Assembly: GCA_025526915.1 (NCBI GenBank)
Contig: JAHLKH010000088.1
Span: forward strand, 1 to 64,000
Source: Entophlyctis helioformis
Lineage: Eukaryota; Chytridiomycota; Chytridiomycetes; Chytridiales; Chytriomycetaceae
DNA: 64,000 nucleotides
Direction: 5' to 3'
The translations under genes and the position numbers were made by a program. This document shows, in pieces, positions 1 to 64,000 of the stretch. Below the pieces are notes generated by a model. It made no database searches. It saw only the letters and a program-made list of their open reading frames with translations, and had not been told where the DNA came from. The first letter of the stretch is position 1. Each line of letters begins with the position of its first letter.

Positions 1-2
1 AC

Positions 3-2411
3 GGCGTCGTTGAGCGCAAGAACCGCACTGTCTTTGACGCGGTGCGCACGATCCTGATCGACTCTGGCCTGCCTCCATCGCTCTGGGCCGAGATCGCCCG
101 CACGGTCGTGACTGTGCAGAACCTACTGCCTCACTCATCTCTCAACGGCCGCGTCCCGTTCAACCTCTACCACGGCCGCTCGCCCAACTACGATCGTCTT
201 CGCGCCATCGGCTGTCTTGCCCACGCCACGATCATTGACGGCTCCAACAACAAGCTCCAGCCTCGCGCCATGGAATGTGTCATGCTCGGCTACGCTGACA
301 ATGCCAAGGGCTATCGTCTCTACTCGCTCAAGGACCACGCAGTCGTCATTTCTCGCGATGTCCGGTTCCACGAGCACGTCTTCCCGCTCAGACCCAACAG
401 CGCAGTCGTCGTTCCTACCGATCCGCGTCAGTCTTCATCGCCCATCGCAGCTCCCTCTGCCTCAAGCCCCGCTGCATCGGCCGAGGAGGGGGTAGTATCT
501 GACACGGTCGATTCCTCGGTCGACTCCGACTCCTCTGACGATCCCACGATCCGAGACAACTCGCCTGAGCACGATCTCTCTGCATCCGAGGACGGCTCGT
601 CTGACGGCAATGACTCCGACTCTGGCCATCCCATCTCGTCGTTCATGCAACTCGCCACATCCGCGGCTCAAGCGGTTGGCCTCTCAAGTGCACAGCGCTC
701 TGCCCGTTCTACTCGCAACCCGAAGGCCGTCTACAACGAGAAGGAGATGGCCGATCAGGCATGGAGACGCGACAAGTCAGTGAACATCGCAGTCACAAGC
801 GATTTCGCGTTCACCGTCACCATGGACGACTGCGACGATCCTCTGCCCGACTATCCAATGGTTGGCAACGAGCCCGAGACGTACGCTGAGGCCATGGCCC
901 GCCCTGATGCCGCCAAGTGGGAAGCCGCAATGCGCGCGGAATTCGACTCTCTTAGCGCGCACCACACCTACAACATCGTCCCTCGTCCTCACGGCGCCAA
1001 AGTCATTGGCCTTCGCTGGGTATTCCGCTACAAGAAGCAGGCAGACGGCTCGATCCTTTACAAGGCCCGTCTTGTCGCTCAGGGGTACTCCCAGACGCTC
1101 GGCATCGATTACAACGAGACATTTGCTCCAGTCTTACGCTTTGTCTCACTGCGCGTCCTCCTCACTCATGCGGCCATTCACGATCTCGAAGTGCACCAGA
1201 TGGACGTCGTCACCGCGTTTCTGAACGGCCTTCTCGAGGAAACTGTCTACACTCGTCAGGCACCCGGCTTTGCAACCGGTGATCCCTCGGCTGTCTACCA
1301 TCTCAACAAAGCGCTGTACGGCCTCAAGCAGAGTCCTCGCGCGTTCTTCAAGGTGCTCAGCAGCCACTTGCTCTCGATCGGCTTCGCCGCCTGCAAGTCC
1401 GACCCATGCGTCTTCGTCAGGAACGCCAAGTCGCTCATCTTTGTGACCGTCTACGTCGACGACCTGCTGATCATCTCCAAGTCGAAGGATGAGATTGCCA
1501 ACGTCAAGCGCGACCTCGCCAGCAAGTTTCAGATGAAGGACCTCGGCGAGATCGATCTCCTGCTCGGCATTCGCATCACAAGAGACCGCGCGGCTTGCAC
1601 GATCTTCCTCAGTCAAGAGCACTACCTGCGGAACGTTCTCGAGCGCTTTGACATGTCGAACTGCAAGGGCATGACCAACCCAATCAATCCCTCGGCCCAA
1701 GCTCTTGTTGTAAGCACTGACGCGTCAAGTCCAAGCGTCCCTTATCGCGAGGCCGTCGGTTCACTCATGTACGCCATGGTCGCCACTCGCCCGGATCTCG
1801 CTGCTGCCGTTGGTCTCGTCGCTCGTCACATGTCCAACTTTGACATGAGCCACTGGAACGCCGTCTCGCACATCCTCAAGTACGTCAAGACGACGGTCGA
1901 CTTCAAGCTGACACTCGGCGGTTCCTCGCACTCAAGCTCGACCATTCAAGCTTACTGCGACGCCGACTGGGCTGGCGACATTGACACTCGACGCTCTACG
2001 TCCGGCTACGCCATCTTCTACAACAACTCGTGCGTCTCATGGCGATCATCCAAGCAAAAGGTCGTCGCCACCTCCACCGCTGAGGCCGAGTTCATGGCCG
2101 CCTGTCTCGCCACTCAAGAACTCGCCTACGTCAGTCAGCTGCTCGCCGAGATCAAGAGTCCTGCTGCTCAGCCCATCACGCTTCACTGCGACTCGCAAGC
2201 CGCCATTCAGCAGATCAACAATCCCGGCAGTAACCACGGCGCCTCCAAGCACGTCGACATCAAGTACCACTACGTCAAGGACATGGTCGCCAAGGGTCTG
2301 ATCAAGATGGCCTACGTCCGCACCGACAATCAGGTCGCCGACATCTTCACCAAGTGCGTCAAGACGCCCGCGTTCATCAGTCTTCGCGAGCATCTGCGCC
2401 TCAAGGACTGA
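3..2411 (+). CDS. Ty1/copia retrotransposon polyprotein, 3' part (integrase end, RT, RNase H)
   Basis: The reading frame is already open at the left edge, so the gag, protease and early integrase parts lie outside the window. The first residues read GVVERKNRT, the conserved end of the copia integrase core. A Ser/Asp-rich linker follows (about residues 130-230). The reverse transcriptase comes next, with the copia signatures LDVHQMDVVTAFLNG-like (here VHQMDVVTAFLNG), YGLKQSPRAF and the catalytic YVDD. The RNase H domain has CDADWAGD, a TAEAEF motif and HVDIKYHYVKD, and ends in ADIFTK. The frame is uninterrupted from edge to stop, so this half of the element looks intact. A polypurine tract and LTR start lie about 12-20 bp past the stop, as expected for copia. 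Whether the missing 5' half is intact cannot be seen. Confidence 0.93.
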   Translation, partial: GVVERKNRTVFDAVRTILIDSGLPPSLWAEIARTVVTVQNLLPHSSLNGRVPFNLYHGRSPNYDRLRAIGCLAHATIIDGSNNKLQPRAMECVMLGYADNAKGYRLYSLKDHAVVISRDVRFHEHVFPLRPNSAVVVPTDPRQSSSPIAAPSASSPAASAEEGVVSDTVDSSVDSDSSDDPTIRDNSPEHDLSASEDGSSDGNDSDSGHPISSFMQLATSAAQAVGLSSAQRSARSTRNPKAVYNEKEMADQAWRRDKSVNIAVTSDFAFTVTMDDCDDPLPDYPMVGNEPETYAEAMARPDAAKWEAAMRAEFDSLSAHHTYNIVPRPHGAKVIGLRWVFRYKKQADGSILYKARLVAQGYSQTLGIDYNETFAPVLRFVSLRVLLTHAAIHDLEVHQMDVVTAFLNGLLEETVYTRQAPGFATGDPSAVYHLNKALYGLKQSPRAFFKVLSSHLLSIGFAACKSDPCVFVRNAKSLIFVTVYVDDLLIISKSKDEIANVKRDLASKFQMKDLGEIDLLLGIRITRDRAACTIFLSQEHYLRNVLERFDMSNCKGMTNPINPSAQALVVSTDASSPSVPYREAVGSLMYAMVATRPDLAAAVGLVARHMSNFDMSHWNAVSHILKYVKTTVDFKLTLGGSSHSSSTIQAYCDADWAGDIDTRRSTSGYAIFYNNSCVSWRSSKQKVVATSTAEAEFMAACLATQELAYVSQLLAEIKSPAAQPITLHCDSQAAIQQINNPGSNHGASKHVDIKYHYVKDMVAKGLIKMAYVRTDNQVADIFTKCVKTPAFISLREHLRLKD

Positions 2412-2422
2412 CGACCACGTTC

Positions 2423-2870
2423 GAGGGGGGGTGTTGGACGACGCGTCATTTCTGGTTCATATGACGGGCGGACAAGCCAGTTTAGCCGCACGCGCATTAC
2501 TCATGCAGAGGCGTACTTTCACGTGCACCAGTCAAGAAACCACCATCACACACTCTCCACTCTCCATCGCACACTCTCAATCCACTGGTCCTCGATCCTC
2601 CACACACACACCAATCACTCTCCCACATGCAGCACGTTCACCTGCATGCTCTCTTCCCTCTCTCTGATTCGCCCATCCTACCACTCTGTGTCTCCATGTG
2701 ACTCTCTCACTTTTCTTTGCTGCTCGGCTATAAAAGCTGGCAGTTCTAGCTCTACTCTCAATAACATCCCAACCGTCACATTTCAATCTTCAACTCATTG
2801 AATCTCGCTTCTCTCGTCGTCTCTCAAGCAGATCACCCACTTCCCGAGCTCCTGGTTCCTGGATCAGCAA
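2423..2870 (+). repeat. Copia polypurine tract and 3' LTR (right end approximate)
   Basis: A purine run (GAG followed by seven G) sits 12 bp after the polyprotein stop. It is followed at 2432 by TGTTGGA, the usual start of a copia LTR. The next 430 bp have no coding signal, contain CA-rich and pyrimidine-rich stretches, and hold a good TATA box. The right end is set near 2870 because gypsy integrase sequence begins there in the opposite orientation. The second LTR copy is outside the window, so the boundary was not confirmed by comparison. Confidence 0.6.
2729..2735 (+). promoter_or_regulatory. TATA box of the copia LTR
   Basis: The sequence TATAAAA lies about 300 bp into the LTR. This is where the U3 promoter of an LTR retrotransposon would drive transcription starting in R. 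A transcript starting here would run rightward, antisense to the neighbouring gypsy remnant. Confidence 0.55.
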
Positions 2871-4435
2871 CCCGTACGTACCTACCTTTGACACGGGCCG
2901 CGGCAGACGGTGCCAGGGCCGGCTCAGACGGGAAGGACCGCGGGTGGCGGCCAAACGCCAGGAAGAAAGGTGCAAAGCCAGACGAAGCCGACGGCGCGCA
3001 GTTGAGGCCAAAGCAGGTGGGACCGAGCAGCAGCGGCCAGTCAGAGCCGTGGTAATCGGCCGCCTTGGCGAGCGCATCCTTGATGGTGCGGATGCTGCGT
3101 TCGGCCAAGCCGTCAGTCTGCTGGTGGCGAGCCGTGCTGAGGTTCTGCTTGATCCGGGCAGCGGTGCAGAGGCTCGACCAGAAGGCCGACAGCCAGCGGG
3201 CGTCGCGGTCCGAGACGATGTCGACTGGGAAGCCCTTGCCCGAGCAGACCCAGCGAGTCAGGAAGAGCTCGGCCAGCTCCTGGGCCGACGACAGCGGCGG
3301 CACGGGAACGCGTCGCAGAGGCCGGACAGGCGATCGACCACAACCAGAGCAGCATCAAACGCATCGTCTTGTCCGCCCGCGGGCAGGAACATGACGTCCA
3401 TGGCGACGCTCGAGAAGCAGTCGTCCGGGATCGCGAGTGGATGCAGCAGGCCGTCAGGCCGGTGATTGGGCGTGCGGTGGCGCTGGCACACGTCGCATGA
3501 GGCGACATAGGCAGCAATGTCCTCAGACATTCTGGGCCAGAAGTACCGGTTCGACAAGCGGCTGGTGGTCCGCTGACGTCCCTGGTGCGCACCAAAGGGA
3601 GAGTCGTGGTAGTGGGCAGCAGATCCGCGCGCAGAGACTGCGGCACATACAAGCGGTTGCCTTTGTACCACCACGCGCCATCCAAGCACTCCATGTGCAC
3701 TACGACCTTGCGGTCGGCCGGCGTGGCTGATGACGGGTCGGCCTTCCAGCCAGGCAGTCTGGAGGCGAATGGGTCGGCCGGCAACGCCGCACGCACGTCT
3801 TTCGCCCAGTCAGAGTCAGTGCGCAGATTGGCAGCACGGATCGGGACAGGCGAGCGACAGTTTGTGCAGAGAGGGGCCTTTGAGGGATCGCGGGACAGCA
3901 GATCGGCCAGCGAGTTGAGCTCGCCAGGCACGTACTCGATGGATGTATCAAACTCCTGCAGAGACAGGACCCATCGAGCCTGCCGATCCGACAGGTGGGG
4001 CTGCGTGGCCAACCAGACCAGCGCCTTGTGGTCAGTGTGCGTGACAGAGCGCACACTGGACAGCAGATGACGGAAACGCGAGAAGAACTCCACGATGGCG
4101 AGCAACTCGCGTTCGTGGGTTGGATAGTTCATCTCGGCTGGGCTAAGCTTACGTGACCAGCAGGCCACCAGCTTCTCGCCATCTGGGTGGATCTGCGACA
4201 GGTAGCCGGCAATGACGTAGTTGCTGGCATCAGTGTAGACATGCGTTTCCAGAGCCGGGTCAAAGAACCGCAGCTCAGTTGCCTTCAACACTGCCTGTCG
4301 CAGGTCTCCACAGCCTGCTTTTGAGCAGGGCCCCATTCCCACTTGGCATTCTTGGCTAGTAGCTTGTATAGTGGCAGACACATGGTGGCGTACGCCTTTG
4401 CAGGGTTCGGCCCGCCAATGAATGACTTTAACCAC
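2870..4435 (-). pseudogene. Ty3/gypsy RNase H and integrase, frameshifted remnant
   Basis: This is the continuation of the gypsy pol gene in three successive frames. RNase H motifs THVYTDASNYVIAGYL and YPTHERELLAIVEF lie at about 3990-4260. The integrase zinc-binding part (H...H...CDVCQRH) and first catalytic Asp region (MDVMFLPAGG) lie in a second frame at about 3340-3640. The second Asp (IVSDRDARW) and the Glu (QQTDGLAERS) lie in a third frame at about 3080-3230. Each frame change leaves recognisable domain sequence on both sides, so these are small indels in a once-functional gene and not introns. The element cannot encode an intact integrase. Confidence 0.8.
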
Positions 4436-7400
4436 ACAAGCTTACCTAGCCAAGTTGCCAGAGTGGACGTGTTTGAGATGTGGGGGGCAGCTGCCATGTC
4501 CTGCAAGTGCTTTGGCGCAATGGAATAACCAGTGGGCGAGAGCACGTGACCACAGAACTCAATGTCCTGCTGCAGGATCATGCACTTGGACGGCTTAATG
4601 TACAATTGAGCCTCCAGTAGCAGCTTGAGAACAGTGCGTAGGTGTTTGATATGCTCCTTGTACGTCGCGCTGTAGATGTAGATGTCGTCCATGTACACCG
4701 AGACGCACGTGCCCAGCAGCTCATTGAGCGTCGACTGGATGGCCTGTGTAAACACCGCCGGAGCATTGGTCAGCCCGAAAGGCATGACCGTGAACTCAAA
4801 GTGACCAAACTGGGTGGAGAACGCAGTTTTCCACTGGTCCTCCGCCTTAACACGAATGTTAAGGAAGCCCTCGCGGATGTCAAGCATCGAGCGGAAGGGT
4901 TTGTTTGCCAAGTTATCACGGAGGGTCTCAATCTCCGGGATCGCACTGTGGAACTTCACCGAGATGTTGTTCAAGCCGCGGTAGTCGATGACCAACCGCA
5001 GCGAACCATCCTTTTTGCGGACAAAGAGCGTGCCGGCGCCCAAAGGCGATGACGAGCGGCGGATGTAACCTTTGGTGTACCACTCGTCCAGCTGCTTCTT
5101 GAGCGCTACGGATGCATCCTGGTTCAGTCTCTTGAGGCCACGACGCGGCGGCAGCTGCGCATCCTTAATGAAAGGGATCGCAATCTCGAACTCCGAGTCG
5201 TGCGCACGGCCTTGCGGCGGGCAGCAGACCTCGTAGTACTCGATGAATGCCTTCTGCGTCTCCTCGTCCGGGCAGACTGGAAGGTAGGGGTACTTCTCCT
5301 TCAGCTCGTCCGGGGTGAGGCCGTTTGCAGCCGCGACGCGAAGGCGCGCATCGGCAGCTGCCTCACGGTCCTCGGGCAGGTCATCCACATAGACCAGCTC
5401 CGCGTACTCGTCAGGATGGGCGAGGATGTCCGACATGGTAACCACGATGTCAGAGTGCGGCCGGTTGTGGGAGGCAGCGGACGGCGGAGCGTCTTTGTGC
5501 TGCCAGATGTGGTGCACATCGGGGCGCGACTCGGTTGAGAAGCGGAAAACGCCGCGCCGGAAGTTGAACGACGCCTTCGCGGTTGTGCGCAGCCATGGCA
5601 TGCCCAGGATGACATCATCCACACCATCGTAGACAAGGAACCGCACCTGGCTGACAGCATTAGATCTGTCCGCGAGCGTGAGGTAGACCTCCGAATCTAG
5701 TCTCTGCAAGTTGCCGTTGGCAAACTCGAGAGTCACCGCCTGCCGGGTGAACGGCCGGGCAGCGGCGAGCAGGCCGTTGGCATCCAACCAACGGCGAGCT
5801 ACCAGATTCGCGCTGCTGCCAGTGTCCACCAGGACACTGGCACTGCGATTGTCCAGGAACACCGGGAAGGTGCACCGGTGCTTGGTGATCGGAGTCACCG
5901 GGGCAAGGTGCCCCTCCTTCAGCCGCGACGGCGGCATAACAGGGCAAGCAGGATGAACGGGGAGCCCAGAGGGCATCTTTTTATTCGCAACGCCACCCAG
6001 AGGGTCACTCTTCTTCGTCTGCGTCGCTGTACTGCGTCCCGTCGTCTGAGAACGACGAGACGGTTTCGAGCGACCGCGAGCCGGAGCCATTGCTGGTGCG
6101 CCGTCGTCACGGGCAGGGACCGATGGAGATTCGGTGTCAGCATTGGGCTTACGCACGGCTGCAGGCTTAGCCGCCGAAGCGTGCTTAGCCGCAGGAGCAG
6201 GAGGAGCCAAAGGGGGCGAGCGAACATACCCGGGTGCCTTGGCCTTTGCCGCGATGCGCCCGACCTTAGAGTGGGGCGGGCGCTGGCTAGGCGATCGGCC
6301 AGCATGGTCGGCTGTCGCAGCAGGCGAGGCAGCCTTACGCGTCTCAGACGCGCTGCTACTGCCGGAAGGCGCAGGAGTGGCCTTGGGCGATGAGGAGCTC
6401 CAAGAACGCGGCGACGCGGCGGCTGTCTTGCCAGAGCTGGGCGTCGACTTGGCGTCTTGGGCCTTGTGAGCGTTGGCGAGGGCAGTGGCAATTGCAATGT
6501 TACGCTCGTGTTCCTCCGCGCCTGAGTGTCGCTTGATGAACGCCTCGCGGAGGGCCGAGTAGGTCGTGAGCGAATCCCACGCCTCGGGCTTGTCCTTGAT
6601 GCGCGTGCGGAGGAATGTGAGCATCTCCGCCTCCGTAAGCTGGGCGTCACCAAACAGCCGCTCGGCTGCATGTAGCCAATCCTGCGGGACACGGCCATGG
6701 CACTCAGTGGGCGCAAAGTCACGCTCCAGCTTCTGGCGAGCCTGGCCTCGGACTCGTTCCGGGGCACTGTGGCGCGACACGAGGTCCGCAAGGAAGTGGG
6801 CGAGCGTCGGGGGCGGATCGTCTGTCTTGAGCGACTTGAACCAGGCGGTGGCAAATACGCGGGCCTCGCCTGTGAGGAGCGTCAGGAGGGTTGCGCCAAT
6901 GTCGCTCAGGGGGATCGCGTCCACGCCGGTCGCCTTGCAGGCGCTCTTGTAGGCCATCTCAATGGCAAGGACAAATGGCTCAAGGCTCTCGCGAGTGGCG
7001 TTCCAGTTGACCGTCAGCTGCGAGCCCTTGACCATGACAAGGCCGTTGAACGGCGCCTGTCTGCCAAGCGACTCCGAGAACACCTTGGCCAAGTTTGGTG
7101 CACGGGCATCCACGACTGCTGGCAGGCGAGCATCCACCGAGGATCCAGACGCGGGGGCCGGACGCGAGTCCACCGAGGACCCAAGCGCCTGGACCGGATG
7201 CTCCGCAAGCAGGGTCGCCGTGGCTGAGGCCTGCGCCAACGCGGCATTTGCCGTTTTGGTGGCCTTGGCAACGGCATCCGAGAAGACCTGCTCCAGTGCA
7301 ATCACGGATTCCGACGTGTTGGCGACGCTCTTCTGCAGGCCCCGTATGGCCTCTGAGTTGGCCTCGACGGAGTCAAAGAGTGCCACCAGGCGTTGATGGT

Positions 7401-7941
7401 GGAGCTGGGTGGCGCTGGAGTAGGCCTCAGCCTGCCTGGCGGCAGTGTCGCGGTCGGCCTGCAGCTGCAGCCGCAGATCATCGATGGCCGCGTGGGCAGC
7501 GGCCGCAGATGATGTGGTTGCCTTGAGTGCTCGGCTGGTGTCTGACGCCCCCGTGTGGAGGCGCACGAGTTCGTAGAACATGTGCTCTCCAGTGATGGTG
7601 AAGGGCCGCCTGGGGGCACTCCCAGCGCCGGGCTGGACGGCCGGCGTGCTGGAGAGGAACGCCTCTTGGCGCCGACCAGCGTCTGCATCGTGGCGGCCCA
7701 ACAGATCGGCCGAGGAGTGGCGGCGCGCTGGTGAGGCGCCAAAAGACGCGCCCAGAGCAGAGTCGGCCATCAAGACGGACGACGTACCCGCAGGGTCGGG
7801 GCGGTGCTGGAACCTTGGGGGGGTGGCGTCGATGAACGAGCGGGCCGTATCGAACGAGGCCTCGCCAAGGAGGTCCTGGTCGGTGCCCAAGGGGGCGGCA
7901 GCCGAGCGAGCCGCGGGCTGGGGCGAGCGCTCGACGGCCAT
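4285..7941 (-). CDS. Ty3/gypsy Gag-Pol: gag, protease, reverse transcriptase (truncated by frameshift)
   Basis: The start is placed at the ATG at 7941 (protein begins MAVERSPQP). The frame is open 32 codons further upstream but has only a GTG there. The N-terminal 550 residues are a gag-like region with helical Ala-rich stretches. They are followed by a basic Ser/Pro-rich linker, with no CCHC zinc knuckle seen. The protease active site reads VDTGSSANLV. The reverse transcriptase shows LRLVIDYRGLN, MPFGLTNAPAVF and the catalytic YMDDIYIYS. The frame ends at 4285 shortly after the RT connection region (KWEWGPAQKQA). The RNase H that should follow continues in another frame, so the polyprotein is prematurely ended. 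Confidence 0.85.
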   Translation of the reverse strand: MAVERSPQPAARSAAAPLGTDQDLLGEASFDTARSFIDATPPRFQHRPDPAGTSSVLMADSALGASFGASPARRHSSADLLGRHDADAGRRQEAFLSSTPAVQPGAGSAPRRPFTITGEHMFYELVRLHTGASDTSRALKATTSSAAAAHAAIDDLRLQLQADRDTAARQAEAYSSATQLHHQRLVALFDSVEANSEAIRGLQKSVANTSESVIALEQVFSDAVAKATKTANAALAQASATATLLAEHPVQALGSSVDSRPAPASGSSVDARLPAVVDARAPNLAKVFSESLGRQAPFNGLVMVKGSQLTVNWNATRESLEPFVLAIEMAYKSACKATGVDAIPLSDIGATLLTLLTGEARVFATAWFKSLKTDDPPPTLAHFLADLVSRHSAPERVRGQARQKLERDFAPTECHGRVPQDWLHAAERLFGDAQLTEAEMLTFLRTRIKDKPEAWDSLTTYSALREAFIKRHSGAEEHERNIAIATALANAHKAQDAKSTPSSGKTAAASPRSWSSSSPKATPAPSGSSSASETRKAASPAATADHAGRSPSQRPPHSKVGRIAAKAKAPGYVRSPPLAPPAPAAKHASAAKPAAVRKPNADTESPSVPARDDGAPAMAPARGRSKPSRRSQTTGRSTATQTKKSDPLGGVANKKMPSGLPVHPACPVMPPSRLKEGHLAPVTPITKHRCTFPVFLDNRSASVLVDTGSSANLVARRWLDANGLLAAARPFTRQAVTLEFANGNLQRLDSEVYLTLADRSNAVSQVRFLVYDGVDDVILGMPWLRTTAKASFNFRRGVFRFSTESRPDVHHIWQHKDAPPSAASHNRPHSDIVVTMSDILAHPDEYAELVYVDDLPEDREAAADARLRVAAANGLTPDELKEKYPYLPVCPDEETQKAFIEYYEVCCPPQGRAHDSEFEIAIPFIKDAQLPPRRGLKRLNQDASVALKKQLDEWYTKGYIRRSSSPLGAGTLFVRKKDGSLRLVIDYRGLNNISVKFHSAIPEIETLRDNLANKPFRSMLDIREGFLNIRVKAEDQWKTAFSTQFGHFEFTVMPFGLTNAPAVFTQAIQSTLNELLGTCVSVYMDDIYIYSATYKEHIKHLRTVLKLLLEAQLYIKPSKCMILQQDIEFCGHVLSPTGYSIAPKHLQDMAAAPHISNTSTLATWLGKLVWLKSFIGGPNPAKAYATMCLPLYKLLAKNAKWEWGPAQKQAVETCDRQC

Positions 7942-8061
7942 CTGAAAAAAAAAACGGAAAAATCGACGGAAAAATCGATCGACGGCGGCGGGAAACGGCG
8001 GCCGACGGCGTCGAGAGGGCGGTTCTTGCTGTAGCACTGGGCCTCCAGGCAGACTTGCCGG

Positions 8062-8188
8062 CTGGTCTCTCGGGTCAGTATGTGTGCACGCGAGGAAGGG
8101 CGGGCAGACGACTCTTCATTGGGAGGCAGCACAGACCTGGTCTCTCGGGTCAGTATGTGTGCACGCGAGGAAGGGCGGGCAGACGACT
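8062..8188. repeat. Two direct copies of a 52-bp unit, 75-bp period
   Basis: The stretch starting CTGGTCTCTCGGGTCAG occurs at 8062-8113 and again, apparently without mismatch, at 8137-8188. The copies are separated by 23 bp. They lie between the gypsy gag start and the Fanzor gene. They may be part of the gypsy 5' LTR or leader. Two copies with such a spacing do not make a CRISPR array. Confidence 0.8.
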
Positions 8189-8240
8189 GCAAGAACGGGG
8201 GAAACCAGAGCGGCCAGTGCGGCCCGACAATGTCTGTCTG

Positions 8241-8268
8241 GTCACGTGGGTCACGTGGATCACGTGAC
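8241..8268. promoter_or_regulatory. Three CACGTG boxes forming an inverted repeat upstream of the Fanzor gene
   Basis: CACGTG occurs at 8243, 8252 and 8261, spaced exactly 9 bp apart. The outer arms are GTCACGTG (8241-8248) and CACGTGAC (8261-8268), an 8-bp perfect inverted repeat with a 12-bp loop. CACGTG is the E-box bound by bHLH factors such as Cbf1 and Pho4 in fungi. The cluster is 108 bp before the proposed ATG, so a promoter role is plausible. The same two arms recur at the 3' end of the gene. Confidence 0.45.
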
Positions 8269-8376
8269 CGCGACCGAGCATCCGTTACACCCATGCTCTC
8301 AGCCGCTTCTTCACATTGACCAACATCGACAAGAAACGTATCTTTGAGGCGCTCGAGGAGCTGGCTCAATTGATGG

Positions 8377-11300
8377 ATGGATTCACGGTCTGCCATTGCA
8401 ACTACGAGGCAGACTGTTGCATCGCCCGCCATGTTTGCAAGTCAAGGTAAGAGATCGTCATGGCGTTCTTCTGTTCTAGTTGATGGCTCACAGTATGCAT
8501 TGAGTGGCAGTCCAAAGCCAATGCTTGTTGTTGGAAATGACTCCGACCTTGTTGCCCATGCTGCTGGGCATTGTGCTGTCATTTTGACACACATGCAGCA
8601 TGGGCGGATTGCACCAATGCGATCCTACAACCATGGTGGGATTGCCACCATGGCATCCACCTTTGGTGTGCGGGATTTTCGCGGTGTGTGCAAGCTGATT
8701 GCTTCACTTTCTCATACAGATTTCTTTGCCCGCCATGGCTACGGTGAGTTGCCGCGCCTGTTTTGTTGTATCTGTCATCACTCATGCCATTCTTTGTCTT
8801 TGTGCACGATTCTGCTTGCATTCCCTGCCAGGAATCGCGGCCGCCGCTGAATTCACCAACACACAGTTCAACGCCAAGGCTGTCAAGCTGGGGATTGAGA
8901 AATTCGAGCTCTGTGCCATCCTTCAAACTCCATTTGAGGCCAGCATATTCATGCATGCTGTCAAGGACGCGTACATCAAGGAGTTGGCTGAGATTGGCGA
9001 TGGGAGCCTTGTGCACTCATTCCAGAATGCATTTGACATCTTTGTCAACCAGACTGAGCCCAGTGCACCAACTGGCGTGATTGCAACCAGGCAAGCTTCT
9101 TGATTAAGTGCGGTTGCAGACATACTGGCATTGACACGTTTGAATGCCTTGCCAGTTCTGAGCATCAATCAGGCAATGCCAACAGCATGGATGTTGACAC
9201 AGCTGCCTCAGCTGAGACCAAGTATGCATGCATGTCATCTGTGGCGTTTCTGGAAAAACTGACACCACATGTCTGTGTTGATGCCATTCTCTGATCATTC
9301 TCCAGGTGCTCGTCGCCTGGATGCTGCTTGAATCATCCCAAGGCAAAGAATGGCGAGCCCATCCCTGCAGCTGTTCATCTTACGCGCAGTGCTGTTGAGC
9401 AGCTTGCCATCACCATTGTCATCAGTGGGCAGCTGGACGCTGCATTCAGGGAAGTCAAGGGATGCCGCGTGGCGATGGGTGCCATCAACAGGCATGCGGT
9501 TGAGCTCCTTGCCAAGAACTACAATGCCGTCACACGCCGTAATATCCTCTCTGCCATCTGCAGGACGGCTAGTACCCAGCTTCTGCAGACCGTCAGGGAG
9601 CAATCTATTGAGCCGGATGAGTACGCAGGTATCAGCAAGCAAGATAAGCTCATTTTGCACGCCTTTGTAAGTTGCTGCATGGCTTGGATGCATGCTGTTG
9701 CTCTTGCACCATGTGTGGTTGTTGACCTTGAATATGACTGACTTGATCCATTGCTCCTGCACAGACTGTTGCTCCAAGAATGCGCGATCGGCTGTACAAG
9801 ATCGCGCATCCCAAACGCGCCACATTCTGCAATGTATCCACTCCCAGTATGTGCTGCTTGCTTTGTGATGACTTGATATCATCCACTCACAATGCCATCA
9901 TTGTGGAACGCATTATTGCAGATCCACAAACGCAGCAAGACACACAGCCGATCAAGCACCGCAGACGGATCAGTACAAGAGTGGCACTGGCAGACACGTT
10001 TGAAGTTATCCATGCGGAGGCCACAGACCTGCTGGACGCCCTGAACGGCCTCAAGAATCGGCGCATCAGCATGGGCAAGGGCAAGGGCAGGGGCAATTCA
10101 ATCACACTTGTCAATCAGCGTCTAAAGGCCATTACTCTGCTGCAGAAAGTCATCGAGCAAGCTGCAGTGCGTCTCATCTTCCATTGTCTGTGTGTGCCGC
10201 AGTGATTTGGCACGATTGCTCATCCTTTTGCTTGACAGGCTGGCCCTCCTCCACCGCCAGAAAAGCTGCCCAAGTCATCTGAGAATGATCGTGCCAACCA
10301 AGCATGCCTTAAGAGATTCCCTCTTGGTGTGTTTGATGACACAAAGACAACTGTGAGTGGAACTGCAGGCTTGTGATTGTGAGCATCTTGTGCACGCAGA
10401 ATGGACACCTGATACTGGATCCAACCGCGACAGGAGCCACGCCATTGCACGCCGGCCATGCTGGCTGCACGTGAGAAGGAGAGGGCAGAGCGTGCAGAGA
10501 AGGCCAAGGCAGATGAGATCGTCAAGGAGAACAAGAAGGATGCGAGCAAGCAAGCCCGCCAGGCTCAATCTGAGGATGAGACACGGGCGTAAGTGGCATA
10601 TGGCATGTCGCGTGCCTTGATTGTGCTTGCTGACATGCATTCTGCTGGCAGATACACATTTCATGATCGACGCGCCTGGCACAATGAGCTTGTCCAGATG
10701 GGCGACTTCCAACAAGGGGCCTGCCAGACTCTTCCTGCAGCCGCCAATTTCAAAGCACCAACAGAGGAGGGCACGGAGAAAGACAAGGAGAAGGACGAGC
10801 ACGAGCGCGAGCAGGAGGCACAGCAGCATCCCAAAGCACCAAAGGCTCAGACAAACACACAGCAACATCGCCCCAATATGATCGTGGATCTGAAGGTATG
10901 GGAGTTGATCGCCATGCTGCTCTGCATGCTCGGCTTTGTGTGTGCTGACAGCTGTGCAGGAGATGGTTTCAGACAATCCAGCAAGCGCAAAGTTGTTGGG
11001 CCCTCCAGCCAAACCACTTTCAGCAGAGCAAACCGTCGCCATGGTTGTCCTAGCCTGCATTTCCAAGGTTTACACGTTCATCGTCGGCGCTCGGCATGTC
11101 GGGATTGTGATGCTCGGCGCTGTTCTCGAAGTACTGCTCAAGCTCGAGTCAGATGAGCCGCTGCCACTTGATTATCGCGTTTTCAAGTGGACCCGCGATG
11201 GAAAGACCAACTACTGCTTTCTTGATCGCGAGAAACTTGACCGCAAGACAGAGGCTGCGCTCTTGGCAGGATACTGTGTGCTGGAAAAGGACACCATGGT

Positions 11301-14300
11301 CCGGTTTATGTACGGCGTTGGTCCACATGGTCGCAAGGGCAAAATCCCTTTCTATGGGGATTCTGTGATCCTCTCAAAGGACACAGTGCTTGAGCTCTGC
11401 TCGCTCGGACGCGTCAAGAAGCCCAAGCAGCCCAATGGCCCCAATGACCCTGACGGTCCTGACAGCCATGAGGACGATCGCGACCACGAGGATGATGATG
11501 ATCATGATGACCACGAGGACGATGAGATCATGAGGATCACAAGGACGACGAGCAGCATGAGGATCACGAGGATGACGAGCAGCATGAGCAGCACGAGCAG
11601 CAAGCAGAAGCAGAAGCAGCAGCAGTCATTCCAACTGCCAATCAACTCCTCACAGCACTGACCAGCAGCAGATCCGGCGGCGAGACGTCTGTGGCATGTC
11701 TCCTACGCCACATTGTCACGATTGTTGGCAATGGTCGCATGGCAAAGCCGCGATCATATATGGACACCACCAACGCATGGCTGGTCACCGTCATGCAACT
11801 GATTGTTCACCGTAACTGGACGCGGCGCATGGTGCACGCCAATGCAGGCAAGGTGCGTGCAGACATGGCTGATGCTGACATGATGGGCATGGATATGATG
11901 GATGCTGACAAGATGGACGCGATCCAGACGAGCACGATTCAGGCGGATTTGGACAAGGCAGTCCTGCCATGCAAGCTGGCTGTTGGTCTGTGTGGGAAAG
12001 CGGCCAATGACATCTACAGCTACTTGGCCCGAGATATCTGCACCATGCTGGCAGTGCATGTCATCTCGAACCAGTCGATGCTCGTGCTTGCTGCTGCCCA
12101 CCAGCTGATGCCCAGTGCATCAAAGGAGGAGGTCGTGGCATCAGTCGCGGCCATGACCAAAGCCATTGAGGACGCCATGCCACTGGCCGCCAAGGACGCG
12201 GCACCACTGGTCGCTGAGGACGCCATGCCAATGGTTGCTGAGGATACCCCATCGCCGGCCAATCTTGACGCTGCACCACAAGCCACTCTGGATGCTGCAC
12301 CTCCTGCAACAGGTCGCAAGAGGGCCCTGTCTAGCTCTTTGTTGCCCACCGATTGCACCGCGACCAAGAAGCCATGTGGCGAGAGGGATGAGGCCACCAC
12401 AGACGTGGCATCCAGCACACCTTCAGACATGGAGGGCATAGCCATTTCTGGGATCCCCCGACAGCTGGTTAGGCTTGCGGCAATCTTGCTCAACAAGTCG
12501 CTGTCGGAAATAGGCAAGTTCTACCGGCTGCGCAAGCTGGCCGGCAAAACAGTGATCAAGTTATGCCCTGAGGCGGCGAATCGGGACCCGTTTGTTCATA
12601 TCACCGAGACCATTCTGTTTTGGTCGGTGATAGGGAACCCAAAGGATCGCAAGCCAACCAAGAACAATGCTGCATTGCAGGCTTTGCAAAAGCGTCTCTT
12701 GGCTGCGATCAGCAGTAGGTCGCACTTGGTTATGCCATGTTTACATGATTTGATACTTACAAACCACTCTTCTCAAAGAGCCTGGCTCGCAAGCCTTGAC
12801 TCTTGCGTCATCCAACAAGGACATACAAGCCGCTTTCAGCTCAAGCCGCGAGGATTGCGTTCTCGACATTCTCCTCCCCGGACTCGCCTCGGATACACGA
12901 CGCTTCCAGACGCCTGCAGACGCTAAGGTCCAGATGGACGCGGCCAACGCCAAGGCAAAGAAAGCGGCTACAGCCAAGGCGACGCGAGAGGCCAACAAGC
13001 AGAGTCTGGTTGGCAAGGAGCGCGAGGATTACATCCAGGCTGCGATCAAAGCCCTGCCCCCAGCGCGACCAACCAAGGCTGTCAGACTAGGCAGCATCAA
13101 GACCGATGGATACAGCGTTTCTCAGCTGACTCTGGACTTTCGCACAGACCGTCCAGAGTCGCCTCGCAGTATGTGGCATACTTGAATGCGATGGTGCACA
13201 CATTGATTCTGACATCCGCCTTGCTCTGCAGATCCCAATGCGGCTTCTCCAGCCCAGCAGCTCAGTCTTGCTGGTGATGCTCATGATGATGAGGCCAATG
13301 ACGGGCATGATCACATGGATTGCGAATGTGAGTTGCTGTGCCAATCCAGACGCGCACTTGTTGTCCACACCGACTGACATGCCATCCACAGCCGCCAATC
13401 CAGCCAACCCATCAGCCGCCAAGCCAAAAGCGCCCAATCCTGTAAGTCACTTGCATGCTAACCTCGCGCATTAGTGCACATGCGTTGCACATTCCTCACT
13501 CATGCCATGGCACGACAGGCCCAGCGCAACTTTTACGCCTCTCAGCAATTGCCCAACATCCTCAAAGCCAACAATCTGTTCACCAACAAGGGCTACCGGT
13601 TTGTGCGTATTGTCAGCTTTGATTGGGGCGAGCGGTACCTGTATGGCGCATCCAGCATCTTGGTCGATCTCAGAGACTTTTCGTATAAGCTCGAGGCCAA
13701 CTACGTGCTCGCCTCTGGCATGGCACAAGCTGAGCGCAATTTTCAGTGGTGGTATGCATGCAATGACTCTGCCACGTGCACTCTTGACCAGATCAACTCA
13801 CAGTGCCTGCCTCTTGTGCCAGGTTTGATGACCGACTTGCCAAGGCTGCCGATGTCCACAAGGCCATTGCATTCAAGACAGCAAAGCATGCCGATCCAAA
13901 CGTCAAGCCTGGCGAGAGAGCCTTTTGGGATCTGCGCTGCCATGCGTACTGCACGCCATTCCTGAATGCACGGGTACGGTTTCTCTGTTTCTGGATGCCC
14001 ATTGACATGGCCGCCAAGCTGCTTGATTGCCTGCTGATTGCACTGGATGGCATGGCGTGGCATGGCATTCCACAGAAGGTCAAGGCCAAGCGGTTCACCA
14101 TGTGCAGCAACAGCACGTCTGATCGCGGAAACGCTCTTGAGGGCATCATGAAGCTGGCAGGATCGACCACTGGAAAGCGCGCATCTGCTGCATCTCAAGG
14201 CCGCTGTGACAAGCCAACAGACAAGGACACTCCCGTTGTGTGGGCATTTGGCATCGACTTTACAGGCCAAGGTGGCCGGCACGCTGTGTTTGAGAAGTTT

Positions 14301-14903
14301 CTCATCAGGCATCTGCGGTCGTCTGGATATGCCTATGTGCGTCTGATGCCCATCCCATCCATCTGTGCACCAACTGACACACGATCATGCACACACACCA
14401 CACAGATCTACTGCTGCAACGAGAACCTGACCAGCCAGATGTGCCCGCAGTGCAAGCAGCGGATCCCAGACAAGAACCGCACCAACCTGCGACGCTACGA
14501 GTGCACAGACTGCAAGACCGTCTACCACCGAGACGTTCTTGGAGCCACCAACATCGGGATGGTTGCACTGTGGCATCTGCTCTTTGGACACCGGCCGCTC
14601 TACTTGACGCACACCAAAGCCGACAGCAATCCAGCCACGCAAGCGCACCTCAACAGCATCGCGGCAATGCATATCTCCATCCAGCTGCGTGCAATACGTG
14701 CTCCGCCTGTCGACCAGCAGCCTCTGGCACCACCCGATCCGCCCGTCATCCAGCAGCCTCCAACACCACCCGATCGGCCTGTCGTCCAGGATCGTGCAAG
14801 ACGTGTCGACAAGCTGCGTCCAACACAGTCACAGCGCGTCAGCAAGTCACAGCGTGCCAGCAAGTCACGTGCCACTCCACGTGACAAGCCTTTGGCGCTC
14901 TGA
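8377..14903 (+). CDS. Fanzor1-like protein: RuvC/zinc-ribbon RNA-guided nuclease with long N-terminal extension (one frameshift)
   Basis: Fanzor proteins are eukaryotic TnpB relatives that cut DNA guided by an RNA encoded at their own 3' end. A phase-consistent model has 19 exons: 8377-8446, 8480-8683, 8720-8743, 8832-9090, 9120-9221, 9306-9666, 9765-9846, 9922-10166, 10239-10352, 10434-10588, 10652-10895, 10960-12714, 12779-13168, 13232-13327, 13392-13441, 13519-13751, 13823-13973, 14076-14336, 14406-14903 (about 1,764 codons). RuvC-I is IVSFDWGERYLYG (Asp codon 13621). The Fanzor1-type Glu is in CCNENLTSQ (14421). The zinc ribbon is CPQC...CTDC. RuvC-III is YHRDVLGATNIG (Asp 14532). The preceding SIKTDGYSVSQL resembles the TDG segment before RuvC-I in this family. 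The tail is Pro-rich, then basic (Lys/Arg/Ser). A one-base frame change near 11526 interrupts exon 12. The N-terminal 1,000-plus residues match nothing I recognise. Fanzor1 proteins are normally shorter, so a fusion or a mis-joined upstream gene is possible. Confidence 0.85.
14864..14885. repeat. Inverted repeat GTCACGTG/CACGTGAC at the end of the Fanzor coding region
   Basis: The arms GTCACGTG (14864-14871) and CACGTGAC (14878-14885) form a perfect 8-bp inverted repeat with a 6-bp loop. It overlaps the last codons of the Fanzor gene. The identical arm pair stands upstream of the gene at 8241-8268. Confidence 0.6.
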
Positions 14904-14930
14904 CTTGCAACACCACCACCAACTTTTGGA

Positions 14931-14948
14931 ATCGGGGGACCTCCCGAT
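14931..14948 (+). ncRNA. Candidate stem-loop of the Fanzor guide RNA (fRNA/omegaRNA-like)
   Basis: About 30 bp after the Fanzor stop lies ATCGGG-GGACCT-CCCGAT, a perfect 6-bp GC-rich stem with a 6-base loop. In Fanzor and TnpB loci the guide RNA overlaps the gene's 3' end and 3' UTR and contains conserved hairpins upstream of the guide. Position and structure fit, but no covariance or expression evidence is available from one sequence, so this is inference only. The end of the RNA and the guide cannot be defined. Confidence 0.3.
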
Positions 14949-15197
14949 CGACCTAACGGGTCACTTCAATAGAAGGTGAGACCCTTGTTGGATGTGCCTC
15001 GCCCACCTGCCGTCGCATGCTCGTTGCTGACTCGAACCTTCCATCGTGTGATGTATGGGTTTGCATTCGACGCCTCTCGCGTCCAATTTAATTCAATACT
15101 TCTTGGTAATTGTATGAATATCGGGCCAGATTCATTGTGACAGACAGGCAGATGCAGGCAGGATCTGGCCGCAGACGGTGAGAGACAGACAGACAGA

Positions 15198-15926
15198 CTA
15201 GAAGAGCGAGAACGAGGCAAAGGCAGCGCCGAGGAGGACGGCAGCGGCCACAGCGACAAAGCGTCCCTCGACGATCGAGGCGCTGCCGGGCACGGTGACG
15301 GCAGTGGGCGAAGACGTCGAGCCCGTGTTGCCGCCGGCGCCGGTGCCGGTGGTGGGCGGGGTCAGGACGGGCAGAGCGCACTGCGACTGAATGCCCTGGT
15401 TCGCGAGCGGGATCTTGTTGGAGGGGAACTGCTCGAGGACCGAGGCAACGACCTGCACGTTGGCGCTGTTGTAGGGCAGGCCGCCCACACAAATGTCCTG
15501 CACGGCGAAAACGGCCTGGCTCGTGGGTGCACCGTTGGGGGCTGGCGCCGCGACATACAGGAACATGATGCGGGTGTCGTTGACCACGGCCTGGCTGCCG
15601 GTGTTGGCCGGGCAGCCGGCCTTGGGGAAGCCAAAGTTGGCAACCAGCACGGTCGCGCCAGCCAGCCCGGTTCCGGGCGACGGGGGCGACGAGAACGAGC
15701 CCCACAGGCAGCGAATGGCAACGGTTGCGTTGTAGCTGCCCGGCGTGGCGAGCGGGCTGGAGCCGAGGTTCGTCGACATGACGGTGCCCACGACCGTGTA
15801 CTGGGCGTTCTTGATGAGGCATGTGGGGTCGGCGGGCAGGCCGCAGTTGGGCGCAGACTGGAAGGTGAGCTGCGCAGATGCAGACAGGGCCGCAGTGGCA
15901 GCAACGAGGAGCGACGAGAGGAGCAT
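15198..15926 (-). CDS. Secreted, probably GPI-anchored cell-surface protein
   Basis: A 242-residue protein from a single exon. It starts MLLSSLLVAATAALSASAQ, a clear signal peptide with a likely cut after ASA. The mature part has several Cys (NCGLPADPTC, RCLWG, AGCP, DICVGG, SQCALP), compatible with disulphides in a small extracellular fold. A Thr/Gly/Ser/Pro-rich spacer of about 30 residues follows. The C-terminus is hydrophobic (VAVAAAVLLGAAFASFSLF), the pattern of a GPI attachment signal in fungal wall proteins. No family is recognised. It is transcribed toward the Fanzor gene, with about 300 bp between the two stop codons. Confidence 0.75.
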   Translation of the reverse strand: MLLSSLLVAATAALSASAQLTFQSAPNCGLPADPTCLIKNAQYTVVGTVMSTNLGSSPLATPGSYNATVAIRCLWGSFSSPPSPGTGLAGATVLVANFGFPKAGCPANTGSQAVVNDTRIMFLYVAAPAPNGAPTSQAVFAVQDICVGGLPYNSANVQVVASVLEQFPSNKIPLANQGIQSQCALPVLTPPTTGTGAGGNTGSTSSPTAVTVPGSASIVEGRFVAVAAAVLLGAAFASFSLF

Positions 15927-16092
15927 TCTGCGGCTGTGCTAGGCGTGGGCTTTGTTTGTTTGAAAGGCAAGCAGATGCGTGGCTGGCCGCTTTTGTACGC
16001 ATCACGCACCGTCTGCCAAATGCGGGCTGGCACTGGGCGGCACTGGGCGGACACGCAGCCAAGCACTGCTTGCGGTAGATGTGTTTGTGCAT

Positions 16093-17730
16093 TCATTCGC
16101 CACGATAGCTGCTCGTTGTGCTGCTGCGATGCCGCTCGTGGCCATAGTCGGACCGTGCCAGCGACGGATGCAGCGACGACGCTCGGGACGCTGGCAGGTA
16201 GCTGTGGCTCGGCCGTCCGATCCCTGCCTGGCTTCCGCCCATGGCGATGCTCTGGCTCGGCCCTCCGCCGCCACCGCCGTTGCCGCCGCCCGTCAGCCCA
16301 AACGATCCTGTTGTTCCTGCTGCTCCTACCGCTCCTACTGCCCCGCCAACGTACAACACGCCAGCGCCATGGCCGATGGAGCCACCGCCGATGGAGCCAA
16401 CCGCACTGACGCGAACTGCGCCGTAGCTGCCAACTCCGCCCTGACTCATGCTGTCATCGTCCATGTCGCTCAGGTGCGGCGGGAGTGGCGGAAGGTGTGG
16501 CATCCCGTCCCGTCCGGGTGATGCTGCCATGGACATGCTCGAAATGGTCGTCAGCGTGGGTGCAAGCGACGGCTCGTAGAAATCGTGTGTGGCACCTTTC
16601 ATCATGCCGGCCTTGAAGTCGTCATTGGTGACGCGGCCGTCGCGGCCACCGCCCGCCCCGCCACCGCCTGGCCCGCCCACGTGCCCCTTTCCATGCGATC
16701 CGTGCACACTGCCCACTTGTCCCACGTTCTGCCGTCCAACCTTGGAGAGCACCATGTCCATTCCGAGCAGCATGAACAGCAACATGCTCCGCGTGTTGAC
16801 CAGCAGCCGTGCAATGGCCATTCCGCCCAGCGACTGGGCATGCCCGACCCGTGCAAGTGCCACGGCATTCATCGCAATGGCAGCCGTGTCGAGACAAACC
16901 ACCACAAGCAGCTTGGTGATGGTCACAATGGCCGATCCCCAGAAGATGTGGCTCAATGCTTGGTGCTGTTGCTGTTGCTGCTCGTACTGGTACTGCTGGC
17001 TTTGGTCGAATGAATCCTGGTCTTCATCTCGGTTATGTGCAACGTGCGACCGAGACACTTGCGATCTGCTGAGCTGCTGTTGCTGGTGATACGATTGCCG
17101 CTGATATCTGCTCTGCTGATTGAAATGCCCGCGATGAAAGGCACGCATCAGCCGCCCGCTCCTTGCATCGTCCATCAGCGCTCTCAGCGTGTCCAGATAC
17201 CCGGCCGACAAGATGGCTTCGTGTGCAATGAAGAGGATTGACCGCGAGATGCACAGAAGGCGGTTGCTTTGCATGGCAACGCGCGGCCACAATGCGCCAT
17301 TGCAATGCACCGTAACCATGATTCGTGCCAGCAGGTCGATGGCCACATACAGAAGCAGCGACGCGTGGACAAGGAACCGATAGGATCGCGATGGCCCAGA
17401 CACCATAAGCACCTTGGTCGAGAAGACATAGAACAGTGCCCAGAGCCCGAGCTGCTCAAACGAGCATGCGATGATGAGGAGCACTGTCTTGGTCTGGCAG
17501 GTGATGCTGGATCCCGACACATCCGCAAACCTCGCAGACACAGAGATAATCGACGATATGACATTGAGCAGGAATGCCAGCAGCAGCTTGACGGTGTTTC
17601 CCCGCAGTGCAAAGGGGAAGCGCACGATCGCAACCACACAGCCGAGCGTCAGCGTCATGATGCCGCTGCTTGCTTCCAGCGCGATGTTGAGCCCAAAGTC
17701 AAGAGCAAACTCGGGCTGCATTCCCGCCAT
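16093..17730 (-). CDS. Orphan seven-transmembrane protein with Q-rich loop and Gly-rich tail
   Basis: A 545-residue single-exon protein. Seven hydrophobic segments can be counted in the first 350 residues, at about residues 12-38, 47-70, 82-108, 121-145, 160-180, 260-290 and 300-325. Between segments five and six is a loop of about 75 residues rich in Gln, Arg and Ser (QQQQLSRSQVSRSH and QYEQQQQQHQ). After segment seven comes a 200-residue tail, Gly-rich with a Ser-rich end. The layout (seven segments, long third inner loop, long tail) resembles a G-protein-coupled receptor, but no family-specific motif is recognised. It is divergent from the CKAP2-like gene at 17901, with 170 bp of CAG/TAG-type trinucleotide runs between. 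Confidence 0.7.
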   Translation of the reverse strand: MAGMQPEFALDFGLNIALEASSGIMTLTLGCVVAIVRFPFALRGNTVKLLLAFLLNVISSIISVSARFADVSGSSITCQTKTVLLIIACSFEQLGLWALFYVFSTKVLMVSGPSRSYRFLVHASLLLYVAIDLLARIMVTVHCNGALWPRVAMQSNRLLCISRSILFIAHEAILSAGYLDTLRALMDDARSGRLMRAFHRGHFNQQSRYQRQSYHQQQQLSRSQVSRSHVAHNRDEDQDSFDQSQQYQYEQQQQQHQALSHIFWGSAIVTITKLLVVVCLDTAAIAMNAVALARVGHAQSLGGMAIARLLVNTRSMLLFMLLGMDMVLSKVGRQNVGQVGSVHGSHGKGHVGGPGGGGAGGGRDGRVTNDDFKAGMMKGATHDFYEPSLAPTLTTISSMSMAASPGRDGMPHLPPLPPHLSDMDDDSMSQGGVGSYGAVRVSAVGSIGGGSIGHGAGVLYVGGAVGAVGAAGTTGSFGLTGGGNGGGGGGPSQSIAMGGSQAGIGRPSHSYLPASRASSLHPSLARSDYGHERHRSSTTSSYRGE

Positions 17731-17900
17731 TTCCGTTGCTGCTGATTGCCGATTTTGAGTGAATCACTTGCGCCGTTTGGTCACGTCCGAAGTCGACCGC
17801 GCACGATCCACACGATCCAGCCTGCCTCACACGCCAACCGAACAGCAGCAACAGCAGCAGCAACAGTAGCAGCAGCAGTAGTAGTAGCAGCAGTGGTAGC

Positions 17901-20808
17901 ATGCAACGAAGCAGCGCGAGTGCTAGTCGCACTGGCTCGCAGCCCAACCGTGGAGCACGCCCTGCAGGCACCGCTACCACCGGCCGAAGCAACGTCCTCA
18001 AGCCAAGAAACACTGCTGTCGCCGCTGACAACGGCACGACGAACAGCAGCGGTGCAACCACCAAGGTGGCTGCTGTCCCTTTAACGGCCTCAGGCTTGCC
18101 AAGGGCACAGACACAGGCGCAGACACAGACACAGACACAGACGCAGGAACAAGCTCAGCCAGCAGCCGCTGCGTCGTCAACGCACAGCGACGAGCAGGCT
18201 GCGCGACGCCTCCAACTGGAGCAATGGCGCCAAGACAAGAGCAGGTGCGACGGCGCAGGTCTTGGCCATCATCAGCCAAGCACCGCTGGTGCAGGCGCTG
18301 TTCGTGGCGGCGACCCTCTGAGGTGTGTCTCTGCCTGGCTGTCGAGTTCTATAGTGCTGATCTGTATGCGTTCCTCTGTATTCTCGACTGTATCTTGGTC
18401 CCATGTTGACCAACATCGCATGGCACACGTCCCTTGCACGGGCGGCGGATGTGAACAGATCCAAGACAAGCGACAGCCGTGCTTTCCTCAAGCCGTTCGT
18501 TGTGCCGCCTCGCGCTCAGCCATCCAAGCCAGCCATTTCGGTGCTGCTGCAGGGTAGGCTCGTTGCATGCACCGAGATACAAAGCCATTCTATTGACGTC
18601 CATTGCAGATCGCAGCGACGCTGCTGGCGTGCCGTCGTCTGCCGCCAAGGCTCGTCCGTTGTCGTCCACACCATCATCAGCCTCAGCAACATCAGCTTCG
18701 CACTTGAAACACGGGTCTGGCCGTGCAGCTGCAACTCAAACGTCTGCACCGGCAAAGAAGCCGCTGCCCCTGCTGGCGCAGGCATCGAGATCCATGCCTG
18801 TGCGGCACTTGCCCAACAGCACCAACGTCGGCAGCATGCCACCTCATCCTTTTTATGAACCAATCGCATCCAGTCTCGACCGTCGCAAGCCCAGTATGGA
18901 CGCCATTCCATACTCCGGCTCTGGGCAATCCAGCAGTAGTAGCACGCGTCGCGCATCTGCCGATGCGATCGCCAGCATCGCAGCCAACGCCATCGTGGCT
19001 CGGCAGTCGCTTGATGGCCAGGATCGTGCACAAGGTGCATCTGACCAGAACATCAGTATTGCTCTTGACCGTCTCAAAAGGTACACGCTCGATTGCCGAT
19101 GGCCATGACTGTCCATGCGCTGACGATCCATTTCGATTGCAGAATGGGTCTCTTTCTGCCAGGGAACAGAGACTGCGTTTTCCTGCGGGTTGTCGGCCCG
19201 CACGGAGACGTTTTGACAGAGTCGCCAGTCTTGCTGCCGACCTTTTACCTTTTCAGTGTCAGCCATGCAGTCGCTGCAGCCAAAGTATGGCACGTTTGCT
19301 GGTGTATCTCTATTGTCACGAAGCTGACATGATGCTCGGAAAGGCGGGCAAGATCGAGGTGGCTCGTGCCATGTTTGAACTGATTGCAGGTGCCAAGCAC
19401 AATGGGTCGCGTGCTGTCAAGATGTTTACAGGAGTCGATGGCCATGGCACATGCCAAACGCGCATCTTGGCAAGGCCTCCAGCAGCGACTGCAAAGTTTT
19501 GGGTCGCATGGGCTGCATTTGAAGAGGCTTGGGGCAACCACCGTGCCGTCTTTGAGATCTTTGATCGTGCCGAAGAGCACATCTCAACCACAAGCGTGAG
19601 TGGCGGGCTCGACCTTGGCTTATCTCCCGAGTTTGGCTCACTCTGTACGTATGCAGGACCGCGAACTGCTGCGCACCGAGTTCCACTTGTACGGCATGCG
19701 CACGGGAGACCGATTTGGCCAGGCGGCTGATGAGCACATGCGCGCCGAGCAATGTCTCGAGGCCTCTGCTGCTCCTGAGCCCGAGCCACACCTGGCATCG
19801 TTGGACAAGCCCTTCAACGGAATCGGCAGCGACGCAGCCCAAGATGATGACTGTGGCGCAACTCGAGTCCATGCCAACCCACTCACTGCCAAGCCTATCC
19901 TCAAGAAGAATGCTACGCTCGTGCCACACGCAGCGCACAACGCCAAGCCAGCAACCGCGCAGATTGCCGAAACATCTGACAAGAATGTGTCAAGGACGCT
20001 AAACAGCAACCTCACAGGTGATCTTGCAACACTCGCTGACATACTTGACGGCCTGTCCATTGCGCAGACGCCTAAAGTCAAAGCCAAGAACACGGTATCG
20101 TTCCACGGACTTGGGCCAGCATCTGAAAGCAAACGGCCACTCTTTCAGACGTCGCGAGCCGGTGTATCAGACGCAGCAGGAAGTGGAGTGCGTGGATCTG
20201 TTACGATCCTGACGCCAATACGCGCCAAGAAGAAGGAGCGCGAACGTAAGTTGGCTGACTCGACCCTTTCCAGCACGCTTGCTGCTGACCCTGCCGCTCG
20301 CCACATTCATCCCAGTGTTTGGCGTCGACAAGGTCGTCACGCCTGTTCGACGATCCGTGCGCAACATGGACGAGTCGGTCCTGCCATCTGATGATGATGA
20401 TGCCGAGGAAGAGAGCGGCGAAAACCAGAATGACCGGATGAGCCGCAAGCCGGCCACTGGACGTTCTGCGACACATGGCGGCGATTTCGATGCTGTGCAC
20501 CACAATGCCGTGTCCAAGATGCTCAAGGCATACGACTATGCATACGTCCCCAATAAGGTGAGTCAGTGTCGCCAACCACGCTCGCATGCCTCCCACTGGA
20601 CTAACACTGTGAACGACAGGCTCTGCAGGACGAACAGAGCATTCCTGTAACACCGCGACGCGGATGGCTTCGCAGTCGTGATCATCGCCAGGCTGTGGCC
20701 GGTGCGACTCCGCGAGCCCAAGCGTCATCGCGACTCGCGCCAGGCACCCCCTTCAGACCTCCCAACAACAAGACAGACGACGATGGCAGCGATGTGGACA
20801 TGGACTGA
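17901..20808 (+). CDS. CKAP2-like microtubule/spindle-associated protein
   Basis: A multi-exon gene with seven or so exons and introns mostly of 40-70 bp, the first about 215 bp. The N-terminus (MQRSSASASRTGSQPNRG) is basic and disordered with an alternating Gln/Thr run. The middle is Ser/Ala-rich. A structured block at 19140-19600 contains YCHEADMMLGKAGKIEVARA and KFWVAWAAFEEAWGNHRAVF, reading like the HAT/TPR-type helices of the CKAP2 C-terminal domain. Further on come FGVDKVVTPVRRSVR and YDYAYVPNKAL. These resemble the TPVRRS motif and terminal segment of the CKAP2/CKAP2L family, animal proteins that nucleate and stabilise spindle microtubules. The assignment rests on motif memory and is tentative. 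The end (DDDGSDVDMD, stop 20806) is acidic. Confidence 0.5.
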
Positions 20809-20903
20809 CCATTGCAGCTTCTGCGCCATCGACGCAAGCCTGGCTGGATTCCCATGAACTGAATATACGCATTCACTCCAAAGCATGTACAGACGCGTCA
20901 CTC

Positions 20904-23900
20904 TTATTGTGACGAGTATCTATTGTATGGGTCGCTGTACGAGCCATGCGGCGATGGCGATTGCCGAGGCAGTGTTGGAGCTGGTGTTGCTGCCATGGGA
21001 GCTGTTGGAGCAAGCAGCGGCGGCGACGGCGACAGGAGCGGGGCCTTGTGCTGCCACGAGGCAACAGACGACGGCATGGGCCGTGATGATGGCGAGTGCT
21101 GCACGTTGCGGCTGCTGCTTTGAGCCCGCACCATCGTGTCGCGTGCCTGGTAGAAGGCGGCAATGTCGGCTTGCACAGGGTCTGGCATGGCGGATGGCGC
21201 CATGGCGGCTGCTGTCGGTGTCATGGCGCGGCTGGATGGCCGATGCATACCATGTAGAGGCCACTGCTGCGATGGATGTCTTGAGGGCACATGGTCAAAG
21301 CTTGGCGCGACGGCTTGCCGCTCGAGCGCATGGATGGACAGCGATCCGACAGTGGCGTGGCGGTCGTTTGATGGCGGCTCTTGCACGGGCACTTCGCGCG
21401 ACAGTGGCCACGCGGCCATCTTGGCGTGCGCATCGGTCCTGGCTCCTTGGATGTCATGGACAATGAGAGTCGAGGTCGAGATGGACGAGTCTTGGCGAGC
21501 GTGCTGCGGTGGCGGATGGTTCATTCTGGGCCATTGGGCCGAGACCATGGACGGCGATGGAGACGCGGCAGTCCGTCGTGCTGGATAGGACGATGCCTGT
21601 GATGCCGGTGGCTGCGGAGGCGTGCCTCGACTGACCAGCGACATGTCCGTTGAGTCGCGCATAGAGTACGCCTTGGCTGCTGCTGCTGCTCCTGCTGCAG
21701 GTGCTGTCATGGATCCCATCTGCCCCGTCTGCCCTTGACTTGAGTGTCCGTCACTTGCAGAAACAGTGGATGACCGCGGGGATGGCCCAAGAGACGACAG
21801 TGACGAGGATGTTGACGGCATTGACGCAATGTCCGATTGCCGGGTGTGATCCAGATCCGGTTGCTGCTGCTGCTGGTAGTTGTGGTTTTGGTACTGGTGT
21901 CGCACTTCGGTCTCGGCGTACACATTCAAGAACCAGTGCTCAAAGTCGCGCGTCAGTCGGTGCCGTGCCTGCTCCAGCAGATGCTGCAGATGCTCAATCT
22001 CCAGCTTGAGATCCTTGAGAACACGGTAAGCCTCCTTGTACTTTGACACACGATCGGCAAGCACGATGCGATAGCTTTCCTGGTCTTGTCCAGCCACAGG
22101 GTCCGACAATCGCTCCTTCAGGCTCTCTGTTATCAAGTCGTCGGCCGTGTCAGCACATGCCAGCCACGCCCCACGAACGCACAACGTATGTTCCTGCACG
22201 CACTGATCTCTGCTCGGAGTTTGCTCGCTGATTCCCCGAGACGCTTGGCATCGGCGTACTTGTCCTTGAGCAGCGTCTTCTGTCCCTCGATCCACTCGCC
22301 AGACGGATATCCGCGTCGAAAGATCTCAAATGCCTTTGCCTTTTCGGTCGTCAGAGACGGAATGCTGCCCGCAAGATCCGGCTTTGATGCTGTCATTTGC
22401 TCGAGTGATTTGACTGCGCCAATACATGGTATGCCATGGTCAGTATCCCATGAGCTGCCAGAAATGCCGCTGGACGCATCGCACCTGTGATGGTGGGCTC
22501 CATGCTTCGTGGCGCTGAAATGGATTGGGCATGCTTGTCGTGCTCTGTCGCATGGAACCCTCCAGGGGTCAATGAGAGCGACGATGCCGCTTTGCTCATG
22601 GGCTGCGACGCGGCGCTTTGTGCTGCACTGAGCTGTGCCTTGAGCTGGGCAATCATCCCAACAAGGATATCTGTCCGAGCGCGCCAGTTAGACGGCATCG
22701 ACACCAGATCAAGGCCGAGACAACGTACTGATCTCATTGTCGCGGTGTCCCACAAGCATTTGCAGCTTCTCAAACTGCTGCACCTGTTCGGCCGACAGTC
22801 CGTTGGTGTTGATGGCGATGGCTTTCCCTGAAGTATCGCCGCCATGCCCGCCATTCGTCTTGGAGCCAGCGCCGCTTATACCCGCACCGTCGCTTTCATC
22901 TGACAGCCGATGCCGCCTTCCGTCGCGCACATAGGACTTGAAAACGCTGAACGCGTGCTGGATCTTGCGAAAGTCTGTCAGGATTATGGCGGCATCTGCA
23001 GAAGTGTCTGCTATATAGTCGTCGACGGCTTGCTTGATCCTGTGCCATTCGCAGTAGCATGAGAACACTGCCAACCGGCATCGCAAACACGCAGGACAAT
23101 ACTGCTGGCTCTTACCGCTCCTTCTCGTAGTCGGGAATCTCTTCGCCAGATCCATCCGTGTCGCCACTGCGTGCAATCGCTAGTTCAGCACGCAGCCTGG
23201 CAACCTCTCGCTTGAGCCGTGCAATGATCATCTGCGGATCCATTTCCTCGTTGAGCGTCGCATTGTTGGCAATGAGTGCAACACGCTGCGCAAACCGGCA
23301 CGTGGAGATGGATTCCTGTTGTTCATCATCCTACCATGTCAGTGCCAAGCCCCCAGGATCACTGTGCGACTGGTTGAGGCCACTCAACGCACGTCGACCA
23401 GCTCGTCTTCCACAGCCACGGTGGCAATCATGGTGGTTTTGCAGTTGCCGCCCAGCGAGTCGCGCAACACGCTCGTCATCATGGAGTTGCGGTATGGAAT
23501 GTGCGTGCGGCGTCCGAGTGCCTGCTCGCGGAGTGCGACAATCACCTGCTCGAGGTAGTGGAGAGACAAGTTGATGTACTTTGCCTCTTTGAGCAGCGTG
23601 CCGTCAATGCCGGTGCGAGCAACACGCTCAGAACTGTCAAGGGCAATGGCGACGGTCGGTCAGAAGCAGCCCGAGTAGTCTCTACGGGTCACATGCAGAC
23701 AGTGCCCGCTATTGGCCCAACTCACCCTGCCAGATCTACGAGGTGCAGCTTGCTTCTTCGGATGACATCCTCGCTGCTGCGCCGACTCGTGATCCCCACA
23801 ATGAAGATGCAATGACTGCGCGATGACGACGGGTTGGACGGTGTCTCGGCAATCATGCGGTTGGTGTCGCCGACAAACAGCAGGTTGAGAGCCTCTTCCT

Positions 23901-24854
23901 CGTTGGCGACCTGAACAACACTCAGATTTCGCAGATGAATCATCTCATCGCCATCCTCTTGCAGCGTGACTTTTCTGTTGCTCGGCATCCAACCGCATCA
24001 GCCACGGATAGCAGCACAAGCATGCACGGCGTGGAACTCACGGGAGGTCCTCCAGTTTCTTTGCATCGCGGGAATTGTCCAGCAAGTCGTATCCGACTTC
24101 GTTGTAGATCTCCAGATAGGAGATGTGGAACGTGTATTGGATGGAGGGGTTCTGTCACACACGCCGTCTTCAGTCAGTGCATGATCGCATGGACTCGTGC
24201 TGCCTAGAGGGACCAAGCCGTGAGATGCCTACTCTTTGGGCTTCCTTGAACACAAACTGCAGTGTTCGCGGAATGAGGCCGCGATCTGCATATCGCTCGG
24301 CACCGCCTGTGATGGTGAATGTTTTACCAGAACCAGTCTGGCACGTCATGTTAGCGGCTGGATCGGCGAATGCACGGACAGTGCTTGGCTTACTTGTCCA
24401 TACGCAAATATGGTGCCGTTGTAGCCCTCGAGCGTGCTGGACGTTGCAAACAGGTCAGTTTCCCCAGCAAGTCTCCAGACGGATGCGTCGGTAGATGCAT
24501 GGCTTGGGATGCCAACACGCCTTAGGCAGCACACCTCTGGATGACAGGCTTTGCAACAACGTCAAAGACCTCTTCCTGCTTGGTGTCGACATCAAAGAGC
24601 TTGTCGAACCGAAACTCGTACGACTCGCGCTGGTTGTTGATAAGGCCAGCGGCTTCATCGCGCGGCATGTGGAAGCCGATGCGCGACTTTGCGCTGTCGT
24701 CGTCGTCGTCGGACGGGTCTGTTGCTCCATCGCTGATCCAGTACCTGCCTGCCGTCGTCGTGAGCTTGGAGTTTGGACGCTGTGGACGCACACGGGCGTA
24801 GATTTTGATGGTGGACACTTCTGCAGCATCGTCGCCCGACGAGCCCTTGGCCAT
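20904..24854 (-). CDS. Kinesin-9 (KIF6/KIF9-type) motor protein
   Basis: The start is MAKGSSGDD at 24854, followed by the motor opening [14 protein letters not shown]. Successive exons give [13 protein letters not shown], the P-loop [12 protein letters not shown], switch I SSRSHCIF, switch [10 protein letters not shown], and [17 protein letters not shown] with [19 protein letters not shown]. The [14 protein letters not shown] form is characteristic of kinesin-9. Neck and coiled-coil exons follow. The conserved C-terminal KIF6/KIF9 part includes [12 protein letters not shown] and [19 protein letters not shown], then a Gln- and Ser-rich tail. Kinesin-9 works in the axoneme central pair of motile cilia, so its presence implies flagellated zoospores. 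About ten exons are present; exact boundaries were not all resolved. Confidence 0.9.
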
Positions 24855-24953
24855 TCTTGCTGTTGCTGTTGTTGCTGTTGCGGATGCTGTTGCTCGTTTC
24901 GGGGCAAGGTCGCGGTTGACGCGCAGGTCAACGACACGAGATTGCCTTTCGAG
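24855..24953. promoter_or_regulatory. Short bidirectional promoter region
   Basis: Only 99 bp separate the divergent start codons of kinesin-9 (24854, minus) and the small membrane protein (24954, plus). The segment holds a run of TTGCTG repeats (24861-24895) and no TATA box. Any promoter elements must be shared or overlap the coding regions. Confidence 0.5.
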
Positions 24954-25454
24954 ATGCAAGGTCGCACAGCAGCCAGCGTCGTGCAGAGAGTTGGTGCAGC
25001 CCGTGCGGGCGGTGGCCGTCTGTCTCTTTGCTCTGCACAGACGCATCTGCCAGCGCATCCCATAGTGCCGCACACCAGCTTCCCTTCTCGCTCTCTTCAG
25101 ACATCCAGCTCAGCTCTGGCTGGGCGGCAGCACCGCCCAAGCGAGCCTGTCCGTCAAGTCGATTCCCACGACCAGGGTGATGCAACGACCACATCGACGC
25201 CAACATCAACAGCATCGGCAACCAGCAGCACCGGCACTGGCACCAGCAGCACCAATCCCGCCCCGATCATCGACGATGACGACGGCGTGTACAACATCAA
25301 GAAGGATCCAATGGCTGGCATGACAGAGGAGCAGAAGAATGCCATTCGCCGCGAGCTGCGAGAGCAAGGGCGGCGTGTTCACTCGATTGCGTACTCGATC
25401 ATTGGCGGCTCACTGGGCATTGTGCTGCTGACAGTCTGGCTGTTCCGCAGCTAA
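24954..25454 (+). CDS. Small predicted mitochondrial single-pass membrane protein
   Basis: A 166-residue protein. The frame is open further upstream, but the ATG at 24954 gives an N-terminus rich in Arg, Ala and Ser with no acidic residues (MQGRTAASVVQRVGAARAGG), a good mitochondrial presequence. A Ser/Thr-rich linker follows, then a conserved-looking segment (NIKKDPMAGMTEEQKNAIRR). The C-terminus has one membrane helix (SIIGGSLGIVLLTVWLF) and ends FRS. A tail of this kind fits an inner- or outer-membrane anchor. No family is recognised. It converges on the MFS gene, with 76 bp between the two stops. Confidence 0.6.
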   Translation: MQGRTAASVVQRVGAARAGGGRLSLCSAQTHLPAHPIVPHTSFPSRSLQTSSSALAGRQHRPSEPVRQVDSHDQGDATTTSTPTSTASATSSTGTGTSSTNPAPIIDDDDGVYNIKKDPMAGMTEEQKNAIRRELREQGRRVHSIAYSIIGGSLGIVLLTVWLFRS

Positions 25455-25530
25455 GCTGCCGTTGAGGCATTGCAGTCTGTACAATCGTCACGAATACAAG
25501 CTCATTTTAATGATAAGTGCAAGCCCTCGC

Positions 25531-27003
25531 TCAGTCAATGTAGACGGGACGCTTGAAGATCAGCGGCAGAGGAATGGCAATGAAGAGCAGGGATGCAATC
25601 AGCACCCACTCCCACAGCCAGCCGACGTACTGGTACATGAGAGAGCCACAGATGGGGCCGAGAAGCAGGCCGACCGAGAAGGACATGTTGAAGATGGCGT
25701 AGCTCTGTGAGATCATGGCTTTGGGCACGCAGGCGGCGACCTCGGCAAGGGCAGGCGACAGGCCAAACGTAAAGGCGATCGCAAAGACAACAATGACGAC
25801 AACGAGCGTCGCGAAGCCTTGCTCAATGCCAAGAAGCGGCGCGATGGCAGCACACGCGATGAGCGATCCGGTCAGAATCGGGCGGAACCCGTAGCGATCG
25901 TACACCCAGCCGGCGATGGGCGAGAACATGGTGCTGGGCACTTGGATGGCCATGAACGCCAGACCGATGGTCTCGACGTTGAAGCCGTAGTGGTCCTTGA
26001 GCCGCAGAGGAAGCGTGGCCTCGATGGAGGCGAGGACCGTGCCCGTCAAGATCGTCAGGACGTTGACAATGACGATCGAGGGGACAATCAGGACCTGCAG
26101 CATGTTTGTGGGGGCCTTGCGGGCGGCAGAGCTGTCCAGATCGCGGTCCGTCTCGCCTTGCTTGGACTGCTGTGTCACGCCGCGTGACTCGTTGACGACG
26201 GCTGCCTGCGAGAGTTCGGTCGCCGCAAGCGTGCCAACGGTCATCTGCGACGATGCTGTGGATGGGCGGGCAGCCTCGAGCTCCAGCGAGCCAGCCGGCG
26301 ACATTGACGATCCCTGGGCAGCCGGATCCTGGCCGCTCGGGACCTCTTCGAGGAGCAGCAGGCCAAACAAATCAAGCAGGGCCAGTGCACCAGAAAAGAT
26401 GAACGGCGCTTGGTAGCCGAGCCGCTCGTACAAGATGCCGCCGAGGGGCGGGCCGAGCAGACCGCCGGCAGTGTATCCGGCAAGCACGATGCCCATGGCC
26501 TGTCCGAGCTCGTTGGCGTTGAAGCGCACGACAATGATGCTCATGCCCAGCGTCCACACGCCACCACTCGATGCACCTTGGAGGATGCGGCCAACGGCCA
26601 GGAGCCAGTACGACTCGGCCAGCCCAAACGCAATGGTCGAGCCAATGAGACAGGCCAGGACAATGATCATGAACAGCTTGCGCCGCTGGTAGCGATCGCT
26701 GATGATGGCAATGATGGGCGTGGCAACCAGCAGGCCGATCGAATAGTAGGCCAGCAGTAGACCGGAATCCTTGGAGTCACCGCCAAACTTGCCGACGATG
26801 GTTGGCAGGAACGGAATGATGACTCCGTAGACAAAGGTGTCGACAAACACACCGAGCGTCATGACGACAAGGATGTATGGCTTGGACGACCGCCAGGAGG
26901 CCGTCGGTGCTGGTGCTGACGCCGCAGTAGTCGCAGTGACGGCGACAGTGTCTCCATGGATGCCCGCATGGGGATCCTTGTCGTCGAACACATCGCGGGA
27001 CAT
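25531..27003 (-). CDS. Major facilitator superfamily transporter (DHA1/vesicular amine transporter-like)
   Basis: A 490-residue single-exon protein with a short hydrophilic N-terminus and about 12 membrane segments. The first segment reads VVMTLGVFVDTFVYGVIIPFLP, the DHA1-type opening. The loop after segment two is ISDRYQRRKLFMI, the MFS motif A (G-x-x-x-D-R-x-G-R-R) with the leading Gly replaced by Ser. Segment five has the antiporter-like motif GYTAGGLLGPPLGG. A hydrophilic central loop of about 80 residues splits the two halves. This layout matches VMAT/VAChT-like and fungal drug:H+ antiporters. The substrate cannot be told from the sequence. Confidence 0.85.
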   Translation of the reverse strand: MSRDVFDDKDPHAGIHGDTVAVTATTAASAPAPTASWRSSKPYILVVMTLGVFVDTFVYGVIIPFLPTIVGKFGGDSKDSGLLLAYYSIGLLVATPIIAIISDRYQRRKLFMIIVLACLIGSTIAFGLAESYWLLAVGRILQGASSGGVWTLGMSIIVVRFNANELGQAMGIVLAGYTAGGLLGPPLGGILYERLGYQAPFIFSGALALLDLFGLLLLEEVPSGQDPAAQGSSMSPAGSLELEAARPSTASSQMTVGTLAATELSQAAVVNESRGVTQQSKQGETDRDLDSSAARKAPTNMLQVLIVPSIVIVNVLTILTGTVLASIEATLPLRLKDHYGFNVETIGLAFMAIQVPSTMFSPIAGWVYDRYGFRPILTGSLIACAAIAPLLGIEQGFATLVVVIVVFAIAFTFGLSPALAEVAACVPKAMISQSYAIFNMSFSVGLLLGPICGSLMYQYVGWLWEWVLIASLLFIAIPLPLIFKRPVYID

Positions 27004-27118
27004 TTCGAGTTTGTGTAAGTGAGCCGCAAACCAAGCATGGAAAATCCAGCTTTATGGTCGTGGACAGGCGTGGATAAAATTTTTGCAGCGTTGCACAGGC
27101 GGCGGACGAGCGGAAGAG

Positions 27119-29452
27119 TCATCGCGGACGAGCGGACGAATTGGCCGCGCCTTCGAGCAAGCTCGCGAGGACGAGCAAGGCGGCAAGGCCAAACACGGAA
27201 TACGAGCTGTTGGACACCCATGCCCAGACGGCATTGGCAAACAACAGCGCCGCAAGAAAGAGGCGCAGCAACGACGCCAGCCCAGCACCGCTCCAGACGA
27301 CAGCCGTCCATCTGAACCGCGAGCCCGTTGCACTTGCTTGGTCGCATTCGGTCGTTGCATCCGAGACCAGCCCGATGAGTGACAGAGATGCCATGTAAGC
27401 GCCAAGACTGCCAAACAGCAGATGGTGCGGCGTCCATGGCGATGCCGCGAGCTGTGACGTCGAGTACTGTGCAAACGGCGTGTCGGCCGATGCTGCAAGG
27501 TTCACAACGGCAGCAAGGTAGCCGATGCCCGTCGCAGACAGTGCCTGTGGGACGGCGGTCAGGTTGGTGTGGAGAGCCAGATCCATGGGTAGCCGCGGTG
27601 GGTAGTTGGTCATTCCTGCAAAGAGGATGTATGCGGCCGACAGGTACTGCTGCATGCCGGCAACCAAGACAACGAGCGACGCTTGCAGCGGCAGATGGAG
27701 CCAGCGGATGATCTTGGCCATCGTGTGTCGCCATCCAGCGATTGCGAGCATGGCTTTGTGGCGGTTGAATCGCCCAACGCTCAAGCCTTGGGCTGGGTCG
27801 CTGTAGTCTGCTGGCGATCCGCGTGTTTGCGCCTTACCAGGCACCACACGCACAACGCGCCATCCAAACGCGATCGAATAAATACAGTGCAGAGCGAACA
27901 GCACCAAAACGCCTGATGCCGATGCGAGAAAGTTGAACATGCTGAATCTGACTGCAGACGACGACTCGGGATACACAGCGCCTACTCGGCTTTCAAACAA
28001 GTACACGGATCCGGTGACGGTCAGTGCCGTCGTGTGGACAATGATGCGCGTGGCAGACTGCTGGTGCCAAAGCGACTTTCTTGATCGCCTCGATCCCTCA
28101 CTGCTGCTGGCGTGGCTGGCGGTATCGATGACGTGGCTGTGCCCGCCGTTGCTCACACCGCTTCCGTTGCTGGCGTAGTTGATGCTGTCACTGCTCGAGT
28201 TGCCCTGATCGCTTTTCTTGGAGGCTTGCCTGGAATGCGTCGGGTTTGCAGACAGTCCATCCGCATCCAAGAGACGAGGAGTCTCGCTTGAACCCATGCC
28301 GCCGATCCGCGTCTGCCGCAATCGCTCGCGTCTCACTTGGAACCATACATCCAGCCCGTCCATGAAGAGCATGCTCAGCAGATCAACCACGACACCAAGA
28401 GCAAGGAAATAGTTTGCGTTTGTCGATATGATCGCCACGATCCAGAACAGGACAGGCAGCAGCACGGTCAGAGCGCGAACGAGCAGGACGCCGCACCAGA
28501 TCTCATCAAAGGCGGCCGCAACCAGATGCATCACGCACACGGCGCCTTTGGCCATGAACAGGAACACGAGAAACGACGTCTGCGTGTCGTCTGCGACTGA
28601 GAAGACGGACGGTGCAGTCCACGCCAGTCCGAACACGACGACGAGCCGGAACCCCGTGAAAACAACGTGGATCAGGTCTGCCTTGGCCAGAAACGTGTCG
28701 TGCATGTGCATCATTTGGGCAATGGCCAGATGGAACGGCACAAAGACGAGCAGCAGACGGCCGAGAGACGACAAGGACAGGTACGAGGCTTCGACCTCCA
28801 AGACGAGGGCGGTGCGCGCGAGACAGACGGCAGCAAACACGTCGCACAGCGTATCTGTGTGGATGAACAGGACTTTGTGTGCCCATGCGGCGACAGAGGG
28901 CAGGCTGTCTTCAGGGATGCCGAACAGGACTGGATTGACGCGTGGTGCTGCAAACAGAGCGTGTCTAGGTTGCTGTTGTTGCTGTTGTTGTTGCAGCAGC
29001 GAGGCTGTCGAGGATGCTGCGCTGGTGCGTGGCAGTTGCCGCTCAGAAGGCTCACGCACGAGTGGCAACACGGGACGGGACCGCGGCCATGTTGGTTTCC
29101 TTGATGCGTAGCTTGGGGCGTTTGTGCCGGGGGTGGCGCTGTCTGGGCTGGACACGGACTCGAGGTACAGCGAGGGCGACGATGTGTCGGCTGCACCGAG
29201 TGGCGGAGGATTGCTCGGCACCCAGACTGGCACCTGAACCTCGAGGCGTGTGCTTGGCTGGCTGCGATTGTGTGGCATTGCGGTCTGTTGTTGCTGTTGA
29301 TGGAGATGACGATGGCGATGATGCGAGTGTTGCTGGCAACATGCGAGATCGTGTGTTGAACGAGGTTGGCTGCCAATCCGGCATTCGTTGTGCGGCACAA
29401 CAGTCGGACCAGCCAGCCAGCCAGCCAGCCAGCCGGAGAAACAATAGGCCAT
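27119..29452 (-). CDS. Large multi-pass membrane protein of unknown function
   Basis: The frame is 777 residues long. The real start is probably MPHNRSQPS near 29276, because upstream codons are His/Gln-rich and lie over a GCCA tandem repeat. The first 120 residues are disordered, with a run of eight Gln. At least ten hydrophobic segments follow in two groups of five or six, separated by a Ser/Asn/Arg-rich loop of about 80 residues (around GSSEGSRRSRKSLWHQQ). Recognisable segments include LLLVFVPFHLAIAQMMHMH and LLPVLFWIVAIISTN in the first half, and FLAALLFANAVWAWV near the end. I considered the LtrA family of fungi but saw none of its key motifs. The neighbour MFS gene starts 115 bp downstream on the same strand. 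Confidence 0.65.
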   Translation of the reverse strand: MAYCFSGWLAGWLAGPTVVPHNECRIGSQPRSTHDLACCQQHSHHRHRHLHQQQQQTAMPHNRSQPSTRLEVQVPVWVPSNPPPLGAADTSSPSLYLESVSSPDSATPGTNAPSYASRKPTWPRSRPVLPLVREPSERQLPRTSAASSTASLLQQQQQQQQPRHALFAAPRVNPVLFGIPEDSLPSVAAWAHKVLFIHTDTLCDVFAAVCLARTALVLEVEASYLSLSSLGRLLLVFVPFHLAIAQMMHMHDTFLAKADLIHVVFTGFRLVVVFGLAWTAPSVFSVADDTQTSFLVFLFMAKGAVCVMHLVAAAFDEIWCGVLLVRALTVLLPVLFWIVAIISTNANYFLALGVVVDLLSMLFMDGLDVWFQVRRERLRQTRIGGMGSSETPRLLDADGLSANPTHSRQASKKSDQGNSSSDSINYASNGSGVSNGGHSHVIDTASHASSSEGSRRSRKSLWHQQSATRIIVHTTALTVTGSVYLFESRVGAVYPESSSAVRFSMFNFLASASGVLVLFALHCIYSIAFGWRVVRVVPGKAQTRGSPADYSDPAQGLSVGRFNRHKAMLAIAGWRHTMAKIIRWLHLPLQASLVVLVAGMQQYLSAAYILFAGMTNYPPRLPMDLALHTNLTAVPQALSATGIGYLAAVVNLAASADTPFAQYSTSQLAASPWTPHHLLFGSLGAYMASLSLIGLVSDATTECDQASATGSRFRWTAVVWSGAGLASLLRLFLAALLFANAVWAWVSNSSYSVFGLAALLVLASLLEGAANSSARPR

Positions 29453-29987
29453 GCTCGTTCAGCGACCGGCCACGCGGCTGGTTCCGGCCCTTGGAGCGGC
29501 CCTTGGAGCGGCTCATGCGGCCGGCCGCAGCCAGGACGGCGTCGCACTCGCACCCGCACAGGCACTCGCACAGGCACTCGCACAGGCCGGCGTGCGATTG
29601 CACGGCAGCACAAGCACATGGCGAGGGGCGTCTGTGCAGGCAGGGCCTCTTGTGGCCGTGGGCGGCACACGCAGCACACACGACACACGCACACACCGAC
29701 ACACACGGCGCCTTTGGCACGCAGCGCCGCCGCCGCCTCGTTGTTGTTTTTTGTTCGCACGCGGCACGGGCAGCGGCCAACTCCGCCGCACGCGAGATCG
29801 GCGACGCTCAAGGCCGTTGCGGCTGCTGCACCCGCTTTGCTGCCCATTCGCATTCGCATTCGCACCTGCACCTGCACCTGCACCCGCCGTCCCTCCCTGC
29901 ACACAACAGCGCTGCAGCCTCTCCCTCTCCCTTCCCCTTCCCCTTGTCCCCCCACGCACGCACTCCCCACACGCCCCCGCCCCCGCC
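29453..29987. other. Intergenic region with short tandem repeats
   Basis: This lies between the divergent membrane-protein and oligopeptidase genes. It contains imperfect 12-bp repeats of GCACTCGCACAG (about 29560-29590), CGCATT/CACCTG hexamer runs (29848-29885) and a pyrimidine-rich stretch just before the oligopeptidase ATG. The pyrimidine stretch is a common feature of fungal core promoters. Open frames across this region are low-complexity and are not taken as genes. Confidence 0.5.
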
Positions 29988-30336
29988 ATGAAGCGCTTCT
30001 TCTCCTCGCTCAAGCGCACGTTCAGCAAGCCTGCTCCGAAAGAGCCGGCCCCTGCTGCTGCTCCGTCTGGCGCTGCTCCGTCTGACGCTGCTCCCTCCAA
30101 CCCCGCCCCGCCTGCTGACCCGGCTGCGGGTGTCGCGGTTGCTCCCGCGCCTGCTGCCGACAACCCGGTCGCCCCTGCCGAGCAGCCCCTTGCCCCCGTG
30201 TCCGCCGAGTCGCCCCAGATAACCGCAAAGGACCTGCCCGCCGCTGCTGCCGAAGCCGCTGCTGCCGACACCTTTTCGCAGAGCGTCCTGTCCGCGGTGG
30301 CCCAGCAGGTTGACGACGGTCTCCAGGTGCTCACCG

Positions 30337-30376
<40 letters not shown>

Positions 30377-33300
30377 TGCTGCTCCTGCTGCTCCTGCTGC
30401 TCCTGCCGCTCCTGCCGCTGCTGCCGAGGTCGCAGAGGTCGCAGCCACCGCCGCTGCTCCTGCAGAGGACGCTGCCCCCGCCCCCAGCGCTCCTGCAAGC
30501 GCCGCGGCCCACGTCGTCGACAGCGTCCAAGCCACGGTTGTCGCGCCTGCTGGTACGTTGAATGGCCCATGTTACACAGAGCCACACACGGTCGCTGTGG
30601 CTGCTGGACACAGTAGTGCGCAGCCGTGCTTGCTCTTGCACGTGTGAGCGCACACACATGCCAGCGCACTGTCAGCTAACGAGCATGCGCTTTCCTTCCC
30701 ACCCGCAGATGCAGCTCCTGCTGTGATTGCCGATGCCGTTGCTGCCGACGCCGTTGCAGCTGCTCCCGAGGTAACGGCAGCGCTTATTACGTCTGGCAAT
30801 GTCCGCGCAGATGCTGACGTAAAGCCTGCCCGCCCTTTGGCCGATAAGGCTCCTGAAAAGCCTGTCGAGGTGGTGCCTGAGAAGACCGCCGCTGCCGAGC
30901 CCGTCGAGGTCGTGCCTGAGAAGGCTGCCGCTGTCGAGCCAGTCGCTGCTGCAGTCAACTCGCTGTTTGGCGCCGTGTCTGGCCATGCAGAGAGCATCGT
31001 CGCGTCGGTTGCTCCCTCTGCCGCACCTGCGGTCGCAGAGCACATCGAGGCTGCCAAGCCTGCTGCTGTCGAGGCAGTCGTGTCCAAGATCGAGGAGGTC
31101 AAGCCGTCTGTGCTCGAGACGGTCGCGTCGACCGCCCAGTCCATCCACCCTGCCGTCGGCGATGTCGTCAGCAAGCACATTGACGCTATCAAGCCTGCCG
31201 AGCCGGCTGTTGATGCAGCCCCGGCCCCAGTCCCGGCTCCTGCTCCCCAAGAATCCAAGCCTGAGCCTGTCCCTGAGCCGGCTGCCGCCTCTGCTCCTGC
31301 TCCTGCTCCTGCTCCCGAAGAGCCCAAGACAGAGCCAGTCCCTGAACCAGTCCCTGAACCAGTCCCTGAACCAGTCAAGGAAGTCGAATCCAAGCCCGAG
31401 CCTGTCCCTGCACCCGTCCCTGAGCCCGTCTTCGAGCCCGTCAAGGAGGTGGAGTCCAAGCCCGAAGAGACGATCAAGCAGGTGGAGACGCAATCCCCTC
31501 CTCTGGTTGCACCTGTTGCCAAGAAAGTCCCATCGACGGTTCGTTTATTGCTTGCGACTTTAGTATCAGTGCAGCATTAACGCGTTTTGCCAATCGACAG
31601 CACGTGTACCACGGCACCGTCGAGCTCCACGACGACTACCACTGGCTCAAGGACCAGACCCCCGAGACCAAGCGTCCCGAGATTGTCGAGTACCTCGAGG
31701 TATGCACGATTGCCAGCCGGCTGGCTCTCCCTTCTGTCGCTTGCGTCTGCTTTGAGATCTGACCCAGCACGCTTCCGTCTGTCTGCCCATCAAGGCCGAG
31801 AATGCATACGCCAAGGCACTGCACTACGACAAGAACAAGGAGCTTGGCGACAAGATCTTCAACGAGATCGTTGCCAAGATCAGCGAGGACGACACGTCTG
31901 TCCCCGTGTTCAGAGCGCCATACTACTACTACTCGCGTGCAACCAAGGGCGAGCAATACCGCGTCTACGCCCGCAAGAAGGACAGCCTCGACGGCGAGGA
32001 GGAGATCCTGCTCGATCAGAACAAGCTCACGTACGAGTACCAGGCACTCGGAGTCATCAAGGCCAGCCCCGACCACAAAATCCTGGCATATGCTCTTGAC
32101 ACGACCGGCGGCGAAGACTACACCATCTTCTTCAAGGAAATCGCAACGGGCAAGATGTTCGAGTCTGACCAGATCGAAAAGGCTGTCGAGACCATTATCT
32201 GGGCCAACGACAACAAGACCGTCTTCTACGGCCGCACCGACGATGCCCACAGACCCGACCGTATTCTGCGTCACATTCTTGGCACTGACCCCAAGGAAGA
32301 TCCCGTCGTTTTCAGCGAGCCCGATGACAAGTTCAATGTTGATGTCACCAAGTCGGAGCAGTTCATCTACATCTCGACAGCCAGCTCGCTTACCACTGAG
32401 GTGCACTACATTGACGCCGACAAGCCCGACTCGCGTAAGATGATCATTCGCTGTGAGCCGCATGCTTTCCTTCTTAACGGCTGACGCTTCCCACCGTTTG
32501 GCCACTTGCCAGCTCTCAAGACTTTCTATCCTCGCCAGACAAGACATAAGTACTATGTGGTTGACCACGGCAGCAACTTTTACATTATCACGGATGCCGG
32601 CGGCAAATACCTCAACAGAGCCATCATGACCTGCACCCAGGTTGGTAGCTGGCTGTTCGTTATGCTCATGATCTGCATGATTGCTTTCAAAGAGATCAGT
32701 GCTGATACCGTCATCACGCTGCCGCCACAATAGGAGAACACCGACATGGCTGCATGGAAGGAGGTTATCCCGTACGACCCCTTCAAGAACATTGGCGATC
32801 TGCTCGCATTCAAGGACAGCCTCGTTGCCCTTGTTCGCTCCGACGGCCTCAACACCATCACCGTGCTGCCCATCACGGCCGACGGTGTTGGCGCACCTGA
32901 GCACATTGCTTTCCCCGAGAAGGCATATGGTCTCTACCTGTCGGACGACGCTCAGCAGAACTTCAAGTCCAACTCTGTCCGCTTCTCGTACTCGTCACCC
33001 GTCACACCTGAGCAGGTGTGGGAGTACAACACTGTCACCAAGGAGCGCACGCTGCTCAAGTCGACCGAGGTGTCTGGCGGCCTGGACGCGTCGCTGTACG
33101 CCGTCGACCGCATCCAGGTGCCCATTCCAGCAAGCACCATTGCCGAAGCGCCGTTCAAGACTCCGGTTTCCCAGACGATCCCCGTGACGATTGTGTACCG
33201 CAAGGCGATGCTCAAGAAGGACGGCACCAACCCCCTCCACCTGTACGGCTACGGTAGCTACGGCATTAGCATCGACGACTACTACTCGCCCACGATCTTC

Positions 33301-34183
33301 CCTCTGCTCGACCGTGGCTTTGTGTATGCCAGGGCTCACATCCGCGGCGGCGGTGACTGCGGCCGTGGCTGGTACGAGACGGGCAAGTTCAAGCACAAGA
33401 AGAACACGTTCTCGGACTTTGTTGCCTGCGGTGACGAGCTTGTCCGCCTCAACTACACGCAGCACGATCTCATGTCCATGGAGGGTCGCTCTGCTGGCGG
33501 TCTGCTGATGGGAGCCGTGCTCAACCTGCGTCCCGACCTTGTGCACGTTGCCATTGCCGGTGTTCCGTTTGTCGATGTCATCAACACGAGTGAGTGGCTG
33601 TGTGCAGCGCGATCGGTTGATGTGGTTGCTGCTGCTGCTGCTGCTGCTGTTGATGATGGGCACTCGACTGACATGGCTGTGATCCCGCACAGTGATGGAC
33701 GCGTCGATTCCCCTGACGACGGGCGAGTACGAGGAGTGGGGCAACCCCAACGACAAGAGCTACTTTGACTACATGCTCTCCTACTCTCCGTACGAGAACG
33801 TCCCCAAGGACGCACAGTTCCCCCACCTGCTTGTCAAGGCTGGTCTCAACGACCCCCGTGTTGCCTACTGGGGTGAGTTTGATCACTCTGTCTGCGCTTG
33901 ATATCTGCATGCTTGGCCATGCTGGCACAGATCCCCCGCTCACTCACACTGTCCATCGCCCACAGAGCCTGCCAAGTGGGTCGCCAAGCTCCGCGACCTC
34001 AACGTTGGCCGTGGCAAGACGGACATTCTGTTCGACTGCAAGATGGGAGCGGCCACTTTGGCGTGTCGGGTCGCTACGCCCGCTTTGGCGAGATTGCCGG
34101 CGACTACGCGTTCCTCGTCGACCGCATGCAGACGCAGCAGATCGCCAAGGGTCTCATTGCTGCCAAGTTCTAAACAGTCTTGA
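29988..34183 (+). CDS. S9A oligopeptidase (oligopeptidase B-like) with Ala/Pro/Glu-rich N-terminal extension; frameshift before catalytic His
   Basis: A serine peptidase of the prolyl oligopeptidase family. The first two exons (29988 to about 31540) encode some 450 residues of low complexity: poly-Ala, then [18 protein letters not shown] repeats. The peptidase starts in the third exon with [17 protein letters not shown], the family's N-terminal motif. A propeller-like region follows. The catalytic Ser is in [12 protein letters not shown] (codon 33490) and the Asp in [10 protein letters not shown] (33851). At about 34050 the sequence reads GGGAGCGGCCAC, whereas the paralogue at 40.3 kb has one extra G. 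The loss shifts the frame just before the catalytic His (GAGHFG in the paralogue), giving a 40-45 residue foreign tail ending at 34183. As written, the enzyme lacks its triad His. An assembly error is the alternative. Confidence 0.8.
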
Positions 34184-34358
34184 CCATGTTTGTTTGTTTG
34201 AGTGCGTCTTTCTCTCTTTCTCTCTATTCATGGGCCATGAGATGACACGCGTGGTGCTTTTTGGTCGTTGCCTCTGGGGCGTCTGTCTGCAGGTCGGCCA
34301 GCAGCAAACGTCGTCTTCTTTTCCCTATAAAATCCAGTTCTTTTCCTTTTCCAGCCAG

Positions 34359-36615
34359 TTACGCGACCGGAGTGAGCTTGACCTTGAGCCCCTCCTTCAA
34401 GCCCAGGGTCAGGTTGGTCACAAACTCAATGTTCTGGTCAGGCACGAGCTCAATCGTAAACTTTTGGATCAGCATGATGATCGCAATCTGGTCATCCCGT
34501 TCCAAGGAACCGCATGTCAGCTGTCATGGTCGTTGATTGGGAGGTAAGGAACGCATTGGCAAACCAGGTGTACCTTGATCTCGATCATGGCGAGCTTCTG
34601 GCCAATGCAGTTCATCGGTCCATCGCCAAACGGTATGAAGAAGCCAGGCGGCGGCGGTGTTTGCCAGCGGTCGGGATTGAACCGTGTCGGGTTGGGCCAG
34701 ACCTGTGGATCGATGTTGGCCTCGGAGATCAACAGCAAAATGATCGTCTGCGCAGCACATGAGCGAGCAGGTTGTCAGCCGCACTCTCGAGAGATCATGG
34801 ACACGGCAAGCGTACCTTGGCTGGGAGCGTGTAGCCGTCGTGCTCAATGGCAATCTCTGTCTGGCGGCCGATGCGTCCGGCAACGGGGTGCAAGCGCATC
34901 GTCTCCTTGACAACGGCATCCAGGTACCTGCCGTGCCGTCCCAGATGCGTCAGGTGCATTTTTGGCACAATTGCAACATGGGTGGGCATGCTGTCTCACG
35001 TAAAGTCTGCAAGACGGTCAGGCTGAATGTCGCCGTTGAGAGTGGACAGGACTGCGTTGATCTCGACACGGAGTCTCTGCTGGACGTCAGGGTTGCGGGA
35101 AAGCTCGAGTGCAATAAACGACAGTGTGTGCGCAGTCGTCCTGGCGCGAGTTGTGCATGATCGCAGGCTGTCAGCTGTCGAGACTCACCTGTCTACCAGA
35201 CATTGTGCGGCGTGTCTATTCGGAGCAGCGACTTGGCACTTACTCGTGGCCAGCAAGGAAGAATGCTTTCATCTCGCCAAGAACCTCGGCATCGCTGAAC
35301 ACGGCGCGCTCGTCGCTTCCGGCCAGGAGGCGATCCAGAATATCCTGCGGCTTGTCCGTGTTGGCACCAGCGTCTGAAGCAGCGCGTTTCTCGGCAATGA
35401 TGCCTTTGAAGAGTTTGTCAAAGTGGTCGCGCATCTCGATGACTGCCGGCGACCTGGTTCCAATGCCGTAGTATCCCCACATGAAGAAGGGGATAGCGAT
35501 GCGCTGGTGGGCATGGTGTGAGCCATGAGCTGACTGCCGACACTTGTCCAGCTGTGCAAGGTGGCTTAGATACCCGTTGGAGAATGTCCATGATGGACTT
35601 GAGATACTTGCTGCTCTGCAGCGCCGAGTCGGAGACACGAGACGAGTATGTATGGTGAGCGATCGCTGCAGACACGATGACTTGCATCAGATGTTCACCA
35701 ACCTTGTTCTCGATGTTTTTGTGCAGCAGCTCGGTTCCGCGCAGGTTGTGTGAAAACCCAACAAGGCCACTGCGAGGTGCGGGCATCAACCGCGTCAGCC
35801 AAGACCGCATGGAGCATCTCAGATACACAGCGTCGTCTTACATGACATCCATGGTGTATGCCGTGAACTCGTCGTAGATGTTGGTGATCACCGAGCCGCC
35901 GTTTGCGGCAGCCATTTCTGTCCAGTAGTCCATCAGATCCACGGTGTGTTCTTTGACGACTTGACCCCCGTGACGAAGCTGTGCTGGAGCGAACGCAGGC
36001 TGCAGAAACTTGCGGTGACGCTTCCACCGCTCGCCGCTCGGCAGGAAAAACAGCGCATCATCAATCAGACCCCTGTCGGCATGTTGCGCAGTCCAAGCAG
36101 AGTCGCGAGTGAGCAACGAGCTGCCGCAGAACACAGACACACCAGGCACGCATGATCGCACTTGGCAGTCTGCTCGAGAAAGTCGTCGCGCGAGAACTCG
36201 GTCGTGTCCGTCAGCGCTCGATGGATGAGAGCGTGGTCGCTAGTCAGAACGAGACAGATGGCGCCGAGGTTGACTTCGAGTGTCGGGCCGTACATGCGGT
36301 TGTACATTGCAAACAGCTCGTGGATCTTGCCTGTGCTGCCATACCTGCCGAGTGCATGTTCATGCCGTCAGGTGGGCTGTGGTCTCCGGGACAGCGCAAT
36401 GCAGCGACATCATACTCGGAAAACTCCCTCGCCGATCCGATGATGGGGAGCCCCATCGGCCGCGGCAGTCGCTTCTTGCTGGAGCGGCCTGGCTGCAGAG
36501 CGAGAGCGGTGGCTGCAGCTGCACCGCCGACGACGACTGCGGCAGCGATAGCCGGGTTCTGCTGGGCGGCCGCCACGACGTCAGACACGACCTGCTGGAC
36601 GGCGTCGAGAAGCAT
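34359..36615 (-). CDS. Cytochrome P450 monooxygenase
   Basis: About nine exons. The N-terminus has an Ala/Val-rich membrane anchor (AIAAAVVVGGAAAATALAL) followed by the Pro-rich hinge LPRPMGLPIIG. The C-helix reads ERWKRHRKFLQPAF. The I-helix oxygen-binding motif is FFLAGHETT (about 35240-35260), the K-helix ExxR is KETMRLHP, and the PERF-like motif is NPTRFNPDRWQ. The heme loop is PFGDGPMNCIGQKLA with the heme Cys at codon 34607-34609. The Arg normally found two residues before that Cys is Met here (34613-34615), a one-base change from an Arg codon. The protein ends KVKLTPVA. It lies between, and in opposite orientation to, two paralogous oligopeptidases. Substrate is unknown. Confidence 0.85.
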
Positions 36616-36883
36616 TGGCTGGTGGATACGGCTGTGGGTTGCGCGCTGTTATGGAAAGGGGAGTTTGCAAGACGACTGCCAGCGACACGTCACCGCCACG
36701 TCGCGCCACGTGTTGCCTGCCCCGCGGCTCAACCTATGTCTGTTGCTCCGCACCGTCCACGCGGTCGCTGCTTTGCAGTGACGCCGACGAGCACGGCGGT
36801 CTCTGCCAGATGAATGGGCCCGATCTGTCTGTCCTTGCGTTCCACGACTGCCTCCGCTTGCCCCAACACAACACAACTCGGCC

Positions 36884-39800
36884 ATGTTCTCTGCGCTCAA
36901 GAAGAAGTTCCAGTCCATCAAGCACGGCAACCGTCGCCAGGCCGACAAGCGTGAGCAGTACCCCCGTGCAGCCCCCTCGATTGACGCCCCGTCCGTCGGC
37001 GCTGCCCTCGCTGCCGAAGAGGCCGTGATCTCGGCCAAGGCCGTTGCTGTGCATGTCGAGTCGACGACCACGACCACCACCACGACCACGACCGCCACGG
37101 CGACCGTTGTTGTCGCCGAGACGGCCGCCCCTGTTCCTCCTGTCGCCAAGAAGGTCCCGATGACGGTAAGCTGCATCTGCCCATGTCTGCCTGTCTGCCT
37201 GCCCCCGCCTGCCCGTCTGCTCCACTTCTGTGCACCGGCACCGGCAGTTCATCCTGTGTGCCCCGTTGAATGTCGCCGTGCACATCCTTGGCCAGCATGC
37301 CGCACTCCCCGCCAGGCTGTCCTTCAGTCTGACAGTCGGGGAGTGTGCGAGCAAGCGCAGTGTGGCAACCGGGCACTCTCGGGGCAGCCGTCGGTTGCTT
37401 CCCATCCCTATTGCCTGTGCCTTCCAACGGCCGGCGCTGACGTGGCACATCCCGTCATGTGCACCGCTCTTGCTTGTCCTTGTGCACAACGCCTCATCTG
37501 ACGACGTCGTATCGGAACAAACGCTCGCTGGCACGAACAGCACGTGTACCACGGCACCGTCGAGCTCCACGACGACTACCACTGGCTCAAGGACCAGACT
37601 CCCGAGACCAAGCGTCCCGAGATTGTCGAGTACCTCGAGGTATGCACGATTGCCAGCCGGCTGGCTCTCCCTTCTGTCGCTTGCGTCTGCTTTGAGATCT
37701 GACCCAGCACGCTTCCGTCTGGTCTGCCCATCAAGGCCGAGAATGCATACGCCAAGGCACTGCACTACGACAAGAACAAGGAGCTTGGCGACAAGATCTT
37801 CAACGAGATCGTTGCCAAGATCAGCGAGGACGACACGTCTGTCCCCGTGTTCAGAGCGCCATACTACTACTACACTCGCAACACCAAGGGCCTGCAGTAC
37901 CCCATCTACGCTCGCAAGAAGGACAGCCTCGACGGCGAGGAGGAGATCCTGCTCGACCAGAACACGTTCACGTACGAGTACCAGTCCCTCGGCGAGGTCA
38001 AGACTAGCCCCGACCACAAGGTGCGGCGATTCGTGTTGTGTTCCTGTCCTTGCAGATCTTGGCGCGCTTGCTGACATGGCCAACGTCTTGGTGCATTCTG
38101 GCTCTGCATCGTAATCCAATCCCAAACAGACGATTGCATACTCGCTCGACACGACTGGTGCCGAAGACTACACCATCTTCTTCAAGGACATTGCTACCGG
38201 CAAGACTCTTGACACCAAGATCGAGAAGGCTGTTGGCTACATCATTTGGGCCAACGACAACAAGACCGTCTTCTACGGTCGCACCGACGCTGCCCACAGA
38301 CCGTAAGTTGCCGTTGCAATCTGGATCTGCATTCGACCATTTGGCTCACTTCAAGGCCATCTGCCCTCCTGCCGCGCCACTCCAGCAACCGCGTCTTCCG
38401 CCACACCGTTGGCTCTGACCCCAAGGAGGACGTCCTCGTGTACTTTGACCCCAACGAGAAGTTCTACGTGTTTGCCCTCAAGACCAACAAGTACATCTTC
38501 ATTCTGAGCGGCAACCCAACCACGACCGAGTTCAACTACATTGACGCCGACAAGCCCGACTCGGGTAAGTGCACCAGAGATTGGCTGGGTGGTCAGCTCT
38601 GTCCTAACGCTGCGTTCCCCCCTTTCTTTCTGATCAACACCAGCCGTCAAGACGTTCTTCCCGCGTCAGGCTGGCCACCAGTACATGGTTGTTGACCACG
38701 GCAACAGATTCTACATCCTTACCAACGGCGGCGGCAAGTACCTCAACATGAAGCTCATGACCTGCACGGCCGTAAGTCTTTTATCGCTGCACCACCTCAA
38801 TATAGACGACCCGGCGCTGACGCATGCTTGTCGGTTTGCATCACAGGACAACACCGACATGTCTGCCTGGACTGAGGCTCTCCCGTACGACCCCTACACC
38901 AGCTTTGACAATGCTTACGCTTTCAAGGACAATCTGATTGGTGAGCCATGCCTTGCTTGCCAGTGTGCAACGGAAAGTAAAGGTCGACCCATGCTAACTC
39001 GCGGACAATAAGCCGTGACGCGTTCCGATGGTCTCTGCCGCATCGCCGTCGTTCCTTACGGTGCCGATGGTGTCCTTGGCACTCCCCAGAACCTCGAGTT
39101 CCCCGAGAAGGCGTACCACCTCACGTTCTCCTCGTCTTCCGAGCAGAACTTTGAGTCGAACACTGTGCGCTTCTCGTACTCGTCCCCCCTGACGCCAAGC
39201 CAGGTGTGGGAGTACAACACTGTCACCAAGGAGCGCACGCTGCTCAAGTCGACCGAGGTGTCTGGCGGTCTGGACGCGTCGCTGTACGCCATCGACCGCA
39301 TCCACGTCCCTGTCCCTGCCGGCACCGAGACTGAGGCACCGTTCAACACGCCCGTTTCCCAGACGATCCCCGTGACGATTGTGTACCGCAAGGCGATGCT
39401 CAAGAAGGACGGCACCAACCCTCTCCACCTGTACGGCTACGGCAGCTACGGCGCCAGCATGGGTGCGTCTGCCGCTGCCTGTCGATAGCCTGCCTTGTGT
39501 GTGCATGTCTCTGACTGTCGTCCGTGCTCGACTTGCTCCGTGCTGCAACAGACAACTGGTACTCGCCCACCATCTTCCCTCTGCTTGACCGTGGCTTCAT
39601 CTACGCCAAGGCTCACATCCGCGGCGGCGGTGACTGCGGCCGTGGCTGGTACGAGACGGGCAAGTTCAAGCACAAGAAGAACACGTTCTCGGACTTTGTT
39701 GCCTGCGGTGACGAGCTTGTCCGCCTCAACTACACGCAGCACGATCTCATGTCCATGGAGGGTCGCTCTGCTGGCGGTCTGCTGATGGGAGCCGTGCTCA

Positions 39801-40451
39801 ACCTGCGTCCCGACCTTGTGCACGTTGCCATTGCCGGTGTTCCGTTTGTCGATGTCATCAACACGAGTGAGTGGCTGTGTGCAGCGCGATCGGTTGATGT
39901 GGTTGCTGCTGATGCTGCTGCTGCTGTTGATGATGGGCACTCGACTGACATGGCTGTGATCCCGCACAGTGATGGACGCGTCGATTCCCCTGACGACGGG
40001 CGAGTACGAGGAGTGGGGCAACCCCAACGACAAGAGCTACTTTGACTACATGCTCTCCTACTCTCCGTACGAGAACGTCCCCAAGGACGCACAGTTCCCC
40101 CACCTGCTTGTCAAGGCTGGTCTCAACGACCCCCGTGTTGCCTACTGGGGTGAGTTTGATCACGCTGTCTGCGCTTGATATCTGCATGCTTGGCCATGCT
40201 GGCACAGATCCCCCGCTCACTCACACTGTCCATCGCCCACAGAGCCTGCCAAGTGGGTCGCCAAGCTCCGCGATCTCAACGTTGGCCGTGGCAAGACGGA
40301 CATTCTGTTCGACTGCAAGATGGGAGCGGGCCACTTTGGCGTGTCGGGTCGCTACGCCCGCTTTGGCGAGATTGCCGGCGACTACGCGTTCCTCGTCGAC
40401 CGCATGCAGACGCAGCAGATCGCCAAGGGTCTCATTGCCGCCAAGTTCTAA
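36884..40451 (+). CDS. S9A oligopeptidase (oligopeptidase B-like), intact paralogue
   Basis: The start is [15 protein letters not shown]. The first exon (36884-37165) is a short, Thr-rich extension ending VAKKVPMT, the same junction as in the upstream paralogue. Intron 1 is long (37166-37540). The following exons contain [17 protein letters not shown] and a propeller-like region. The catalytic Ser is in [12 protein letters not shown] (codon 39767), the Asp in [10 protein letters not shown] (40128) and the His in [14 protein letters not shown] (40332), so the triad is complete. Oligopeptidase B-type enzymes cut short peptides after basic residues in the cytosol. That specificity is family knowledge, not shown here. 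This copy has extra introns (about 38022-38130, 38306-38390 and near 38940, 39460) absent from the other copy. Confidence 0.88.
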
Positions 40452-40685
40452 ACTAGTCTTGTATCACCAGCAGCACCACAATCCCTTTGAAAATGAAGTC
40501 AAGTTGACCCATGATCGTAACGCTGGTGCACAGTGCAATGCAGCAGTCGTGAGGGAAAGCTGCGACGGCCCTTCTCGAGGTGACGTCGCTGTCCGTACCA
40601 CTGCTTGGCTTTATTTCAAAGCTGTGGCGACGACATTTCCCAGGGCAACTTTCTGTTCAATGCATGGCAGTCTGATCGGCACCGA

Positions 40686-41939
40686 TCAGATGCGAAACAC
40701 TTGACTGCTGGTTGTCGACTCTTGCCCAGGATCCGGCGTTGGCAGTATGGGTGACTCTGAACGCTGCTGTGCGCTGCGAGGCGCCGTGCTAGCCGGCTGT
40801 TGTGCAGCACTCGCACCCGTGACGGACGAGATGATGAATGCAGAGCGACCTGGTCCGCCAATACCCGCGCTGCTCGCGCCGATAGACGGCCCCATGGCCG
40901 ACACCCGTGCAAAGCCTGTGCCGCCCACCAGTGCGGGAGCTGTGCTACTCGCCGCATCCTGGACGCGAGACCGCTCCGTCACAATCGCGGCACGCTCGGC
41001 ACGCACAATGGCTTCCATCAGGACCGACAAGATCTGGTCCTCAAGCTCCTGGGCCGATGACCGAGCGGGGCCGATCGCGTTGGCCTGGCCACCCAGCCCT
41101 TGCCCGCGGATGCCGACCGGCCTGAAGCGCGAAACGACGCCGGGCGGAGGCTCCGACGTGCCATTCATCAACACGGACGCGCCGAGCGAGGTTGATGACG
41201 ACGACGCATCATTGGCAGGCGATCGGATGTCTGTGAAGAAACCGCCGCGGGGTGGAGATGCACCTGTTTGTTTGTTGTCGCGCCTGGGTCAGTGACGGTA
41301 CTTGACAACACGATGCATGCCAGCGAGGACAGGGCCCGCACGATGCAGGCATGCGAGGAGCGGGGGGCAGAACCCACCAGAGGCCGAAAGGGTGCGGCCG
41401 GCAGGCACGCCGGATATGATGGAATCCAGGTTGGCAGCCGACGCGCGCTGCGGCTCGCCGCGACGCTGCTGGAGAAGCCGCTGCTGCTGGAGCACCTGCG
41501 ATCGAGGCAGCCACGGCGATTGCAGGCCGTGCAGAATGTCCTCCTCGGTGCGGCGCTGGCCGGCGTACGGCAGGTCGAAGAACTGCTGCTCGCGCAGAGT
41601 GAGCGTGGACCAGACAAGCTCAATGACCGTCTCCTTGGACCGCAGCGACATGCTGTTGAGCATCAAGGTCAGAAAGTGGCTTAGATCCTCTGCCACCAGA
41701 CCGCGAGCCTGGTTCAGCAAGCGATGAACAGCGGCTGGATTGGATGTCTGTGCACGGCTGGATCCCTGGGCAGGGGCAGGGGCAGGGCCTTGCCCGTGCA
41801 ATGCATTGGCTGTGGTGAACGCAAGACCAACGCCGGTGCGGTAGTGATGGCGATCGCTGTGCTGCTGTTGCTGCTGTTGGTGGCCCTCGTCGTCCGAGTC
41901 GTCGTCGCCAATCAGTGCTTCTGGATAGTGCCTGCCCAT
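40686..41939 (-). CDS. Protein of unknown function, Q-rich N-terminus
   Basis: Two exons, 41939-41378 and 41230-40686, with a 147-bp phase-1 intron (GTGGGT...CACAG). The product is about 368 residues. It begins MGRHYPEALIGDDDSDDEG and has a run of six Gln. The only part that looks folded is residues 70-130 (LLNQARGLVAEDLSHFLTLM and ETVIELVWSTLTLREQQFFD), predicted to be helical. The C-terminal half is Gly/Ser/Ala-rich, with one more helix (QILSVLMEAIVRAERAAIVT). No family is recognised. It converges on the oligopeptidase and is divergent from the kinase at 42130. Confidence 0.6.
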
Positions 41940-42000
41940 GATTGATGCGTCGTCGAGCGTGCGATGAAGGCCGGATGGCTGCCGGATGGCGAGATGACTG

Positions 42001-42047
42001 CCAGATGACCAGATGACCAGATGACCAGATGACCAGATGACCAGATG
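42001..42047. repeat. Tandem repeat of the 8-mer CCAGATGA
   Basis: Between five and six uninterrupted copies of an 8-bp unit lie in the 190-bp divergent promoter between the unknown protein (41939) and the kinase (42130). Copy number is likely variable between strains. Confidence 0.85.
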
Positions 42048-42129
42048 GCCTTATGAGGGCCGTTGGGAGATTTCGAATTTCCCACCGCCGAGTTCGTTTG
42101 CCGACCGAAAGTGATCATTTGGCCAAACG

Positions 42130-45100
42130 ATGGGTGCGCTCTGTTGCAGGGACGAGAAAATCGACCTCAACGCAGAAGGTGCGTGGGCCTGGTTGCCTCG
42201 CCGGGACTGGCCGCCTGGCTGGCTGCCGGCCTATCTGCCTGCCCGCCTGTCTGTCCGCCTGTCTGCCAGCCTGTCATCTGCCGTCTTCCCTCTGCCCGCC
42301 CCGCCCCGCTGGCCCTCGGCCCCGCTGGCCCTGATGCGCACCATCCATCCTGCTGCCTGTGGCCGCCTTCGCTGCCGCCCAATCGCCAGACACAAGCAGG
42401 CACAAAGCCGCCGACAGCTGCGGTCGCCCACGCCGCCACACCACCACCACCAGCAGCAGCTCCAGCAGCAGCAACAGCTCCAGCAGAAGCAGCAACTCGG
42501 CAGGCAGAAGCAGCAACTCGGCAGGCAGCAGGCGGCCCTGCCACAGTCACAGTGAGCAGCACCCGCCCGCAGCATCCGCACACGAGCCGCTTGTGCCCGC
42601 TGCCCGCTGCCCGCTGCACGCCACATCAGCCGCCCGGCTGCTGCATGGATGTCTTTGTCAGGCGGCGGCACCCACCAAAATGCAACCCGATGGCAGCTGC
42701 AGGCCTTGCCCGCCGTGGCTGCTGGCCGATGGGCATCCTTGAGCTGGCCACCACGGCCAGCACTGCCACCACGGCCAGCACTACCACCACGACCAGCACT
42801 ACCACGACCACCACCAGCAGCAGCAGACATGCCTCCATTCGCGCCGTTGGCGAAGTGATGGCCGGCCCAGCAGCCAGATGGCGCCAGGATGCCGAGCCCG
42901 CACCAGCCAATCCTCTCGCCCCGCACAGCCAAAGCTTGTGCCGCCCCGCCATACCCTGCCATGCCCTGCCCCGCCCCCGCCCCCGCCACGAGCATGGCCC
43001 TGTGCCCCCTCTCCTCTCCTCTTCTCTCCTTCCCTCCAGCGACCCGCCACTGCAAGCAACGCCGTACTGACTTTGTCGCTGCTCTCCGTGCCTGCTCCGT
43101 TCCGTCTGTGTGCTGTCTGGCCCGTCTGCGACCTCGGCCAACGCCACGCACCACGCCGCACTGCGCTTCCATACCTTGCCGTCTTGCCGTCTTGCCGCCT
43201 TGCCGCCTTGCCGCCTTGCCGTCTCCGCTGCCTCGCCCACCAAACCACCGCATCTCGATCCTTCCGCCGCCTCATCACTTGGCTGCCATCCATCGTCATC
43301 ATCATCCACCTGCTGCCTCTGCCTGCCTCTGTCCGCCTCTCGGCCTCCAACAACATCCACCACAGTCGAGCTTCAGCACTTTAACCTGTTACGGTCTGTG
43401 GGCAAAGGCGCTTTTGGCAAGGTGAGCCGGTATCTGCATCGGCTGCAAGCACCGCATATGCATCCGCACCATCAGCAGCAAACAGAGCAGCACCAGCTTA
43501 TCAAGCCCATCCAAGAGCACCATCAGCAGCAACAGGCAGCAGCAGCCAAGCCATCCAAGCAGCAGCAGCAGCAGCAGATGACGATGTCGGCGATGATGAT
43601 CAGACGGCACGCAGATTTGGGGATGACGGCTCAATGCAGGTGGCTAATCCATTGCACATCGGCTGGCCGTGATGCCCACACAGGTTCGGGTAGTGCAGCA
43701 CAAGGGATCAAAGAAAATCTATGCGCTCAAGTACATCAACAAGGCCAAATGTATACAGATGCGAGCCGTCGAGAACATTATCCAGGAGAGGCGTCTGCTG
43801 GAGGAGATTGAGAACAACTTCATTTGGTAAGGAGGTGCAAGTGTCTGAACACAGCCATCCATCTTGCCACGCTTGCCGCGCCTGCCTGGCGTTTGGAACG
43901 CAGCAGCTCATGCAGCCACGCGCACCATTGCCCCCAACAGCAACTTGAGATATGCCTTCCAAGACGACGAGAATCTCTTCATGGTCATTGATCTCATGCT
44001 CGGCGGCGACTTGCGGTTTCACCTTGACCGCATGGGCGTCTTTTCTGAGGAGATGATCAGGCTGTACACGGCCGAGATCTCGTGCGGATTGTCATACCTA
44101 CACAGCAAACGGATTGTTCATAGAGATCTCAAGCCAGACAATAGTACGCTCCCCGCCTTGCTTCCTTCTCAGAGGCAGTCTCTTCTGTCGATTGCCTCGC
44201 TGGCTTAGCCACTCACACCGTGCGCTGCTTGTCTTGCCTGTCGTGGCTTATGCAGTCCTACTCTGCGAGGCGGGCCATGCACACTTGACAGACTTCAACA
44301 TTGCCGTGCGGTTCCGAGAAGACAGACCGTTGACTGCAGTGGCTGGAAGTATGGCATACATGGGTAAGTGTGTCACTCGTGCACAGCCAGACTTTGACCT
44401 GCCATTCACCTGATGCGCTGTGTGCGCTGACGCATGCCTCGATGGATGGCCGACCAACAGCACCCGAGGTTCTCAACAAAAAGGGCTACTTTGCAAGTGT
44501 CGACTGGTGGAGCTTGGGCGTCATTTTGTACGAGGTCGCTGTCGGAAAGGTAAATCTCGTCAGCGGCGAGTCCTTTCTGCGAGTGCTTTGCCAGCTTGGC
44601 AACCACGCCATTCCAACTGACACGCGTCTTGCTTGGCAATGCTGGCCCACAGCGTCCTTTTAGAGCAAAGACGAACGAGGGCTTGACACATGCCATCATG
44701 CACGAGGACGTCATTTTTGGACCCGGGTCAGAAAACCTGAATCCGGACCTCATGGACATGATCCAACAGTTCATCACTCGCGACGTCCGGCAAAGGCTGG
44801 GAACCAAGGAATCCGGCGGCGTCGGCAGGTTGCGGGAGCATCCGTTCTTCACAGACGTCGACTGGAACCTGATTGAGAACAAAACATCTCCACCGCCCTT
44901 TGTTCCAGACGTCAGTAGCCATGCCTGCCTTTGCCTGCTTGCCTGCTTGCTTGGCGGGGGGCTCTGCCATGCACGACGCAACTGACACGATGAATGTGCC
45001 TTGGGGGGCTAGTCCAAACGCGCCAACTTTGATGCCACGCACGAGCTCGAGGAGCTGTTGCTGGAAGACAACCCGCTCAAGGCCAAGCCCCGCAAGAAGA

Positions 45101-45369
45101 AGAAGGAGCATGTCGAGACGGGCGAGCCCGAGACAGCACTGGCCAAGGAGATGCGCATCATGGAGGAGAAGTTTACGGTCTACGACTTTAGCAAGATCAA
45201 CCGGACAGATCCGACCAAGGAGCCGTCCAGCAATCCGGCAGACACGCGGGACCTGTACGAGGGCAAAGAGCACATCATGCAGGTCGTGGACAAGACACCC
45301 GGAGAAGGGTCACAGCAACCACAACAGCAGCAGCAACTACAACAGCAATCGCCCTATGGCCGTGGATGA
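42130..45369 (+). CDS. YANK/STK32-family serine/threonine kinase
   Basis: Exon 1 (42130-42178) encodes MGALCCRDEKIDLNAE, with Gly-2 for myristoylation and Cys-Cys for palmitoylation as in fungal YANK kinases. Splicing to 43367 gives EVELQHFNLLRSVGKGAFGK with correct phase and the glycine loop. Later exons give the catalytic Lys in KIYALKYINKAKC, then DDENLFMVIDLMLGGDLRFH, the catalytic loop HRDLKPDN, and HLTDFNIAVRF. DFN in place of DFG is normal for YANK/STK32. Also present are APEVLNKKGYFASVDWWSLG and, in the AGC tail, FDATHELEELLLEDNPLKAK followed by KPRKKKKE. The end is Gln-rich. The protein probably acts at the plasma membrane. Confidence 0.92.
42179..43366 (+). other. Unusually long first intron (1,188 bp) of the YANK kinase gene
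   Basis: The donor is GTGCGT and the acceptor is CCACAG, joining GAA-G to TC-GAG in phase. Most other introns in the window are under 150 bp. It contains TGCCTGCCTGTC runs (42230-42280), CAGCAG-rich sequence (42450-42540), CCACCACGGCCAGCACTA repeats (42745-42800) and CTTGCCGC/TCTTGCCGT repeats (43165-43220). Long open frames through it on both strands are low-complexity and overlap each other, so no nested gene is called. Confidence 0.75.
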
Positions 45370-45836
45370 CGGGTTCATCGCGGCCACACACTCTCTCTCT
45401 CTGCCATATTCAGCACGATGCGCACTGCCGGCTCCGCACGTGGCCACAGCCGCGCATCCATTGTCACTCGTCTCGTTTACCGTCGCCGCCATCCATCGTC
45501 GCCTTTGCCCTCCGCCCCTGCTCGACTCCGTCTCGATCCGGCAATGCAGACCACCGCACATCCCCCCCTCTCATCGCCACCGTCATCCATCCATCCATCC
45601 ATCCATCCATCCATCCATCCATCCATCCATCCATCCATCCATCCATCCATCCATCCATCCATCCATCCATCCATCCATCCGTTCTCCCTTCCCCTGCCCA
45701 ATGAACTGTATCCTGGAGCCTGGCGTTGGCCGTCTGTCTGTCTGTCTGTCTGAAACGATCGGCCACCTTCGCTTCACATTGCACATTGCACATGCCGCCC
45801 GCCACGCCGCATTCGCCGTCGCGGGGAACCCGCAGG
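45370..45836. other. Intergenic region with a CCAT microsatellite
   Basis: This lies between the kinase stop and the GT69 start. It holds a CCAT tetranucleotide array at 45584-45680 of about 24 units, a short CTGT run at 45736-45751 and no gene. Open frames through the array, such as one encoding repeated Asp-Gly-Trp-Met on the minus strand, are artefacts of the repeat. Confidence 0.85.
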
Positions 45837-47799
45837 ATGGCCAGCTTTGCCAAGATGTCCGTTGCCGGACTGCTGACTGCGCTGTCTGTGCTCATAGTGT
45901 GGGTCGCTGTGACGCAGCTGCTCCTGCCCGTCGTCGAGCTGTCTGGCAGCACGCCCCGGCAGCATGCATCAGTCGACCACCACGAAGCGCATGCCGCCAC
46001 GACAAACCCGCCAGCCAGCTGGGCAGACAGTCTAGCCAAGTCGCATGGATCAGACGCCTCGGCGCTGCGGTCGGGCCTCGACAGTGTCATACGTGCCTTT
46101 CAGCAAGAGGCCCAGTTGTTGCTCGGCGGCAGCAAGCTGCAGCTGGCGACTTGCGACCGCCGCCGTCTGGATCCGTCGCTGATCAAGCATGGCTCATCGG
46201 CTCCCAAGAAGACGCCACCAGGCGGTCCTCAAGGAACGGCAGACTGGGCATACGAGTACTGGGCACGCCGATACGCCCCTCTGCTCTCAGATCCCAGTGC
46301 ACCCAGAGACCTTGCGGGCAACGGCACCTCGAATGGCACCTCGAATGGCACCACAGCCAGAAAGCGGTACTTTATCGCACTCAACTTTCACAACAGCCAA
46401 GACGTAAGCAATCCTGCGGCATGCATGCGTGCATGCATGTCGATCAGGCCATGACTGGGCCGCTCTCTGCCCAAGCACAACTGCTGGAACGCATTCTGAC
46501 AACCGCTGCACAGGTGCTGCCATCGCTGCTCAGCGAGTTGCTGCGCTTGGTGGACCATCTCGGTCCCGACCGCGTCTTCGTCTCTGTCTTTGAGAACGGC
46601 TCCAAGGACCGCACCAAGAGCCTGCTGCGCGCCTTTGAAGCGGTGCTCGCGCATTTCAAGGTGCCCAACAACATCAATCTATCAGACGAGGTGTCGGACT
46701 ACAAGAACAAGAACCGGATAGATCTGCTGGCTGGATACCGTAACCGTGCCATTGAGCCCATGTTCAAGCAGTCTGTGCACTACAACTCTATCTTCTTCAT
46801 CAACGATGGTCAGTTGGCTGGTCCAGCATGCGTTGCTATGATGATCATCTGCCGACTGACGGACATGGATCGATGTGCACAGTCTTTCACTGTCTGGACG
46901 ACACACTCGAACTCATCCACCAGTCCGAGATGCAGCAGTCGGACATCACCTGCGGATTCGACTTTTGGCAGTACAGTTTCAGGTTCTACGACACCTGGGT
47001 CGGTAGAACTCTGAGCGGCAACACTGTGCGCGAGTTTTGGTATCAGGGCTCGTTTGTGTACGATCCAGCTGCCAGAGCGCGCTACGAGCTTGGTCTTCCT
47101 GTCCAGGTCTGTCCATGCGACGATCTGTTCGATAGACCAAGCAATTGTGTTTGCCCATCTGCCAATCCTTGTCCCGCCATGTTGTCTAACCGCTGTTGGC
47201 TCCTTGCCCAGGCGTACTCGTGCTGGAACGGCATGGCTGTCTTGAACACTGCACCGTTCTACAAACACAATGTCCGCTTCAGACGCAGTGATCCGGCCGC
47301 AGGCGAGTGTGCGGCGTCCGAGTGCCAGCTCATCGCCAAGGACTACTGGGCAGCTGGATACGGCCGTGTGCTCATGGTTCCGCATGTGCGCGTTGTGTAC
47401 GATCTGTATTTCCACCCACAAGTGCGCTCCAAGAAGCTCGAGCTGATGAGCCTGGCCCTCAACGATCTCAAGACAGACGCGAGGTGGGTGGATCCCAAGG
47501 GCGATGCGCAGACCAGACGCAGCCAAATGGCATCAGCGCGACACCTCACCAAGCTCGGCGGCCTGCCGCTGGACACGCCGCTTATGCAGCGGCTTGGGTC
47601 GTTGGGATGGGTGCATGAGGCGGACTGGGCGGCTGGCCAGATCAGCGAGCGCATCGACTGGATCTATCCTGGGCCAGACCGTGTGGTGTGCTACGGCATG
47701 GAGGGCAACGGCAACCCTGATGCCGACTGGGCACATCCGGTGTATGAGAAGGTTCCCTATGCGACCGTACCTGCTCAGCGTCATCCTCCTGCTTCATAA
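45837..47799 (+). CDS. CAP59/CMT1-type mannosyltransferase (GT69)
   Basis: A type II membrane protein. [29 protein letters not shown] sequence gives one signal-anchor helix at residues 8-30, then a lumenal stem with Asn-Gly-Thr sequons. The catalytic part reads [14 protein letters not shown], then after an intron [36 protein letters not shown] and [19 protein letters not shown]. Splicing from 46814 to about 46883 is needed to make the NDV motif. [20 protein letters not shown] follows. These are the hallmarks of the fungal CAP59/CMT1 family, alpha-1,3-mannosyltransferases acting in the Golgi on glycans or capsule polysaccharide. The C-terminus ends QRHPPAS. The next gene starts 42 bp beyond the stop. 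Confidence 0.88.
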
Positions 47800-47841
47800 A
47801 AACACCTCACACTTCGCCTTCGCCTTATATCGCCAACGTTC

Positions 47842-50800
47842 ATGTATCGGCCAAGGCTGCTGTTGCAGACGCTGCGACTGCCGGCGTCGCTGCAGCAGCA
47901 GACACACTGCCCTGCATTGCATGCCCAGGCGCTGCTGCGGGCGCTTCAAACTGCAACGGCTGCATGCGGCTCGCAACCTCAACGTCACGATGCACTTGAA
48001 CCAGCAAGCAGCAGCAGGAGCAGCAGAAACAGCAGCAGCGGCAAGTCATCGGCCAAGACCAGCAGCGACAGCAGCCACACCGACAACAGACAGCAGCCAA
48101 ACCCCACAGACGCACTCGACGGCTTGATGACTGCCGCTGCCACCGATGCCCATGGCAGCCGTCGAGCGAGCAAGCGCCACGATCCGATACCCGATCACGG
48201 CAGTCCAGCGAGCGCTGCCATTCGCCAGCTCCAACACGAGCTGCACGCCAACATGCCAGAGCTCGGCAGTGGCGGACAGGCAAGGCCGCAGTCGTCAGCC
48301 TCAGCCGCCACTCGCAGCCGCTTCAAAGCCATCCAGGCAGCATTCCTGTCTGCAGCAACGACCGCAGCAAACACCTTGACCCAGCGGGATCGAGCATATC
48401 TGGCCGACTCGGCGCTGTGCCGGCTCGTGTCGCTGCTGCAGAACGATCGCTCGTTGCCTGCCTTGGAGCGATGCACCATTGCTCTGACAACGATTACGGC
48501 TGTCACGCACGGACTCGCTCGCCAGCGCACGGTGCCCGACAGCAGCGACCAACCCGTGGGCTCGAAGCTGCGGCGCATGCTGTCGAAACTCATTGGCACA
48601 TCAACCGCCGGCGATCCCAAAGCAGCCGTCGCCGTTGCACAGCTGGCGGTCGCAGAGCACGCGGCTCTGGTCGATGGCGAGTGTTGGGCAGATGTCGCTG
48701 GACAGATGCTTGGCAAGACGCTGCGATCTCGACAGTCTTACGTCGATCACACGGCCTTGGATGCTGCATTGGCGCTGTGCCGGATGCGTGGCTTGAGCAC
48801 CAGCATCGCCATGCTTCGCGTCTATCCGCAGCTGATCAAGGCTCTCGCTTCCAAGGGTCGGCTTGCAGATGCTGAGCGTCTTTTTGCAGAAGGACGGCGG
48901 ATACATAGCAATAGCATTAGCAGCAGCAGCGCCACTCCACAGGATTCCAATCACGGCGAGCAGACCGATTGGCCAGGCCGTGTGCCACGCAGTGATTTCG
49001 TGCCGCTCATGTTCGCAGTCATGATCCATGCGCGGGTCGCGGCGAGGCAAGCCAACGAGGCATCCATGCTGTACACCGAGCTGATGCGCGAATACGGATC
49101 GAATGCATTCAGTCTGGCCGTCTACTCGCGTCTCATGAATGCCATTGGCCAGTCTGGACGAACCGAGCGGATGTTTAGCCTTTTCAAGCACATGCAGTCG
49201 TTCAACATCATGCCCGACCGTATTGTGTACTCGACCTTGCTCACCTACTTTGCGCGTGGCAACCATACGGACGGAATGGCAGCTGTGCTCAAAGACCTGG
49301 AGACCGCGTTGGAGGCATCTCCGCACGAGGACGGCGGGCAGGACTCGCACTTCGTGATTGACACGCAGTTTGTGAATGTGGTCATCAACGCGTATGCAAA
49401 GTTGGGCATGGCTGGCGACGCTGAGCGGTGGTTCCAGTTTGCACATAGCCAAAGCCGTGGAGGCAACAACGACGCGACACACATTGCGCCGGATTCTGTC
49501 ACCTACAACGCCATGATTGCCGCATACACCAACGCCGGAATGATGGGCAAGGCTGAAGAGCTGCTCCAGGAGCTGATGCGAATGGCTTTCCAGCAGGGGA
49601 GCTTTGCTGCACCAGCGTCTTCCAAGCGGCTGCCGAGGTTCTCTGACTTGGACAGCGACTCGGCACCAGAGGCACGACCAGCACACCGACACTCAAGCCA
49701 GAACACGCCAGCTTTGCGGCCCGATTCAGCGACATTTGGCCAACTGTTTGCTGGATACAGCCGCACACGCGACTACAAGAGCATCAGGCGGCTGATGGGA
49801 ACCATGCGGAGCATCGGCCTCACGCCGCGGAGCGCAGACTACTACTACCTCATTTGCGCTGAAGGCTCGGCAGATGCATCGCGCGTTGCACCGATCCTGG
49901 CAGAACTCAAAGCCGCGCGCGTCGAGCAGACGGAGCAGGTTTGGGAGGGCGTGCTGCGGGCATACGCGAACGCGCCGAATGCACAGCTGGACATGGTCGT
50001 CGGAGCATACACCGCACTCGCAGATGCTGGATCGGAATCGGTGCCTAGAGCTGTGGGAATCTTGGTCGCGATGCGTGCTGTCCTCAACATTGCGACAAGG
50101 GAGTCTGCGGCAGGACCGACGGGACACGGCCAGGGCTCTGACAACAGCAAGGCAACGGCATTCGCGCATCGTCTGTTTGCAGACTACTCGTCGTGCAATC
50201 GAGCGTCGAGCAGCATCAGCCATATCGCCTCGAGTCTGTTTGTCAGCCTGGGCGACGCGAAAGGGCTGGAAGATCTCGCCGCGTTCATGGCCCGCTGCCA
50301 GTTCTTTGGAGACAGCGAGTACTACAACACTGTGCTAAAGTTCCATGCGGCGCACATGTCGCCTCTGCCGGTTGTTCGCAGGATCCGCTCGGAGATGGAT
50401 CGTCGCATGGTGGCCCACTTTGATGTGGATACACTCGAGGCACTGGTTGGGTACTTTACCAACGCCGCGTTTGCGACAGAGGGTACTGACGGTCAAGTCG
50501 ACATTGCCGCCATTGAAGAAGCCCAGCGGCTGTACCACGTCATTCAAGCGACCAGGCTCGAGCCGACCACACGGACATACGAGCTGCTCATCGGCGCGTT
50601 TTCACGTGCCGTACAGTTGTGTTGTGCAGCATCCGAGTCAGCATCGGCATCTAAAGACGCAGCTACGAGCATCCGCGACTGGCTGGCGTCCGTGTCGCGC
50701 ATCTACAAACACGCTGGAGCGTACGGTGTCCGACTGGCGCCATCTGCATACCACGACATTGTGTCCTGCTTCAGCGCGGTCGCCAGCCGCGCTCCATCGG

Positions 50801-51096
50801 CCACAGCAACCAGTTTACCCACCACCGCCGACCACCCCCGCCCCACCGAGTTCATTGCGCAGGTCTTTATGGACATGCAGCGCGACAGCATCGACATCCA
50901 TCGCGAGACCAGCGATCTGGTGCTGCTTGCCTTTGCGCAGGGCGGCGACTGGGACCTGACGGACATTACGCGGCGGCAACTGGCGCTCACCCATGCGGAC
51001 GGCGGTGTGTCCAAGGACACGGCCCACCGCATCGCCGCGCTGGCAGAGTCTGCCGGCGAGCAGCGGATTGCATCACATTTCCGCAAACTCTGCTGA
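47842..51096 (+). CDS. Mitochondrial pentatricopeptide-repeat (PPR) protein, 1084 residues
   Basis: A single-exon protein. The N-terminus MYRPRLLLQTLRLPASLQQQ is Arg/Leu-rich with no acidic residues, a mitochondrial presequence. A Ser/Gln/Asn-rich linker covers residues 45-100. PPR-like helix pairs follow: FSLAVYSRLMNAIGQSGRTE, DRIVYSTLLTYFARGNHTDG, DTQFVNVVINAYAKLGMAGD and DSVTYNAMIAAYTNAGMMGK, with more degenerate repeats to the end. PPR proteins bind organelle transcripts in a base-specific way and act in processing, stability or translation. The targeted RNA cannot be told. It is the first of three PPR genes in this window. Confidence 0.82.
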   Translation: MYRPRLLLQTLRLPASLQQQTHCPALHAQALLRALQTATAACGSQPQRHDALEPASSSRSSRNSSSGKSSAKTSSDSSHTDNRQQPNPTDALDGLMTAAATDAHGSRRASKRHDPIPDHGSPASAAIRQLQHELHANMPELGSGGQARPQSSASAATRSRFKAIQAAFLSAATTAANTLTQRDRAYLADSALCRLVSLLQNDRSLPALERCTIALTTITAVTHGLARQRTVPDSSDQPVGSKLRRMLSKLIGTSTAGDPKAAVAVAQLAVAEHAALVDGECWADVAGQMLGKTLRSRQSYVDHTALDAALALCRMRGLSTSIAMLRVYPQLIKALASKGRLADAERLFAEGRRIHSNSISSSSATPQDSNHGEQTDWPGRVPRSDFVPLMFAVMIHARVAARQANEASMLYTELMREYGSNAFSLAVYSRLMNAIGQSGRTERMFSLFKHMQSFNIMPDRIVYSTLLTYFARGNHTDGMAAVLKDLETALEASPHEDGGQDSHFVIDTQFVNVVINAYAKLGMAGDAERWFQFAHSQSRGGNNDATHIAPDSVTYNAMIAAYTNAGMMGKAEELLQELMRMAFQQGSFAAPASSKRLPRFSDLDSDSAPEARPAHRHSSQNTPALRPDSATFGQLFAGYSRTRDYKSIRRLMGTMRSIGLTPRSADYYYLICAEGSADASRVAPILAELKAARVEQTEQVWEGVLRAYANAPNAQLDMVVGAYTALADAGSESVPRAVGILVAMRAVLNIATRESAAGPTGHGQGSDNSKATAFAHRLFADYSSCNRASSSISHIASSLFVSLGDAKGLEDLAAFMARCQFFGDSEYYNTVLKFHAAHMSPLPVVRRIRSEMDRRMVAHFDVDTLEALVGYFTNAAFATEGTDGQVDIAAIEEAQRLYHVIQATRLEPTTRTYELLIGAFSRAVQLCCAASESASASKDAATSIRDWLASVSRIYKHAGAYGVRLAPSAYHDIVSCFSAVASRAPSATATSLPTTADHPRPTEFIAQVFMDMQRDSIDIHRETSDLVLLAFAQGGDWDLTDITRRQLALTHADGGVSKDTAHRIAALAESAGEQRIASHFRKLC

Positions 51097-51194
51097 CCGT
51101 ACGCTAGCGCACGTCGTATGAATAATACTGTTTCAATCGTTAAAGAATGCGTCATGTAAATAGCTCACAAGTACAAAAAGGTGTCGGTCGCAGA

Positions 51195-52830
51195 CTACCA
51201 CATGGACGGTAGCGCGTCCGTGTGGTGGTAGTCGGCATCATGGTCGGCATTCGAATCGTCGTGGATGCCCGTGATATTGAGCATCACGGGCGACAGAACA
51301 CGCTCGATGCGCGCTGCGGGCACGTCCGACGTGGACGTCAGGGACATGGACGCGAGGCCGTAGTCGCTCGACCCGTGCGTGGTCGGCAGTGCCGATGTGA
51401 AGCCGCTCAGCTGCGCGAGGAAGCTGTCCGAGTATCCCAGCCCAAGATCTGCATCCGCAAAGCCAGTCGACGGTGTATGGGTGGCTGGGTTGGCTGGCGC
51501 CATGAAGGCACCTGGGTACGACAGGCCCAGAGATCCCTGGTCGGGCTCGTTCTGGTCCTGCAGATGCTGCTGGATGAGCTGCTGGTGTTGCTGTTGCTGC
51601 TGCTGCGTGTACATCGACTGGAGCTGCTGCTGATGCTGTGTGTAAAGCGACTGCAGCTGGTGCTGCTGTTGGAGCGTCTGGATCTGCAGTTGACGGTGCT
51701 GGTACTGATGGTAAGACAGCGATGTGCCAAGGACGGATGGCATGCTTAGGGCCGGAGGGAAACCGGCTGGCTGTGGTCGCAGCTTGGCAAACGATGTGTA
51801 TCCGTATGCGTCGAGCCCACTGCCACCGTTCATCTGCTGGGAAAAGGACGCGATGGATGCATCCATGCGACTGATCCCTGGGATCTGGAACATCTGCGGC
51901 GCTGCTTGCGAATGCAGTGTCCCTTGGCTGCCGAATGCGAAATCAAAGGTGCTGGCGGTCGGTACGGTCGACTGCGGCGCGGCTGAGCCCGACACGACAG
52001 ACTTGGCCGACATGGAGACGGTGCTGGCTGCAGATGATGCTGTTGACGGCTGGTCAAACACGGTTTCTGCCGATGCTGCTGCTGCCGTTGCCTGTGTGTC
52101 TGCATGCGGCTGTGGTGCCCCTGGCAGCATGCCCAATGACGTCTGCGGAGCCACACGGCGCCGTTTGGCTTGCGTTGCTGCTGCTGCTGCTGCTGCGCTG
52201 TCAGACACGGGCAGATTGAACCTTGCAGTCGCAGACAGATCTACGTCTTTGGCGTCGGCCAAAGCTCCTTCGTCGGCGGCCGCCGCCACAGACCCAGATG
52301 CCGAAGTGACGGACCCCTTTCTGTCGCCAATCGCAGTGTGAGCGCCGGCACTGTGACGGAGGTCCACGTGCTTGCGAAGCGCCTCTTCTTTGGAAAAGCC
52401 TGTAGAGCAAATGGCGCACTTGAACGGTCTGAAGGGGCCGTGGATCGTCCGGATATGGCGCAGCATGTCGTGGCGTCTTGCAAAGCTATGACCACAGTCT
52501 TCGCAGACGTGCGGCCTGGTGCTCATATGCACAACCAGATGCGACTTGAGTGAGTATGGCTTGGCAAAGACCTTGTCGCAGTGCGGGCACTTGACAGCGC
52601 CTTGCGAGTCGTCCATGGACAGTTGCTCAATGTCGTGGCGGGTCGATGTGATGGGCGATTCGGGTTCGGACGCCTTTGAAGCTCTTTGCCGCTTGAGGCG
52701 TCCTGCGTCTGCATCCGTCCCTGTGCCTTGCTCGTTGGCAGTGCTGTTGACGTCATCCCTGTCAGCGACATGCCTTGACGGCTGATCAAACGCGTTCTTG
52801 GTCAGGATCGGGACTGGATGCGCGCCGTCC

Positions 52831-52887
<57 letters not shown>

Positions 52888-54396
52888 TGCTCCTGCTGAG
52901 ACTCGCCCTTGATGGTCGACGCTGAAGGCTGCTCAAAGGCGTTTGCAAAAACGTTCTTCAAGCGCGAGTTGGGAAGCGATCCAGACGCAGACACGCTTGG
53001 GGCTGGGATCTGCATGCCAGCAGAATGGCTATAGTGGCTCGAGAAAGAGCCAGAAGTGCTAGCGTTGTGGAGAGGAGGGATCCCAGCGCTCATGGGCGAC
53101 GAGGTTGACGGCGACTCGGCTGCTTGCTCGCGCGACAACGGGTCGTGCAGGAGCGACATGGCGCCGACGGGAACAAACTGGAATGGGCTGTACGAGTGGC
53201 TGCTGGCAGCCATCACGTGCGACTGCTGAGGGTTGATCACATTGATGGGACTTGAATGCTGCATCTGGTCGCCAAAGGGCATTGATGTGCTGGATGGGGC
53301 AAACTGCCAAGGGCGGATTGCAGAGCCAGACAGTGTTAGCTGCTGGCACAAGACTCTGGCTGCGCATGGCCATTGCCACAGAGCCTCCACAGAACCTCCA
53401 CAGAGCTGCACAATAACGCACCTGAGTGATACCGCCAAACGGTGCAAACGCTGAAGACACGGACGACGAGAGCGCGATAGGCATCGGCTGGCTGTGAAGC
53501 TGCTGCTGTTGTTGCTGCTGGTTCAAGAGAGCATAAGTGTTTAAGCTCTGCTGGCCCTGCAGCTGCAGAACATGAAGCGACTGCATCTGTGACTGCATCT
53601 GTGACTGCATCTGTGACTGCGAATGTGACTGCTGGATCTGCGTCTGTGCCGAGTTGGCAAAGCGCTCGAACCCCGAATCGATTGGCTGCATGGTGCTTCC
53701 GCGGCTGATCTTGCCGGTCAGATGATCGGTGATGCTGGCACCATCGGCGGCGTCTGTGTATGCTGGGGGGATACCGTTGGTCATGGACGAATAGCTCGGC
53801 CGCGGACTCGGGCAGCCCTCGACAAGGCCGGCCGCCGATGGCAGCTCAAACGCAGCCGGCAGCCCGCTTGCGTCGTCGTCGTCGTCGTCATCGTCATCAC
53901 CGTCACCGTTGCCACCGTGCTTTCGGCCGTTTGGGTGATTTGCAAAGCTGCTGTCGCCGAGCAGGAAGTCGCTGATGTGGCTGTCGAGCCCAAGACTGAG
54001 TGCAGACGATGCTGATGCTGCTGATGCTGGCGGCAGTGGCAGTGGCAGTGGTGGTAGTGCTGCTGCTGCTGCCACGGCGCCACAGGGTCCCAGCACAGGC
54101 CCAGCCTGCGTATGTGACGTGCCTGGGAGTGAGGCTTCTTGCGCTTGAGGTGCAGCAGTCGTCGATGGTACATCAGCAGACTGCAGCGCAGTGTGGGGGT
54201 CCGGCTTCGACGGCTGCGCACCGCTGCCTGCAGCGACGCTGTAGGCAGGTGCCATGCCGGTGCGTGCGGTGGACGGAAGGCCAGAGGGGAGGCCAGAGGC
54301 TTGCTGGTTGTGGAGGTTGTTGTGGAGGTTGTTGTGGTGGTTGTTGTGGTGGTGCACTTGATGCGCCTGCAGCAATTCAACGTTGTCGAACGTCAT
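51195..54396 (-). CDS. C2H2 zinc-finger transcription factor with Gln-rich activation regions
   Basis: Two exons, 54396-53422 and 53303-51195, with a 118-bp intron (GTGCGT...GGCAG). The N-terminus has His/Asn repeats, an acidic Asp run (DDDDDDDDD type) and Gln-rich stretches. Exon 2 has a poly-Gln tract of about 17-18 residues. Three classical C2H2 fingers follow: CPHCDKVFAKPYSLKSHLVVH, CEDCGHSFARRHDMLRHIRTIH (read as C-x2-C-x12-H-x3/4-H) and CAICSTGFSKEEALRKHVDLRH. The arrangement resembles fungal stress-type C2H2 regulators. A short motif, F-D/E-Q-P-S, occurs three times outside the fingers. The C-terminal 350 residues are again Gln-rich. Confidence 0.85.
52833..52885. repeat. CTG/CAG trinucleotide repeat coding for poly-Gln
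   Basis: About 17 uninterrupted CTG units on the plus strand encode Gln in the zinc-finger gene on the minus strand. A further QEQEQ stretch lies next to it. Such runs are prone to length change. Confidence 0.9.
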
Positions 54397-54771
54397 CGCT
54401 GCTACTGCTGCTGCTGGCTGCTAGCTGTGTGTGCGTTGGTGGGTGTGCGTTGGTGGTTGTATCGGTGCGGATGAGGCTGCTGTATGCACCCACAGGCGGG
54501 CAGGCTTGTCTTGTTGTGTGCAACGATGTCGACCCTCGTTGCTGGATCGTGACAGGCAGCAAGTTTTCGGGTGCCCGGACGACTCTGAAACCAACCTGAT
54601 AGTGCAAAGTAGTCGCACAGACACAGCAAGCCTCAGCGCGGCCAGGCCCTCCGCATCATGACGGCATGCCCTTGAACAGAGCCACGATCCCTTCCGTGCA
54701 AAACAGAGCCGCATAGAGGCGCTGGCTCGTGGCGTGGGCAGTGGTGAACGATGCTGTGTAGCACGGCTGTT
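54397..54771. other. Upstream region of the zinc-finger gene; no gene seen
   Basis: This 375-bp stretch lies between the zinc-finger start codon and the stop of the upstream PPR gene, both on the minus strand. It holds GTGTGCGTTGGTG repeats at 54425-54460. No RNA gene or supported reading frame is seen. Confidence 0.6.
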
Positions 54772-57415
54772 TTAATAGTATCCAAGTCTGGCCACAAACC
54801 CAGGATCGTCCTTGGCAAGCCCCATGCCCCGGCTGGATTCGCGCATCATGGCATCCTTCTGGCCTCTTTCAGTCAGCCCCATCAGCCGGTCCATCAGCCG
54901 CGGCTGTCGGCCATAGTACCGCACAACGGCAGACACGAGCCCAGAAGTCGCAGTCGCCCCGCACCGCTCCATCTGCTCAAGCTGCCTCTCGGCATCCTCG
55001 ACCCCTTGCCCAAGCGCTCCTCGAGCATCCATCGCGATCGCAAACGTGTCGTTGTTTGGAACGAGCCCAAACTGCGTGGTCATCTGGTCAAAGTAGTCCA
55101 TCACGGCACTGTGACTGCCTGCTCGCTGCATCGCCTGGCAGATCGCATGGAAGGTCACCGCGTCTGGTCGGATGCCCTTGAGCTTCATGTCCGTGTAAAG
55201 ATCCTCGACCCGGCCAAAGTCGCCAAGCGCCTCGGCAACCCACATTCGAACATTAACCGTCCGCGTCTGCTCCACAAGTCCATACGACACACCCTCGTCC
55301 AGTGCTGCTGCTGCCCGCTTGGGCAATCCCTGCCGCACATACATCGATGCCATGAGCAGCGACAAGGACGGATCCATCACCTGCCGCGGATGCCGCTTGG
55401 AATCGCTCTGGCCCACCATCTCGCCGAGACCAGCCATATCGCCTGCATCATCATGCATCTCTGCACTCTTGCTTGTGGCCACGTCTGCCAACATTTCGCT
55501 CGACTCGGCATGCACCTTCTTGGCCTGCTCGTACAGCTTGTACGTCTGCGCCAGATCGTTCATGCGAGAGTACAGCAGCATCAACGACCCATACGTGTGC
55601 ACGGTCATGGTGAATCCGCGTGCCTTTTCCTGCGCAACCACCCGCTCAATCTGCTGAACACCACGTAAATCAGGGTCGGGAACGACGCCACAATCCAATG
55701 AGACGGTTGAGCACACGATGGACTTGGTCGGCTGGGGTCTGTGCTGCATACTGCTCGTACAGCCGGACCGCGTGCTGGACCGTCGCATACGGACGCCGAT
55801 TGTGCCGACGGCGCCACAAAAACGACAGGACAGCGTCCAGTGAAGCCGGGCTCAGAGAGCCACCAAAGATTTGCAGATGCCGCGTCGCAATCTTGACCAT
55901 GCCAATGTTTTCGGCTTCTGCGCAGCAGCGGACAATAAGGTCGAGCACCTCTGTTGTCAGCGCGACTGGTGGCTGCGGTTTGAAGTTGGGATCGACCGCT
56001 GCTCTTGCGGCGGCATTCAGAGAGGTCGAAGGCATGCTGGCTCTGGCTTTGTCGGATGACAATGCTGCTTGTGCCTGATACCACCGCATGACATGCAGCG
56101 GCTTCTTGATCCACGCGGCAAGAGGAACAAGCTCGTTGAGAACGACGTGAATGCCCTGCACGCCTTGCACAGCCTCGAGTCGGTTGTAGACAAAGATCAT
56201 GTTCAGAACCGTCTGCCGGTGGTGCTTGGCGGCACTGTCGAGGACCTCTTGCGGTGGCGGCTGCGAATCGATGGGTTGTGGGTATATCTTGTGCCGCAGC
56301 GCGCGCATGACCATCGCGACGGTTTCGGGATCGATGCGCATCGAGTCCGCGGTGGCATTGTCCTTGCTGCTCGAAAGAATCTGCTCGCGTCGGTAAAGCA
56401 AGAAAGCCAGTGCGTTCCGCACAAACTCGTACGCGTCCATGGCGTCGGCAAGCAGCAGACACTCGGTCATGACGTGGATTGTCCGAGACCACGTTGCGCT
56501 GCCGGCACCATCTTTGATCCAGTTCATGTACACGACGACCTCTTCCTTGGTGGCCATCAGACCCTGCAGCCGTTGCTTGCGGGCGACCCGCGCGACAGAC
56601 CTGTATGCCTGCCAGCGATACAGGTGGTACTTGGGATCGACCGCAGTGCCGTCGGCGTGGAGATTGGCGATGAAGGTCTCGATGCGCCGTTGGAGGTCGG
56701 ATATGATGGGCAGTCCGTGCACGTTGGCCGACGGGAGCGGCGCCAACAGGATCCGCGCCACGACGGGTGCATTGGGATCCAGACGCAGACGTGCATCTTC
56801 CAGATCCAGCAGCGTGTTGATGCAGGTGTCCAGCAGTGTGTTGTGATCCTGGCACTCGACGTCTGACGGCGACGGCGACGGCGACGGTGGGGCAGTGATC
56901 GCAGGCCGAGGCGGACCGAGAGCGACTGCGCAGTTGAAAATGTCGTCTGCAAGCTGTGCAAGGGCCGCTGCTGCTGTCATGGCTTTGGCTTGGGCTGTAT
57001 GCGATGGAAACGGCGGTCGAAGCTGCGAGACGGATTCGAGCTGCCGTCTGGCCCTTTCCAGCAGTGGGCCGATCTGCGCCTGCATGTCGGCTGCTGATGG
57101 AGAGGGCTCTGGCAAGGGAGACAGCGGGCTGGTTGGTGCTGCTGCATGCACAGCGGACGCCGGCGTTGCATCAGGTCCAGGTGATGGCTTCCTGCCTGAC
57201 TGAAGGCGTTGTTCCGTCGTCGGTTCCGCTGCGGTTGCCGGCTCGGCCGTTGGCGACGCTGCTGCTGGCGACGCTGCGTATGTCTTGATGCCGCAATGCG
57301 CATTCGGCGCAGAGTGCTGCTGCGTGCGGCATGGACGGATGCCGGCGCACCAACGCTGGAGCACAGTTCTGGGCGAGCGCGGCTGATGGCATTGCAGCAA
57401 GGCCAAGCGGAGCAT
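54772..57415 (-). CDS. Mitochondrial PPR protein (two reading frames joined by a probable short intron)
   Basis: The start is MLRLALLQCHQPRSPRTVLQ at 57415, a basic amphipathic presequence. The first frame runs to 55670 and includes a Pro/Ala-rich linker and helical repeat pairs. The second frame (to 54772) contains clear PPR units such as TVHTYGSLMLLYSRMNDLAQ and DAVTFHAICQAMQRAGSHSA. A 60-bp GT-AG intron near 55660-55720 (after Asp-Gln-Val-His-Arg, resuming at Gln-Ile-Glu-Arg-Val) joins the frames in phase. A frameshift is the alternative. Likely role: organelle RNA binding. Its start is only 32 bp from the stop of the next PPR gene on the same strand. Confidence 0.75.
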
Positions 57416-57447
57416 CCCGTTGGTTCGAAAACTAGAAACGGATTAAT

Positions 57448-59394
57448 TCATTCGTGAGGTTGGGGATCGAGATCAATGCGATGACTGACCGCATGCACCT
57501 GCAGCCTCGAGACGGTGCTGTGCATGCCCTTGCTTTTCGCCCACTCGGTGCACAGCTTGTAGAACCGCAGATCAGGCCGAAGGCCGTCCGGATCGCCTTG
57601 CTCTTGGTCAGATTGGTCCAGCACGAGCTCAATGATCCGAACGGCGTTGTGATCATCGCCAATACGCATCATCGCAGACAAAAGGATCGTGTACATCTCT
57701 ATCGACGGCGAAAGCCCTCGGTCTTGCATGCGCGACATAACCGTCATGGCTGTCTGCGCCAGTTGGTGTGCACGATTGTCGCCAGAAGCCAAGTCGCCAA
57801 GCAGACCCGGCCGGGGCTGCAGATGGCTCTCACGAGGCTTGCGCAGCCGGACGACGGCGCTATGCAGTAGCATGCCATACACTTCAGCTCGAGGCTTGCC
57901 GCCAAGGTCTGCATCGGCTTCCATTTCGTCCAGCAGCTTCAGAGCCTCGCCGATATGGCCAAGACTGCAGTGCAGATGGATCAGACTCGCGTACATGGTC
58001 GCATCTTTCCGCATCTGCAAGGTCGCAAGCTCCTTCAGAAACGCCTTTGCCTCGCCAACAATCAGACCCCTGCGCAGCTCGCTATACATGGTCGCTCGAG
58101 TATTGCGCGGCCGTCCAGTCTCGAGATCCGGCTCGACTATTGTTGCGGTTGGCTGGCCGTTGCCAGACTTGAGCAGAAGCGTTTGCGTTTGTAGAAGCTT
58201 GGTGTACAGCTGCAGCATGGCCGTGTAGGTCTTGCGAGATAGCGGCCACCATTTGTCCGACATGGCGCGAAACACTCGCCGCGCTTGATCGGCCTGTCCG
58301 GCTTGAACGTATGCCTTGAACAGAGTGAGCATGATGCTCTCGTCCGGCTCTCGATGCCAGACTTGAGCGACGTTGTCGATGAATGCCTCCGCTTGGGCAA
58401 GATCGCCTGCGAAAACTAGGCCCTGGAGCAAAGTGTCCCACAGCTGCATCGACTTTGGCAGACGCCGCTGGCATACGGCGTGGACGATCACCATGGACTC
58501 GTCGTACGAAATGTGGCCCATATTGGCGCGCGCCAGATACTCGTACTCGGCCGTCGACCAGCCTCGCTGCTTGTGCCGCATTGACAGCGACGCTGGCAGC
58601 GGCTGGGTGTCGCCGGGCAGATGCGATCGCAGCAGACGCAGGATGCCCAGAGCACGCTCGCGGTCGGTGCTGCTAACCATGTGCAGATGCCCGCTGTCTG
58701 GCTTCGTAAGAAGAATCCCCAGCAGGCCGTGCAGAGATGCACGAGTGAAGCGCGAACGGAACCGCTCATCGGCCCAGGCGTCCTGCGACAGATTGTAGAT
58801 GCGGTCCTTTGCCCGTGCTGCTTGAACGCCGAGAGAGACGTCGCCATCCCGCCCAGCATCGCCGTTGGTCTCGCCTGCACCTGCTGCCTGCCTCCGATCT
58901 GGTCCAGCTGCTGGCTGAAGCCGCCGTATCAAGTCGCTGGCGCTTTCGGCTCCCACAAAGTCTGCAAGGATGGCCAGCAGAGACTGGAGCGGCCGAGTGT
59001 CGTTGGCAATGTCTGCCGAAGCGGCTGTCTGTTCGGCAAAGCTGGTTGCCGCAGAGTTTGCACGAGAGCCTGGTGCTGCTGCCTTGGGCACATGCGGCCT
59101 TGTTGCTGCTGTGCCTGCTGCCGAGTTGAGTGCCCTGGTCTGTGCAGCAAGAGCGTTGGTTGCAGCGGGCCAGAGAGGAGAGTGTACCGAGTGCGAGCTC
59201 CGGCGCTTGGATGCCTTGCTGCGAGCAGCGGCGGATGCTGCAGCCGTCGTCGCTGCGCAGGTGCATCCATACCGCAAGTCCAGCCAGCGCAGCACCAGCG
59301 CCATCTGCTGGCTCGATCGCATCGACGATTCGTTAATGCGCGGAAAGTCGGGCTGTGCTGGCCCGCGTCGGACGCCCGAGGTTGCAGGCAACAT
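57448..59394 (-). CDS. Mitochondrial PPR protein, 648 residues
   Basis: A single-exon protein. It starts at 59394 (MLPATSGVRRGP) or at an internal Met about 24 codons later. Both give an Arg/Ser/Ala-rich presequence-like N-terminus. PPR-type helix pairs include ESMVIVHAVCQRRLPKSMQL, ESIMLTLFKAYVQAGQADQA, DATMYASLIHLHCSLGHIGE and SIEMYTILLSAMMRIGDDHN. The protein ends SHRIDLDPQPHE. It is divergent from the ankyrin gene, with only 43 bp between start codons, and tail-to-head with the next PPR gene, with 32 bp between. Confidence 0.82.
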   Translation of the reverse strand: MLPATSGVRRGPAQPDFPRINESSMRSSQQMALVLRWLDLRYGCTCAATTAAASAAARSKASKRRSSHSVHSPLWPAATNALAAQTRALNSAAGTAATRPHVPKAAAPGSRANSAATSFAEQTAASADIANDTRPLQSLLAILADFVGAESASDLIRRLQPAAGPDRRQAAGAGETNGDAGRDGDVSLGVQAARAKDRIYNLSQDAWADERFRSRFTRASLHGLLGILLTKPDSGHLHMVSSTDRERALGILRLLRSHLPGDTQPLPASLSMRHKQRGWSTAEYEYLARANMGHISYDESMVIVHAVCQRRLPKSMQLWDTLLQGLVFAGDLAQAEAFIDNVAQVWHREPDESIMLTLFKAYVQAGQADQARRVFRAMSDKWWPLSRKTYTAMLQLYTKLLQTQTLLLKSGNGQPTATIVEPDLETGRPRNTRATMYSELRRGLIVGEAKAFLKELATLQMRKDATMYASLIHLHCSLGHIGEALKLLDEMEADADLGGKPRAEVYGMLLHSAVVRLRKPRESHLQPRPGLLGDLASGDNRAHQLAQTAMTVMSRMQDRGLSPSIEMYTILLSAMMRIGDDHNAVRIIELVLDQSDQEQGDPDGLRPDLRFYKLCTEWAKSKGMHSTVSRLQVHAVSHRIDLDPQPHE

Positions 59395-59437
59395 CCCACC
59401 AAGCCCTGCTTGACCCGCAAGCGATCAACCAACAACA
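59395..59437. promoter_or_regulatory. 43-bp divergent intergenic segment
   Basis: This separates the start codons of a PPR gene (minus) and the ankyrin gene (plus). It is too short for two independent promoters, so regulatory elements must be shared or lie inside coding sequence. If the PPR gene uses its second Met, the spacing grows to about 115 bp. Confidence 0.45.
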
Positions 59438-62400
59438 ATGGATCCATCGGCCCAACCTGACCGGCCTGCGAGTGACCCAAACAGGACAACGTCCATGGGC
59501 AGCCTCAGCCTGCATGACACGGCATCGCTGGCGTCGTCAATGCCCTCGCTCGCAGACCATCGTCGCTCGCAGCCTGACGCCTTGTCAGCAGACGCGTCCA
59601 ACGTGGCTGCAGCCAAGTCCAAGACCGTGCCTCGCATCCTGAGCAAGCTGTCGCAAGCAGTACCGATGCTTGAGAACCCAAGCGCCTCCTCGTTTGACAG
59701 TGACGGCGTCGAGGAGATTCCGTCGGTCAGCTCGCCACTCAACGTGTCGCATGGGTCGGTTGGGGCTGGGAGTCCCTCGCGGCGGTCCGTCTTTGGTTTC
59801 TCGTTCTCACGCCGAGGCTCGACCAAGTCAGCAACGTCGTCTTCTGTCCTCGAGAATGTCAGAGCGGCAGACGCCACGACGCACCACGGCTTGCGCAGCA
59901 GCAACGTGTCCTTGAACGCGTCCGTCCTTAGCATGGCGTCCAACGTGTCAGACAACAATGCCAATCTCACAACGTACGCCACCGCATCGAAATCCAGCCC
60001 AGACGCACCACTGCCGCCATCTGACGACGGTCTCGGCGCGCCGCCTCTCGACGTGACGCTGCAAGAGACACGCATCGACCCTCGCAAACTCAACTCGCTG
60101 CACAAGGCTGTCTACCACGCCAACATCAAGGCCATGCTCGACCTGCTCTTGCAGCCCAAACGAGACATTGACAAGAAAGACTCCGTCCATGGCATCACGC
60201 CTCTGCAGATGGCTGCTGAGCGCGGCCAGTTGGATGCTGTTCGGTTCCTCTTGGGTCTCGACACCAACACATCTGGCAAACGCGCCGATCCAAATCTGGC
60301 CACGGACGATGGCCGTTCGCCGTTGATTCTGGTAAGTGCATCACCCGCCCTGCGTCGATCATGCCTGCCAACTGACTCTTGATGCCTGCCACAGGCGGCG
60401 ACCCGTGGGCATACCGACTGCATGCTGATTCTCCACGAGCTCGGCGGGAACATTGACCACCGCGACACGCATGGACGCACGGCACTGCACTACGCCATCG
60501 CAGCCAACCGAATGGACGTCATGCTTGCCCTCCTCAAAGCTGGCGCCAACATCGACTTTGTCGATCGTGTAAGCTGGCCATCGCCATTATCCATGCCTGC
60601 CAGGCTATCGTCTGACTGCTTGCCTTGACCGTCATGTAGTCGGGGCAGTCGTTGTTACACCACGCTATTCGTCTGAAGCGCGCCGACATGGCCATGAAGC
60701 TGATCAAGCACGGCCACTCTCCCACAGTCTCAAACATTGCACAAATGCGAGTATCTATGAGCTCATGGAGTATCTGTTCGCACCATGGAGGCTGACCTTG
60801 GCATCCCTTTTGTCGTGTCGCCAGGACTCCGCTTCATTATGCAGCAAAGAAGGGCTTGACTGCCGTCGCCATATCGCTCATTAGCTTCGGCGCCGATCCA
60901 ACTGCGCTGGACGACAGCGGCTGCTCGCCCCTCGACTATGTGCCGCCAGAGTATGACGATCTGGCACTGCACTTGCGAGAGCAAGCAGCCAAAGTTGCAC
61001 CACTTCCGCTCCGAAAGGCATCCATCACAGCAGCCATTGCTCCAGCATCCATCTCGTCGATCACCATAAGTGCTTCCGGCACCGCCTCGGCAACGGGAAC
61101 GGGAACGACAACAGCCGCTCCATCTTCATCAAACCCATCTGCGGCTGACAGCAGCCAAGAGCAGCAGCAGCAACTGCTACAAAAGCAGGACGCTGAACCA
61201 GCACCGCCGTTGCGTGCACCTTGGGTACCAACGTCGACGCCTATCTTGGCCGAGACGATCGAGGAGTGTATCGAGGTCGAAGAGTTTGACGATGACGACG
61301 ACGGCTTCGACTCCAGCTTCTATGCTCCTGTGCCTCGTATCAGCTCCATAAACCAAACGGTCGACAGCAAAGCAGGTGCCGAGTCGCACACAAACGCGCC
61401 AAACAAGCCATCAACCATAGCCACAATGGAATCCGATACGCGCGCGGACAGGCGGCAATCTGCCATCGAGTCCATCGCGTCTTCTGCTTCTGGACACTCG
61501 GATCCGGTCGAGTTCAGCCACGACGGATCGGCCTCAATTGGCGATGGAGCCTCGCATCCATCCAGCGGCTTGTCAAGCCCGCCGGTACTCTTATCACCAG
61601 AGATCAGCAAAGCCAACCTCGAAGACACTGGTTTGGTCACCGCGGCTCAGCCAGCGGCGATGTCTGGACAGCCAGAGACAGTGGTCGCCAGGACACTGGA
61701 CGTTGGCGGCAGTGATGACGCACCATCTGTCGATTCCTCGTCAGAGCCGATTCAGTCTCCATATCTGTCGGACGCGTCCGACGACAGCCTGCCACTGGCA
61801 TTTTCGGCACCTCCTCCAAAGGATAGCAGCGATCGGCGCACAGCAGCCAGCCCAGCTGTTCCGGCAGCTGCCAAGACAACAGAGACAACAGCAAGCTCCA
61901 CTGCTGGGCCAGCTGCCGACCAGCTTCAGCAGTCATCGTTCTCCAAGAGCCTTTCCAACGTGTGGCGCGGCATTGGATCTGTACTTGGCCCCGCCACGAT
62001 GGTCATGGGCACGCTCCAATCAAGCCTGCAGAGCCCACGGGCATCGGTTGCCGTGAGCAGTCAGGCTGCAACCGAGCCACTACCTGGCGTTTCACAAGCG
62101 GCTGCGGCTCACGAGGACCCTGCTGCCACGATCCAGTCTGAAAAGATCGCTCAGGAAACGCAGCTCTCAACGCAAGAGGTTCAGCATCAGCTCACGGAAC
62201 GCGTTCTGTCCGAGCCAGCGTTTGCTGTCTCCGTGTCGTCTTCATCCGCCTCACTCGACGCCAAGGTTGATGCTGGATCTTTCATAGCACTCCCAGATAC
62301 GCACCAGGCATCGTTGCTTCAACAACCAAGTGACACTGATGCGGGTTCAGTTCTTGAGCAGCTTGACCGCATCAAGTCGCGTCTTGGCCAAGAATCTGAG

Positions 62401-64000
62401 CTCAACCCGCTCCTGGCTGCGTTGCAAAGCGTGGCAGCTCAACAGTCTGACGCGCAAAAGCGTATCATTGCAGATCTGGCGAGCATTGACAAGACGGCAT
62501 CGACGATCATCGGCATGCTGCAATCGCACGGCGTCGAAGCCTGTTCTACCGAGCATTCCATGGACGACGTACCAAGAATGGTCAGGGCATTGATTGACAG
62601 GCAGTCGGCAAATGCAAAGCCCGAAACACGCCAGGAGCCAGCAGCAACCCGCGATGTCCGCGATGCATCCAGCAGTGGACCCACCGACGTCCGCACACTT
62701 CTGATGCAAGCACAACTGCAAGACAAACAGCAGGAGGTTGAAAAACTACGTTCCGACCTCAAGCGCGTGACAGACGAACGCGATGTGTTTGAGCGCGAGG
62801 CGTTGCATCATCGCGAATCGGTGACTGTGCGAGACAGCCAGATCAAGACACTCATGCGCCAGCTCAAAACAGCGTCCGAGTCGGCAAGGTCATCGTCGCC
62901 GTCTGTCGCCAATGTCCCGCTGCGCGTGTCTACTACGTCTGCCAGCGCAGGTAGTCTAGCAGGCGCCACAACCACACCGACATCAGCAGCCACACCTGCG
63001 TCTGCTTCCAACGCTGCCCACGACCGGCGAGCTTCACAGTCCATGTACCGTACACGCACGCTGAGCAGCGGCAGCATTGAGAGTGGCGTGAAGCGCTACG
63101 GCAGCCAGACGCCATCCCAATCGGCACCTCCGGCCGCTCGCAGCGTCTTTACGCTTCCAGAGGAAGATGCGGACGCAGCACCGGCCATCCGTCCGCAGAT
63201 CATCAAGTTCTACGAGAACGAGGTCAAGCTGCTCACGCTCCAGATCCAAGAAGAAAAGCGACTGCGGTCTATCCAGGAGGCCGAGCAGATGGGTGTCATT
63301 TCGCGTCTGACTGAGCTGCAAGGCAAGATCGCCGAGCTGGAAGCTGCTTGCGACCATGAAATGTCGGCCAGCACACAGCGCACAAAAGCACAGCTGGATG
63401 CGGCGGAGTCTGGCCAGATGGAGCATGCGCGGCTGCAGAGCGACCTCGATGACGCAATCGCCCGCTCAAAGAAACTCGAAGCTGAAGTCGAGCAGTGCGA
63501 GTCTCAGATGGAAGCACTCGACGACGAGTTGCAGCGGCAGGAGAAACACAACGCGGCGCTCGGCGACGAGCTCCAAGCCAAGCAAAAGTCACTCGATGCG
63601 GAGACGGCAAAGCGTCACGAGCTTGAAGTGCTTTACGCGTCCAGTCTTGAAGAAAAAGCGGCAGCCGAGTTGAAGCTGGACAATATAGCGTCGCAGATGA
63701 GCGATCTGGTTGATGCTGTCGAGGCTGCAAAGGAGCAGATCATATCGCTCACTGCTCAACTCGACGAGAGCAGGCTGAGCGCCGAGGATCAAGCCGAGAC
63801 TTTTGCGCAGCAGATTGCGACACTCGAATCGGAGAATGCCAGCCTCAAGAAGCAGCTGGCATCGTCGCACTCTGACTCAGAGACGCAGATTGCAAGTCTC
63901 AAGGCTCAGATTGCGCAGCTCGATAGCCACTCGGACACACTCGAGAACGAGATCGTGTCGCTGCAACAGGAGAATGATCGTCTGAAGGAAGCGATTGCTG
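59438..64000 (+). CDS. Ankyrin-repeat and coiled-coil protein (runs off the right edge)
   Basis: The start is MDPSAQPDRPASDPNRTTS. About 220 disordered Ser-rich residues are followed by ankyrin repeats: KLNSLHKAVYHANIKAMLDL, GITPLQMAAERGQLDAVRFL, GRTALHYAIAANRMDVMLAL, GQSLLHHAIRLKRADMAMKL and TPLHYAAKKGLTAVAISLIS. Exons end at 60330, 60569 and about 60746. The large last exon (60825 to the edge) stays open for more than 3.1 kb. It encodes an acidic Ser/Ala-rich linker, then from about 62700 a long coiled coil with heptads, such as VEKLRSDLKRVTDERDVFER. The combination suggests a scaffold or tether at a membrane or cytoskeleton. The family is not identified and the C-terminus is outside the window. 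Confidence 0.82.

Follow-up and report, generated by a model that had tools for sequence, protein, structure and literature searches.

The window, the whole stretch of 64,000 nucleotides of Entophlyctis helioformis DNA analysed here, carries on its plus strand a nuclease core encoded in four exons. The exon 13519..13751 contains the RuvC-I Asp (codon 13621, in SFDWGERY), a second exon follows at 13823..13973, the exon 14076..14336 contains a conserved Gly (14250), and the last exon, 14406..14903, holds the RuvC-II Glu (codon 14421, in NENLTSQ), a C4 zinc ribbon, the RuvC-III Asp (codon 14532, in YHRDVLG), a variable tail and the stop. An earlier note on this DNA had placed the three acids at exactly these codons; it counted five phase-consistent exons in 13519-14903, of which the continuity of the frame holds, while the coding exons number four. 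The introns are 71, 102 and 69 nt long, and the spliced frame is open as far as the stop. The splice junctions recur in NCBI models of paralogous copies, the first two in P0001 and the third in P0003. The Pfam TNB zinc ribbon PF07282 matches the spliced core with 43.7 bits (E 3.2e-11; cut-off 26.3), and in the genome scan this match lies at 14406-14555.

Twenty-nine distinct copies of the core were compared, the reading frame being taken from the window copy. The three catalytic acids are kept in all of them, in agreement with the earlier claim of an intact nuclease core. The core exons (to 14620) contain no stops in any copy and are free of frame-breaking indels in 20. The median Ka/Ks is 0.45 (406 pairs). 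Since the introns are as conserved as the exons among these copies, part of the conservation may reflect recent spread or gene conversion.

The core fits the Fanzor1 motif, tested as D-X(125,275)-[TS][TS]-X-X-[C4 zinc finger]-X(5,50)-RD, in the form D-X188-TS-QM-C4-X5-RD, and the zinc-finger tail of the motif is found in 28 of the 29 copies. Gly 14250 and Glu 14421, present in 29/29, match the extra conserved Gly and Glu of Fanzor1 (G500 and E536 of SPu-1), an equivalence judged by the order of the residues rather than by alignment to SPu-1. In 28 copies the Glu stands six residues before the zinc finger, which is the relocated-Glu fingerprint of Yoon 2023; the sole copy without this spacing (L015) carries a frame-breaking indel. 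The earlier note had read this position as a sign of Fanzor1. The relocated Glu is indeed there; however, according to Yoon 2023 (PMC10711439), a Glu before the zinc ribbon is common to Fanzors in general and to some bacterial TnpBs, and thus its position does not single out Fanzor1. The same source describes DPG at RuvC-I as near-exclusive in Fanzors, whereas the motif reads DWG in all 29 copies instead of this near-universal form. Since the core combines the Fanzor motif and a relocated Glu with DWG in place of DPG, it is called Fanzor1-like here: the Fanzor-type RuvC and zinc-ribbon core proposed earlier stands, and the class name is loosened.

Profile searches of the PDB with the Fanzor alignment returned no convincing chain and no Fanzor chain. 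No relatives outside E. helioformis appeared in protein searches, which covered proteins sharing exact words, in part with 8000 candidates scored. Scans of prokaryote genomes and of viral contigs, each made with two peptide patterns, confirmed no relative either.

The transposon and its copy in the window

The Fanzor locus is the 3′ part of a high-copy DNA transposon of 7-9 kb with terminal inverted repeats (TIRs) in E. helioformis. The ends are 23-bp imperfect TIRs flanked by 8-bp target duplications (TSDs), and a full copy in C66 measures 8981 bp. Allowing up to 3 mismatches, 256 TIR ends were counted in the genome (127 forward and 129 reverse, listed in part), against 0 + 0 for the reversed control. 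PF07282 occurs at no fewer than 150 genomic places: this search and the own-genome DNA search scored part of the candidates, and 150 of the 150 scored, out of 205, exceeded the cut-off. A TSD of 8 bp (≤1 mismatch) was present at 19 of 33 paired ends but in only 6 of 1056 unpaired combinations; the other 14 pairs have no clear 8-bp TSD. This test drew on 87 right ends and on all left ends except those of C188 and C375 (73 of 75). The TSDs lie at different sites, decayed copies occur, and derivatives shortened by deletion to 1.05 and 2.2 kb retain both TIRs and TSDs. Two larger elements, of 14.3 kb in C151 and 15.3 kb in C23, also have TSDs but show no XPG-like match among those listed.

As to the transposase, no such domain was detected in a subset of ORFs (6 of the window and 10 of C342 and C66). 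IS1595 and MULE transposases had no match in the genome while their controls were positive; hAT had none either, but its control was silent too. KDZ gave 4 genome matches, all elsewhere than the element, and no matching TIR was found in L057.

In the window, a 5′-truncated copy occupies 8294..15127 on the plus strand, as delimited by the own-genome DNA search and boundary mapping. Its right TIR (15105..15127, minus strand) has 0 mismatches to the TIR pattern. A MITE-like repeat of about 264 bp abuts the broken left side at 8026..8293. The same repeat lies in or beside copies L010, L021, L026 and L033, and in L021 and L033 5 bp of element sequence is duplicated at its edges. A copia-like pol (3-2408) and a gypsy-like RT (4288-7941, minus strand) confirm the mobile-element neighbourhood described earlier, a description that had missed the whole TIR transposon, the XPG-like partner and the 5′ truncation.

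The upstream frame break reported in the earlier note is real: the coding frame of the window switches inside an Asp/Glu repeat at about 11.5-11.66 kb, where C66 and C342 stay open. Having neither a left end nor an unbroken upstream frame, the window copy is probably dead. A second break in the gene model, at about 9.1 kb, was dropped. C66 is the same at that place, and the NCBI model P0007 reads on as SEPQ.. at the point where SEHQ.. stands in the window, so that this stretch is probably an unmodelled GC-AG intron missed by the gene model.

The conserved non-coding right end at 14926..15127 (plus strand) is a candidate guide-RNA scaffold. It has a mean column identity of 84% in 31 copies. Its minimum free energy is no better than that of shuffles (z -0.13), its covariation term is small, with just two pairs showing two-sided change, and Rfam gave no match to it. 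A hairpin near the right end that seemed compensatory was rejected: read by eye, the alignment showed it to be a mosaic between copies.

The XPG-like protein and its junction with the Fanzor side

The protein encoded in the left half of the element, which falls into three diverged subfamilies, shows the pattern of seven acids known from XPG/FEN nucleases. In the window, all on the plus strand, the exon 8295..8446 carries acids E and D (YEAD), the exon 8511..8743 carries NDSD and the last Asp, and further exons of this protein fill 8832..10352 (8832-~9089, ~9154-9221, 9306-9666, 9765-10166 and ~10239-10352). The seven acids are invariant in alignment A5 (six rows, three subfamilies; columns D87, D137, E223, D225, D246, D248 and D306), in the order of the FEN1 active site; the NCBI model P0011 is an exception, with Asn at the second. 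The spacing of the features is 2/20/2/58/6 in subfamily B versus 2/19/2/49/7 in a host protein (L055) that we take, by eye, to be RAD2-like. The exon 8511..8743 has a median Ka/Ks of 0.27 (51 usable of 66 pairs) and 0 stops in 12 copies.

Pfam XPG_I_2 reaches E 1.1e-4 and at best 22.2 bits on subfamily B, below its curated cut-off of 24.2; it leaves the C125 version unmatched, and its genome scan did not recover the element copies. PDB profile searches with the XPG-like alignment gave no convincing chain and no FEN chain. Against the host RAD2-like and Asteroid-like proteins, the A5 profile performed no better than against shuffled sequences: in a set of 2 real and 4000 shuffled ones, L056 came 7th and L055 was outside the best 17 listed. 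With hhalign the expected register was obtained, weakly (P 0.0065 for the Asteroid-like and 0.031 for the RAD2-like protein). Two AlphaFold models (pLDDT 38.5 and 39.3) were unusable, and we count them against the main model. Judging from its sequence, the upstream protein may be described as a putative XPG/FEN-like nuclease.

An XPG-like exon lies upstream on the same strand at 62 of 150 Fanzor loci, as against 1 in the downstream control and 5 in the other-strand control, and the remaining 88 have no XPG-like match in the compiled list. For this count, 149 XPG-like exon matches were chosen from those listed, leaving aside further exons of the same locus, and set against all 150 places of the Fanzor core. 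When all 75 left ends were set against a separate, partial set of XPG-like matches, a match lay inside 52 of them and outside 0. The XPG-like exon searches scored part of the candidates, and both counts hold among the matches listed.

The two frames are joined by an intron at 10353..10433 (plus strand), which is 81 nt long here and 83 nt long in subfamily B. In all 16 rows compared (15 loci, L019 and L027 being the same C35 locus; 11 distinct sequences), its removal continues the upstream frame directly into that of the Fanzor side, and the frame of the following 155-nt exon is open in every row. Subfamily A has an ATG just past the junction, which the subfamily B rows (9 of the 16) lack. With a short alternative acceptor (intron of 47-49 nt as counted here), the upstream frame would close 24-38 codons later. 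The in-frame junction in all rows favours a single spliced XPG-like/Fanzor polypeptide as the simplest reading, from which we infer a fusion at the protein level. Between the junction and the core, on the plus strand, lie a middle region without a known domain (10434..12926; exons ~10434-10588, 10652-10895 and 10960 onward), which includes an acidic repeat (11482-11597), and, just upstream of the core, the exons 12754..13441, found in the same order in the NCBI models P0001 and P0005.

Relation to known systems and possible mechanism

According to Bao and Jurka 2013 (PMC3627910), Fanzor1 elements (SPu-1 etc.) share with the present element the C-terminal motif, the extra conserved Gly and Glu, and their capture by DNA transposons with TIRs, a transposase being absent from some of these; they can also be numerous (CMe-1A, ~150 copies). 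They differ in size (~2.1 kb for SPu-1 versus 7-9 kb here), in coding region (one ORF in SPu-1 versus 15 introns here by the gene model) and in TSD (TA in SPu-1 and 9 bp in MuDR-like Fanzor1 elements versus 8 bp here), and the XPG-like gene in the same unit and the DWG motif set our element apart from those covered there. SpuFz1, GtFz1 and PpFz1, as described in PMC11423790, likewise have the first acid, D, on RuvC-I, an E in the loop that precedes the TNB domain and a third acid (Asn in GtFz1) beyond that domain; their sequences are too far from the present one to be matched by a PDB profile, and the coding region upstream of the core is longer here. Pro-Fanzors and relocated-Glu TnpBs, as treated in Yoon 2023 (PMC10711439), have their Glu at the same distance of six residues ahead of the zinc finger, whereas the present core has D-W-G rather than D-P-G and belongs to a eukaryotic, intron-bearing TIR transposon. 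The upstream protein resembles XPG/FEN/Asteroid nucleases, such as the host RAD2-like one, in feature order and spacing and in an XPG_I_2 score near the cut-off; its similarity is too low for PDB profile detection, and it lies in a transposon beside a Fanzor. Academ-type transposons carry an XPG-like nuclease and a DDE transposase and have short TSDs; they are not known to carry a Fanzor. No precedent for a Fanzor and XPG pairing was found in the literature searched; subscription papers lay mostly outside its coverage, as did a large 2023 survey of eukaryotic Fanzors, and the pairing may therefore already be published.

The best explanation, to which we give a probability of about 0.6, is that the window holds a dead, 5′-truncated copy of an XPG-like/Fanzor TIR transposon working as proposed below. 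It builds on the observed ends, TSDs, copy number, gene pairing, retained acids and synonymous excess; RNA guidance, activity of both halves and a transposase in trans are inferred. In fuller relatives, TIRs and TSDs would enclose one coding unit, with the XPG/FEN-like nuclease first and the Fanzor-type RuvC nuclease behind it. The conserved right end may supply the RNA that directs the Fanzor half, with the guide running into flanking DNA. It would then recut the site emptied by excision, and repair would keep the element in place. The XPG-like half may trim or nick flap or hairpin intermediates at the element ends or at the cut, and the DNA transposition step itself would probably be carried out by a transposase in trans. 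A stronger version, in which no DDE transposase is encoded and the two nuclease halves of the fusion polypeptide jointly perform excision and homing, in part or entirely, seems unlikely to us.

The element could instead be a Fanzor1 transposon of the usual kind: the upstream nuclease would be a separate protein, mere cargo or a remnant, the Fanzor would act alone and a DDE transposase would work in trans. This is possible, if rather doubtful. TIR elements with Fanzor1 and without a transposase of their own are known (Bao and Jurka 2013, PMC3627910), the small deletion derivatives keep their TIRs and TSDs, and the ATG of subfamily A and the alternative acceptor would suit two proteins; however, subfamily B lacks that ATG, the 155-nt exon frame is open throughout, and the upstream gene has a synonymous excess in diverged subfamilies and lies inside 52/75 left ends. 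DWG combined with the relocated Glu also recalls the D-hydrophobic-G, relocated-Glu clade described in Yoon 2023 (PMC10711439), and the Fanzor-like half might be a separate eukaryotic capture of such a bacterial TnpB outside the DPG lineage. We consider this quite improbable, because the two-pattern prokaryote and viral scans confirmed no relative, the spliced exons and the TIR setting fit Fanzor1, and one residue can change secondarily. A domesticated host gene would agree with the Ka/Ks below 1 of the core, but it is scarcely conceivable in view of the 256 TIR ends and the decayed copies, and it is contradicted by the 8-bp TSDs at different sites.

The XPG-like/Fanzor transposon is very abundant, has clear ends and keeps a second nuclease that is apparently in frame with the Fanzor, and it thus offers a natural system for testing whether Fanzor helps transposons to be retained. 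It also hints at a coupling of RNA-guided cutting with the processing of flaps or hairpins. If real, the fusion would be an architecture for which no report was found, as far as searched, and a lead for programmable nucleases with built-in end-processing.

Ends, copies and surroundings of the element

The window's contig (C88) belongs to a genome of 29.57 Mb, in which a DNA search, with 38 of 436 candidates scored, returned at least 62 matches, which, apart from the window itself, have 67–97% identity; the nearest proteins among those found were all Entophlyctis helioformis models. Of the 31 copies mapped, 29 have their right end within three bases of window position 15127, and the other two end at 15115 and 15117. 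The left end, missing in the window, was located in five fetched upstream stretches of other copies: it starts with GGCCCGGTTCTCATAC in three of them, the first bases differ in the other two, and tandem subterminal repeats of approximately 28 bp (recognized by eye) follow in all five. The sequences at the left and right ends are imperfect inverted repeats of 23 bp. A terminal inverted repeat (TIR) pattern covering both ends with up to 3 mismatches gave 127 + 129 matches, and its reversed control gave 0 + 0. When left and right ends lying 1–17 kb apart were paired (n = 33), 19 pairs showed 8-bp target duplications that were identical or differed at one base, as compared with 6 of 1056 unpaired combinations. 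Complete copies measure 8981 bp in contig C66 and 7741 bp in contig C342, and both TIRs and target duplications are also present in deletion derivatives measuring 1.05 and 2.2 kb. These short derivatives lie in contigs C436, C35 and C199 of the same genome (G000) and are candidate ghost loci; those in C436 and C35 have flanks in common.

The window copy is broken off on the left at 8294, directly at a MITE-like repeat of approximately 264 bp (8026–8293), which recurs within or next to four further copies of the element; in two of these four, 5 bp of element sequence are duplicated at its edges. Farther left lies a Ty1/copia-type pol ORF (3–2408, + strand; RVT_2, E = 6.5e-70), followed by a gypsy-like ORF (4288–7941, − strand; aspartyl protease and RVT_1, the latter with E = 9.3e-32). 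Thus, the mobile-element island proposed in the earlier note holds for the left side. A 164-bp stretch (2894–3057), which is possibly an LTR of the copia-type element, has a 100% identical copy beside another element fragment in contig C231.

Scans of six window ORFs and of ten ORFs from the C342 and C66 copies revealed no transposase domain, the latter ten giving sub-cut-off matches only. IS1595/Merlin and MULE domains were not detected in the genome, while their controls were positive; the hAT search of the genome was silent, and its control was equally silent. The KDZ search gave four matches. The one KDZ place that was read (L057, G000:C334:6404–7253) is a transposase remnant with internal stops, and no TIR resembling that of the Fanzor element was seen there.

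The Fanzor-type core and the right end

The core observation, that of a Fanzor-type nuclease with catalytic codons for Asp at 13621 and 14532 and for Glu at 14421, stands. Five exons had been claimed for 13519–14903, but the core was found in four: 13519–13751, 13823–13973, 14076–14336 and 14406–14903. Their junctions are also used by the NCBI gene models of paralogous copies (P0001, P0003). The spliced core matched Pfam PF07282 with 43.7 bits (cut-off, 26.3), and its motif, D-X188-TS-QM-C4-X5-RD, is accommodated by the Fanzor/TnpB motif of Bao and Jurka (2013; PMC3627910). In 28 of 29 copies, the Glu precedes the zinc finger by six residues. The Fanzor1 label is mostly supported, with a tested departure at RuvC-I: this motif reads DWG in all 29 copies, whereas that of Fanzors is described as nearly exclusively DPG (Yoon 2023; PMC10711439), and we therefore call the core Fanzor1-like.

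None of the 29 copies has a stop in the core, 20 of them are free of frame-breaking indels, and the median Ka/Ks is 0.45 (406 pairs). Among the copies, the core introns (such as those at 13752–13822 and 13974–14075) are as conserved as the exons, so that recent spread or gene conversion contributes to the conservation. The intron at 13752–13822 is more conserved than its neighbours.

The last approximately 195–228 nt of the element, up to its right end, show conservation across 31 copies, with a mean column identity of 84%. In Fanzors, guide RNAs originate here, and by prediction they contain both the TIR and the target duplication (Yoon 2023; PMC10711439). A guide RNA encoded by the right end is thus plausible. 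The predicted fold of the right end was not better than those of shuffles, covariation was slight, and an Rfam search of this segment gave no match. The right-end segments of the fetched loci L001–L038 look mosaic, with alternative hairpin-like modules exchanged between copies as if by gene conversion.

The upstream protein and its pairing with the core

Another protein of the element is encoded upstream of the Fanzor part and on the same strand; it starts with MTFVGLL in the C66 version and is represented by NCBI models P0007–P0012 (P0010 in the N-terminal part only); subfamily B (C342) and the C125 copy (L054) carry diverged versions. Six sequences representing three subfamilies were aligned, P0011 not being among them; those other than P0007 are 42–76% identical to it. 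In this alignment, D87, D137, E223, D225, D246, D248 and D306 are invariant; in P0011, the second acid is replaced by Asn. The order of these acids is that of XPG/FEN nucleases (the FEN1 pattern). The last five features are spaced 2/20/2/58/6 in subfamily B and 2/19/2/49/7 in the host RAD2-like protein. Pfam XPG_I_2 matched the subfamily B version slightly below the cut-off (E = 1.1e-4; 22.2 bits against 24.2) and the C66 version, P0007, P0008 and P0009 with E = 0.0087–0.12; it gave no match to the L054 version, and a genome scan with it recovered two non-element genes alone, one RAD2-like and one Asteroid-like (judged by eye). Judging from these sequence features, the upstream protein is likely to be XPG-like. 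Its exon at window 8511–8743 is free of stops in 12 of 12 copies, and its Ka/Ks has a median of 0.27 over the 51 of 66 pairs that were usable.

Whether the two parts form one polypeptide was considered at their junction in 16 rows (15 loci, 11 distinct sequences). The donor GTGAGT at 10353 is present in all 16, and an acceptor 81–83 nt past it leads the XPG-like frame in phase 0 into a 155-nt exon that is open in every row; the intron length differs by 2 nt between the subfamilies, while the exon length is constant. With an alternative, shorter acceptor (intron of 47–49 nt), the upstream frame would stop after 24–38 codons. An early ATG, with which a separate Fanzor protein could start at the junction, is missing in nine rows (subfamily B). 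From the DNA alone, we favour a fused XPG-like/Fanzor protein, which would comprise roughly 1,900 residues, although a later start is possible.

The pairing itself recurs among the copies, and the following counts are lower bounds. An XPG-like exon lies 3–16 kb upstream on the same strand at no fewer than 62 of 150 Fanzor zinc-ribbon loci; the controls at these loci gave, among the matches listed, 1 (downstream) and 5 (other strand). Such an exon is also found 0.5–2.6 kb inside the left end in at least 52 of 75 cases, and outside it in 0 of 75 among the matches listed. In the literature searched, no paper using both of the terms Fanzor and XPG was found. The main interest of this element is the combination of an XPG-like and a Fanzor-type nuclease in one very-high-copy transposon.
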